Below, in pieces: positions 1 through 64,000 of a stretch of 64,000 nt of DNA (the first letter of the stretch is position 1; each line of letters begins with the position of its first letter). The position numbers and the translations under genes are program-made. The notes under the pieces were generated by a model. The model was not told where the DNA came from, did not search any database, and was given only the letters and a program-made list of their open reading frames with translations. The stretch is from Rhizophagus irregularis (taxonomy: Eukaryota; Glomeromycota; Glomeromycetes; Glomerales; Glomeraceae): the NCBI RefSeq assembly GCF_026210795.1, contig NC_089457.1, positions 434,001-498,000 on the forward strand. Reading direction: 5' to 3'.

Positions 1-310
1 TTACTTGAGAATTATGAAAATACATATCAAGTCAAATTTATGTGAAATCAAACGACATTATCAGAGAATAACAGAGAGTTCACGTTGGGAAGAATGACCT
101 GTAATTTCATTACTGATTCTGGAGAATTTTAGGAAAAATATGTTTTATAACGCAAACCTATTTTTAAAATGCATATTTATTTTTTTTTTTTAATATAGTA
201 ATGAGAAACAAATAGCAACATTGAATAATCAAAAATCACCTGAGGAATCTATTAAAGAAAAGTTTCATTATATTTTACCACAACTACCACTTCAGAATAT
301 AAATCAATAT
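1..310. other. AT-rich flank, no gene seen
   Basis: AT-rich DNA left of the CACTA-like element, with a T-run near 180. The last three bases (TAT) are the left copy of that element's target-site duplication. I see no coding frame. Confidence 0.6.
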
Positions 311-1640
311 CACTGGTCGAAATCATTTCTTTAGGCATTAATACCTTTCGTCAAAAGTTCGTCATCATCGTCACATGATTCGTCACACATTCGGCTAATT
401 ACAAAATTCAGAAAAATTTCGGCATAAATCAACTGGTCGATTTTTGGTCGATTTTTGGTTGAGCTGTAACATAAAAAAAACCATAAATCGACCAATACTT
501 CTTTTTTATCGATTTTTATTAATAACAACGATCGACTTAAAACTTTTTTGACGATTTTTAACTGATTTTTTAATTAATTTTAATTAATATCAATAAATAA
601 TAATGACATATAAGTAAAATAAGAAAACACTGAAGTTAAAAATTCGTCAAATTTTATTGTAAATCAATTTATTCGTATTATTTATTATTAAATAACCAAT
701 TCCATAAAATTCGTTAAACAATTATTGTAAAGAAAAATTCTGTAGCTTTTAGTAAATTACCGAATGTGAAACTTGCGATTTAATGGATTTATCACTAAAT
801 ATTCAGTTGCGTTGCGGTTAGAAGAAATTTTATATTTAGCGGGCACAAATCGGCAAAGAATGTTGTGTACTGGAATAATACAATCCCTACTTTCAGGAAA
901 AAAATCTGTTTTTCATAATTCAACATTGCATGTTTCCGTTTCTTCGGTATCATCAATACTAAAATGATACCGAATATTTGCTGTGTTTGCTGGTCGGTAC
1001 CACCTAATAAAAGCCAAATAATGCTCAGTAGGTCCATTTGGCAAGTCAATTTCATGCTTGAAATAATACTGGACTTGTCCAGGATAACGATCGACTTCTC
1101 CATCAGTCGTTATGAATTTGGCTAATACATATGAACTTTTTATGTGTCGAAATGACAACGCGGAGCCAAACACCTCAGATCCAATACGACATCTCCCAAA
1201 TTTATCCATTTTTACACGAATAGTTATCGCATCTTGCTCTATAGCATCAGATGGTTTTCGGAAATTATACATTTCATATGTAGCAATATAATAATCGATC
1301 ATTAAATCGAGCATCGATTGTGATAATACTACATTTTCAGAAGTAGGTCTTAACATTTCATCAGGAAACGCTTCGCATCCAGTAACAGTAGATTTTTGGA
1401 TATTTTTTGAATTTAGCCAAAACCTTTCCATTTCATCTGAAGCGAATTGGTCATTTTCTGATAGTGATCCAACGGTAGGATGATTTTCGAGTAATTCAAG
1501 ACCTTTCATCTGAGCGCTAGAAGTAATGATATCTCTGATTTGGTTATCATTCATTAATCGACGCATTAGTTCTGGTTCAATTTTTCTGTTACTGTTCGGT
1601 AATGATCCTAAGGGTTGTATTTAAAAGAAAATTTAAAACC

Positions 1641-1685
<45 letters not shown>
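1641..1685. repeat. Trinucleotide microsatellite inside an intron
   Basis: About 15 copies of AAT/TTA lie inside the Tnp2 intron 1608-1701. Read through without splicing they give a false poly-leucine stretch. The intron boundaries (GTAAGA and CCCTTAG on the minus strand) restore the family sequence across the junction. Confidence 0.9.
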
Positions 1686-3961
1686 GGCCAGTGTATCTTA
1701 CCGAGTATTCCATTCATGCGTTCGAATGAAAAACACCAGAACGCATACAATGGGCCGAAATCATGACAACATTCGGACAAATGAAGCGAGAGATGTAGAT
1801 TCGGCGTAATTTTATTCTTGCCGTATTGTACCTCAATGAGCTTTATTATTTTAACAAGTCGTCTATGGGCTTTCTGCAACATGTCGGATTCTATAATCTG
1901 ACTTACCAATATCAAACAAATTCTGACAAAATGAGTCAGAATTTTTCTATCTTCAGCTGAGAGATGGTCCCAAAGCAATACTGTGGCATAAATTGTGAAA
2001 AAATTTCGCCACTGGTCAGCAGTGAAGTTAGAAAATCCTTCCCCGCAGTCGATTTTGCCAGGAATTCGACCCAAATCGACCAGAACTTGAAATCGATTCA
2101 TTTGTTTTTGAACTTCATTGAGTATACTTGAAGTTAAGATTCTCGATCGACCCAAATTCGCTTCACAATCCATTTTGCAATGCCTAAAAATAGACAATGC
2201 ATTGGATCAACGATAGTGAAACGAATTGGGTCGAAATAAGGCAAGCGAAGTAGTTCTGACCATCTTACTCCAGTCTGTTTAATGAATCTCTTTCTTGATG
2301 CATCCGAATTACACCGTCGCCAGCCAAGTGCGTTTTGGAGATGTTCGTTTGAATCCCTGGCAACAAACCAATCCTCCATATCTCCCATTCCAGCAAAATT
2401 ATGCTGATGATTTTCATAATTTGCCTTTTTCTGGCATCAGTGGCAAGAAACCAATGCAGAAACGTGTCCACAAATTTTTCTCGCAGCGGGTATATCGCAC
2501 GATACCATTATCAACGCTGCACGAATTTTTTTTCCTAACTGATGCTCGTATGTTCGATTTAGAATAATCCCTTCCCAGAGGGATGTCAGCTCATTAACGA
2601 TTGGTGCAAGGTAATGATTAATTTTATGTAGACTCACCTCGTTCAGACCCGGTAGCATTCCAAGGAGCAGCAAGTTTTCTCGCTTAAATCGTATGTTACG
2701 TGGCAAATTACAGATAACTGCATAAATGGCTCCGGTACTATGATTAGTTCCATCAAATGGCTGAAACCAGTCAACATTCAACATGAGGCCAAGATGCGAG
2801 TCGGCAACCTCATTTCGGAAAAAATTTAACGAATCATCGTTGTTTGTATCTTTGAATTCTTTCCATATTCGTCCATCATAAATATCGGATAAAATATTAT
2901 TCGAATTTGATCGATTTGCCCAATGTCGGAGGGATTTCTCGAATTCAGGTCGACAAAACATATCAGAAAGTTGTTGTCGAAATCCAGCAAATGGGTATAT
3001 TGATTCGGCTTGAACTCTTGAAACATCGATTTGTCGTGATAAAGGTGTGTCGCAAGTGCGTGTACCTCGGTGAGACGAGTTTGGGAACTCGATATGGTGG
3101 CATTTCATAACTGATAAACTCTCGTTTTGACGAAAGTTTTCTACATCCTGTTTATTATAGAGTTTGTGGCATTTTGTACATGGAACAAATCTCTGAAATC
3201 GGTCTTTTAGACCAAGTACTTTTTTCGCTAGGTAAAGAGAATCTGGAAAAGTTCTAAAATTTTTACCACCGATTTCGTTTAGAACTATTTTCATGAACTT
3301 TATTAAAGATTCGGTTGCCGTTTCTGGGATATTGTATGTTATACGGTAGTTCATTATCCACAATAAAATCCATGAAAATTTATCATCGATTGGATTTTCT
3401 TCGGCATCCATGTTGGCTTGATACGGAGGAGGTGAATAATCTTCAAAAATTTCGTTGTAAGATTCATTATTTGATTCGCTACCCAAAGACATTTCAGTGT
3501 TTTGTTCGCTAGTATTATATACGTCCGATTCGATATTCAAACTTGTTGATTGAGGCATAGGATGGCTTGTATATCTTACGCGCCTCCGAGGTAAAAAAGA
3601 ACAATTAACATCTATGTCCCCGGGTATTTGTAACTAAGGTTGCTTGCCGAAACTAGAGGGTTTCGGCAGAATGGCGTACGCGAAACTGCCGAAACTAGTT
3701 TCGCGAAATCATCAAGAAATGCCGAAACTGCGAAACCTATCAAAATCGCGAAACTGCCGTAACTTGCCGAAACTGTTTCGGCGTTTCGGCAATACTTTCT
3801 ATATGATTTAATTAGAGTTTCGGCATTTAAACAATTTATAAGAATAAAGATTAAAGACAATATGATTTTTTGTATGTAAATATTTATTTTATAATATTTA
3901 ATATTAAACTAATAAAATACACGATTAAAAATATAATAAAAATTAAAATTTAATAATATCT

Positions 3962-4611
3962 TTATCTTCTATGTGGGGACCTGCTTCTACCTCTTCTTCT
4001 ATCTCTACTTCTGTCCCGTCTTCTATCTCTACTTCTATCTCGTCTTCTATCTCTACTTCTTGATCTACTTCTTGATCGAGACCTAGATCGCGACCTTCTT
4101 CTTTCCCTTCGCAATCTATATTCATATCGACGTCGATCATGCGCAGCATACTGCCGTCGATACTCTCGTCTAAACAGATCTAAAATCCAATAAAAATATT
4201 AATGAATTGAATGAATTGCCTAAATAAAATTAATTTAAAATAATAATTAATAATAATTACCGGTTTGTAACCAGAATTCATCGTTCATATCAGCAGAACA
4301 CGCTCTATCGAAACTATTTGGGCTTATAATAGGAATGTCGTCATCATTATTATTTATTATCCTACTGAGGTTTTCATAACCTTGTTTGAGGGCATTCCAT
4401 TTTGTTTGCATTGCCTGGGTGTCGCTGCAAATCCCGTTGCAACGAACACCCTATTTGCTATTATTGTCCATGCATTTACATGATGACGGTTTGCAATTCT
4501 TTCAAATTGCTGATGTAAGTTTCTCCGCTCCGCAATTAATTGCCTAGCTGCGTTAATTGTCCATTGGAATACTGGTGGTGGCGGTGGGACAAAAGGTACT
4601 AATGCTGCCAT
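3962..4611 (-). pseudogene. Second hAT gene: Myb/SANT-like protein with RS-rich tail
   Basis: The start at 4611 (MAALVPFVPPPPP) leads into a SANT/trihelix-like segment with FQWTINAARQLIAERR and ATPRQCK. A one-base deficit in an A-run near 4408 shifts the frame; in the next frame the fold continues as KWNALKQGYENL. A probable GT-AG intron (donor near 4261, acceptor near 4182) joins an exon whose correct frame is rich in Arg-Ser and Arg-Asp dipeptides and ends SPHRR, stop 3962-3964. An acidic reading of the same bases is a shadow frame. A DNA-binding accessory protein beside a transposase is known from Harbinger elements; for an hAT it is unusual. RS tails usually mediate nuclear or RNA-related contacts, so that role is inference. 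Confidence 0.6.
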
Positions 4612-4951
4612 TTTTTATTTTTATGATTTTTTCGTAACTTGAAATTTGAAAATTAAATACAATTTGAAAATTAAAATACAATTTGGTTTTGAATTGCGAA
4701 AAAAAAATTCAAATTTCATAATATTTATAATAATTTTAAAATTCGTTATAATGTTTAAAACATGAACTGATGAACATAATAACATTCTACATAATTAAAG
4801 TATTTGTAACAAAATAAACACAGTTTTGATTCTAATGTAATAAATTTAATTAACGCAGTTCTAAATTTTTTTTTGTAACGCAGTTCTTAAAATTTATTGA
4901 TCTAATGTAATAAATTTAATTAACGAAGTCCTTAAAACTTATTGATTCTAA

Positions 4952-5100
4952 TATAATATGCTTATCCTTATTCCTTAATTAAATTGCACTATTTTTAAAA
5001 TATAATATGCTTATCCTTATTCCTTAATTAAATTGCACTATTTTTAAAATATAATATGCTTATCCTTATTCCTTAATTAAATTGCAATGTTTTAAAATAT
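4952..5100. repeat. Three direct repeats of about 49 bp in the hAT
   Basis: The unit beginning ATAATATGCTTATCC recurs at about 4952, 5001 and 5051, between the two hAT genes. It may be a transcription-end or transposase-binding array; nothing in the sequence decides. Confidence 0.85.
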
Positions 5101-5280
5101 AATATAAAATTACAATTGCCTGCATTGCCTGCATAATTATATGTTAACTGGACTTTGATCGCGAATATTTTGCCCTGCATAATTACATCATTTATTTCCT
5201 AAATAGTATCATTATTTAAATCACATGATATTAGAATTAATTCTCATTGGATTAACTATTGTAATTATTTCTCATTATTA

Positions 5281-7579
5281 TTATTCCTCATTATCATCAT
5301 AATTATCGTCATTATTATCACCGTCATCCATACCTAATACATCATCTATATCATAATCATAGTCACCTTCTCCGGGTCTCTTGTTATTACCACTATCATC
5401 AACTTCATCATCTTCCGCATTATTTTCATCTGAATCATCCAATATATCTCTTGGAATATCGCCGATTTCACTAGTAATTGAATCATGCGATAAATTAACA
5501 AATTGATCAATCCATAGACTTTCGATTACTACACGGCAATTGTCTTCGGGTATTGTTTCGCCGCTTGTAGTTAATCTCTGAGTAGAAGCTTGCTCCTCAT
5601 TATATTCCTCATCATCATCTTCTGCAAAAGCTTCTGCAATACGTATATTGATCTCATCATCACTAAGACGAGTATTCTTTTTGATCAATTCCATAAAATC
5701 CAAGTTCAGTTTTTGAATTGGATTTCCAATACAAAATTAATTTGCACATGGATTCTAGTTTATCCACATTAAGATTTAAGCGACGTTTATGAAATAACCA
5801 TCCTAAAGTCAAAAATCCACGTTCGCAAGTTGCTGAGTTAGGACATATTGCAAATAGATAACTTGCAATTCTTGGCAGGACATCTGGTTCTGGTTCGGTA
5901 TTAATATATTTCCACCAATTCACGGGATTATCTTTAGCAAAACCGATATCTAGGTCAAATGGCTCTTGCTCATTAATATATTTCTGTATTTGATCACATA
6001 AAGTTTCAGCTTCGTAACGGTCGAAACCTAAATTTTTTCCGATTGAAGCTGCACATTTGATAATTCTCATGAGGGCGCATTTTTTAAGTGGCGCGTTTCT
6101 AAATCTGGGATCCATAAAAAAACAAGTAATATACTTATCATCATCGAATTCATCAAATCTTTCATTTATTACTTTGATACAATGACTTCGGAATGCAGGA
6201 TTTAATGATTTGGGTAACTTTTTTAATGTAGCTGCAAGTCTTGCCAAGCTCAGGAAACAATCTGCAAGTGTAGCTCTTCTCGATTCTAATGAAAGTACTG
6301 CTTTTCTTAGAGGATCCAGAACAAATCCAAGAACTCGTAAATTTGAAAAAAAATTTCTCGATTGAATAATCGGTTTTATTTTATCATTTGTTAGCACTTT
6401 ATCGTGATCGCTGGCCATTTCTTCTAGTGCTGATTCCAAATTTATTACTGAATTTACGGATTCACTAGCAGTAGTCCAGCGTGTCTTGCAATATAATTTT
6501 AATCCTCCTCCACTAATTCCTTTTTCTTTAATTATTTGAGCAAGTTTTGCATTAGCCTGATGAGAACTTCTAAAAAAGGTTGTCAAAATATTAACACGTT
6601 TTAATAAACGTTCCCCAAACTTCTCCTTGACGATGTCGCATGCAATTAAATTGATAGAATGTGCAACGCATCGCACATTTTCAATCTTTGGATGATTCTC
6701 ATGTATAATTTTTTGTGCATTACGAACATTGGCCGCATTATCGGAAACTACAGCACATATTCGATCTTCTCCAATACCTTCTATAACCTTTTCAATTACC
6801 GTAACTAGATATTCTGCAGTGTGCGAATTTTCAGACAAATCAGAAAGTTGATAAAGATATTCTTTACGCGACGGAGTCATTACAATGAAGTTCCAAATTG
6901 AACGATGTGTACCAGACGTCCAACCATCAAAGGCTAAATTATAAATTAATATTATATAGTAAGTAAGATTAAATAAAAATGACGTATGATAGCCTATTTA
7001 ATTTAACAAACCTAACGTTAAATTCGTTTCCTTTTCAAGCTCAGAATTAACTTTGAAGTTCACTTGAGCTAATTCACGTTCAAGTAGTTGATTTACTAAT
7101 ACTTCCCTTGTTGGTGTATTGTACCCAGCATTAAGCTCTTTTATAAAATTGATGAAAAAGGGATGTTCCACTACTCTAAACGCAATTCCGCACGCAATAA
7201 AAAATTTAACTAATGCACGATTAATTCGTGTACATCTTTGTTCGTTAAGCTCTGTTGAATCATGGTAATCATCCATGTTACTTTGACCTTCAGAGTATTT
7301 TCTTTTTTTGGATGACTTGGACTTATCTTGCCGTTCCATTACTTTAGTCATATACCTTCTAACAACTGCTGCTGGCGCATCTGGACAATGGTTTGAAAGA
7401 TGCTCTTCGAGCTTTGAAACTTCACCGCGTGACCATGTATTCTTACAGTACTTGCAGGAGGCGGCAAATTTGCCAGAACCAACAGCTTCTCCTTTATTAA
7501 TATCTTCCCAAATGCTATTAGGTGGCCGACCTCCTCTATTTTTCATTTTAATGGGTGAATCTTCTATGTGATCAGTCAT
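5281..7579 (-). pseudogene. hAT transposase, BED finger plus dimerisation domain (one frameshift)
   Basis: Exon 1 (7012-7579) encodes a BED-type zinc finger: IWEDINKGE, then CKYC and HLSNHC. A GT-AG intron (6934-7011) joins LTL to AFDGWTSGTHRSIWNF, the conserved hAT start of the RNase-H-like fold. Downstream are CAVVSDNAANVRNAQ, the CVAHSINLIACD block, KTRWTTASESV and the C-terminal hAT dimerisation block SATCERGFLTLGWLFHKRR. At about 5675 one extra A in a short run shifts the frame; the next frame continues through KNTRLSDDEINIRIAEAFAE to an acidic tail ending at 5281. Apart from that single indel the gene looks complete, so the copy is young, or the indel is an assembly error. Confidence 0.85.
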
Positions 7580-8539
7580 TTGAAACAGTTTATTATTAAT
7601 ATTATTATTAAGAAAACGGAAGAAAGTAAAAGAAACTTTAGTTCAGTGTTAAAGGAGATGACGGAATTGGGTTTATTAAATGCATGTTACGCATTTTCCT
7701 TTAATGAATATAAGCCCCTTAAAAAAAAACTGTAAAAACGTGTAATATCATAATATTAATATGGGAGTTAGAAATGAAAATTCTAACACTAGATAAAGCT
7801 TAAAAGAACTAAGACGACGGTAAAATATTGAAGTTTAATCTTTTATCTGTAGATTATTTGATCATCTAAATTATATTATTAATTGGTGTAACTTGGCGTA
7901 ACTATATGCAAATCTTATGATCAACTATGCCGAAACTACGGAGAAACCTATTATAGAGGTTTCGGCATGTTTCGGCAGTTTCGCAATTTTGACAGGTTTC
8001 GCAGTTTCGGCGTTTCGGCGTTTCGGCACTATATAAAAGGTTTCACCTTTCGGCATTAGGCCAAACAGGTTTCGGCAAGCAACCTTATTTGTAACCTTTG
8101 ACTTTCGGTGTATCCCCCAAAATCCGACCCTGATGTCGAAGTCTGATGAACGTCAACATTTACTTGAGGTAATTCAATATTTTCGGTAATGTCTTGTTCA
8201 CTAGTTTCTTGAATTATTGAAAGAGCTTCGTCCTCACTTGATTCGTCTTCATTCGAATCATTCGTATCATTCGTTTCGCCTCCTGTCTCGTGTAGAAGCT
8301 TTGTTCGTTCCAATACCAATTTTCCATTACAATTATTGCAATAACAAGGAACTTTCTTCCTTTTGCGAGGTTTTTGGAACGAACGTCTACGTTCATTTTT
8401 TTTTTGATTGCCAAGAATGCTTGAAACCGATCTCCTTCTTGTCATTTTCAATTGACGAGTTTTGAAGTTAATCGCTTCAATAAATCAAATAATCGTTTAA
8501 AACTTTACTACAATTTGTAAAAATTTAACGTCAATTCGA

Positions 8540-8765
8540 TTAATTAATTAATTTAACTGCGGTCGTACTAAATCGAATATTTTGATATCAATTCGATAAA
8601 TTAAATCGGTTAAAATTTGCAAAAGTATATTGTACTCGATAAATCATTTTTAATTAATTAATTAATTTAACTGCGGTCGTACTAAATTGAATATTTTGAT
8701 ATCAATTCGATAAATTAAATCGGTTAAAATTTGCAAAGTATATTGTACTTGATAAATCATTTTTG
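8540..8765. repeat. Two direct repeats of about 113 bp between divergent CACTA genes
   Basis: The 620 bp between the two divergent starts (8451 minus, 9072 plus) hold a duplicated unit with GCGGTCGTACTAAATYGAAT in each copy. The position suits a bidirectional promoter or an internal protein-binding site. No other gene is visible between 8452 and 9071. Confidence 0.8.
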
Positions 8766-9145
8766 TTGAAAAATTAAAATCGATGATCATTTCGGTTCGG
8801 AAGACACGATAAATAAACTTTTATTTATCAAATCAGCTTGTGAAAGTTTGTCAAAAGCTTAATAATAAACTTATAAATTCTATAAAAACTCGTCTGATCA
8901 TTAACTTGTACGTTCTCTTTCTCTTTTCTTCTCATCTCATTGAAATTTAAGATAATTTTATTTCATTTTCATAATAACTGGTAATTTGTAACTTTCGACC
9001 ATATGATATATAATTACTTTTGATTTGCAATTTCCTATTTTAACCGTAAGAAAATTTATTGATATATAGAAATGAGCTGAAACAAGAAAAAATCGTCAAA
9101 TAAAAGAAAACTTCACAAAGCATCTAAGAAAGTGAACCGGGACCG

Positions 9146-9285
9146 AACTTCAACTACTCCTAATACCGGACAAACTTCAACTACTCCTAGTACCAGACAA
9201 ACTTCAACTACTCCTAGTACCGGACAAACTTCAACTACTCCTAATACCGGACAAACTTCAACTACTCCTAATACCGGACAAACTT
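9146..9285 (+). repeat. 27-bp coding minisatellite
   Basis: Five full copies of a unit encoding TSTTPNTGQ (one with S and R variants), all in frame; one more partial copy follows near 9475. Proline/threonine/serine repeats suggest a disordered linker. Confidence 0.9.
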
Positions 9286-9700
9286 CTACCCCCAAAAAAA
9301 GTTGATATATTGATTGTTTTACGTTATTCTGTTCCGTTATTCAAAGGTGTATCATTTATACTTACTATACCAAAAAAATTAATTAATACAGAAACGAATC
9401 AATACGAAAAATCTGCAGCAAAAAATAAAATACCTGATGAAGAAATCGTCGAAGTGGACCGTGGACAAGCTTCAACTACTCCTAATACCGGACAAACTTC
9501 TACCCCCAAAAAAAGTCGATATATTGATTGTTTTGCGTTATTCCGTTCCGTTATTCAAAGGTGTATCATTTATACTTACTATATCAAAAAAATTTATTAA
9601 TACAGAAACGAATCAATACGAAAAATCTGCAGCAAATAGAGATGAACTGTCCGATGAAGTAGAAATCGTCGAAGTGGCTCGTGGACAAACGTCAACTACT
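9285..9700 (+). repeat. Tandem duplication of about 211 bp in the accessory gene
   Basis: The segment starting with an A-run and GATATATTGATTGTTTT at about 9293 recurs at about 9504. Both copies encode the same IVLRYSVPLFKGVSFILTI segment, but the A-run at each junction puts the copies out of frame with the preceding repeat, so one or both A-runs probably carry an indel. Confidence 0.8.
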
Positions 9701-11383
9701 CCTGCTACCGGCCGAGTTTACCAAAAAAATTATCGAGATCCATTTGTCCTTGATATAAGTCAAGTTCTAATAAAATCTCGTCAAAAGTCAAAAACAAGTC
9801 GAGATCTGGAAGAATCCCATACCGATAAAGAAATGGCCAGTGCGCATTTTCTGAAAAGTTCTTTTGAACATACCAGAACTATTAAACCACGAGAATTGTC
9901 TTTATCTCGAATGCCGCACAGGGATTCCTTATCACGAGAGTTTTTACCATATGATTTTTCTTCGAGTTCCGTTGAACCATCAGAATCATTGGCGTATAGA
10001 TACAATAATAGTGATTATGAAAAGTTGAAGAGAGGTAATGAACTGTGACACATTTTAATGTACTTAACGAATTTTTATCAAATATTTTACGTTATTTAGA
10101 ACATAGTCGGCTCCGTGACGAGCATGCTTATTTACAAGGCAGAATGTGCGAGGTCTATAGAGAGTTAAAAGAAATTAAAGACGAATTAAATGAACTTCGG
10201 CAAGATTATATCAAATTACATTCCCATAATAAGTATATCAATCACGAAAATGAAGTTCTTCGAGCCGAGATTAATAATCTCAAATCACAAATATCGAGCC
10301 AAGATGATGCCGATGTCGAATCGTCAGAAAGTGAAAGTAACAACAATGATAATAGACCTGGCAAAAAAAGAAAAGTCACAAGACGTCAAATTGATCAATC
10401 AGACGACGATTCTGAAACTGACGAAGAAAATGCTAGAGTTCGTTAGAGATCGACAGATTTTGCATTTTACACGATTTGAATATCCTTCTTACGAATCTTT
10501 ATAAATTATTATAGACTGAAATGAAGGTAATATTAAAAACGATGCCTCCCGAATTAACGTTAAGATACGACGAAAAATTTACAAACGAGACGAACGCGGA
10601 CATTTTACGACAATTAATACCACGATTGATTGCTTCCATGAAGCCTCGATTTAGTCCTTCGTATAAGCAGATAAACGATTGGTTAGCTGCCTTACACAAG
10701 CATCGTAGAGCACGACTTTTATATGTTGAGCGAGATGTAATTGATAAAGATAACAGAAGACTGCATAAAAACAACAGATTGAGCGAGGTAGAATCTGTCT
10801 TTTTACTGTCATTTCGAAATTGATACTAAACATTCGTTATATTTCAGAAAAAATCGCGTAGAGTCAAGGGTGCTATTTCCCTTTTTAAATGTAATAACGA
10901 TCGAGTAAAGGATTATGATAAGACAGAGGTCCTAAACATTCTGAAAGATACTCGCTACCATTCACCTGAAGACTCAGAAACGGATAAAGAACAACCGGAT
11001 GGTAAAAGAAAAATTATCGTTTATAACCTTAGTTGGCGTTCCGATGAGGTATAATAATCTTTTTTTATCATATTTTATTAAAAACATTAACTAATTTTAT
11101 TTGTTTTAATGACTTTATAACTTTACAGCTTATCAATTTTCTCCGAAACGTCTTGGATACTCACGTATTTTCTCTACAGACAGCGCAATTAACGAGAGGG
11201 AGAAACTATGACGATGAAAGCTATTGTATCACCTCACGACACCCAAAAAATGCTCTGGAATGGGCATACAAAACTCAAAATACGCCCGTCAATACAGATT
11301 TTTCTGGTCCTGATACTCCAGCTGAAAATCGTGAATCGCAGTCACAAACTGATGATAATACTCAAACCGAACATAATGATTGA

Positions 11384-11853
11384 TTCATTTTATCATTTTA
11401 TGATAGATTTATTGCGAAATATTAATTTCTTATTATTGACTGCTTTTTGGTAATAAATTTAATAAATTTTATTAAAATAAATATATAATTAATTGTTTTG
11501 ATTTATTATTGAATAAAATCGGTTATTATTATTATGAATAAACTAAATCCAGCATTTCAAAAGAAATAAATTGGTAATCTTTCGTAAATGTGTTTCGAGA
11601 TCGATTTGTGTACATTTTATAACTAAAAGTTTGACAAATAGTTTTGTTTCCGAATTTTGCCGATAATAACGAATTTTTGCCGATAATAACGAATTTTTGC
11701 CGATTTGTGATTGCCAAGTGGCAGGCGAACTGTGCAAATCGTCCATAATAATTTTGACGATTTTTTTGGCAACGATCGGCCAAAGTTAGATCAACTTTCG
11801 TCCAACATTCGTCAATTTGAAATTTGGACGAAATGGACTATTCTGACCAGTGT
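11384..11853. other. Right subterminal region of the CACTA-like element
   Basis: Non-coding. It contains a doubled CGATAATAACGAATTTTTGC motif near 11660-11705 and several TCGTCCAA/ACGAAATGGAC motifs close to the terminus, as expected for subterminal transposase-binding sites. It ends with the terminal repeat. Confidence 0.7.
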
Positions 11854-11878
11854 ATAGTAAGTTTAAAATTTTACCTTC

Positions 11879-14103
11879 TTAATTGTTATTTTCTTTATCT
11901 TCTACATTAATATTTCGTATCTGGATTTCTTGCGAAGTATTATTAAGCAAATAAAATAGCTGACGATTTTCAAATTCCATTATATCTTGTACTACAGATT
12001 TTCCTTTAATCCCACCACCCATAGTAGTGCCACCAAAAAATAACTGAACCTAAATGAAAAATTTAAAAGTAATTAAAGTTTGTTTAATAATTAATAATTT
12101 AATAATTTATATTTACCTGGTTATGATTTTTTTTTTCAATACTTGAAGCAGAAAAAAACCGCAATGACAAATTCTTTTCTTTAAGGATTCACAAGAATTC
12201 AGGAATGTGCTGCGAAAAGACATGTATATACGGTGTGACATCTTCCTTTCTATATAAACCTGGTACTTGTGATGATAAATTTATCTGACCTTGATTTGGC
12301 CTACAAAACAAATAAATCCATTCTTTTACTTTAATTTCAAAATCATCAATCTCGGAATCCTTAAGATCTGTTTGTCTTATAAACATATATAGATCATAAA
12401 AATTACGCCAAAGTTTTTGGATATCTTCACCACGTCTTCCTGAGATAAAATTAGTGACTGGAAAATGTTGTAGAACTTTTTTTTTATCAGGTCCCATCAA
12501 CGAAGTCCAATCCCATTTTTCACCCTGTGACTTAAAAAATTCAAAATGTACTTGAATAGATTTCATAGTTTGTTCGATTTGACTTTTAATTACCCATTCA
12601 AATTCCTTTTTTTTAAATAAATCATTAAAAAAACATTCCATCAATACATCTGAGATACATAATAATAAATGTAGTTCGTCAGGAATGTAATTTTTCTGTT
12701 TGATAACAGGAAATAATTTGGGTTTTTTCTTAGCTATAATTAAAAAAATTTTAAACTAAATGTTAAAATTAATATAATAAATAAATGCTTTATTTAATAA
12801 AAATATTTTAAACTTACATTGCGTATTTTTATTAATTGGCCACTTTAAATTCATGTCCCAGCGAATATTAGATTCACATTCACAATATAAACAAAAATAT
12901 TTTGAGTTTGGTGCATTTAATCCCATTACGTTATACATAAACTTCCAATCACTAAAAAGAAAAAACTCAATTGACCAGTGTATGCCATTAATATAAATTC
13001 CATTTTCTTGAAGGTCCAAAAGCTGAAGCTTGAATAAATGGCCAACTTTGGCCAATATTTTGTATTTTTCTTTTCCCACATAAAGACAAATACTATTTCT
13101 TATTTAGTTATTTTAACAAAAAAACATATGCTATAAACTCTATCTTACCAATATTGATGGTCTGGCTTTAACACTTCATCTTTTTCATTTAACAGACAGA
13201 AAGTTAGCATCACATGATTCTGTTTACGACTCACATTTCTTCCATCACCACTGAGTTTTAAATTTATTGTATCTCCTAATTGTAGAATTGATGGAACTGA
13301 TTTATTCCAAATAGGAATAAGTGTTTGAAGAAGGATTCAGACTGATCGATAAACACCATTTTCAACTTCTTGTTCATCAACTATAATTCTATCAGGATTA
13401 CCTTGAGGTTCATCATCATCATCAAGTATAAATTGCTGATCAAGTCCTTTATCAAGATTAAATATTCCAATGTTTATTTGGTTATTTATTAATTTAGTAA
13501 TCTCAATTCGCCTATGTGCAACTTGATACTCCCGTATCAATCGTGCTTCTATAGCTGCAAGCCTTCGATACCCATCACGACTTAATAAGGCCTCATTACA
13601 CACACGTACATATGCATTTAACCTTGTAAGATCTAATAATGAATTATATTTTATATTAATGATATTATTCCCATTTTCTAATTCTATACTACGTATACAA
13701 ATTGGCTCCTCAGATTCTGAGACCATTCGATGTTTTAAGATAAGGTTTTTAACTTTCTTGTAAGTATCTCTTCCAAATGATGCATATCGTTTGTTTTGCT
13801 GTGACAATGATTGTATTTCATTAAGTGGCCTTTTTCTTTTATCAATAGTAATTTTATCAGTTGATAGTTCTTTAAGTTGTTCAATTCGTAATTGATGCAA
13901 TATTTCAATATCAAATCCAAAGACATGTACTCCAGAAATTTGAGATTTTTTACGATTAGTTTTCTACATTGATATAAAATAATTAATAAAATAGTAAAAA
14001 TGCATAAAACGTGTTGCACAAAATAATTAAGATACCTTTAGGAACTCATTTACAGCCCCACTAGCAGATCGCTCACTAGATACCATCCATTCTGCTCGTC
14101 CTT
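11879..14103 (-). pseudogene. Unrecognised multi-exon family gene, two TGA stops, 5' end missing
   Basis: Exons deduced from frame and GT-AG sites: 14036-14103, 13149-13963, 12818-13092, 12118-12733 and 11879-12049. Conserved-looking blocks in order are SGDGRNVSRKQNHVMLTF, YVGKEKYKILAKVGHLF, FFLFSDWKFMYNVMGLNAP, a YFCLYCEC metal-type cluster, PDELHLLLCISDVLMECFF, PVTNFISGRRGEDIQKLW, then EKKNHNQVQLFFGGTTMGGG near the end. In-frame TGA codons at 13337-13339 and 12189-12191 interrupt it. Upstream of 14103 the frame meets a foldback element and I cannot find the start. Invariant-looking Asp residues (GDG, SDWK) and a Cys pair would fit a transposase-derived family, but I cannot name it. It lies just outside the CACTA right end and is not part of that element. 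Confidence 0.65.
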
Positions 14104-14129
14104 TTTTCCATATAATAATGTATTATATT

Positions 14130-14275
14130 ATTATCTGATGGAAAAGAGTGAATAACATTATTTTTACTTATGGAGGGTAAATGATTGGCTGAAAATAAGC
14201 CACGAAGTGGCTTATTCAGCCAATCATTTTCCTGTAATAAGTAAAAATAATGTAATCATTTTCTATCGGATAAAT
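14130..14275. mobile_element. Short foldback element
   Basis: Arms from about 14130 and 14275 pair over more than 60 bp, including AACATTATTTTTACTTA, and meet at AAGCCACGAAGTGGCTT. It abuts the broken 5' end of the preceding family gene. Target duplication was not resolved. Confidence 0.75.
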
Positions 14276-14503
14276 TTTATATCCAAGAGGCCTCAATGAT
14301 TATGTATAAATAGTTTAATAATAGTCTAATAAAGTATAATCTTATCACCTATTTTCTTTCTTTCATTAATTAGCTTATAGAATTGATAATATATATAAAT
14401 ATAATTTTATTACGTGTATAAATAATAATAAAATAAATTTCATATTTGATATTGCATATAAAATACTATCGGATAACTATAAAATTTTACTTTATATGAT
14501 CCT

Positions 14504-14768
14504 ATGGAATATCGGATATAAAACCTTATTTGCCAAAGTATACTTTGTTTCACAACATGGCATTTGATCTGCAATTTCCATTTTCACATTATATCCATCT
14601 GGTATCGGATATTGAACAGCATTATGGTTATTTTTTTGTGTATATTTAATATTCTGTGGGTAATGTCCGAGTGTTATTATCTTATATTTTGAACAAAAAT
14701 TTTTTCCTTCAGAAGTGTATTGAGCATATATATAAGAATCATTAGGATAATTATGGTAAAAAATTCTT
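14504..14768 (-). pseudogene. Open exon fragment, family unknown
   Basis: Eighty-eight codons without a stop and without an ATG start; the residues look protein-like (NDSYIYAQYTSEGKNFCSKY, ITLGHYPQNI, VQYPIPDGYNVKMEIADQMP). I do not recognise the family. It may be an orphan exon of a decayed gene. Confidence 0.4.
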
Positions 14769-15129
14769 GCAATCTACTTGTAAATAATTAATAGTTAAGT
14801 TAATAAATACATATATTATTTTACAAAGTAAAATTACTTACCATGACGCGTTATAAAGAGTTGTTTTTATATAAATTTTATTTCTTAATTAAAAAAACTT
14901 TTAAAACTTGAATATTAAAAATAAAAATACCTTCTTTTAATATTTTCTTAATTTTGCGATGAACTCTTCCAAACCCATTTACAACTTATTTGAAATAAAC
15001 GATTTCAATAGTAAAAAAAATTTTTTTCTTGTTAATCAGAACGACAATTAGCTCGAAATTCAAGTTATCACGCATTTTGGTAGTACAGATCAGGATCATG
15101 TCACAAAATGTACTTAGTGAAATGAATAT
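14769..15129. other. AT-rich stretch, no gene seen
   Basis: Homopolymer-rich AT sequence leading to the left arm of the palindromic element. Nothing coding was found. Confidence 0.5.
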
Positions 15130-15319
15130 GATCAGCCCATATGTGATCCTAAAGAAATGATTTTAGCATCATTCAATAGGTCCTAATGAGATAAATCTAA
15201 TGAGTTTTTTTTCATTTTTTTATAATCACTACATAACGAGTTATTTTAATTTTCACATTTTTTTTAAATTTTTGAACATCAAAAAATAAAAATTCCAATC
15301 TAAGATATATAGGGATGGT

Positions 15320-15563
15320 TAAGGTTGCTTGCCGAAACTTAGGGGTTTAGGCAAGATGGCGTTTCGCCAAAAAGCGAAATTCTGTCGAAACTATATTAAA
15401 GTTATATTAAAAAACTGGCGAAACTTTAGAGAAATGTGAAACTGCCAAAACTTATTATAAATGCCGAAACTGCCAAAACTCTGCCAAAACTATAATAAAT
15501 CTATAGTAAAATTTTGACAAAACTAATCGTAGAATTTTGAAGAGGTTTAGACAAGCAACCTTA
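15320..15563. mobile_element. hAT MITE (TAAGGTTGC family) in the terminal repeat of another MITE
   Basis: A 244-bp element with ends TAAGGTTGCTTGCCGAAAC and CAAGCAACCTTA, and 8-bp target duplication GGGATGGT at 15312-15319 and 15564-15571. The target is the terminal repeat of the surrounding MITE. It shares ends and subterminal GCCGAAACT motifs with the full hAT at 3635-8087 and is a likely deletion derivative of that family. Confidence 0.93.
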
Positions 15564-15789
15564 GGGATGGTAAAGTCCAAGGTCCTGGACCTAAAAACCT
15601 AGTCTTAGGACCTGATCTGCAGATCTTTAGGTCCAAATTTTGGACCAGAAGCGGACCAGATCCTAAAAAGTTCTAGCTAATAAGGTTATAAGAGATCTAT
15701 ATGTTTAAATTATATATGTATAATTTGCTGTAAATTTGATTTTAAGTAATTATAAATTATAAAAAAGTGCACTGCAATATTGCAATACA

Positions 15790-16015
15790 ATTTTTATATT
15801 ATTAAAATCATATAAAAAATGAGTTGTGATATTGTGATTCATATTTTTATATTAAAATCAATATAAAAAAGTGAATCGCGATACCGCAACTCACTTTTTT
15901 TATATAAAATCAATATAAAAAAGTGAATCCCGATACCGCAACTCACTTTTTTTATATAAAATCAAAATAAAAAAGTGAATCCCAATATCGCAACTCACTT
16001 TTTTTATATTTAATT
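15790..16015. repeat. Tandem 65-68 bp units with short palindromes
   Basis: Three or four units of the form AAAAAAGTGAATC-C-GATAYCGCAACTCACTTTTTT, each a small hairpin, fill the middle of the TAGGGATGGT MITE. Confidence 0.85.
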
Positions 16016-16799
16016 ATTACTAAAATTCATAAAATCTATAAATAACTTAGTTAGGACCAGGTCCTGGGACTAGGTCTAGGACTGGTCTTAACAGGACCTG
16101 GTCCGCAGGTCCGTTCAATAGGACTTATAGATCCCAGGATCAGGAATAGACCAGGATTGACCTAACCATCCCTAAAGATATAACTCATCTTCTACTGATT
16201 GTATTGGAGCAATCTTTAGATCATTAGAACCATCTCAATGAGACGAGTTGAATGACAGTAAGATCTATGCTACAGCATTGATAGATACCTTTCTAATGCT
16301 GATTTTCTAAAATTGTTTAGCATGATTTATCTCATAATATACCGATGCTAGAGATATGATCTTACAGTCATTCAACTCATCTCATTGAGACAGTTCTAAT
16401 AAGCTAAAGATCATTCCAATACAATCAGTAGAAGATGGGTTATATCTTAGATCGGAATTTTTATTTTTTGACATTTAAAAATTTAAAAAATGCGAAAATT
16501 AAAATAACTCGTTATGTAGTGATCATAAAAAAATAAAAAAAGGCTCATTAGATTCGTCTCATTAAAACCTATCGAATGATGCCAAGATTATTTCCATAGG
16601 ATCAATAAATATGATTCTATCGCTAGTTTTATAAAAAATGTTTAGCATTAGTTATCTCGTGATATATTAATGCTAGAGAGATGATTTTACCACCATTCGA
16701 CGCGTCTCGATAAGACGATTCTAATGAGCTATTGCTCATCTTTATACGATTACTGGTTGCCGAGTTATGTCTATGTCGATTTTCGCATTTTTTCTTAAA

Positions 16800-16925
16800 A
16801 TCTGATAGAACTAAACTGAACTGAATGGTTCTAGTTCCAAAACCAAACCGAAAACCAAACCGAATTTTTGGTCAGTTTTGGATCAGTTCCCAGTTCAAAC
16901 CAGAACCATTCAGAGTTCTAAACCT
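16800..16925. mobile_element. Short foldback with GGTTCTAGTTCC / CCAGAACCATTCAG arms
   Basis: CTGAATGGTTCTAG and CCAGAACCATTCAG are inverted about 80 bp apart around a CAAACCGAAAACCAAACCG core. No target duplication was resolved. Confidence 0.6.
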
Positions 16926-19060
16926 CATTTAAATACATTTTTAAACATTTATGTACAGCAGAATTATTTGATGGTGGATCTTTTGCATCAAGAATAATTA
17001 CATTGGAAGGTGGAAAATTACAATCAACTTTAAAATGTAGCATAATTTGATTTTGTATATCATTTCATTAAAATCTGAACAATGAATTAAGGTATTTTTA
17101 TTATATTTAAGTAATTTTTTAAAAACTGAATTAAAAATATTTAATATTTGTGATGAAAAAGAATTTGATCCAAAAATTTATTGATTTTGTATTATTTTTC
17201 TTGTTTCATTAATAATATTAGGCAATTCAAACAACTGAAATTGAAATAACATACATAAAGTTGCATGTGAATTTCCTCTAGTTATGTCAAAAATATCCCC
17301 ATAGCCAAAGGTAAATTCCTTAAAATCAATGTTATCAATTACTCTAAGATTCCAAATATTTTTATCATAACAAATTCTATTGGCTGGATTTACTAAAAGT
17401 GCACAAATTTTTCCAAATTACATTCATATCTCTGAGTATGACTAGTAATATTAACTACTTCTAAAATTCTTTATAGATATGATAAGAGTTTTGGTTTGTG
17501 ACAAGACTTGCCATTGTTTGAGGTAACCAAATTTTCCATCCTTTAAATGCAATATTTAAAATTATTAATACAAAAAATGTTATTTGTTTAGTAATTTTTT
17601 TGTAGTTTAAAGGTTTAGGTTGCTGTTTACGATATTTTTTTTGTCTATCTATAATTTTTTTTTTGTTTTATGTAAAGTTTTACTAAACACGAGGGAAATA
17701 CGGTACGATACTCTTCAATTGAGGTAGGTGATTTAAGGGTTTTTTTATGAATTTTTAATTTAGTTTTTTCTAATATTATTGAATTTGCTAATGCCTTTCC
17801 AAACTCAAAAAAATGTTTTGGTATAAGATTTTTGAATTTAATTTATTAGATGAATTGTAATTAAACTTTACTAAAGCAAGAATAATAAGAATTATAAATA
17901 AAGAAGGTATTTTCATTTTATTATTTTATACTATTGTTTTTTCTTGATTAACAATACTTTAAAACAGGAACTAAGGATACCAAAATCTTCTCTTGCCATA
18001 CTAAAGCAACGTTAAGAATCCAATGTCCAATTGCCTCCAACGCTTCTTTAGTGTCATTTTAGTGATGTGATTTATTATTACAATTTGGGTTATTTTGTAT
18101 ACCTTTTCCAACACGTTGGTAAATATGGCCACCCTTTTTTTCATAGCAATCTATATATACATATCATGCATATTTGCTTTTTTGTGTTAAAATAGGACCC
18201 CAGATATCTAATATAAAGGTTATAATGGACTTTTGGCCAAAAACATCTCAAACTCAAAAAATCGTTTTTTGTAAATATCTCAGCATCCAGTGATTCAATT
18301 TTAATGAATGTTTTTTTATTTTGTAGCCCTCATTTAGCTCTACAATTTAAAAAATATTTCATCAAAATTGGACCACTAGATGCCGAGATATTTACAAAAA
18401 ACGATTTTTTGAGTTCCTAAAAAATGTGCCAATCTGCCAAAAGTGTGACTTATAACCTATTTTAGAGATATCTGGGGTCCTGTTAAAATTACAAAAGAAT
18501 GACATTCCTGTAAAGCATCACATTTCTTTTGTCCTATACAAGGAACTTGAATATTTTTACCTATAACTATATATAAATGTTCCTCACAATTAGCCTTATG
18601 ACTAAAAAAAAATTTATTTTTATTACAAAATAGACAACAACAACAATTAATAACACTTTCAGTATATGTTTTAGTTTGTTTTAAATTTGATGTATACAAT
18701 TGGTTTTGATCATATATAAAATATGAGGAGTAACAAAACTTCCAAATGTTTAATTGCAAAATTTTTCACTTCAACTTCTTTTTCATCAATTTGTTATATA
18801 TTAATCATTTGCCAAAGTCATCTCAATTTTGTTACAGAATTACATTGCTGAATTTAACCCTCATACATACCAATTAATAACACATGGACTTAAATTTTCC
18901 TTATTTTGTATCTTATTAATAATATCATTACATTCTTCATTAGACTCTGTTTCAGAATTTTCTATATCATCAAAATTAACTTCTTCATCTGAAATATCTT
19001 ATTGAGTAAATTTTTTTGCATTTGCAAATGTGTTAAAATCTAATTCAAATAAAGGTTTAT
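16925..19060 (-). pseudogene. ZD-family copy 1 (N-terminal and middle part), decayed
   Basis: Reading down the minus strand from 19060: an acidic N-terminus (DEEVNFDDIENSETESNEE), then CLFCNKNKFFFSHKANCEEH and KNIQVPCIGQKKCDALQECH cysteine clusters, then, after a 288-bp MITE, CYEKKGGHIYQRVGKGIQN and EALEAIGHWILNVALVWQ. Farther down are GWKIWLPQTMASL, LVNPANRICYDKNIWNLRV, DNIDFKEFTFGYGDIFD and SNVIILDAKDPPSNNSAVHK. Multiple stops and frame changes separate the blocks. The same order of the N-terminal blocks appears on the plus strand at 19351-20378, which shows this is one repeated gene family. Function is unknown; the Cys clusters look zinc-binding. Confidence 0.65.
18194..18481. mobile_element. 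hAT-type MITE, AGGACCCCAGATATCT ends
   Basis: A 288-bp inverted-repeat element (AGGACCCCAGATATCT and AGATATCTGGGGTCCT) with 8-bp target duplication GTTAAAAT at 18186-18193 and 18482-18489. It splits ZD copy 1 between its two N-terminal cysteine blocks. The interior carries ATCTCAGCATCCAGTGATTC in both orientations. Confidence 0.93.
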
Positions 19061-19350
19061 TATATATCAGTCAGTGTGCATGTTTCCTGATCGGGTTGTG
19101 TAACATTTTTAATTAAGAAATCTGCATGTTGCATATCATAGTAAAAAATCCAAAAACATATAGAAAACTGCAAAATTCAACAACTTTCCACTTGTTTGTA
19201 ACAAAATATTACATTATATCATGTGATAAAAAGTGGTTAGGTTTATTGTTCGAGGTATATTAATATTATTATTGTTCGTTTTAATATAATATTGTTCCTC
19301 GTTTAAAAGAATCTTAACGTCAAAGTTTGCATAAATTTTAATTTATTGAT

Positions 19351-20378
19351 ATGGAGACTTATGAAATTACTTTTGAAGAAAAAACCTCTTTATATTATAG
19401 TAGTCAAGAAATATTTTCAGAAGAAACTGAAGAAGATCTTGACACTTCTTTTGACGAATTTTCTGAGTTAGAAATATTTGAATTTAATGAAAAAAATTAT
19501 ATTAATGCGCAAAATGCATTAGAACAAAAAGTTGTGGAATATTCAAGTGATGAAAATGAAGAAGAATTTGGTACATATGAAGTCCAAGAAGTTCCTCCAC
19601 CTCCTGTTAAAGATGCAAATGAACCTGTATATGAACTTAATCCAGCCATGTATACAAATTTTTCACCATATATTCTAGTTGATTATTTAGATAATAAATT
19701 GCAAACTTGTGGTCAAACTAAAAATGTTAGGAATTTATGCCAATTAGTTGGAGTTTGGCAAATAGATGAAAATGCAGTATCAGAATACCAGTCAAAAGGA
19801 ATACCGTTGGGGTATGTATGAATCATTTTAATTATGATCAAAAAAATTATAATGCATTTATAAAACAATTGCGGAATCCTGAACAAAGTGAAATTAGTCA
19901 TCGACGTTGCTTATTGTGTTCTAAAAATTTTTATTTCTTTAGCCGTAGAATTGGATGTAAAGATTATTTATGGAAAATGTGGGGAAAATATATCCAAATT
20001 CCATGTATTAGTCTCTATACATGTAATGCAGTACACGAATGCCAAGGTATCTTCCAGCGAATTTTTGATGATATTTCAACAATTCGATATATTTGTTATA
20101 ATTGTTATGAATTTTATGGTGGGCATTTAAACCGTTGACTTAGTTCTGGCAAACGAAAAACAACTTGTGAACAACATAAATTGCATAAAGAAGATACATC
20201 CAAAAGTTTAAAATTATTGGCTCAGTGGTTTACGTATATAGCAGATACTGAAACAGAAGAAAAAAAAAAAATAATTCTCGCTTCTATATTAGTTCCAGCT
20301 TTAAAATTTTTATATACTCCATCTGAAACACCCTTAAAGTATAAATATTATAATCCTTATATCATTGTAAATCACTGA
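19351..20378 (+). pseudogene. ZD-family copy 2 (N-terminal part), nearly intact start
   Basis: The start at 19351 follows an AT-rich leader. An acidic domain of about 100 residues leads to LCQLVGVWQIDENAVSEYQ. A missing base near 19813 shifts the frame; then come RRCLLCSKNFYFFSRRIGC, YIQIPCISLYTCNAVHECQ and RYICYNCYEFYGGHLNR. After a TGA at 20136-20138 the same frame continues SSGKRKTTCEQHKLHKEDTS, LKLLAQWFTYIADTETEE and ILASILVPALKFLY. Cysteine spacing matches copy 1, which lies divergently 290 bp to the left. The copy stops abruptly where copy 3 begins in the opposite orientation. Confidence 0.7.
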
Positions 20379-20682
20379 TATTAAAGATTAAGAAAGCCTT
20401 CTGATATTTCATAAGTAAGTTGGTAAATTGTTCACTATCACCTTCACTTTTTTCAATGATTTGAGTGATATCTTCTTCAGTTAAACTAAAGGAGCTATAT
20501 TTTTTCAAAGTGTAGCTAACTGATTCAAAATAGAAAGCTTTATCTATAGCTATTTTAAGGTCATCATCCTCAAAAAGGACTTTAAAAATGTTTTCTTCAA
20601 AATTCCTATGGAAAAAAATAGTCCATATGATTAGCAGAAAGAGTTTTTTCTCAATAGTAAGAATAATAAATTAATTTTATTA

Positions 20683-20853
20683 TAGCTGATTGCAAAATTG
20701 ATATTTTGAACTTTTCAAAAACTAGTAAAAAATCAAATTAAAATTACTAAAATAGGTATTTAAACTTGCTTTTTTACTAATTCTTAAAAATTTCAAAAAT
20801 CAAATTTTCAAATTGAAAATCCTAGAATGCTCATACAATTTTGCAATCAGCTG
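20683..20853. mobile_element. Tc1/mariner-type MITE, AGCTGATTGCAAAATT ends
   Basis: Inverted ends AGCTGATTGCAAAATTG at both sides, flanked by TA on each side. 171 bp, no coding. It lies in ZD copy 3. Confidence 0.75.
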
Positions 20854-20989
20854 TAATGTATTAAGGATATATATACACAACAAAGAATTTTTATATCATA
20901 AAATATGATTACTTTATTTTTTATATCTGCCCAACTTTTATCTTTTTTAGTGATTGTAGAATCTAATGAGCAAATTGTATTTCATAATA

Positions 20990-21147
20990 TGGGCACTTTG
21001 CAGTAGAAAGGGATGAAACTACTAAAAAAATAAAAAATAAGTTAATATAAAATCTCGACAAATTATAGCATTTGGAATATTTTTGGCATATAAAAGAAAA
21101 TTTGAATTTTTTTAGTAGTTTCGTCTCTTTCTACTGCAAAACGCCTA
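20990..21147. mobile_element. MITE with GGGCACTTTGCAGTAGAAAG ends
   Basis: About 45 bp of each end is inverted, including GCAGTAGAAAG and GAAACTACTAAAAAAAT. TA flanks both sides. A second copy of the same family is at 62916-63075. It lies in ZD copy 3. Confidence 0.8.
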
Positions 21148-21423
21148 TATATCCATCTCTAAATTTGACTCAGATTCAAACAATTGTGATTGTCATTTAA
21201 TAAAGTAAGTATAGGATTTAGACTTTGCTTAAGATTTTCTTTTAAATTACGATTCTTTTCTGCTACTTTTATAATATCATTCATACTATTATAACGCGAC
21301 ATAATTTCTTCTGATTCTGTATCCATTTCTTGACGCATAAGATCAATACACTGCAATCTCAAATTTAAAATAGACATAACTCTTTCCACTAGATTCTTCC
21401 AGAAATGATCAGGTGGTGTATGT

Positions 21424-21719
21424 ACTGTTAGAACCCTGAATATTACTAAAACAACTCAGATTTTGTGTAGCTAAAATTTTAAAATGCGATATTTCAGTTA
21501 ATATTACACCTAAAATGATAAATTATATATCAAAATGTTTATCTTGTTAAGATGAATCTAACAAGCCAAAGATCATTAAAATCCAATCACTGGATCTCAA
21601 GATAGCAAAATTTGAATTTAAAATTTACATATAACTTTATATATTTGAAACAGAAATTAATTATAAAGTTTATACAAATTCAGATCTGAGTTTTTTTAGT
21701 AATGTTCAGGGGTTCTGTA
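21424..21719. mobile_element. MITE with AGAACCCTGAATATTACTAA ends
   Basis: About 35 bp of inverted ends (left AGAACCCTGAATATTACTAA, right read inward AGAACCCCTGAACATTACTA). The middle has TCCAATCACTGGATCTCAAG. It separates the YTDGG and W-x-N-x-x-E-R blocks of ZD copy 3. The exact target duplication is unclear. Confidence 0.75.
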
Positions 21720-21939
21720 CTACTACTAGAATAGTTTAAATCTAATGATAAAAATAATCTAATAAGTGAAAGTTGTATTTTAATATATTTTACTTGATGG
21801 AATAGACCACCATCTGTATATAGGAAATTGGCCTATATTTGATAGTTTATGATTGAATTATATTAATTAAATGTTATATATTATGTAATATGCATATTAA
21901 AAGTTTAAAAAGAATCATCTAATCCTTTTTTAAACTTTT

Positions 21940-23230
21940 TTAATTTCTTTCTTTCTCTTCCTTTATTCTTCTTTTTCTTTATTCCTATTTTTCTTTTTCT
22001 CTTTTCCTCTCCTTTATTTTCCTTTCTAAAGCTCTGCATAAGCATGTAGCTACCACGTCTGGCTCACTTCAGTTCAAAAAAAAAAATTCTGGCCTGAGTC
22101 AGAATAAACTGAGCCATAAAAATTTTGGCTCAAGTAAAGTAAGCTGAGCTGAGCTATAAAAATTATAGCTTAAGCTAAGCCAGACTCAAGCTTTATTTTC
22201 AGAAAAAAGTTTTGCAACATTTTTTATTGAAGTATTGAAATAAACATTGCAAAATGTTTTTTCTAATATAATATAATGAAAAAAATATTTTTACAATATT
22301 TCTTTACCAAAAATGTCACAAAACGTTTTTTTCTAATATAATATTGTGAGAAAAATATTTTCACATTTTTTATTAAAGAATTTAAAAAAATGTTATAAAC
22401 CATTTTTTCTAATATAACATAGTGAAAAAAACATTTTTGCAACATTTTTTATTAAAGAATTAAAAAATGATGTGAAACATTTTTTTAATATAATATAGTG
22501 AAAAAATGTTTTCGCAATATTTTTTATTAAAGAATTAAAAAAAGTTGCAAACATTTTTTTTAATATAATATAGTGAAAAAAATGTTTTCGCAATATTTTT
22601 TATTAAAGAATTAAAATATTGCAAAACATTTTTTTCTAATATAATATAGTAAAAAAACATTTTCGCAACATTTTTTACTAAAGAATGAAAAAACATTGCA
22701 AACCATTTTTTTCTAATATAATATTGTGAAAAAACCGTTTTCACAACGTTTTTTATTAAAGAATTAAAAAAATATGTTATGAAACATTTTTTAATATAAT
22801 ATTATACAAAAAACATTTTTGCACCATTTTTTTTAATATAATGTTATACAAAAAATGTTTTTGCACTATTTTTTTAATATAATATTATACAAAAAATGTA
22901 TTCGCAATATTTTTTGTATGATAATTCAAGCCAGCTTAAGCTTTTAAGCTGAGCCTATTACTGGCTTCGAGCTGAATTGATTGAATTTTATTACTGGCTT
23001 AAACTTTTTTTCAAGCCTGACTTTACGAGCCCACTCAGGCCGAATTTAATTGCGGAACCGTCAGTTTGGCCTCTTAAATTAAACTGTTAATGTATTCGCA
23101 ATCGAGCTTGCTCAGCTAAAACCCATAATAAGCCAGCTTGGCTCATGTAAAGCTTTACTTCTTTCCCTTTCTTCCCTTTTTTCTTCCTTTCCATTTTTCC
23201 TTTCACTTCCTTTTGTCCCTTTTTTTTTAA
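21940..23230. repeat. Foldback region enclosing a 75-bp tandem array
   Basis: Pyrimidine-rich edges (21945-22030 and 23155-23225) and AAGCTTGAG/CTGGCTTA-type inverted segments flank an array (22210-22910) of about nine units of about 75 bp. Each unit contains TTCTAATATAATATAGTGAA and a GCAAYATTTTTTATTAAAGA segment. Apparent short frames here are translations of the array. A related array lies at 32600-32965. Confidence 0.75.
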
Positions 23231-24600
23231 TATAAATGGTTACTAACTGTTCTTTTTTTACTTTTTTTTTAGTTTTAGCTCTCAAGTGGACTTCTGAAGT
23301 ACAGAAATCCTAAAGATTCATAAGTATAAATTCTTTGGATTTTTTTTTATTTTTTTTTAATATTATGAATGGTTATTAACTGTTCTTTTTACTTTTTTTT
23401 AATTTTAACTCTTAGGTAGGCTTCTGAAGTACAGAAAATCCAAAGATTTGTAAATACAAATTCTTTTAGAGTTTTTTTTATTTTTTTTTAATAAAATATA
23501 AACGGTTAATACTAATTGTTCTTTTTTATTTTTTTTAGTTTCAGCTCTCAGGTGGACTTTAAAATACAGAAACCCAAAGATTTATAAGTACAAATTCTTT
23601 AGATTTTTTTTATTTTTTTTTAATAAAATATTAATAGTATACTAACCGTTCTTTTTTACTTTTTTTTAGATTCAGCTCTTGGGTGGCTTTTAAAAATGGA
23701 AAAAACTAAATTTCATAAGTTCAAAATTTAGTTATTTTTTTAGTTATTTTTTAATATTATAAACGGTTATTAACCATTTTTTTCTTTTATTTTTTATAGG
23801 TTCAGTGTCTCAAAACTCAAAAGAGGCTTTTAAGTTCTGAAAAATAAAAAAAACTAAGATTCATAAGTATATATACATTTTTATTTTATTTTTTTTTAAT
23901 TTTATTAATGAATGGTTACTAATAACCATTCTTTCTTTTTTTTAGATTCAGTGGACTTTCAAATTCTGAAGATTAAAAAAGAACTAAGATTTATAAATAT
24001 ATATGAATCTTAGTTTATTTTTTTATTTTTTTTTTAATTTTATTAATGAACAGTTACTAATAACTATTCTTTATTTTTTTTAGGTTCAGTAGGCTTCTGA
24101 GTTTTGAAGAATAATAAAAAATCAAGATTTGTAAGTAACTATAAATCTTGATTTTAATATTATAAACAGTTTCTAACCATTCTTTTTCTATTTTTTTTTT
24201 TTAGGTCTTGAATGTCTCAGATGGGCTTTTGGAAATAAAATACCCAAAGATTCATAAGTATAAATCTTTATACTTTTTTTAAACAAAATTATTTTTTTTA
24301 ATTGTATTTTTCTTCTATTTTGTAAGTTTCTTTCAGTTTTTGGATGTTGAACATATAGGTGAGTTTTGGAGTAAAAACTTTGATTTTTTTTTGATTTTTT
24401 TTTCTTCTATTTTGTATGTTTCAACTTTTGATTATTAGGCATTGAATATATTATATGTAAGTTTTAATCAAAATAAAAAAATTAAAATTTTTAAAAAAAA
24501 TATTTTTTAATTGTTTCTTTATTCTATTTTGTAAATTTCAACTTTCAGTTCTTGGGCATTGGATATATAAGATAGGTAAGTTTTGAAGTGAAAACTTCAA
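23230..24600. repeat. 133-bp minisatellite, eight or more copies
   Basis: Units of about 133 bp (127-142 between successive copies) carry an imperfect palindrome around AAAGATTCATAAGTATAAAT at roughly 23311, 23444, 23575, 23708, 23850, 23983, 24120 and 24247. Each is preceded by a long T tract ending in AG and a GGTTCAGCTCTCAGGTGG-like segment. From about 24300 three more divergent units of a second type follow. No coding frame persists. Confidence 0.8.
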
Positions 24601-25919
24601 AATTTTTTTTAAATATTTTACTTATATATTAAAGTATTATATATTATGGATCATAAAATAAAATTTAAAAATTCCATTTTTTGCAAATATCTTATGATTT
24701 ACTACCAATCCAATTTAAGCGATCTTTTTTAAAAAGATAGCTCAAATCTGATTACTGAATCACAAGATAAATGTAAAATACCATTTCTTTTCCATTTAGA
24801 TACTATATAATTTATAAGAAGGGTACTATACATAGGGAGGTACTATGGCCTACAATATACAGTAATTTCATTTTTATTTGTTTACTATTTAAATTTTAAA
24901 CTATATAATAGTTTTAATAATTAATAATATAATAATTAACAGTTTCAAAAATAAATAAATTCTATATATAATTATAAATTTATAATTTTTTTTGTGATTT
25001 GTATGGTGGCTGTCACCTATAAACAAGTCCAAAATTTTATATTTTTATTATTGCTACTTATTAAAATTATTCAACTTTAACCCATAATATTAATTAAAAT
25101 TCTTATTAAATTCTATAAAATAATCTGATAGAAATGTTCAGTATATGTTGTTCTATCATTTTATCAGTTTAGTTTTTTCTTTTTACTATTCAATTTATAA
25201 TTTATAAAAATTTGAAGTCACTTAATATTAGTGTGATTTATAGGTGACAGCTACCATATATAATTTGGTGATTTTATATAAAAAAAATCAAGAAAATAAA
25301 CAAAAATAATGTATTTTATTTGTAATAAATAAAATTTTATAAAAACTAATTATATTATCAAAAATAAACTATCAAAAATAAATTATTACTATAAATTATA
25401 TTATTTAAATTTTGATTCAAATAACTCTCTTTATTGAAAACAATTTTATTCAATTAAATTCATCATGTAAAAAACTTTTCTTTTTATTCTTCTTTCCAGA
25501 AATATTTTGTTTTAAGATTTTTTTTATTTAAAAGAATTACTTTTGTATTTAAAAAAGAAATTGCTAAATTTCCATATCATGCAGAATTAAAATCTAATAA
25601 AATACTGGCCGGCATTACATCATAATTTCACCACCAGTGACTATAATATTTTTAATTATTTTTTGTAGCAGTAGAGGTTTTCTTATAAAAGTACGTATGT
25701 AGTACGTATACCCTACCAGAGTTTAGAAGTTATGCACTTGCACGTGATAGCGTCCGTTACGTTAATATCGTAACGACACATGATGCGTTAGTGAAAAAAG
25801 AATAATCCAATTTTAACACCGTAATGCCGGCCAAATAATCACGTGGATGTGAATCTATTACTGGCTACTTCATCACGAATATTGAATACGCGTAAATTTT
25901 TACCTTATCTTAAACAATA
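24601..25919. other. Intergenic region upstream of the SANT gene
   Basis: AT-rich with a Tc1-type MITE at 25004-25256. Around 25605-25833 GGCCGGCATTAC and GTAATGCCGGCC form a 12-bp inverted pair about 200 bp apart; a diverged GGCYGGYATT copy is near 53526. From 25680 the base composition is less AT-rich, as expected for a promoter; no TATA box is clear. Confidence 0.5.
25004..25256. mobile_element. Tc1/mariner-type MITE, TGGTGGCTGTCACCTATAAA ends
   Basis: Left end TGGTGGCTGTCACCTATAAA; right end inverted with one mismatch (TGGTAGCTGTCACCTATAAA). TA dinucleotides flank both ends. 253 bp, non-coding. Confidence 0.85.
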
Positions 25920-27634
25920 ATGTTAAATTTTATATGCTCTGCGAAGAATGGTGCAAGAGTTTTATCAACAACTTGTAATTTAATTTATGGCTGTTCTGTT
26001 AAAAATATTGGTTTAAAAAAAGAGGTTATTACAAGAGTCGCATTTTATAGAAGTATATCTTCAAGCCTTGATCCGTTTGGTTCTCAAAGTTTTTCTCCGA
26101 AGACAGAAGAAAACCAACTAAGTACAACAAGAACTCACGTAAATGGTGTAGATCCTTCAAAAACCGATCCTTTTAGCGTTATTCAAGACGCTTTTTCTAG
26201 TGATACTCAGTATGTAACTTACTTATCACGTGTGAAATACTGTTAAAATTTTAACAAGTTTATTTTTTTTTTAAGTGAATCGTCTAAACATTTAAAATTA
26301 TATGATAACGGTTGGGAAAATAATAATAAAGGTGTTGTAAAACAATCATCTTTCCAAAGGTCTAAAAATATGGAAACAGATTACATTGATTTAACGCAAG
26401 GATCTTCTACGACACGACCATCATACGAAACTAATCGTCATTCAGAATCATTTCAAAATTCTTATCCTAATGAGTCAAAATTACAAAATAATTTTGAGCA
26501 ACAAAATTTACAATTACAGCCATCAGCAGGTGCTCAGAAATTTAAAATGTCAAAAAATCAGAAACTTGTTGATGCAATTGATGAACATGGTGAAAACTGG
26601 GAATACATTTCGAAAGAAATTTACAAAGGCGAAGTTGGTCCTGAAAAATTGGAACATGACTGGGATAAACTTAAATCATTTGGTAACTTTACAATGCAAC
26701 AAAATAAAGTATATCCTTTTTGGACAACAAAAGAAATGTTAAAACTTATTGATGCTGTGAAAGCTTGTGGCGAAGATTGGCAAAAAATTTCAATTGAATG
26801 GTTTGATAGCAAACGATCTCAAGTATCATTGGAAAAGAAATGGGAAAAAATAGTTGAAACAAAAAATAACCCACATGTAAACTTCAATCGATTAAAACAG
26901 GCAGATAATCAATTTAGAATAAATCGGGAAACAGTATCTCGAAATAACATAAGCCCAAATCCTGAGCGGACAAAATTAAATAATAGTGATCAAGGTGTAA
27001 GACAAAGTCAATTAGCTCATGAGCTTGGTAGAGAACTCAATTTACAATGGTCAAATATTGTAAATTTATTTGGGCAACAAGCTATTTCACTTGAAATATA
27101 CTTTAATAGCCTTTTAGATTGTTCTTGGACTAAAGAAGAAAATTCTACGTTATTTGCCGCTATAAAGAAATATGGTACTGATGATTGGGAAAAAATCTTG
27201 AAACTTTTGCCAGGAAAGTCATTGAAAAATATTAAAGAACGATGTTCTTATATTTTATGGGAACAGCAGGAGGTAGAAACTTTTGATAAAGCTCTTGAGC
27301 AATATGGTACTAATTGGAGTAAAATTAGTGAAGTTGTTGGTTCCAGATCTCCTGGTCAATGTTGGTCATATTGGAAGATTACTACTGGTTATGATTTATC
27401 GAAACCTAATTCAGAAAATGGGGTTAAACCTGGTATGTTATCATCAAATTTATCTGATATTTGCTTGATTATATGAAAAATAAGATATGGGTTCAATCGA
27501 TTTTCTTTTTAGAAACTGGAGGAATTCAACATGCAAATGTTTTTATTCAGTTCCCTAACAAAGAACTTTTGCAAATGTCTTTTGAACGTCGTAATACTGA
27601 AGAAGATTTTATTCCTGAAAAAACGGTTGATTGA
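25920..27634 (+). CDS. SANT/Myb-repeat protein with a presequence-like N-terminus
   Basis: Three exons, 25920-26209, 26276-27432 and 27513-27634, joined by GTATGT...AG introns that keep frame; 522 residues. The N-terminal 50 residues are rich in Arg, Ser, Lys and hydrophobics and almost free of acids (MLNFICSAKNGARVLSTTC), like a mitochondrial presequence. Low-complexity Asn/Gln/Ser follows. Then SANT/Myb-like helices: KLVDAIDEHGENWEYISKEI (about 193-240), FWTTKEMLKLIDAVKACGED (about 245-293), CSWTKEENSTLFAAIKKYGT (about 380-425) and FDKALEQYGTNWSKISEVVG (about 430-475), each with spaced Trp residues. These normally bind DNA or histones. Target compartment and sequence are unknown. No disabling mutation was found. 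Confidence 0.8.
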
Positions 27635-28198
27635 TTTTAGTAGTTTTGTAATTCTTATTTTGATGATTACGAGAAATATGTACAATAATGCGTCAGATCT
27701 GAAATTAGCCAATAACAACATATAATAAACTTTATTTGAGCGATTGAACTTAATAAGGTGGAAGATATTATGACTTTGGATTAAACCGTCAAAAAATTAA
27801 TAACTTGCGAATAAACAAAATTTTTGCGTTATGGCATACCATATGTACAATATTACTAAAATCTTGAAGTAACCGTACAGTGATGATAACTATTTTTTTT
27901 TTCTGAGATAATATTATACATGAATCCAACTTAAAAGAAATTTGTGTATGCATGAACCTTTTTTACGTTTTTTATTAATTATTTTATTTTACATTGAACA
28001 ATAATGCGTTAATTATCAAGGGTATTTTTACGTGTAAATGTAGATAAAAAAAATGCAATAATAATATTGTTTCGAATTGCCATATAATGAAAAAGGATGA
28101 TGGATATAAATTATGTATAAACATATAATAATACAATCACAAAAGCTGTATATTACATAAAACTCCTAAATTAGAGAAAGAAAAAAAGGGAATTATAT
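27635..28198. other. Convergent 3' intergenic region
   Basis: The SANT gene and glutamine synthetase converge here. AT-rich with AATAAA-like signals (for example near 27722 on plus). No coding frame. Confidence 0.6.
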
Positions 28199-29340
28199 TT
28201 AACCAAGAGAAGATTCAACGATGATCTCGGTGACACGATAAGGATCAATGTTGGAAGCTGGTCTACGGTCTTCAAAGTAACCACGACCTTCAGCAGCAAC
28301 GTGTCTAGGAATTCTAATTGAAGCACCACGATTAGCAACACCAGATGAGAATGTCGAGATGTGACCAGTTTCATGACGTCCTGTAAGACGTTGATCATTA
28401 TCTTCACCATATACAGCAATGTGTTCTGCATGGCGTTTACCAATTCTTTCAATTGCTTCATTAATAGCTTTTATTCCACCTTCTTCTCTCATTGCTTTTG
28501 TTGAATAATTGGTGTGGCATCCTGCACCATTCCAATCTCCTTTGATTGGTTTGGGATGGAAGGTGACTACTACACCGAAATCTTCTGCTACACGTTGAAG
28601 AAGGTATCGAGCTACCCAAAGATGATCCCCCATATCAATACCCGTACAAGGACCAACTTGAAATTCCCATTGACCTAATTAATTATAATTAATTAAAAAT
28701 TTATTAGTCATTGTCATTATAGTATCTCTATCATTATATCATTATACATACCAGGCATGACTTCAGCATTGACACCGGAAATATTTACACCGGCATAAAG
28801 ACAAGCACGATAATGAGCTTCAACGATATCACGTCCAAAAGCTACATTGGCTCCAACAGAACAATAATAAGGACCTTGAGGACCTGGAAAACCACCTTTT
28901 GGCCATCCAAGTACTTGACCATCCGCATCTAATAAAGTATATTCTTGTTCAATACCAAACCAAGGTACGGCATCGGCGTGAGTTTCCATAATTTTAGCAC
29001 AAGAATGGCGATAATTTGTTCGGTTTGGAGTGCCATCATTGTTATAACATTCAGCGAGAACTATGATATTATCACCCCCACGAAAAGGATCTTTAAATAT
29101 CGAAGCAGGACGAAGTAAAATATCAGAGTCATGGCCCGGAGCTTGATTGGTTGAAGAACCATCAAAATTCCATTCTTTTAATTCAGATACATCGGTTGGT
29201 TTGAAATCGAGAGTGGTTGTTTTTCCACGTAATCCGCCATCTCCATCAATCCAAATGTATTCAGCTTGAATTTTACCACATTGATCAAGAGAAAGGTATT
29301 TGGCAAGAGTTTCAGTGTTGGATTTGTTAATAAAAGCCAT
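28199..29340 (-). CDS. Glutamine synthetase (eukaryotic GS type II)
   Basis: Makes glutamine from glutamate, ammonia and ATP in the cytosol, the main ammonium-assimilation step. Exons 28752-29340 and 28199-28674 join through a GTATGT...TTAG intron inside MPG-QWEF; 354 residues, the usual fungal length. The N-terminal beta-grasp domain contains [20 protein letters not shown]. The catalytic domain has [20 protein letters not shown], then [18 protein letters not shown] (ATP/glutamate loop) and [20 protein letters not shown], with the expected metal-binding Glu residues. It is intact. In mycorrhizal fungi GS feeds the arginine pool used for nitrogen transfer to the plant (family knowledge). Symbol by yeast analogy. 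Confidence 0.97.
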
Positions 29341-29488
29341 TTTCGTTATTAATGTTTTTAATAGATTTATACACTTTTAAGAATGAAAATTTTATGTTAA
29401 GAAAAATTGGTGTGTTTATATAATAAATTCGTTTCAATATTTAATATAAAGTTCTTTGTTTGAGTAATACGCAGATTATTTAATATAC

Positions 29489-29507
29489 AGATAATTACAA
29501 TAGATAA
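29489..29507 (-). promoter_or_regulatory. Paired GATA motifs upstream of glutamine synthetase
   Basis: Two AGATAA motifs (29489-29494 and 29502-29507) lie about 150-165 bp before the start codon. Fungal nitrogen regulators of the AreA/Nit2 class bind such GATA pairs and often control glutamine synthetase. In AT-rich DNA the motif is common by chance, so this is tentative. Confidence 0.25.
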
Positions 29508-32500
29508 TCAAAAAAAGTAAATCAATCAGGAAATTCTCCTAAAAGGTATACATGACGCAACAAATAACAAACCTCGTGATGTCTAATCTATGATTAAGAA
29601 ATTTAGCAATAATTCCGACCAAAACTCGGGTTACATTTTAATTCATCACGCAGATGCCAATATATGGTGCATTACTTTTAACATTTAAGGTAATTTCAGG
29701 CCTTATCTCGAGTTTTACAAACCGGAAACTACTTGTCGAAATGCGGTGAGACGCCTTTATTGGAACTAAATATTCTTACCAAAAATTTGCTCATTATACA
29801 CTAATCTTATTTAAAGTGGGTTCATCGCTAATGCCCGGACTCGGCAATAATCCTTTGATTATGATTTGAAAAATAATTGGTTACAGATTCTAGTCGTTAT
29901 GTCGGAATTACCGAGGAATGATACGATTATCACAATTTCTTATCAAGAAAAAAAAAATAGAACGATATCATAAGTTTTTATCTCTCCTATCATTCTATTC
30001 TTTCATTTATGAAGAATTTGTCAATTATCCATCAATCAAGTTATTTGTTGTGTTACTAACTATATCTTTAATAAACAAAGCAAAAGAAAAAGGCATTCCA
30101 ATATGATATGTATGTAATACTAATATCTAAATATGAATAACAAATAAAAGGGTGAATAACGCGTGACATGACCAGATGGATAGGGACGATGATAGATAAT
30201 GGTTTCGGCGGTTCTTGCCCCTAAACCAATAAAAGTAATTTTTTTTTTTGTTCAAAAAACAAATTAACTTTTGATCTGATAAATTTAGTTTTTATTTATA
30301 TTTCTATAACAACACAAGTTTAAAATTACGCAAAAAAATTCATCACGCGTGTATTACAAGATGTGATCTACTGATATCAGTTACAAGATGGATTCTGTGT
30401 TATAGTTTGCTATGATATATTATGTTTACCTATAATTAATCGATGATAAAGCATGATTATCTGAAATTATGCAAAATAATCAAAGTATTTACACAATCTT
30501 TGATTATATTACCGTTAGCGTACATATTTGGCTAAAAAAATTCTCTTTCTTTGTTCTCACGCAGTTTTATTAAAAAACTATCCATCGGGGATCAGACCAT
30601 CAGATCTTCAATAGATTATCCTATTATATAAATAGATTCATCTCAATATATTGGAAATACAAGTTATTACTTATGTACTTATGTACTTATGTAGCAAGGT
30701 TCTACGGTTTGGACCTATCGAAAAGGCGCGCTAAAGATAAATTTTCATGCACTTTCTTATATTATATATTCACTATAAAAAAAAATTGTCACAAATGCAT
30801 GGTGCACTATTCAACAAAATTAATTGCATATCAATTCTTTTTGATTCTTTGACAAAATAATAATACTAATATATGTAAATTTGGAAGAAAAAAAATCTAT
30901 ATCAAAAGGCTGTTATTCAGGTAGAATAATATTTAAATAAATTAAAGAAACAACTTATAATATATTTTTAGCATTATAATGTAAATAAGGCAATACAAAA
31001 CTGATTCTTTAAATAAAGAAACTAAATTAAAACAAATTAAAAAGCTAATGCATTATTGAATATATAAGCATATTTTTTCTTAAATCTAAATATATATAAT
31101 TCTAGCAAGTTCAAGATGTTGACATGAAAAAACTGTTTCACAACTGTATCTTGATAAATTCAACTGTAATCTTATTTTAGCTAAAATTGTATTAACAAAA
31201 AAGTTTTTCCATAACCATTAGATCCATTAACAAAAAAACTGAATTATTTATTTCATTATTATAAAAAGGTAAAAGTTTAAAGTAAAAATGCAACAATATG
31301 AATTAGCATTCTAAAAGCTAACTTAAAATATTAGTATACTTTTAGCATTATCAGTTTATATTATGCAAAATAAGTAATTAGTCTGTAGTATAATAAAAAC
31401 TATATAATTAATTTCACAAATGTTCTATTATCCATCTAGCATGCAATAGTATAAATGAACTACACTTTAGATTTAATAACAGTTTCTATTTTAATATAAC
31501 TATAAAATTCAATATAATTAGTAAAATTTATTTAAATTACTTTAAGCCATTTTTTTATAGTAGTTTATATAAAGATTTCACCTACTTTTAATAGAAATTA
31601 TAGTAATTATAAAGTAAAATTTATAGGTAAAAATTTTTATAAATAAAGAAATTACATATAAAAATAGAAATATTACATATTATATTAAAAAAGTGATATA
31701 AATACTTATTAGCCGTAATGTAAAAATTCCTTTTAGTTAATCCTATATTCACATTTTAAACATTTAGAAAATTTTAAAAAGTGACTTTTTATCACTAAAC
31801 TACTTAAGAAATATATATTTTACTTGCAAAAATAGAATTCTTGACTTTTTATTCATAATATTCATAAAAAATTTTATTTTTTAAAGAAAATATTAACTCT
31901 TTTACTTTAAAAATTAACTTTTGATAATAATATTAAACTCACTGAAATAAACATATACTATTTTGCACAACAGATAAGTAGAATAACAAAAAAATGGAAG
32001 AGTAAACAACATAAATAAAATAAAAACAGCTTATTAATAATTTATTAATAACTTTTTGTCATTTTATTATATACATTTTTTTTATTTCCTTTATTTTAAT
32101 ATAGTGTTTTCATCTAAAATAATCAACAAGAAAATTAAATTATTTATTAACTTGAAACTGAAAAATCTAAGTATATAACTAATACAAATGTATTATAAAG
32201 TTCTAATAATATTAAAGAAAGATAACACAAATTTACAAATATTTACAAACAACAAAAATAATAAAGAGATATAAACTTTTATATAATAAGAAGTATATAG
32301 ATATTAAATTTTGTATATTTAAATATTTAACTGTAATAATACTTATATTATTAATATCGAAGATAATGAAAATTAAATATTTCAACAAACTTCAATTTTT
32401 ATTATTAAATTGTTATTTAAATAGTTAGCTTATTTACCAGTTATCTAGTTAAGCTAATTTTAGATTAGATCAAATTACTTAGTTAATCTAACCTGGTATT

Positions 32501-32599
32501 CTTTTTGGGTTAGATCAGGTTGGATCAGAATGGGTAATTTGATATGACCTATTTAATCAGATATATTTAAGTTACTTCAGGTAACTCAATAATCTGAAA

Positions 32600-32965
32600 A
32601 TTTTTATTAATAAAAAAATATTGTGAAACATTTTTCTTTAACTTATTATATTAATTTAATAAAAAAAAATGTTACAAACCATTTTTTTTTAAGTAATATT
32701 AATATAATAAAATGTTTTGCAACATTTTTTAATTGATTAATAACAAAAAATATTGTAAAATATTTTTTCTTTAACTTATTTAATACAATAAAATATTTGC
32801 AACATTTTTTGATTAATTTAGTAAAAAAATGTTGTAAAACATTTTTCTTTAAGTTATTTTAGTAAAATAAAATGTATTGCAACATTTTAATTAATTTAGT
32901 AAAATAATATTGTAAAACTTTAATATAATTTAATATAATAAATATTTTGCAATATTTTTAATTAA
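32600..32965. repeat. Tandem array related to the 75-bp units at 22 kb
   Basis: About five units with AATATAATAAAATGTTTTGC and GCAACATTTTTTAATTGATT, each alternating sense and inverted short motifs. Composition and motif order resemble the 22210-22910 array. Confidence 0.65.
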
Positions 32966-33184
32966 AGCTGAATCAAATTAATTATCTGTTTTACATTACA
33001 CTGTTTATGAAAGTTTAAAGGAAGATGAAAGGTCAAATAAAAAAAAAAAATTTAAATCCCGTGACTTTGTATAATAAAGTCACATGTAAACTTGAAATTT
33101 TATTAACGAAAAAAAATATTAAATGTTAACTATACTAAAACTATTACAAAAAATCAACTAGTTAACATGATTTGTTTTTTGTTT

Positions 33185-35716
33185 TTTTCTATTAACTTTC
33201 TTTTCCAACCATTTATAAAATGATTTCCCACTTTCATTACAAATATTATATAATGGATATATTAACTTGAAGATTTTGAGACACAATTTTAAAATCACTA
33301 TTTGTACCATACCAATAGCAGATTGGAATATTTCCTACTTTTTTTGAAGAATAATAAAGCAATTCAATAGGGGAATCACAAGAAATTTGAACTCTAACAA
33401 AAATCTCTTGAGCCAAATTATGATTATCTGGAAAAATTGGTGATCCACACGTATATGTATAAGTTTGTAACACCAATTTTAAATCTTGTTTTTGTTGTTC
33501 TGTTAAATGGGAATTACTATAAAGGCATTGTATTTTTCTACAAGAATTACATTTTATATATTCTCTGATTTTAGCAGAAATGAGAATATTACTTAGCGCC
33601 AGTTCAGCTTTAGATTTTAAATTGATTAAAGAAGAACAAAATTTTTCTGTTATGGGTTTGCCATATAAATTTGCAAATGTTTTGTAGTGATCTAGATTAT
33701 CTATTTGAAAAATTATTCAAGTTAATAATACTTCAATTTAATAATATTTAACATTTTATATAAAAACTAATATATAAAAAATACCTCGTAAATCGTAATG
33801 GTATTGGATCAGGTAAAAAATGTAAGTTTTGAAAAACATCTGTTGGCATTCTAATTCGATAACAAACTTCACAGGAAGTTTGATTACATTTTTTGATCTA
33901 AAAAAATTTACAAAAACATGAATATTTATTTGAATTAAAATAATTTTACTACATTAAAGCAATTTTATTACCTGAAATGAGTATGCTCTTTCTTGACAAT
34001 GAGTTTTGATAAATTCTACCAGGGGTTTGTGTTTTTGCAATTGTTATTGAGTAGTTTCATCTTTAGTCAATGTGGAATCAATTCGCAATATATTCTTCAA
34101 AATTTAAGTAAATAAAATTATTAGAATAAAATAAAACAATAACAAAAATAAATCATTTTAAAGTATTACCTCAAACATCTCATTAATTTCCAAATCAGAT
34201 GCAGGATTTTCAGTTTCGAATACTTCATTTTTCCAAACTAAATGTTCTGTACGCTCGCGAAGCAGTTTTTGAACTGTTACAATACATTTTTCTAATTCCA
34301 CCTTTAAGCATAAATTATCTTTTGCTTTTTCACGTATATCTTTTAATGTCCTTAAAGCCTCAAATTCATCTTCAAATTCCTCAGGCATTTTTTCTCTTTC
34401 TATAGCAACATCCTGAAGTCCATAATTAATCATGCTCATAATTCTTTCTGCAGAATTACACCAACTATTATGTAAAGCTATCCTAACTCGATTAATATAT
34501 CAAAATTACCTGATAAAAATAAATATATTAAAGCTACTTGAACTGATCTAAAGGTGCATCTGTGATCAGAACCTGCATCAGTATAGAGTGACAATATTGA
34601 GAGTAAAGATTGTGTTGAGTACTGACGATTCATCAGGTTAAAAAATTCTGTTGAATGCCTTAATGCACTACTTAGTTGAAAAATGGCATCTTTAAAGCAG
34701 GCATATACTTTTCCATCATAGAAAGATTCAGATATATTATTTGGAATATTAATGAATAAAGTAATAAATGGTATTAATGACAACTTAGTAAAATTGTGAT
34801 CGGCTGCTGTAATTTCTCCTTCAGCTGGTGCCAAAGTCTTTTTATTGTGAACGCCCTTAAATACTGGTATATCCTCACCAATAGGCACTTTGTGCTTATC
34901 ATCTGCCGAGATAAAATATGCATAATCTTGATATTTGATGCGTTCATACTTAAATATCATGTGACAATAATGATCATTTTCACTGGATTTTTGTAACAAT
35001 CGGGATTGCATCTTATACTTCACATTAAAACGCTCAGTATACTGCATAGCTTTGGTAATATATGCATTAGATAGTGCAAAATTCAATCTTATCCACTCTT
35101 CTGATGGAATAGAAATATTACTTGGCAGAGGTAAGCCTTGATATTTTGTATTTAAATGAGTAATAATTCTTTCTCTCAATTTCTGAATAGATATAACATA
35201 TGGAATATATAAAATAGCATCTGTTTGGTGTTCATTAACAACTGTATTATTATGCTATAAAAAATAAAATATTAAATTTATTATAATTTTTAATTAATAC
35301 AAATTAATACCTCATTAAAATATCCATCAAGTTCATCCCAAAATATATCAAATTTTGACCCTTGAAATCCATTATTAGTCCTAAGATCAATTATTATAGA
35401 AGGATCTTCCAATAATATTATAAGACGTAATCTTTCTTCTATCTCTTTACTTATTTGATCATTTGATAATGAAGCATCACCAGTTAAATTGTGATACAAC
35501 ATTCTAAGCACCGGTTTTGAAAGATTGTGAATTAGGGAGTACTATAAGTAAAACTTTAATGGAATTTTTAATTAAAAAAATATATACAATACAAATAATG
35601 TTTACAACTTGCCTTTTGAAGCACATTTTTCCTCATTTGTCTTGTACAATATATTGGTATTGTGTCATTTATACGAGTAATTATCTGTGCTTTAAGAGTT
35701 TCATAATATTCACTTG

Positions 35717-35723
<7 letters not shown>
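33185..35723 (-). pseudogene. ZD-family copy 4, C-terminal half (DDE-like and Cys-rich), decayed
   Basis: The minus-strand exons continue from those right of the LINE. EETSEYYETLKAQIITRIN and PIYCTRQMRKNVLQK run to an intron, then VLRMLYHNLTGDASLSND. A further exon (34478-35230) has FISADDKHKVPIGEDIPVF, SESFYDGKVYACFKDAIF and LSLYTDAGSDHRCTFRSVQV. After a frame change comes SWCNSAERIMSMINYGLQD, a coiled helix, then FIKTHCQERAYSFQ, KKCNQTSCEVCYRIRMP, IKCNSCRKIQCLY and YTCGSPIF. ADDK, YTD-x-G-x-DH and W-x-N-x-x-E-R are spaced like the three acidic motifs of DDE/RNase-H-fold transposases, and Cys pairs follow. A TAA in TQ-stop-QLQK and several frameshifts disable it. The DDE reading is inference from motif order. 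Confidence 0.65.
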
Positions 35724-35747
<24 letters not shown>

Positions 35748-35984
35748 ATCGCAGCACATTTATAAATTTATTAAAATAATTAAAGTAATATATAATAAAA
35801 TTACTAAACTACCTAATTAAACTAATATTATTAATTTATAAACCGCTCATCATATTATTAAAATACCCCACGCGTGCACTGTCGAATGATCTATTATGCT
35901 ATACAGGTAAACATATGTGGAATATGTTTTCTTAGCCAAGGCCCTGTAGTCAATGCAAGGGCGATGCGACCTACTATACTGCGA

Positions 35985-37900
35985 CTATGTTTTCCATGAT
36001 TGTGAAGAGCCTTTTGTTATAAGTGAAAGGATATTGTTCTTGCAACGTGTCATAGTTTTACGCAAAAGTTCATTTTTATCCAGTGTTTCATGTGTCTGTT
36101 GTATGTCACGTTGTTGGGATATAGAACACGAATGGCTTCTAACAGTATTCCTCTTGTCTTTTTTAGTGATGCCCAATTTAGCTTCAAGTATATTCATTTC
36201 ATAGCATTGCGGATTCCATATGTACTTCCTGAAAGCCTTGTGGAAATGTTTTATAATTCTAGTGACAACCTCATTGGTTACTTTTTTAGATAAGAAACGT
36301 CGAAGTTTTGTTATAATTGTATCTGAGATAAGCCCTCTAGTAAGTTCAATACGGTTACGTTCTTTAAGAAGAGGGAAAGCTTCGTCCTTATATTCAAAGA
36401 TAATACGTTTTAACTGTCCCTGTACTATCTTTGTTGAGGATGTGGATTTTTTAATAAATTTCATAATCTTGGATGTTATTTCTGACTCAACCTGCTGAAA
36501 ACCATCTTCATGACCTGGACATATAACAATATGTCAGATATCTTCATCATCATGTAAGCACATTGGACATTTGACTTGATTATACAGTTCGTTCCGTTTT
36601 CTAAGATTGTCTATGGTAGGTAATAAATTATTTGAACATTTTATAAAATGTATGAATTTATCATTGGTGGAGAATGATAAGCAATGTCCTTTGTTAAGGC
36701 TATTAACGTATTGCCAAAATAACCCCCAATGCCATCTTGAAGTTGTGAATGTTTCTTCAAAGTAAGAACTCCAGTATTTATTAAAAGACCATTGTACTTC
36801 TTCTAACGAATCAGCCACTAATCTAGTAAACGATTTAATATGTCTATCTATGCTAATATTATTCCAAACTGGGAGAAAGGTTAAAGGGAAGCTAAAGCTA
36901 CGGAGAAGTCTAATGTCTATAATTCTATCATTATTGTAGCTTGCTGCATCCCTCCCTTGTTTCGCAATTTCGTCTGCCATGTCGTTCCATCTATTGCCAG
37001 AATGTCCGCGGACTTTATGTAAGTTGAGCGTTAGTGATTTCGTTTTAATGAGATCATAAATGGTGAAAAGGATAATATAATTATTCATTTTTAAAAATTT
37101 CCTTCGATTGATCCTATACGAAGCATCAAGCATATGATTAATTCCTTCAATAGCTGCTTGACTATCTGTGTATATCGCCACTTCAGCATTGTTCAGTACT
37201 GCCAGCAAGGCAGTCATAATAGCCAAGAGCTCTGGTCACGTAGAAGATGGGTAATAGTTAACGCCACAAGAAAATGATAAATCGTGATCTTTAATAATCC
37301 AGCCGGCGCCCATGACTACCTCTCCTCTGGAATTTCTACAATTAAGATCCAGCGACCCATCAGTGTAAATTTGAAATATATTATTATTTTCTCTCTGCAA
37401 CACGCTATTGATATCGCACAATTCATGAGCAAGTAATGGTGAAGTGATAAAACGTGAGATTATGTTATGATCTATCAACGGAATGTCTACTGTGATTAAC
37501 TTTTGTTCATTATTGAAGGCCGCTGTTGAAGTGATTGTGCGTCTTTTGATCAGGTTGGTTGGTGTGATGATCCTAAAAGAGGCTTCTTCGATCTTCTTAG
37601 TAAGTACTTCTACTTTAATTACCGTAGCTTTGCTAAAGTGACCTCATCTAATGCATGTTCCTGTCGATGTTTGTCCATTCATGGATGAAGTACTACATCC
37701 TGCGCATTTTATAAGTAAGTCTGAGCCTTCATAGATGATCCAATGTTGGTACAGGAAAGTCATTACCGAATTCTTTTCCACGATTTTTCCCACTTCAGAG
37801 AGTCAGTTTGTATTAACTATGACCCATTCTTTCCTTCGTCTATCGAGAGATGGATGTTGCGGCGTGATAGGTTGATATCTAGGTGATGGAGTAAGGTCTA
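35985..37900 (-). pseudogene. LINE ORF2: RNase H domain and C-terminal Cys/His tail
   Basis: RNase H catalytic blocks are visible in order: FQIYTDGSLD, then after a TGA at 37236-37238 PELLAIMTALLAVL, EVAIYTDSQAAIEGIN and VRGHSGNRWNDMADEIAKQG. Farther on is VKCPMCLHDDED, interrupted by TGA (36534-36536), then HIVICPGHEDGF, a CPxC...H...C zinc-type tail, and a lysine/arginine-rich C-terminus ending at 35985. 37480-37900 is a badly decayed linker with fragments such as RYQPITPQHPSLDRRRKEW. Confidence 0.85.
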
Positions 37901-37922
37901 CAGTGATTCTTGATGTTTGGTC

Positions 37923-40157
37923 TTAATGTTGTATATTTCTGTTTAATGCGTTCGATAGCTGTTCGATAATGTACTTAGCAAAATATGGTAGAGGTCCAGC
38001 GGCGGATATTCCTAATGTCATTTTAATTTGATTAGGACGTAGGATATCTTGACCTTGGCCTCCTAAAAATTGTTTTATAGAATTCAATGAAATATAACGG
38101 TTGGATCTTTTAATAAAATTGTCCAATGCCTTTAGTCATTTTCTTTCTGACAAATCATGGTCCAAACGTGTATTATTGTGATTGTAGTTAGGTTGTAATA
38201 AGAAGTCTAAAATTGTTGTATCAAGTATATCCAAATGCCAATCGTCCACGTTTATTGCGTCAAAATTGAATAGTTGATCTTTCATATCTTTTAATATATT
38301 GAAATTAAAGTTGTTCGGTATGTTGACTTGCAATAATTTAGACGGCTCTATTGTGAGTATGCATCCTGCTAGTCCTGCACGAAGTTGCGCGTTTCTAAGT
38401 ATAATGCGTGTGCTAATACCATCCCACTCTTGAGAATTGATTCGAACAATGAAATCTGCATATTGCGCAGTCCTAAGGTGTTGTAAAAGCGAGGTCATTC
38501 CAACTAGGCCTTGATGAGTAAAGATATTATTGTTCGCCAATTTGGTTATGCTCATTTTTTGTTTCAGTAGCAAGATCATGCAATTGTGTAAGGTTCTGCA
38601 TTGGTTTTGGGTCAAAAAGGTACATTTCAACCAGTATTCTAGTCTTGCCATAAGTACCACGTTATTAACATAGACCACTTGTGATGCTATTATTTTCTTG
38701 TATTTCAATAAATTGACCATAGATTTGATTTCATTTTTAACACTTTGACTATATGTGATGAGCCTGCTTGGCTTCTAATATATACGCCTAGATATTTTGA
38801 TTCCTGAGAAGGTTTTTTTGCTACAACTAAATCGTTGTTTGTGCCCATTTTGATTGATTTGATTACGTCTTTGGGAGCATTCCACACCAGCAATTCTAAC
38901 TTATCTCCATTGATTCGAATATCATTCAGTTTGAAAAATGAATTAGAGATACCAATAATTGTTTTCATCTCCTTTTTATTACTGGCAATCCAAGCTGTAT
39001 CATCAGCATATGCGACAACTGATGTTTTTAATTCGTGTTGTGTCTTGTTGATATCGGTCCCTTCAGAAGAGGGCCATTGAGTAATCAATCTGTAACCTAC
39101 TTCTGGGATATCTTTGATTCTAGTTAGAAGTGGATCGTAAAAAATTCTCCAGATCAAGGGCGATATTGTCTCTCCTTGGTCTATACCGTCCCGCATAAAA
39201 GCCTTTGGATAAACCATATGCGGTTATAACTTGTAATTTTTGGTTTTTGAAAAGGTTAATTATAAAGTTGATTAGGTCCGTCGGGCATTTAATCCTTTCC
39301 AGGGCTTTGGTCAACGGTGTCATTCCTATGGAATCAAACGCTTTTGCCATATCCTGGAGGCAAATCCAAAGCTCTTTTTTAGCAGTGGTAGCATCATTAA
39401 TAATATTGTTTATGACATGTATTGGAATGTTTGTGGAGCCACCAGGAAGTCCGGCAAAATTCGGACCTGTGAGAATATTGTGTTGTACTAAAATGAGACT
39501 TAATCGTTTGTTAATTATTTTGACATACAATTTTCTGAGACATTCCAGTAACAGGATTGGACGAGTATTATTTAGTCTAAATTGCCAGTCTTTAGGCTTT
39601 GGTATTGGGAAGATCTGTGAAGTCACCCATTCATCAGGGAAAGTGGCCGTACGGTATATTACTGCTGCAAAGGAACGTAAACTAGTTTGCATCTTTGGTC
39701 AAGCTTTCTTGATTAACTTATATCCTATGTTCGATAAACCTGGAGTGGATTTATCGTTGCATTCTTTTAGCGTAGCGAACCATTCCTCTTGCATAGATTT
39801 TTCCATAATGTCTTTGTATATATTTTCATCTATTTCCGCAATTGGCGCATAATGAACAGCCCATTCCTCTGAGATATTATCGAATTCATGACTCCGATGT
39901 TTCTGTAATTCTACATATTGGTCGTCAGCTCTGTTCATTATATCCTCCGGTTCTGTAATGAGTTCTATTTTGCCAGTGACAGGATCTTCTTACACAAGCC
40001 TGTCAACTATTATTTTGTCTTTGTGCCTGTTAAGTAAGCTGTTTAACATCTTTGTTTGATTGTTTTTAATCATAGCAGCTCGTTTGTTGATGTAATTCTC
40101 AATTTGCTGATTTTGTGCTTTGGTGCAGTATTTTTTAATCAGTTCCATTGTTTGATT
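37923..40157 (-). pseudogene. LINE ORF2: reverse transcriptase domain
   Basis: RT motifs in order on the minus strand: [55 protein letters not shown] (first catalytic Asp), [20 protein letters not shown], then VVAYADDTAWIASNKKE (the YADD active site) and SKYLGVYI. A frame change near 39190 and TGA stops at 39699-39701 and 38136-38138 break it. The thumb region follows to 37923. It resembles RNase H-bearing LINE clades; the clade was not determined. Confidence 0.88.
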
Positions 40158-41324
40158 TCAAGCTGATTTTATATGTAGTGCCCAGGTTTGATTCCATATC
40201 GTTGGGACTTCTATTATTTTAAATTCCAGATTATATTTGTTAATATAAGTGATGTATCTGTTGAACCTATTCTTTAGATTAAGTTGCGTCAGTTGTTCCA
40301 TGAATTTATTACACGTCGAGTAAATTAACCGTAGTCTCCGTAGTTGAACATATAGGAATTTCGGTATAGTAATCGCTGATTTCTTACGTGCCATATTTTT
40401 CCCCACTTTGATTTTCTTGTTGGGAATCTTAGATTTTGCTGCTTTTAATAATATATCTTTAATAACCTGCCATATACTATTAATGTCATTCTTATTATGC
40501 AAATCTTGGTTGAGCAATATTTCTAAATTGCTATTAACAGGTTCATCATCAGTTTTGGTTGTGTACCCCTGCCATTTATCATTGTCCATTGATGCGTAAT
40601 CAAAAATTAATCTTTCGTTATTGTTCCTAGCGCACGTAGATGCTTTGTAATTCCTGATGATATCGCTAGTATTGCATATGCACGTGACTATGTTGTGATC
40701 ACTATTCGTCACAGCCTTCGCATCTCTTATTGAACTGTGTATAAGTTCGTTTGTCCAGTTTGGACTAAGCCAAATATAATCGATTCTTGTACTTGTTGGT
40801 TGCCGCTTATTGATACGTAAATTTTTTTCGGTTAATCGACTTCCCTATACGCGTCAATAAAATCATTATCCAGTAACGTGTTGAAAATTCGATTATTATT
40901 CCACTGCTTGGTGACATGTAATTTATCTTGATGTTTATTAACTATAGCATTGAAGTCACCTGCTATAATGAGATAATTATTATTATTATTATTTTTATAC
41001 TCATTTATTTGATCAGCGAGTTGAATTTAACAACTTCAACTCTTTTCTCGCATCGTCGATGGCATATAGACCTGTACTATACTAATCGAACATTGTTTAA
41101 AAATCAATTGGACATAAAGGATATTGTCTGTTGGATTAAGGATTTTTCCTATATGTTTCGCCCATTTGTCTTTCATGTATAACGCCATACCCTTTCCTTT
41201 TTTTTTAATCGGATCGCATTTGGACCATATTATTATATGACCTTCATTTAATTCGTTGTTGATGTATTTCCCATCCTTTGGTGATATATTAGTTTCATTA
41301 AGTCCAATAATATCAAAATCCTTC
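40158..41324 (-). pseudogene. LINE ORF2: endonuclease domain, main part
   Basis: AP-like endonuclease. After the CACTA-like insertion the frame resumes KDFDIIGLNETN with the catalytic Glu, continues WSKCDPIKKKGKGMALYMKD, then YLIIAGDFNAIVNKHQD (GDFN block) and RIDYIWLSPNW, and ends with TNSDHNIVTCI (SDH catalytic block). Two frame changes lie between these blocks. A linker region runs to 40158, where a TGA occurs. Confidence 0.85.
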
Positions 41325-41589
41325 AGACACAGGTCGAAAAGTGTCAAATCAGTCACCAATCAGTCACCAATCGGGTGCCTGATTGATGCCTGATTGATGC
41401 CTGATTTTACCAATCTGATACCAATCGGGCTGCCTGATTGATACCTAATTTCCGCCAAAATCCGACACCAATCAGTCACCTATCAGGCTGCCTGATTGTT
41501 GACAGATAGGTGACAGATTTATGACAGATTGGTAACCGATTGGTAACAGATTGGTGACCGATTGGTGACCGATTGGTGACGAATGATAG

Positions 41590-41775
41590 TTAATTTTATG
41601 GTCAATCGATGGTCAATTTATAGTCAATCAATGGTAAATTAATGGTCAATTAATGGTTAATTTATGGTTAATTTATGGTCAATTTATGGTCAATTTATGG
41701 TCAATTTTATGGTCAATTTTATGGTCAATTTATGGTCAATTTATAGGTCAATTTATGGTCAAATAACCAATTGGT
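41590..41775. repeat. ATGGTCAATTT short tandem repeat
   Basis: About fourteen head-to-tail variants of a 12-14 bp unit (ATGGTCAATTTT and similar). It lies just inside the left subterminal zone of the CACTA-like element. Confidence 0.9.
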
Positions 41776-42559
41776 AAAATTTTCTAGTAGTAATCATATA
41801 ACCAATAATAAAATTTATTACAGCACATAATAATATTTATTAAAATTATAAACTCTACAAATAATAAAATACATAGTGTCTTTATTTATTTATATTAATA
41901 AGTAGTGTAAATAAACATAAATAATTAATATTTAAAATAAAAACCATTCATAATCTTTTTTAAAAACAGATGTTAGTATATAACTGATAAAGTTAGTAAT
42001 ATTTAATAAATAGTAAAGAGTAAATATAAAAAGTTAGTAACCGTAGTAAAGTACAAATAAATAATAAATACAGTTAGTATTATGAAGAGTTTGATAAAAT
42101 ATATAAAAAAAAGAAAAATACATGATGATGTTAGTAAAAATAAAGAAATATAACATTACATTAGTAATATTAAAAAGTGATAAAGTTAATATTATAAAAT
42201 AAAATATAGTCAGTACAATAAATTTAATGACAAAAATACAATAATTAATATATCTGTAAAATGTAAAGAGAATAAGAAAAAAACAAACAGAAAAGAAAGA
42301 GCGTGTATATTTTTTGAAAAATAAACAAACTCGAGTTTGGTAATTTATATGCATGTTAAGATCAGGTCACGTGCATAAAGATCAGACCGAATTTTAATTG
42401 GTTAATAATAGATAAATATCGCATCTCCAGAAAAAATTTCAATTTTTACCGTCTTTCACTTTTAAATTTGTATTAAAATTTACCTTAGACTTTCGGAGAC
42501 CTAAATTTTTTTAAAATTGTTTAATTTATTTAATGTAAATTTAATAAAAAGTATATTGT

Positions 42560-44460
42560 TTTTTAATTAATGGTACGAATTCTAAAAAATTCTCTATTAA
42601 AAATATCTCATACAAATTCTTAGAAAATTTCAAAAAAAAATTCTCTATTTCCTATACGAATCTTAGAAAATCTCAAAAAAAAAAAAAATTTCCATCAAAA
42701 ACACCCTAAAAAATTTTACAAAAAAGAAATCTCTATCAATCAAAAATATCCCATATGAACCCTTCCTATACGAACTCTTAGAAAATCTCTTAAAAAATTT
42801 TCTATCAAGGAATCTTATACGAATTCTTCCTATACAAACTCTTAGAAAATCTTTATCAAAATATTCCATACGAACTCTTCCCATACAAACACGTAGAAAT
42901 CTCAAAAAAAAAAAAACTCTATTTATCAAAAATATCCTATACGAATCTTAGGAAATTTCTCAAAAAAAATTTTCTATCAGATATTCCATACGAACCCTTC
43001 CCATATGAACTCTTAGAAAATGCTCAAAAAAATTTTCTATCAGATATCCCATACGAACCCTTCCCATATGAACTCTTAGAAAATCTCTTAAAAAATTTTC
43101 TATCAAAGAATCTTATACGAATTCTTCCTATACAACTCTTAGAAAATCTTTATCAAAATATTCCATATGAACTCTTCCCATACAAACACGTAGAAATCTC
43201 AAAAAAAAAAAATCTCTATTTATCAAAAATATCCTATATGAATCATAGGAAATTTCTCAAAAAAAATTTTCTATCAGATATCCCATACGAACCCTTCCCA
43301 TACGACCTCTTAGAAAATCTCTTAAAAAAATTTTCTATCAAAGAATCTTATACGAATTCTTCCCATATGAATCTACGAATCTAATGTATAGTTAAAATAA
43401 ATTGGTCGAAATAAGAAAGTGAAAAAGAGAGAAATATATTACCATATTTGAAATTAACAGAGAAAAAAAATTTTTTTAATTTTTTTTTTATCAATCCTTT
43501 TTTTATATGTATTGTATTAAGATCACGAAAAATTTTCCGATTTACGTATCTTTACATGCTTCTTAAAATCTCAAAAAAAATTTTCTATCGTATATCCCAT
43601 ACGAACCCTTCCCATACGAACTCTTAAAATCTCTTAAAAATTTTCTAATGTTAATCTCATACGAATTCTTTCTATACAAAGCTCTTAGAAAATCTTTATC
43701 GAAATATTATATATTTCTTTCATCTGAACGCGTAGAAATGCCGATCTTTACATAGTTCTTAGAAAATCTCAAAAAAATTTTCTATCAGATATCATACGGC
43801 ACGCCCATACGACTTAAAATCTCTTAAAAAATTTTCTCAAAAGAATCAAACAAATGCTCATACAAACTCGAAAATCTTTATCAAAATATTCCATATGAAC
43901 TCTTTCCATACAAACACGTAGAAATCTCAAAAAAAAAAAAAATCTCTATTTATCAAAATATCCTATACGAATCTTAGGAAATTTCTCAAAAAAATTTTCT
44001 ATCAGATATCCCATATGAACCCTTCCCATATAAACTCTTAGAAAATCTCTTAAAAAAATTTTCTATCAGATATCCCATACGAACCCTTCCCATATGAACT
44101 CTTAGAAAAACTCTTAAAATATTTTCTATTAGATATCCCATACGAACCCTTCCCATACGACCTCTTAGAAAATCTCTTAAAAAAATTTTCTCTCAGATAT
44201 CCCATACGAACTCTTTCCATACGAAAATCTCTTAAAAAATTTTCTATCAAAGAATCTCATACAAATTCTTCCTATACAAACTCTTAGAAAATCTTTCAAA
44301 ATATTCCATACGAACTCTTCCCATACAAATGCGTAGAAATCAAAAAAAAAAAAAAAAAAAAAAATCTCTATTTATCAAAAATATCCTATACAAATCTTAG
44401 GAAATTTCTGAAAAAAAATTTTCTATCAGATATCTCATACGAACCCTTCCCCATAGCAAC
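42560..44460. repeat. Complex satellite in the CACTA-like element
   Basis: Repeats of segments such as ATCCCATACGAACCCTTCCC, CTCTTAGAAAATCTC and AAAAAATTTTCTATCA recur in a higher-order pattern of roughly 130-300 bp, with a short non-repetitive break at 43380-43560. Frames read from it (on minus, YGKGSYGIS-type) are artefacts of the repeat. Confidence 0.85.
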
Positions 44461-45062
44461 ACTACAAAAAAGAAAAAAATATATTTAAAAAAAAAAGAAA
44501 AACCTTCTCCCTTGCTCAGCCCTCCCTTACCTCAATTCTCAAAGTCTGGCAATTTTTTTCGTCCATAAAAAAGAATTTTTTTTTTCAAATCGGATAATGA
44601 TCTAGATTACGGATCACATCTCACTCAATTCAGAGTGACACAAATTGCAGGAAAAGAAGTTGATCAGCAATATTGTTAACCAATTGCTACCCGATTGCTA
44701 ACTATTTGACTTATCAATTTACCGACTACGAACAGGTTTTCGGACAAATAATACGATCCAGAAATAATTTTTTTTCTCAATATTTACAATTAAAAAATTT
44801 GTAAATCGGAATGCTGTTTATCTTTATTAAATGAATGTTTTTTTAAGCCAATCAGTCACTAATTGGCTATTCATTTGATAGCCGATTTTCATATTAAAGA
44901 ATAAATAAAAATCCTAAATTCTTGAAAACTATCAGATATTGCAAACCAATCAGTAACCAATCAGTTACCAATCAGTCACCAATCGGTTATGTCAGATTGG
45001 TGACCGATTGGTGACTGATTGTCAATAGTAAATTTAATATATTTATCAAAACAAACTCAAAA

Positions 45063-45750
45063 TAGAGATGCGATCCAGATGAAATTTTACAATCCGTGAT
45101 CTGCACAGATCAATCCGGATTATCATAGGATTAAATTTGGATAATCCAGATTAACTTCAAATTTTGGGTATCTCGGCATCCAACGATCGTATAGAGATGC
45201 ACTATTGCTCATTCGAATCGTTGCATTGAGACGATTCGAATGAGCTATAGTGCATCTCTGTACGATCACTGGATGCCGAGATAATTGGCAAAACGTGAAA
45301 CATCGGCATTTTTATTTTACGATCATGCAAAATTTTACGTTTTGCCGAATATCTCGGCATCTAGTGATCGTACAGAGATACACAATAGCTCATTCGAATC
45401 GTCTAAGTGCAACGATTCGAATGAGCTATTGTGCATCCCTGTACGATCGTTGGATGCCGAGATATTCGGCAAACCGTCAAAAATCGGTAGTATCGTAAAT
45501 AAAAAATGCTGATTTTTGACGGTTTGCCGAATATCTCGGCATCCAGTGATCGTACAGAGATGCACAATAGCTCATTCAAATCGTCTCATTACGACGATTC
45601 GAATGAGCTATTGTGCATCTCTGTACGATCATTGGATGCTGTTTCGGATTAAAACGGATATCCTTAATCCATCCGGATGCATCCATTATCCGTTCGGATC
45701 AGATGGATAGGCGGATGATCCGAATTTTCGGATTTCGGATCGCATCTCTA
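45063..45750. mobile_element. hAT-type MITE, TAGAGATGCGATCC ends, internal hairpin array
   Basis: Inverted ends TAGAGATGCGATCC and GGATCGCATCTCTA with 8-bp target duplication ACTCAAAA at 45055-45062 and 45751-45758. The interior is a series of near-perfect palindromes of 150-200 bp around ATCTCGGCATCCAGTGATCG and CATTCGAATCGTCTCA. It is inserted in one of the subterminal repeats of the CACTA-like element. Confidence 0.93.
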
Positions 45751-46218
45751 ACTCAAAAGCCCAGATTAAGCATAACTTGACTTGCTTTATAAAGCTATAA
45801 TACTAATTTTTTGACTTTAATATAAAAATCAGATATTGTAAACCAATCAGTAACCAATCAGTCGCTAATCGGTTATGTCAGATTGGTGACCGATTGGTGA
45901 CTGATTGTCAATAATAAACTTAATATATTTATCAAAATAAACTCAAAAGTTCAGATTAAGTATAATTTAACTTGCTTTATAAGACTATAATGCTAATTTT
46001 TTAACTTTAATATGTAAATCAAATATTGTAAACAAATCGGCAATCAATCGGTCACCAATCGGTCATATGACCGATTGGTGACTGATTGACAATCTATGCC
46101 TGGTTGGTGACCGATAGGTAACAGATTGAAAGAATCGGTCACTAATAGGTAACCAATCAGTCACCAATCAGTCATATGACCGATTGATGACTGATTTTTC
46201 ATATTTCGACCTGTGAGA

Positions 46219-46660
46219 TCGTCTATTAAACTATATAGTTTGTCAGGATTTGATTTCAACCCATTAATATTATGAGTGGCAAAAGAAATAGTGGGAAATT
46301 TTGCCTTTTGTAGTTGGTTTTGTTGCTCATTAATAAATCTGTTTCGTTTCATGTTCAGTAAATCATTTATATCTTGCATAACCTGATCATTGATATCTTG
46401 TAAATGTTGTTGTTCAGGTGTATCATTTTTATTGTATGCATTTGGGTATTCTCTTGTGCTGTTATTAATTATTTTATCTTGTATTGAATCCTCGTGAGAT
46501 TTTCCATTGTTTTGAGCTTGTGTTATGTAATTATGATTCCTATACTGTGAGCCTTGATGTAAGTGAGAGGAAAAATTCAGATCTCGGCTATTGATCCGCC
46601 TCTCATTCCTTGATACAACTGTTCTGGAAAAGAGATAAGAGGTGAGTAAGCATCTTTTAG
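46219..46660 (-). pseudogene. LINE ORF2: N-terminal part of the endonuclease
   Basis: The open frame from about 46660 overlaps the ORF1 end and reads SRNERRINSRDLNFSSHLHQ, NDQVMQDINDLLNMKRNRF, then FPTISFATHNINGLKSNPDK, the first endonuclease block with catalytic Asn, up to SLIDDL where the CACTA-like element interrupts. It is classified as a pseudogene because its continuation is broken. Confidence 0.8.
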
Positions 46661-48345
46661 CAGAGACTCATCACTTCATCCCAGTCCCCTTGGCGATTTT
46701 GATTATTAGGTGTATTACTATGTGTGCTTGAAGTATCAGAGGAAGTATTATCCGAAATGATTATGTTGTCTTTGTTGTTGTTCATAGAGCAGTGAGATTT
46801 AAGGCCTAGCGGGATTTTGTTAGATCCACTGGCGCAAGATGGTATATTATCTAAGTTTTTTTTGGTGATGTTGTGATTTTTCAAATTATGATTATTCTTG
46901 AATCTCTGATTCCGGTGGGTATGTCTACCAAGGGTTATGTGTTGACCTTGTATATGAGGTTTATTATTCACCTTCTCTTTGGAATCATCATCATGGTTTG
47001 CCACTGTTTCGTGTGAGTCTACTAATTGTGTTTGATTGGATTTGTCAGGTGTGTGATTGCTTTTGTCAAGTTGTAACTTCTTTAATTTACTTATGGCGCG
47101 GTCCCTTTGTGGCCAGTTGTAACCTAATGGGTATCCTTTGATATTGAAATCGCTAAAGTGATAATTCTTGTCACAAGCATTAAAGAGGTCAGCCTCATTT
47201 TGAAATTCCACAATGATCTTGTCTGGGCTCTGCTTGAATGCGCTTTTGGGGTTAAAAGGAGCAGTAATTTCCAATGCTTTCGCCACTGTATGCTCTTTTC
47301 TAAAACCTATAAATTCACCTCTATACTTCTTTCTTTCATCAAAATCACTAGCTTTGAAATGCGCAGGGCTAAGACGGTAAATATAGTTTTCAATATCAAT
47401 GGACCATACATTCTTCAACAGCTGTCTTGCGTATTCGTCCTTTACTGTGAAGTAAACAGTCATAGTATTCTCTGACCTGTATTTAAAACTTTTGTCCGTT
47501 ATGAAAAAAGGGCTACCATGCAGTAAGCGTCTAATGCTACTTTCGATGCTAGTTCTATCTATATTGTTAGGTACTTCCAAAATTTTGAACTCTCTACTAG
47601 AAATTCGTTGACCATGTAGCGTATAGTACTTCTTTTCTTTCATTTTAAGGTTGCTGTTCTTGAAAAAATGATTAAACAATCGTACCATGCGTCTTATCCC
47701 ACCAATTGCGTAGTTCTTTATAATAATGTGTTTATCAGTCGCATTGTATTCTACTCCAGCGTAGTCTGAGAAGTTATGTACGTTAAGTTCGATGAAGGCA
47801 AGTTTATCATCAAACGAGTCATAGAAGTTTATATCATTAATTGGAATGTAAGCATCGTAAGTTGCAACTTTTTCTTCTATAAACGTGTGCATTGATATTT
47901 GGTTGCGTGTTGAATGTTTTTTTATATCCATGAGAACTTTTTTTAGTTTCTTAATTTTTGAAGGTGGATACCAATTGTGATCTGTCTTATCATCGATTTT
48001 TGTACATTTTTGATTGTCAGCTTTTGTTTTAATGGCTGATTCAAATTCTTGGATTGATGATGCGGCTTTTGATGCATCTTGATCTTTAAGATCCATTTCT
48101 TCCTTATAATTGGAGATTGAGTTGTCCATTATATTATCTTCGGCTTCCGTCATAATTACATCTTGGTTAATCAGCCACAGTTCGTTCCAAATATTATCCA
48201 CTTCTTCACTACCTTTCGATGAAAGCGGAGATGGAAAAATGTATGATGAGGGCGTATCTATGTTATTCTGCACTGTTGAAATGTCTATTAATATTTCTGA
48301 TTGATTGTTAAAGTCGAGTGCAGGAATGGCAATGATGTCCTCCAT
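46657..48345 (-). CDS. LINE ORF1-type protein (562 aa)
   Basis: The longest open frame in the window, ending just where ORF2 begins. The acidic N-terminus (MEDIIAIPALDFNN) gives way to a basic central region with YTLHGQRISSREFKILEVPN and TDKSFKYRSENTMTVYFTVK, which look like an RNA-recognition-type beta sheet, then a long Asn/His/Ser-rich tail ending DWDEVMSLC. No CCHC knuckle was found. LINE ORF1 proteins bind the element RNA and assemble the particle; here that role is inferred from position and basic character. The frame is open above the chosen ATG for about 20 codons. Confidence 0.7.
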   Translation of the reverse strand: MEDIIAIPALDFNNQSEILIDISTVQNNIDTPSSYIFPSPLSSKGSEEVDNIWNELWLINQDVIMTEAEDNIMDNSISNYKEEMDLKDQDASKAASSIQEFESAIKTKADNQKCTKIDDKTDHNWYPPSKIKKLKKVLMDIKKHSTRNQISMHTFIEEKVATYDAYIPINDINFYDSFDDKLAFIELNVHNFSDYAGVEYNATDKHIIIKNYAIGGIRRMVRLFNHFFKNSNLKMKEKKYYTLHGQRISSREFKILEVPNNIDRTSIESSIRRLLHGSPFFITDKSFKYRSENTMTVYFTVKDEYARQLLKNVWSIDIENYIYRLSPAHFKASDFDERKKYRGEFIGFRKEHTVAKALEITAPFNPKSAFKQSPDKIIVEFQNEADLFNACDKNYHFSDFNIKGYPLGYNWPQRDRAISKLKKLQLDKSNHTPDKSNQTQLVDSHETVANHDDDSKEKVNNKPHIQGQHITLGRHTHRNQRFKNNHNLKNHNITKKNLDNIPSCASGSNKIPLGLKSHCSMNNNKDNIIISDNTSSDTSSTHSNTPNNQNRQGDWDEVMSLC

Positions 48346-48415
48346 ATCAGATACGTGAGTATTCTGATTTCTGTTTTTTCCATAATTCGTTGGTATCTTT
48401 GACGAAACTTTGCTA

Positions 48416-48991
48416 TTATGTTTTTAAGTCCAATTCCTCCTTATCGTTGTATTGTTGTTGAACAAAAGTTACGTCTGTTGAATTAAGAGGTTGAAGTTCC
48501 TTATTTTTTGATTTCCGTTTCTTTTTATTCAGTGGTACAATCTCTGTTGTTTCTTTATTGTTATCACGTGATTGATAGGACGTAGTATCGGGATGTCGAG
48601 AATCCTTAGAGTTGTCGATATTGGAACCCGTAATTTTGTCTGTTATATCATTGGTTAAATGTTGTATACCATCTTGGTATGAGATATTATTATTAGAAGT
48701 TGGTACAAGATTCCTAGATCCAGTCGGTAAATTGTCATTGTTTTGTTGTTGTGCTGAAAAACGCGTGAAAATATTATTTTGTTCTTCTTGCACTAAAAAT
48801 GTTTGTACTCTTTTTATCCACAATGCTACCGCGATTTTAATATTTCCAAGCCTTTCCGCGAGCAAATATTTATCGTGTAGGATAAGTGAACCAGCTAGTT
48901 TTGCTAAAATTTTGTATTTTTCATCGTCTATAAAGCTATCATTAATAAATGAAGAACCTTTAAAAATAAAAGACAATTTCGTAAAGTCCAT
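48416..48991 (-). CDS. LINE 5' frame (191 aa), possibly the ORF1 N-terminus
   Basis: The first frame of the LINE. MDFTKLSFIFKGSSFINDSF leads to a helical region (YKILAKLAGSLILHDKYLLA) and ends in Ser/Asn-rich sequence with a KKKRKSKNKE nuclear-type patch. It ends 70 bp before the 562-residue frame in a different phase. Either it is a separate small ORF or ORF1 was once continuous and has a frameshift; the spacing does not decide. Confidence 0.6.
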   Translation of the reverse strand: MDFTKLSFIFKGSSFINDSFIDDEKYKILAKLAGSLILHDKYLLAERLGNIKIAVALWIKRVQTFLVQEEQNNIFTRFSAQQQNNDNLPTGSRNLVPTSNNNISYQDGIQHLTNDITDKITGSNIDNSKDSRHPDTTSYQSRDNNKETTEIVPLNKKKRKSKNKELQPLNSTDVTFVQQQYNDKEELDLKT

Positions 48992-49763
48992 GTTGTTAGT
49001 ATCGTTAAAGCTGAAACATATAAACTATTAGTAGTTAGTAGCAACAATAACGTTGATATTTTATAAATAAAATAAAGTTTTTCCAACTCTTTGAGTTATA
49101 CCCTGCGGTATTTTTCTGCCGTGAAATATTGGTTTCAATAATTCCGGAAAGAGTTGCTCCTTCTTTGAGCTAATTATAATTTGTTAATAAAATTTATAAT
49201 TAATTAATTAAATTAAATTATAAAAATTATAAAATAAAATATAATCACTTGTTTCTTCAGTATCAGGTGCTTTCTATATAAAATTAAGTATTCCAAGATA
49301 ATTACCATGAGGATATCTAAATAAATAATTTTATAGATTAAAATGCTTTTTGTAATCATGTGCGTTAACGCGTAATTGCATGCTTTTAAAATTTTCAAAT
49401 ATAAAACAAGAATCTTACCTGTATAATCCCGTAGAAACAGATAACTGAATATCACAAATAAAATTATATTTCTTTATAGAATCATTTGATATATAGAGAT
49501 TAAGATCAACGAAATCAAATACTTCTCTATTTGCAAGATCAAAATCTAATATACAATATCTTGAATCAATTTCTTCATTACATTTAGAAATCAGATGAAT
49601 ATTACAGTTATTAGATGGTTCACATGCTGGGTTTTCACTTTCATAAAGGGTCTTCATATTATTATTAGTAGTTTCAAGATGATCAAGATATTTCTTCATC
49701 ATGGATATGAATTTAAAGACATTTAATACAACTTCTTGCCAAGAGTTTTTAGATACCCAAGGT

Positions 49764-50495
49764 TAAAGTTGCTGGGTGAAACTAAGTAGTTTAGACAATT
49801 GTTAAAATTGAAACTAGTTGAAACATTTTATTAAAAAATTAAAAATTTGCTAAACTGCGAAACTGACAAAACTGGTAAAATTATGAAAGGTTTAGACATA
49901 TATATTTTTACATAATAATTAATAAAGTTTACCATTTATTAGAATAAATTATATGATTAATATAAATTTAACCAGTTTTGCAATTATAAAATTTAATATA
50001 CATTATATTAATTATTTAAATCATTATATATATTAAAATATATAGTAAATTTAATTAATAACCAATTTTATAATTTTACTTTTTCATTATAAGTACAGTC
50101 AGATTTCTATATAGTTATCTAATCGGTTCTGCAAAAATTGGTAACTATATAGAGACTTTTACTATGATGTAATTATATAAAGGTTTTTTTATATAATAAG
50201 TATATAAATTGGTTTTTCCCAAAGGTGTGATTATATGGAGAAATTTTATATAATGTAATTATTACTATATGGAAATCTAACTATATTTATTAATAATTGT
50301 TAATTAATATATAATATTTATTTATAAAAAATTTATTTAAATATATATAATAATGTATTAATAATTATTTATTTTAATTAGAAAGTTTAGACATAGTTTA
50401 GACATTTAGCTATTATCGAAACCTTTTGTCATAGTTTAAACTATTACTAATTAAAGTTTAGTAAAAGTTAAAATGAATTTAGCCAAGCAACCTTA
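49764..50495. mobile_element. hAT MITE (TAAGGTTGC family), diverged
   Basis: Right end CCAAGCAACCTTA and left end TAAAGTTGCTGGGTGAAAC are inverted variants of the ends of the hAT at 3635-8087. Target duplication CCCAAGGT at 49756-49763 and 50496-50503. Interior very AT-rich; contains a smaller nested element. Confidence 0.9.
50096..50282. mobile_element. Tc1/mariner-type MITE nested in a hAT MITE
   Basis: Ends CAGTCAGATTTCTATATAGT and, inverted, TAGTTAGATTTCCATATAGT, each preceded by TA. About 187 bp, non-coding. Confidence 0.7.
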
Positions 50496-51110
50496 CCCAA
50501 GGTTCAGCTAAAGAAAGCTCTATAGAATTAGCTAATTGAAAAAGTTCTAGGCGTGTAAGTTGTAGTTTTTTTTTCTTCATTCTTTGATAATATTCATTAT
50601 AAATGCCATTTTGCTAATACACTGGAAGAGAGTTAAATAATGATGGAAGATGACATCCTCTTAAGCGTAACTTTTCTAAGTGTAGGTCTATATACCATAT
50701 AGCCTTAGTTAAATGTTCAATAAATCATTTTCCATAAGTAATATGACCATCTCCAAGCCAACTGTCACACCTACTCTGAAAAGTTAAATAATATGGTTAT
50801 ATAATAATATATTGCGTATATCTTCACATTTTTGTGCTGGAAATTGATACCTAGAACCTATCAACCTTGTAAGAGCGTTAGGAAGTTGTATTGGTGGTGA
50901 TAAAGGTGCAGCAACATCGTGTGAAAGAAGAATATACTTGAGGTACATAAATCCTAATGTTTTCATTAATAAAAGTTTACTCTCTAATCCTTTATTATGC
51001 ACTAATATCTAAGGTTCAGTTTCTGATTTTCTAATTTCTACACATACATTTCGGTGAAAGTAATTTCCAAAAGTTATTAGATCAAATAAAGTTGAAAAGC
51101 AAAGCTAACT

Positions 51111-53825
51111 CTTAAGTTTCCTTTATACTGCTTTTAACCTGAAAGGGCTACTATTAAATTTTAGCACCCTTATTTACTTGAACAATTATATACATTTAAG
51201 TGTCCTTTTTTAAATGTCGTGTCATGTAAAACAAAACTGCAAGTACGTAATGCAACCTGCATTTTTTATTTTAAATTAAAAAAATTTAAAGTTTAATGAT
51301 AGATGTAATATGAAGATCAAATTAAATAGCTTAATGTTCACATGATACTAAGCATTTATTGGCTAGACTTTTGTCACGTGATTATTTATTTTTTCTGATT
51401 ATTTGAGAAAAATTGGGGAGGGAGGATATGTAAAACAGATAATTAATTTGGTTCAGCCTAACTAATAAATACTATATTATATTAATAATAATTAGTATTT
51501 AGTTGGGCATTTATTGTTTTAATACATATTTCAACAAATATTCAATAGAATTAAAGTTCAGAAATTAAAAAGACCAATCTGAAAAAACTTTAATTATTTT
51601 TGTACAATCTAATTTTTAATTTCTCTTGTAATATGACCCAGAGCATTATTTATAACATTGCTTATGATATTTTAATCAAATAATTTTAATTGCTAAATCT
51701 GATACATGTATCATAATATAATAAAATTACATCTATTTTAATTGTTAGAATTAGAGGAATTATTATTTTTTTTTTAAAAAAAAATGATATTTAATATAAT
51801 TGATCTAAAGAAAATCAAATAGAATTTAGCCAAATACTTTGGGGAAGATAATATACATATTTTATCATATATTAATATTTAAGAGTATAATTAGATTGGG
51901 TATTTGTTTAGAAGATTTATTTTGTAATAGTTTAGTAATATTATGTACAGTCAACTCTTATTATAACGAATCCTAGATTTCAGACCTCAACTTCGCTATA
52001 GGGCTATAGTGAAGATTTTAAGAGATTTGATTGGTTAATTCATTATAGTAAGGGGAAATTTATTATAGTTATCTGAAAAATTCACTATATCAAGGATTCG
52101 CTATATTAAGGTTTAACTGTATTTTTTACTACTGTATTTGTTTAATAAATGTAAACTAACTCTTTAAAAACTCTTTAAATAAAAAAAAATAAAATTATAT
52201 TTTAAAATTAATAAATAGAAAAACAAATCTTTAAAAATTAGTATTATTATAAAAATATAAGTATTATTTATATTTATACTTATATAAATATTAAATAACT
52301 TTCAATTAATAAAAAAAGTCAATTTTATTTAACTAAAATGGTAAAATTACACTTTAAAAATAATTATATAAATATTATATTTAATTTTATAAAATTAAAA
52401 TACTGGTGGATTTATATTTTAAAATAAAATATATTTAGTTTTTTATTTAATAAAATAAAATTATACAATATATTGAAAATAATATATTAATTAATAAAAT
52501 TAATAAAAGAAACTATTAAAAATAATTAATAAGATATTTGTATATTTAAAAAAAAAATTTAATTAAAAAAAGATTTTTGTTTATATATTATATAAAATTA
52601 TAAATATATGTAATATTATTAATAAGAATAAATTTATTTTTCATATTAAATAAAATTCAATATTTCTAATTATAAATATTAAAAAATAATATTTATAAGT
52701 TTTTTAAAGTATTAAGTAAATTTGTTGAACTAGAAATTTTACAAAATAAAAAGAAATCAAAAAACTTATAAAAATATAAAAAATATAAGTATATATTGCT
52801 GCAATATTAAACACTTTAATATGAAATATAATTATTAAATTAACAATTAATATCAAAATGAAAAAATACATAAATTATATAATTAAAGGTAGATTTTTTT
52901 TTTTTTAAATGATTTAAAAGATATTTTTAATATGGGTGAATTATAATTTAAATTAAAAAAACAATAAGTTTATATATTAATTATATCAATCATTTTGATC
53001 ATATGATGTCATTAAGATTTTTCATTTTTTAAAAAATCCTGGCATAAGACCTTATGCACTTATTATATACTATAAAAACTTTATATTATGCATATTTTTG
53101 ACTGCTTTACAAGTTTTCTTAATATATCAAAAAGGATTTAGAATGTCATTTTTGACTTTTATATATAATATATTATAAGGATATGATTATACTTCTCTGC
53201 TAATTAATTACATCGTATTTTGGTAAACAGACCAATTCACTATTTATTATAAAATTACTATGAATTAATTACATCTGTCAAAATAAATTTAATTAGTATT
53301 TTGTCATTTTGACAAAAAGTATAGATATGATATAATACAGGTGCAATAAAAAAAACAAAACCCTTATTTTTTAGTTTTTAAAATAAAGTAAAAAATAAAA
53401 ATAAAATTAGCAAATTATATTTTTTTTTAAGTTTAACTTATACATTATGAAGTTTAATTTTATATAAAAAATCTGATATTTTTAAAAATATATTATGATG
53501 TAACTTTTGACCAGAATTAAAATACTGGCTGGTATTCTATTATAATTTCACTACCGGTAACCATTACTAATGGTGGTATTGGTGGTATTTAGCAATACCC
53601 AATTATATATTTGCAATTTTTAATAAAAAACCATGATTTTATTAGATACTTTAAATAAAAATTTTTAGAAAAATGAATAATTATTCTGAAAAGATTTAAC
53701 AGAAAAATAAAAGATATGGAAAGTTGTAAAAAAACTATATATATAAGTAAATAAAAGATAAATTTTTATCTTATTATTTATTCATTTTATATATTCAATT
53801 ATAAAAATAAAGGAATAAACCACTA
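51111..53825. other. Very AT-rich intergenic region
   Basis: Long runs of A/T with one clear MITE (51948-52119). Near 53526-53590 a CTGGCTGGTATT...TTTCACTACCGGTAACC segment resembles one near 25605. No coding frame beyond chance length. Confidence 0.6.
51948..52119. mobile_element. Tc1/mariner-type MITE, CAGTYAAMCYTTATTATA ends
   Basis: Left CAGTCAACTCTTATTATAAC and right, inverted, CAGTTAAACCTTAATATAGC, each flanked by TA. 172 bp, non-coding. Confidence 0.88.
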
Positions 53826-55073
53826 TCAAGCATCTCTAATCAAAAACTTCTCAATTGCATAATGATATTGTGTAGGAGTTCTAATCAATACACCCAATTC
53901 TTCAGCAGCCTTAATTGCCCAGCTACCATCAAGCAAAAAGCTTCTTGCCAAAAATACCAAATCAGCATAACCACTTGACACAATATTATTAGCAAGTTTA
54001 GGATCTCTAATCAAACCAACAGCACCCGTATTAATATTAGCATTTTTCTTAATTTCTTCGGCAAAAGAAACTTGATAAGCAGTCATAGGATGAAGCTTTT
54101 GTTCAGGTGTGTTACCACCGGAGGAAACATCAATTAAATCAACACCAAGATCCTTTAATAGCTCAGATAATTTAACAGATTGCTTGATTTCCCAACTATT
54201 ACCTTCGCCATTATCAACCCAATCTGTAGCAGAAATTCTAACAAATAAGGGTTTATCTTTTGACCAAACTTCGCGAACTTTTTTTGTAGTCTCTAACCCA
54301 TATCTAACACGATTTTCGAATGATCCACCATATTGATCTGTACGTTTATTTGAAATAGGAGAGAAAAATTCGTGAGCAAGATATCCGTGAGCAAAATGTA
54401 GTTCTATTATATCAAATCCTGCTTTTTCAGCGCGTTTAGCAGCAGCAACATAAGCTTCTTCAATTTCATAAATTTGTTCTACAGTTAATTCTTTTGGATA
54501 CGCGTGATTTACGTCCCAAGGAATAGGAGAAGGCCCAACAACATCATTTGGCCATCCACCATGTTTTTCCGGAGATAAAAGTCCTTTGGAAAGAATATAA
54601 GGTGTTGCTGTGGAAGCTTTTCTACCAGCATGTGCTAATTGTATACCAATTTTAACTCCTTGAGAATGGACAAAATCTACAATTCTTTTTAATGGAGCAA
54701 TTTGTTCATCTTTCCATAATCCTGAATCATTAGGAGATATTCTACCTTCAGCCGTTACAGCTGTAGCTTCTATAATAATTAATCCTACCCCTCTAAGAGC
54801 AAATTGGCCTAAATGTACTAAATGCCAGTCCGTTAACATACCATCCTGTGCGCTGTATGTACACATTGGTGATACTACTATTCTATTTGGTAATATTGTA
54901 TCACGAATTTTTAGCGGTGTAAATAATGGTGGAAATTCTGTAATCTCTCCATTAGATTGGGTGATTTTACGTTTGATTAAAGATAATGGCGTACCCGGTG
55001 GAGGGTCTTGAATTGGTGTAAAATATGGCACGTTTGGAGCTCCGATATTTTCGAGTGTAATTTCAGTGGTCAT
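53826..55073 (-). CDS. Old-yellow-enzyme family flavin oxidoreductase (YqjM-like NADPH dehydrogenase)
   Basis: FMN-dependent ene-reductase that uses NADPH to reduce electrophilic C=C bonds; probably cytosolic. Single exon, 415 residues. The first 45 residues are a poorly conserved extension. The TIM-barrel starts PLFTPLKIRDTILPNRIVVS, then PMCTYSAQDGMLTDWHL, where Cys and Tyr fit the YqjM-type substrate pocket. KIGIQLAHAGRKA binds the flavin. IIELHFAHGYLAHEFFSP followed by NKRTDQYGGS is the family signature; the catalytic H-x-x-H reads HFAH. The C-terminal FMN phosphate site is NTGAVGLI and ADLVFLARSFLLD. No disabling mutation. Physiological substrate unknown. Confidence 0.95.
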   Translation of the reverse strand: MTTEITLENIGAPNVPYFTPIQDPPPGTPLSLIKRKITQSNGEITEFPPLFTPLKIRDTILPNRIVVSPMCTYSAQDGMLTDWHLVHLGQFALRGVGLIIIEATAVTAEGRISPNDSGLWKDEQIAPLKRIVDFVHSQGVKIGIQLAHAGRKASTATPYILSKGLLSPEKHGGWPNDVVGPSPIPWDVNHAYPKELTVEQIYEIEEAYVAAAKRAEKAGFDIIELHFAHGYLAHEFFSPISNKRTDQYGGSFENRVRYGLETTKKVREVWSKDKPLFVRISATDWVDNGEGNSWEIKQSVKLSELLKDLGVDLIDVSSGGNTPEQKLHPMTAYQVSFAEEIKKNANINTGAVGLIRDPKLANNIVSSGYADLVFLARSFLLDGSWAIKAAEELGVLIRTPTQYHYAIEKFLIRDA

Positions 55074-57915
55074 TTTATTTTGTAATTTGGCGGTGTTTTT
55101 TATGTTTGAGGGTAAGCCATTTTATACTTTTTATTTCACAACCGGATAAAACTAAATCCAGCAAAGTAGTCCTAATTAAGGTGATATGCATTATCCATAC
55201 ATATATTATTAATCAAATGGCATTAGAATCTAAATTTATAAGCAATATAATAACGACATTATTAAAAAAAATTGCGTTAATAGTTACTTCATAAATAAAA
55301 ACGATACTGTATATTTGCTTTACAAATGGTTCGCTGTCTTACTTTTAAATTAGTTGTTTCCGAAAATTCGCGATGATCCGTTTTTGTAATCAATCAGTAT
55401 TATTCTAGTACTTTCACGTTTACTGTAAATTAAATTTCAAATTGTGGTTACGTTTAAAAAATAAAAACTAATAAATGATAGCACATTTTTTATCTATCAT
55501 CCCGAGATAAACGCAAATCTCAGTCAAAAATCTTGAATAATGTTATTTAAAAAAAACCGTCGTGGCGCAGCAACAAGTCCACACTTAGCGTTGAAAAAAA
55601 TGTCACGAAATGGCCGGCATACGTAATTCGACTGAAATTAAGTGTGGCCAGATAGTGCTGTGAATTCTGTGAATTCGATTATTAATCATATTTGTAAATT
55701 TAATTATCGCAGATGTAATAATTATTACAAAAATTTTTATAATCATTTATTTTAATTAAAATTATAAGAAAAATTGGATGCTATTTATTTTACAAAAAAG
55801 TCCGTTTTCGAAATATAATTATCAATAATTATAAACCATTGAATTATATCTTTTTTTTTTTTAAGAGTTAACACACATTTTATTAAACGAATAGTAGAGG
55901 ATATCTAGTATCATTAAGCTATTACAAAATAAAATTCCTGAATCAAATCAGTCCGGCTATCATTTACTTAAAGTATTTTTTATTAATATACTATATAATG
56001 TGGGTTACAATACCTTTCATATATAGTATTCCCCTCTTAACTTATACATATAAATAATTTTTGGTTATATTACAATCAAAATTATAGATATTGAACCCAA
56101 TATGTATAATATAGTAGATTTTATGCAAAATTTAAATGCACATTACAAAATTAAAAAAATACATTTTGTTATATATCTTACTATCCAGTAATTGTAGAAA
56201 AATGAAACATAGCATTCATCCTGATAAGATGAATTAAATGATAGTAGTTTCACATTTCTAGTTACTATAAATGTGAGTTATATTACATATCAGCACTTTA
56301 TATTTACTATGTATTTTACATTTTATTAAATAACTTGCTATTTATTACATCTAAAATATAAAACTATCACTATTTAATTTATCTTATTAAAACAAATCCA
56401 ATAAGTTATGTTTTATCTCTTTATAATTACTAAATGATAAGATAAATAACAAGATATATATTTTTTTTAATTTTATAAATGAATTTTTAAAAATTTCTTA
56501 ATTAAACAAATTTTTATATTCTAAATAATTTCTTAAAAATTTTTTAAACAAAAAAAAAATTTTATTAAAAAATATTTCAAGTATTCTTTAAAACAAATAA
56601 AAAACTTTTTATTAAAAAATATTTTAAATGGTCTTTAAAAATTTTAAATATAAAAAAATTTTATAATATCATTATATAAAATAAAATCTATTTATAATAA
56701 AAATCACTATTATTATATAAATAAACATCTGACTTTTTGTATAACTGCTGTTTGATTATACAATTTCAAATATATATAAATTTATAAGAAAATGGGATTT
56801 TTTTATATTAAAAAAACTGTTATTTAGACAGTTTTTTTTAAAAAAACATAAAAATTTAATTTTTATAAATATAGGGAAAGGTCAAAATTATCTAGCTACT
56901 TTTTAATATGAAAAAATTTATATTTACTGTATATAATATATTGAAAATAAAAATTTAAATTAACCAAAAAAATATTTTTTTATATATCCTTTATATACTT
57001 TTTAATATAATATAATAGGTATAATATTGCATAAGTTTTATAAAATAGTATTATTTATGATTATAGGTTTTATGCAAATGTAAATACTATATAGATCTTT
57101 AAGTTTGTATAAATTTATATAATTTATAATTTAAAAATTGTATATTTTGATATCTAATAATTTTAAATTCATTACATTCATCTCATTAAAAAGATTTAAA
57201 TGGTAACAATTTGTATTTGTAAAATTAGTATTGGATATGTAATTATACTTTAAATTGTTTAACATCAAGTTTAACATTAATTTTTAGTTCATCAGATTTA
57301 TTTTATTATAAAATGATTCAAATGGTGATAAATTTATGATAATTTAATTGATATTAATCAAATTAAAACTCTGAATAAGCTATATTAAATTAGGTAACTA
57401 CTTTGACCTAATAATCTGAGATGGATCATAAATTTGATAACCTAATCTGAAAATTATTAAAAAAAAAATATTTCGGCATTTTTTCCTGAAATTTTATATA
57501 TCAAAAAATTTTTTTATATTCCAATTATTAATTATTATTAATATTTATTAATAAAAAGAAGAGTGGTATACCACTTAGCTGTTAGACTAAGTTATAGTAC
57601 TACTCTATAATCCAATTATCATAACCTGATTATTACTCTATAAATCTGATTAACACTCTATAGGTTACCACTCTATAATCTAATTTCTATAATCTGGTTA
57701 CCACTCTATAACTTATTACATGCTTCCTTTTGGTAGTTATCTCTTTAATGCTCTGACTATTTCTTTATGCCTTTTCTGGTATTCATGATTTTGTATTGTT
57801 AACCACTTTATAATCTAACTACCACCACTCTTTAATCTAACTCTTCTTATTTTTACCTTTTAAAGAACCAGGTTTTGCATTGAAAGTGCTGACCCCTTGT
57901 ATGCTAAGTTCTATG
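55074..57915. other. Intergenic region with short repeats
   Basis: 55074-55700 is less AT-rich and probably the promoter side of the oxidoreductase. The rest is AT-rich without frames. 56175-56240 has TACTATCCAGTAATTG and TAAGATGAATT, a diverged copy of the module seen in several MITEs. 57590-57730 holds tandem GTTACCACTCTATAATCTAA units of 20-30 bp. Confidence 0.55.
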
Positions 57916-58127
57916 TTAAGGGTGTTTGTCTCCTATGTCTTTTTTATCTAAGAAGTTGGTTGTGTGTTGACACTTTTTATTTTGCTTTCCAGTAATATAA
58001 GTGACATTTTGAAATTCCTCAAAAGGTATCCATTCAAGACATTTATGATAATGTACAGCATTAAGTTGTAAATGTTGTATTAATTCATCAATGTCTTTAT
58101 TTCCATTGCAAAAAAATATCGTGTCAA
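57916..58127 (-). pseudogene. Protein-kinase N-terminal relic
   Basis: Sixty-eight codons without a start. KDIDELIQHLQLNAVHYHKC and LEWIPFEEFQNVTYIT match, from memory, the stretch just before the glycine loop of the tyrosine-kinase-like expansion in Rhizophagus. The sequence departs from the family exactly where the GGFGKVY loop should begin and ends in a stop. No catalytic domain follows. Confidence 0.6.
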
Positions 58128-58353
58128 GCGGCGCAGTGATTCCGCCTTAATTTCAGCCGGTACTATAAGTATAATTCTATAACACTATGACTGATCAGCA
58201 TAATGACCAGTGATGAAAGAATAATCGTTACGTGCGTAACTTGAAAATTCAAATTTATTGATCAAGATCTAAAGACTGATCAGAATCAACAGGACATCGA
58301 ACGCCATAATATAATGCCCGGTTAGTAAATTTTAACAAAGCCACCCCCTCTCT

Positions 58354-58617
58354 CTATCCTATGCACACCATAGAAGCCATAGACAGACTTGCAATTCCTC
58401 TAAGGATTGGAGTTGAAAACTTTTTGTTGTATTCCATCAATAATTTTCTTAATTCTTTAACTGATTGTAAATTTTCATATATCTGATTACTTTTAACCAT
58501 CTTGTCATAAATATTATCCTAATACTCTTGCTCTTTAGTCATAATGCTTACTATTAATTCTTTATCACAATGCAGATAGGAAAAATACAATTTGTAATAT
58601 TTAGATTTCATTTTTTT
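58354..58617 (-). pseudogene. Broken frame, family unknown
   Basis: One in-frame TAG divides KYYKLYFSYLHCDKELIVSI from NIYDKMVKSNQIYENLQS, followed by LRKLLMEYNKKFSTPILRGI and a TAG at 58354-58356. The composition looks protein-like and helical. I do not recognise it. Confidence 0.35.
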
Positions 58618-58761
58618 TAGTAATATTATTATCTAACATAATAATTTGCCTTACACACCCAATACACTAAGCGATGCGGACAAGTAATTCCTGTTCACGG
58701 CTCGAAGTGACAGTTGACACGGTAAGACATGAATGTTTCTTTCAGGTAGTTTCTCTTATTG

Positions 58762-59016
58762 CTAATAGCTCGTCCATAGCTTGAGTTTTCTGCAGGAAAA
58801 TTATCTAATAGTGTCTTTGAGCTCGCCAACAGGCTCTCCCCCACTTATTTTAACAGAGAAAGCGTTCGCGGTTGTATTTCCTTAATATAAAGTATAGACA
58901 TAGCGTGAAATGCTTTTTGATGTGTGAAAAAAAAATTTATTTGTGCAAAAAAATACCGTCTGTCGCACAGACCTGCTGTGATCAGCCATATTGGTGAAGC
59001 ATTTTAACGTGATCAT
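58762..59016 (-). pseudogene. Crinkler (CRN) N-terminal domain relic
   Basis: The frame from an ATG at 59016 begins MITLKCF, as Crinkler N-domains do. About 45 residues are scrambled; then NAFSVKISGGEPVGELKDTI matches the ubiquitin-like Crinkler N-domain core, followed after one TAA by RKLKLWTSY, the usual LxLW block. Crinklers are modular eukaryotic proteins, some acting as secreted effectors. No C-terminal module is present. Several stops and frame changes make it a relic. Confidence 0.65.
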
Positions 59017-59524
59017 CTTTACAACTTTTATAACGTAAAATGAACAGAGCAAGAGAAAATTTTTTAAGGTCCTTAGTTTCGTGCTCACCAAAGCATCTGT
59101 TGAAACTCTTCTTTAAGAGAAAGTAGAATCAGGTACAAGGTATTAAAAGTGCGACGCTTCTTTTCAATTGTTATTAAATATCGAATCATTATAATTTGAC
59201 GATTTGTCCTACTATGACGGCGATAAATCATTCACATAATCGAGAATATGGATTCCCAGAATAGCAAAAAATCTGCCTTCGAGAATGTGAAATTTTTTAT
59301 TAATAATTCTTAGAGCCCATAAAAATTATATTATTAAACATATCCATAGATTTCATTTTCAATGTCTCTTTATTATCCTTTTTTATCAATTTCCTTTTTA
59401 ATTCCAAATTATGACATTCGGGAATGAGTCGCCCATTCTTATGCCTCAGAAAATTTTCTTATCAATATTTACCATTATGAAAATCATGAAAGAATTAATT
59501 ACTATTAAGGACAATAGTTGAGAA

Positions 59525-59675
59525 TAAAGAAAATCATACGATCCTTGCCATCATCATATGTAATCATATGTAAATAGTTTTTTCACTCAAAAAAATTCCA
59601 TTATAATTTATATTCAAATAGAATAAAGAATTCATACGATCCTTCCGGGATTTTGACCATTATATGTTATAAATA
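59525..59675 (+). promoter_or_regulatory. Putative promoter of the micro-exon gene
   Basis: A TATAAATA box lies at 59668-59675, about 95 bp before the ATG. Upstream, AGAATAAAGAA followed by TCATACGATCCTT occurs twice (about 59522 and 59621). Two such copies in 150 bp suggest a regulator site, though they may be a simple duplication. Confidence 0.45.
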
Positions 59676-59770
59676 TGGTATATTCTTGATTCTACACAAT
59701 TTAAAAAAGTTAAAATCAATATTTAATAAATTGACAACAAAGACCAACAACAATTAATCAAAAAATAAAA

Positions 59771-60976
59771 ATGAAATTCAATATTTTCCTTCTATTAGTA
59801 ACTATTTTTGCTGCCGTCACTTTAGCATCGCCACTTGAATCTAGTAAATATCTTACAATAAATCAATATTTATTATTGTTTTGAAAAAAAAAAAATATTA
59901 ATTGTTAATATTCGTTTTGTTTTATAGGAGGATGTAACTATCATTACTATTATTATTAATTTATTGTTCTTTGAAAAAAATATTAACTATTTAATTTTCG
60001 TTTTATTTATTTATTATTTATTTTAAATAATAAATAGGCTGTAAGTATCATTATTATAATTAATATTTACAGTATTGTATTATTTTTAAATATATTGTTA
60101 ATTTTCGTTTTTTATTTATTTATTTAAATAATAAATAGGTTTTTGTAAGTATTTTTATAATTAATACTCATTATTATTTTTGGAAAAAAAAAAAATATTG
60201 TTAATTTCGTTTTTTCTTATTTTATTTTAATAATATATAGGTGGTACGTATCATTTATTATTATTATAACCATTATTTTTTGGAAAAAAAAAATGTTAAT
60301 TGTTAATTTTCGTTTTTTATTCATTTGATAATAAATAGTGGGAGGTAGATGTAAGTATCATTTGTCATTATTATTACAATTAATTATTTATCGTTTTGAA
60401 AATATTAATATACTATTTATTGATTATTGCTTTTTTTTTTGTATATAGCCTGTAAGTATCATTTATTTTATTTTATGTTTTTTTCGGAGATATATTAACT
60501 GTTAATTTCATTTTTTTAATTTTTTTTTATGTTAATAAATAGGCCGTAAGTATCATTTATCATTATTATTAATATAACTATTATGTTTGAAAAAAAAATT
60601 ATTAATTTTCGTTTTTTATTTTATTTTAAATAAATAGTTGCAAGTAAGTATCATTTGTCGTTATTATAACAACTAAATATTTATTCTTTTGAAAATATTA
60701 ACATATTATTTATTGATGCTTTAAATAATTAAAAAGTCTGTAAGTATCATTCATCATTATTATAATTAATTATGAAAATTTGATTATTGATTTATTTTGT
60801 TTTAAATAATAAATAGGCTGCGATCAGAAAGTTGAACAATGACATCTTATTGATCATTGTTAAATAATAAATAGTCCGTAAGTATCATTCATCATTATTA
60901 TAATTATTTATTCTTTTTTGATTATTGATTTATTTGTTTTAAATAATAAATAGGCTGTAATCCGAAGGTTTACTAA
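59771..60976 (+). CDS. Secreted Cys-rich peptide gene built from micro-exons
   Basis: Exon 1 (59771-59843) encodes a 20-residue signal peptide (MKFNIFLLLVTIFAAVTLAS) and four more residues, leaving one base. Then ten spliced exons: 59928-59933, 60038-60040, 60139-60144, 60241-60243, 60339-60350, 60449-60451, 60543-60545, 60638-60643, 60737-60739 and the terminal exon 60817-60842 (stop TGA). Internal ones are 6, 3, 6, 3, 12, 3, 3, 6 and 3 nt, all phase 1, adding RG, C, CF, C, VGGR, S, C, LA and I; the terminal exon adds CCDQKVEQ. Introns are 77-104 bp with GTAAGTATCATT starts and AAATAATAAATAG ends. An extra micro-exon (60875-60877) and a second terminal exon (60954-60976) follow. About 47 residues with six Cys after the signal. 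No known family; mycorrhizal SP7-like effectors and schistosome micro-exon genes are loose analogies. Individual splicing is predicted, not observed. Confidence 0.72.
60954..60976 (+). other. Alternative terminal exon of the micro-exon gene
   Basis: After a GTAAGT...AAATAATAAATAG intron this exon reads, in the same phase as the first terminal exon, (C/R)CNPKVY and then TAA. The first terminal exon gives CCDQKVEQ and TGA. Base-level similarity (GCTG-x-x-ATC-x-GAA) shows they are duplicates. Use of this exon requires skipping 60817-60842 and entry from any upstream phase-1 exon or from 60875-60877. Confidence 0.6.
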
Positions 60977-61150
60977 CAACATTTTATTATCACTCATAAG
61001 TTACTGAATCACTATAATTACCAAGCAATGGTTATAATTAATTTCAATAATTAATTTAATTATTTTATATATTTTAGTAAACTAGCAATAAATTTTTATT
61101 GGTTCAATCTTTTCAGCCTTCTTATTAAAATATATGACCAAACTATTATA

Positions 61151-61347
61151 CAGTGACACCTCTATAAGTGCACCCTCTATAAGTGCACGCACTATATAAA
61201 TTCTCTTTAAGTGCACGGTGGGTCTGGTCCCAACTTATAAGAGCTCTTAATATTTTACTCTCTATAAATGCACACCCTCTCTAAGTGCACATTCTACTAT
61301 TTTTTTACTATGGTCCCAAGAGGGGTGCACTTAGAGAGGTGTCACTG
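61151..61347. mobile_element. Tc1/mariner-type MITE, CAGTGACACCTCTATAAGTG ends
   Basis: Left CAGTGACACCTCTATAAGTG and right, inverted, CAGTGACACCTCTCTAAGTG, with TA on both flanks. The interior repeats the TAAGTGCAC motif several times. 197 bp, non-coding. Confidence 0.93.
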
Positions 61348-61757
61348 TAACTAACTTTATTAGTTTATTATAATCATCATTAACAAGTTCATCTGGTTTT
61401 TTTTTCCTTTACAAAAAAATAAATATAACTTAAATTTTAGTAAATCCTTTATATCATGTCATTTTCTACATATTATATAATTATTTATTTAAAATAATAA
61501 ATGCTAATATTCTGAAAAAAATCTGATCTGTTTTATATTTATAGATCTAATTTGAGACAAATCAAATCAAATTATATAATTTATGAATTTAAATCAAAAA
61601 TTTGATCTAGTTCAAATTGAACCAAATTAAATTTGATTTAAAAAGCCTTTAAATAAAATGTTATAAAGTTAAAATATTGTAAATAGTTAAGTTAATTGTG
61701 ATAATAGTTATACATTTATACTTTATAAAGTACTTGATTTGTGATGTAGTAATTTTC

Positions 61758-62403
61758 AAAAAAAATCATTAATTGCCAATCCGCCACTCAACGATACAAA
61801 ATTGATTAGTAGATCCGTCGCAAGTTCTTATATGAATGACATCGATCGGCACATTTCAACTCTGATTTTGTCCTACATAAGTCATGCTTAATGTAACCAT
61901 ACTTTACCAATCAATAATGTAAAACGTGAATATGTCACAAAAAAAAAATTTTTTTTCGTTTGCTATAAAATTTAAAGAGTTTACTTTAAAGGAAGTCACC
62001 ATTCCAGCTCATATTTTAGGTAATTTTACACCAATTATTTGTGAATTTTGCAAATTTTACAAGGTTTTTTTGTATTATTATATAATATATGGTATATTCT
62101 TGCTTAGATTAACAAAATAATGTTTAAAAAAAAAAATAAATAAAATAAAAAAAATTTTTTTTTTTTTTTTTGGCAATGTTTTAGTTTTACCAGTTTTATA
62201 AAACTATACCTAAGGCTAAGTAATGTAACACCTTTTTTTAATGTATTTTTAGGGCATTTATATTATAACAAACCATTTTCAAACTTGTGCAAACACCATT
62301 CAAAAGCAATAGTATTTAATATAAAAATGTCTGATAAGATTAATTATAGATTGCTGATCATTTTATATTGCTGAGTGGTGAATCGGCAATTAAAGATTTT
62401 TTT
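61758..62403. mobile_element. MITE-like element with TTAATTGCCRATYCRCCACTC arms
   Basis: Left arm TTAATTGCCAATCCGCCACT and right arm, inverted, TTAATTGCCGATTCACCACT match over about 40 bp. The interior contains a spurious 64-codon frame. Target duplication was not resolved. Confidence 0.7.
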
Positions 62404-62915
62404 CTTTGATATAAAAGCTTTTAAACTTATAATATAAGTATAATTTTACCTACTTTGCAAATTTATTTGAAAATTTTAAATATTAATTTTGACTTTATAT
62501 ATACTAGATAATTAATTTTATTATCAATTAATTTAGTAAAAGAAAAATTTTTGTCAAATAAATTAATAATGATATTTAAAATCATTTTTATTACTTTAAA
62601 ATTTTACTATAATTTTATTATAATTTTATTATAATTTTGGCAGTTTTAGCATTTATAATAAATTTTATTAGAATTTGCTTTTTTTAAAAGTTTTGCTAAT
62701 TTTTAATAAGACTTTTATATAATTTTAGTAAAGTTTCACTATTTTGATATTTTACCAATTTTAGTTATTAATAAAATTCTTTAATTTCTTTAAACTTGTA
62801 AAGTAGTAAAAATTATATTTAATTAATAATTTTTAAAAATAATTCATTATTAAAAAAAAATTTCTTTTATAATTTTGTTACACTAGAACACCGGACAATT
62901 ATAATTAAGGTCATA
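62404..62915. other. AT-rich stretch, no gene seen
   Basis: Around 62640-62760, GGCAGTTTTAGCA and AAAGTTTCACTA motifs may be very diverged subterminal repeats of the TAAGGTTGC hAT family, but no ends could be found. Confidence 0.35.
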
Positions 62916-63075
62916 TGGGCACTTTGCAATAGAAAAAGACGAAACTACTAAAAAAAATAAAAAATGAGTTAATATAAAATCTGAACAAATTATATCATTT
63001 AGCAGAATATTTTTGGCATATAAAAGAAAATTTAAATTTTTTTAGTAGTTTCATCCTTTTTACTGCAAAGTGCCA
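62916..63075. mobile_element. MITE, second copy of the GGGCACTTTGCA family
   Basis: Left GGGCACTTTGCAATAGAAAA and right, inverted, GGCACTTTGCAGTAAAAAGG. The interior matches 20990-21147 almost base for base (GAATATTTTTGGCATATAAA), so this is the same family inserted independently. Confidence 0.85.
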
Positions 63076-63668
63076 TGCATCTTATGCTAAAAGTTTCTTT
63101 GCTTGTCATCCGAATTTACTTTTAAAGCTATAGATACAAAACTTTGTAATAATAATTGCTCTTCTATTATCTATAATTTTGTTACTTAAGTAATATTTAA
63201 TAATAGTAATTTTTATTTTTTTGTATATTTCTATGTATACCGATAGTAAAAAAGCATATATTTTTTTGCCAAATTTTGCCTGTATAATGATACTTATCTC
63301 AAATTCTAATCAGTAGATTTACAAAATTTTGGTATCAAAAGATTCTTTTCTTCAAAAGAAACATTTTTTTCTATAGTAAAAAATAATATTAACTTAATAA
63401 AATTACATGTTAAAAGAAAAATAAAGTTTAAAATATAGTAAGATATGATCTCAATTATAATTATCTAGGGTCCTGTTATTATTATAATTAGAATTTCAAA
63501 CAGGTTGATCAAATTCAGGTAATTTGACAGATTGACTTATCAGGTTTAGCAATTGCAATTTGGCATCAGTTTAGGTTATAACATTAATATAACTTATTAA
63601 CCTGAAACTAATAATATTATAAAAAAAATGTTGCAAAAATATTTTTTTTATAATATTTAATATATGGG
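63076..63668. other. AT-rich stretch, no gene seen
   Basis: No frame, repeat or terminus was recognised, apart from a GGTTGATC/GGTAATTTG short-repeat patch near 63500-63600. Confidence 0.4.
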
Positions 63669-63830
63669 ATGGGGTCTTTGTAATAGAAAGGTACAAAACC
63701 CAAAAAAAAATTTAATTTTACTTTATACGCTAATTATGTTTTTTTACTGAAATAAATGCAAATTTAATATTAATTCAATTTTTGATATTTTTTGAGTTTC
63801 GTACCTTTCTATTGCAAAGACAAGACCTCA
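63669..63830. mobile_element. MITE with GTCTTTGYAATAGAAAGGTA ends
   Basis: Left GGGTCTTTGTAATAGAAAGG and right, inverted, GTCTTTGCAATAGAAAGGTA continue for about 35 bp. The end design (TTTGCARTAGAAAGG, then AAAC-ACTAAAAAA-like) resembles the 20990 and 62916 family without being identical, suggesting a related family. Confidence 0.75.
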
Positions 63831-64000
63831 AGCAATATATGTATAGGTAACAATATTGTTTACTTAGTCACATGCTATTTTAGTCACAGATAAAGGTTAA
63901 ATTTGCGTAAAATTAATGATATTTTTTGCTAATGACATATTTTTTATTTGCTTATTTTCACAGAATTTTTGAAAAGTCATATATTACAATTGCTTATTTT

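Follow-up and report, generated by a model that had tools for sequence, protein, structure and literature searches.

The schistosome micro-exon genes (MEGs) encode secreted proteins, with most of the coding sequence lying after a signal-peptide exon in symmetric tiny exons of about 6-36 nt, and these symmetric microexons are a source of many isoforms. A gene of the fungus Rhizophagus irregularis resembles them in having a signal-peptide-like first exon and then mostly symmetric tiny coding exons, but it belongs to another kingdom, the exons of its family are mostly of 3 nt, and the comparison is one of architecture, not of sequence. The gene (W, contig label C29) lies in the window, a stretch of 64,000 nt analysed here as a whole (C29:434001-498000), in a genome of 146.7 Mb and 32 contigs; an R. 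irregularis assembly with 32 chromosomes is described in PMC10234402. Paralogs are named by contig label (C32, C21, C6, C14 and C5), and coordinates within W are those of the window. It appears, from these predicted genes, that this root-symbiont fungus builds small secreted Cys-rich peptides from coding sequence divided among exons that are only one to a few codons long.

The bicycle genes of aphids are described in PMC9168663 as a large effector-like family with many small internal exons (on average about 17 exons per gene), rapid protein divergence and CYC motifs, nearly all of the internal exons beginning at codon position 2. Up to its first terminal exon, the internal exons of W also start at codon position 2, a likeness without shown homology, but none of the six spliced array products contains CYC, and the R. 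irregularis family has products of 47-77 aa and many single-codon exons. The SP7-like effectors, to which PMC11333574 ascribes hydrophilic imperfect repeats, an NLS in several cases and a conserved intron before the first repeat, belong to the same fungus and, like W, have a signal peptide (in W judged by eye) and paralogs spread over chromosomes, whereas W has six Cys, no such repeats (by eye) and ten introns before its first stop. Kinship with SP7, which the first-pass annotation had brought up, is unsupported and was rejected.

Exons of 1 nt, as reported for plant APC11 and VPS55 (PMC8831610) and for Fusarium CYP621A (PMC12940212), show that even such exons can be spliced, fungi included, but these are single tiny exons within genes, whereas R. 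irregularis has arrays. Likewise the microexon switch of Trichoderma Xlr2, a functional fungal microexon according to PMC11121469, concerns a single regulated exon of a gene for a transcription factor. No published description of micro-exon arrays in Rhizophagus was found among the matches listed from the openly licensed literature, partly the best of longer lists, so that this negative is not proof of absence.

Anatomy of the window gene

The array was delimited by a splice finder that applies dynamic programming (DP) to donor, acceptor and branch-like scores, with no reading-frame term (frame-blind). The chain found on W has 11 introns and a score of 54.5; none of 200 first-order Markov resamplings of this stretch scored above 14.0 or had more than 4 introns, which puts the array beyond chance. 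No other chain of at least 4 introns was found on either strand of the window. The eleven intron-like units originally reported, of 76-104 bp, hold, their lengths by the coordinates given below being 84, 104, 98, 96, 95, 98, 91, 92, 93, 77 and 76 bp. Two features of W needed manual placement: DP displaces the first donor to 59798 because the real donor at 59844 (GTAAATATC) is weak, and it skips terminal exon 1, thereby placing 60740-60874 as one 135-nt intron. The donor GTACGTATCATT, formerly picked by reference to the array consensus, is also the choice of DP and, judged from its protein, of the public model RIR_jg26108.t1 (P0001). As a genome-wide probe the bare acceptor motif AAATAATAAATAG was rejected, being no better than its reversed control (247 matches versus 261); the pattern TAAATAG, 3-15 nt, GTAAGTATCATT gave 11 matches versus 0 for the control, nine of them in W and its C32 copy.

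Exon 1 (59771..59843, 73 nt, plus strand as are all exons of W; ATG, MKFNIFLLLVTIFAAVTLASPLES) is signal-peptide-like by eye and ends in phase 1, that is, after codon position 1; first exons like it occur at 6 other loci of the same genome. Nine internal microexons follow, of 6, 3, 6, 3, 12, 3, 3, 6 and 3 nt, all nine divisible by three and all placed by frame-blind DP: GAGGAT (59928..59933), GCT (60038..60040, identical in C32), GTTTTT (60139..60144, GTTGGT in C32), GTG (60241..60243, with donor GTACGTATC), TGGGAGGTAGAT (60339..60350), CCT (60449..60451), GCC (60543..60545), TTGCAA (60638..60643) and TCT (60737..60739), the last two lacking in C32. The GCT microexon forms a Cys codon with the T that precedes it. 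Terminal exon 1 (60817..60842) ends in ..CCDQKVEQ and a TGA stop, and every junction up to it falls after codon position 1. The predicted spliced product has 47 aa and six Cys (MKFNIFLLLVTIFAAVTLASPLESRGCCFCVGGRSCLAICCDQKVEQ), and the splice sites, the frame, the six Cys codons and the stop of W are all intact.

On the 3' side of terminal exon 1, frame-blind DP places one more microexon, TCC (60875..60877), which is a probable duplicate of the TCT unit and, with terminal exon 2 (60954..60976, ..CNPKVY, stop TAA), a possible alternative 3' end. The ten in-frame microexons counted in the first-pass annotation are indeed in frame, but TCC lies past terminal exon 1 and nine are internal to the 47-aa product. 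The duplicated last unit (60740-60976) thus offers two possible 3' ends, CCDQKVEQ or CCNPKVY / RCNPKVY; terminal exon 2 is probably the older of them, since the intron before it matches the last C32 intron (0.90).

Directly downstream of W lies a MITE-like imperfect inverted repeat (61124-61374) with 52-nt arms, 77% alike, and GTGCAC-rich repeats between them. Elsewhere in the window, open reading frames named by eye are transposase-like and retroelement-like (5663-7579 and 36534-48991, minus strand), glutamine synthetase-like (28717-29340) and flavin oxidoreductase-like (53826-55073).

The six-Cys array family and its public gene models

W had been taken for a lone gene, but it is one of a family and part of a wider habit of the genome. 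Searches of the genome by DNA, pattern and exon 1 found five array paralogs, C32 (L040), C21 (L041), C6 (L043), C14 (L044) and C5 (L047), making six array loci with W, and a lone exon 1 without an array on C4 (L042, C4:4175622). Two further candidates found by DNA or pattern, L060 (C11) and L048 (C20), were rejected, as they are not arrays. Across the six loci, 56 of 58 internal exon lengths placed by DP are divisible by three, compared with 20 of 64 introns, a count that takes in the displaced first intron of W, its 135-nt intron and the last C5 intron, which runs into an interruption. The corresponding P of 1.4e-24 is valid for independent exons, which the exons of one family are not: W and C32 are for the most part colinear copies, and the same is true of C14 and C5. 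Counted by eye, the family has 60 internal exons, of which 57 are divisible by three, the exceptions being the 5- and 20-nt exons of C6 and an 8-nt exon of C14 beyond its DP chain. GC content is 0.48 in the exons and 0.154 in the introns of the six loci.

The predicted family products have 47-77 aa, with six Cys in four of the six (W, C21, C6 and C14), and 28 of 31 Cys codons in the family are split by an exon junction, in keeping with the original remark that Cys residues are created across junctions. In C21, 13 of 16 internal exons are of 3 nt, and the stop TAA is completed across the last junction. The C32 product has four Cys and has lost the CC end, and that of C5 has three Cys before the gene is interrupted, after six microexons, by an open stretch that is retroelement-like by eye (L047 from about 1860); with C32 lacking the last CC and C5 cut short, some family members are degenerate. 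Around L040 2408-2430, where three units and the CC end are missing, reading of C32 would continue into the equivalent of the W 3' UTR; a palindromic insert lies in the second intron of C5. Pfam has no family for W, C6 or C14 and yields one sub-cut-off match only for C21, and a PDB sequence search with the C6-derived public protein P0002 found no match at E up to 10. The matches of two peptide searches, the second with one wrong C21 residue in its query, were five R. irregularis proteins and an unnamed JGI protein.

Over 53 junctions of the six-Cys family, from a list that left out the final TAA of C21, the natural order gives no stops, whereas reversal gives 4, omission of one exon 4 and omission of two 3. 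Within single genes the absence of stops is not significant under exon-order shuffling (chance of no stop 0.20 to 1.0), and such shuffles give weak to moderate support for the number of Cys (P 0.012 to 0.74).

The comparison of W with C32 shows coding-type evolution. Between W and C32, exon 1 is identical at 66 of 72 bases and the introns differ at 34 of 535 (501 identical), but the microexons differ at 11 of 37 (one of the 37 being in a unit missing from C32), an excess over the introns (P=3.9e-5) that is hard to explain if these bases are intronic. None of the 12 Cys-codon bases differs, versus 11 of the 25 other microexon bases (P=0.0066), so that the four shared Cys codons are unchanged, while six of the eight other codons compared have changed, in five cases with a different residue as the outcome. 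Such a pattern is what one would expect of a disulfide scaffold under diversifying selection. For each of the eight C32 introns, the most similar intron at any other locus is one of W, and the order is conserved; seen from W, introns 3 and 7 are marginally closer to a different C32 intron. In C5, five of the six introns pair colinearly with those of C14, and the remaining one was too long for the comparison. The first microexon is of 6 nt in C14 and 9 nt in C5, whereas the intron gaps take many lengths. W intron 11 matches C32 intron 8 (0.90), so that C32 lacks the three preceding units. Resemblances within a gene, of W intron 9 to W intron 6 (0.80) and of C21 intron 9 to C21 intron 10 (0.79), are consistent with unit duplication. 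Intron similarity was rejected as a dating tool, its means being 0.64 within a gene and 0.63 between genes, and only recent copies are therefore resolvable.

Public gene models, which were compared as proteins only with exon use inferred from the protein, agree in part with these chains. All 68 aa of RIR_jg32637.t1 (P0002) correspond to the frame-blind C6 exon chain with its 14 internal exons, and that chain was made before the public protein was compared. P0001 contains ASPLESRGC-VGGRSCLAICCDQK, which requires seven of the nine microexons of W, and is without GCT and GTTTTT and has other, implausible ends. According to PMC6123716, the public annotation came from AUGUSTUS trained on R. irregularis with TopHat intron hints; short-read hints can hardly be expected to span such exons, and the models are therefore likely ab initio choices. 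P0001 and P0002 are independent gene-finder support, which is different from RNA evidence, and the gene finder itself favours frame-keeping paths. The models P0003 and P0004 (named RhiirA1 and RhiirC2) and P0006 come from other isolates; the first two take exon 1 and the first microexon of C14- and C32-like genes and then run into the intron, as P0006 does for C21 after two microexons.

Triplet arrays, many of them beside kinase genes

Similarity matches also pointed to arrays of tens of near-identical introns split by single triplets on other contigs (L045, L046, L050-L054, L057, L059 and L061-L068), the largest chain having 57 introns (L059). They are a different gene class from the six-Cys family, and are perhaps the larger finding. 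The fixed intron start following ATAG and 0-14 free bases is found 780 times genome-wide, with a spacer of exactly 3 nt in 768 cases and a 0-nt spacer (AG joined to GTAAG) in the L045 array; reversed-pattern controls gave 0. In a tblastn search with P0007, a protein that matches PF07714 and is 97% identical to the L045/L056 exon, 9 of the 15 places examined have a kinase coding match next to the array; none was found within the fetched stretch at the other 6 (L054, L059, L062, L066, L067 and L068). In six arrays the introns are 93-96% identical and the triplets 33-46%, which suggests codon diversification against homogenised introns.

Stops formed across junctions were counted in 17 stretches from 15 places (L050/L051 being one place and L046/L057 another), for chains of at least 5 introns (at least 6 in the first count) with at least 4 three-nt exons, and for runs of at least 3 triplets; L055 and L058 (no chain past the filter), L056 (overlapping L045) and L049 fall outside this test. 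The 501 bases shared by L046 and L057 were removed from the 470-triplet count and kept in the 475-triplet, neighbour-pair and junction-type counts and in that of the first nine stretches. Joined in order, the 470 triplets (434 junctions) form no stop in phase 1 against 14.4 expected, and 0 of 5000 within-run shuffles are as low, whereas there are 20 stops in reverse order, 11 when one triplet is skipped and 15 when two are skipped. Distinct neighbour pairs form stops in 0 of 202 cases (8.1 expected, P=3.6e-5), the second batch alone of an earlier, slightly overlapping set of 475 triplets gives P=0.0042, and the kinase-matching stretches by themselves (262 triplets) have 0 stops against 7.5 expected, with 0 of 3000 shuffles as low. 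The missing junctions are only T|AA, T|AG and T|GA; T|AT occurs 20 times against 23.0 expected. It is hard to see how stops could be avoided between bases about 100 nt apart in the DNA if these bases do not come together in mRNA, and the exons of the triplet arrays seem, on this pattern, to be joined consecutively and translated. Phase 2 has 75 stops. Phase 0 is also stop-free (for the first nine stretches, base composition predicts 9.6 stops), so that stop counts by themselves do not distinguish phase 1 from it in the triplet arrays; phase 1 is preferred in view of the effect of order and of the upstream exons in L045 and L050, which end, by eye, after codon position 1.

Splicing, alternatives and role

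The array of W could be an intronic tandem repeat, with exon 1 joined to the terminal exon and the microexons never included. Tandem Repeats Finder does call part of it a 102-bp repeat, and the gene models of other isolates stop inside the array. However, divisibility by three is found only in the exons, the microexons show an excess of change around fixed Cys codons, and stops are avoided in the consecutive order and not in other orders, all of which need joined and translated exons. This makes an intronic repeat very unlikely. Recursive splicing, with the units as ratchet points of one long intron and the 3-nt exons as leftovers, might be read into the 0-nt spacer of the L045 array, but it is barely credible given that nearly all genome-wide spacers are exactly 3 nt and that a 3-nt exon does not rebuild a donor at the ligated end.

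The symmetric microexons might serve mainly as an isoform source through regulated skipping, the full product being one of many and the terminal exons alternative ends, for which the symmetry of all nine internal exons, the P0001 model with its two absent microexons and the last unit duplicated with a different tail can be cited; yet skipping one exon makes stops in both the six-Cys family (4) and the triplet arrays (11), versus 0 in order, and this alternative is left with a minor share of the probability. Slimmer still is the chance that W is a decaying copy, no longer expressed, with active members elsewhere: C32 and C5 are damaged and C4:4175622 is a lone exon 1, but W itself is intact from its splice sites to its stop.

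Very probably, then, as far as genomic comparison can tell, W is a functional micro-exon gene with full inclusion of its 3-12 nt exons, giving a secreted-type six-Cys peptide. The original proposal of a phase-1 micro-exon gene with a secreted-type leader and six Cys holds, and is strengthened by the five array-bearing paralogs, by the public model that reproduces the frame-blind splice of one of them, by the coding-type evolution relative to C32 and by the avoidance of stops in other arrays. The short introns (76-104 nt), with their strong, near-identical splice sites, would be removed singly by intron definition, and every exon of 3-12 nt would be kept in the mRNA, so that all microexons of W would be included in the transcript. 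The steric problem posed by a 3-nt exon may not arise if the introns on its two sides are recognised in turn, the second only after removal of the first. Since the exons are whole codons and the junctions fall after codon position 1, the mRNA would encode a signal peptide and a short mature peptide with six Cys, which may be secreted and disulfide-bonded. The signal-peptide-like leader, the six Cys and the fast change between fixed Cys suggest a biotic interface, and our guess is that the peptide is secreted and acts at the interface with plant or microbe.

Gain or loss of a unit, that is, one intron and one small exon, would add or remove whole codons, as when a GCT exon after an exon ending in T supplies exactly one extra Cys, and this frame safety would make each unit a portable codon cassette. 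A tentative extension, to which we give somewhat less than an even chance, is that tandem near-identical introns with one codon each form a genome-wide cassette system, in which duplication, loss or exchange of units edits one residue without a frameshift, in the small secreted Cys peptides and in many kinase-linked arrays alike.

Should splicing follow the arrays as read here, long runs of 3-nt exons would be spliced routinely in this fungus, a matter of interest for exon recognition by the spliceosome, and proteins would have an easy way to diversify by single codons. Besides the six-Cys family, the genome holds hundreds of predicted one-codon exons, many beside kinase genes, that ordinary annotation tends to miss. 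Such exons are hard to place by ordinary read mapping, and the current annotation of this major plant symbiont may therefore lack secreted peptides and kinase N-termini or give them wrongly. Three public kinase models, P0014 (from R. diaphanus), P0044 and P0046, have low-complexity Gly/Ile/Leu/Met N-termini like the phase-0 readings of the arrays, and are perhaps misannotated.
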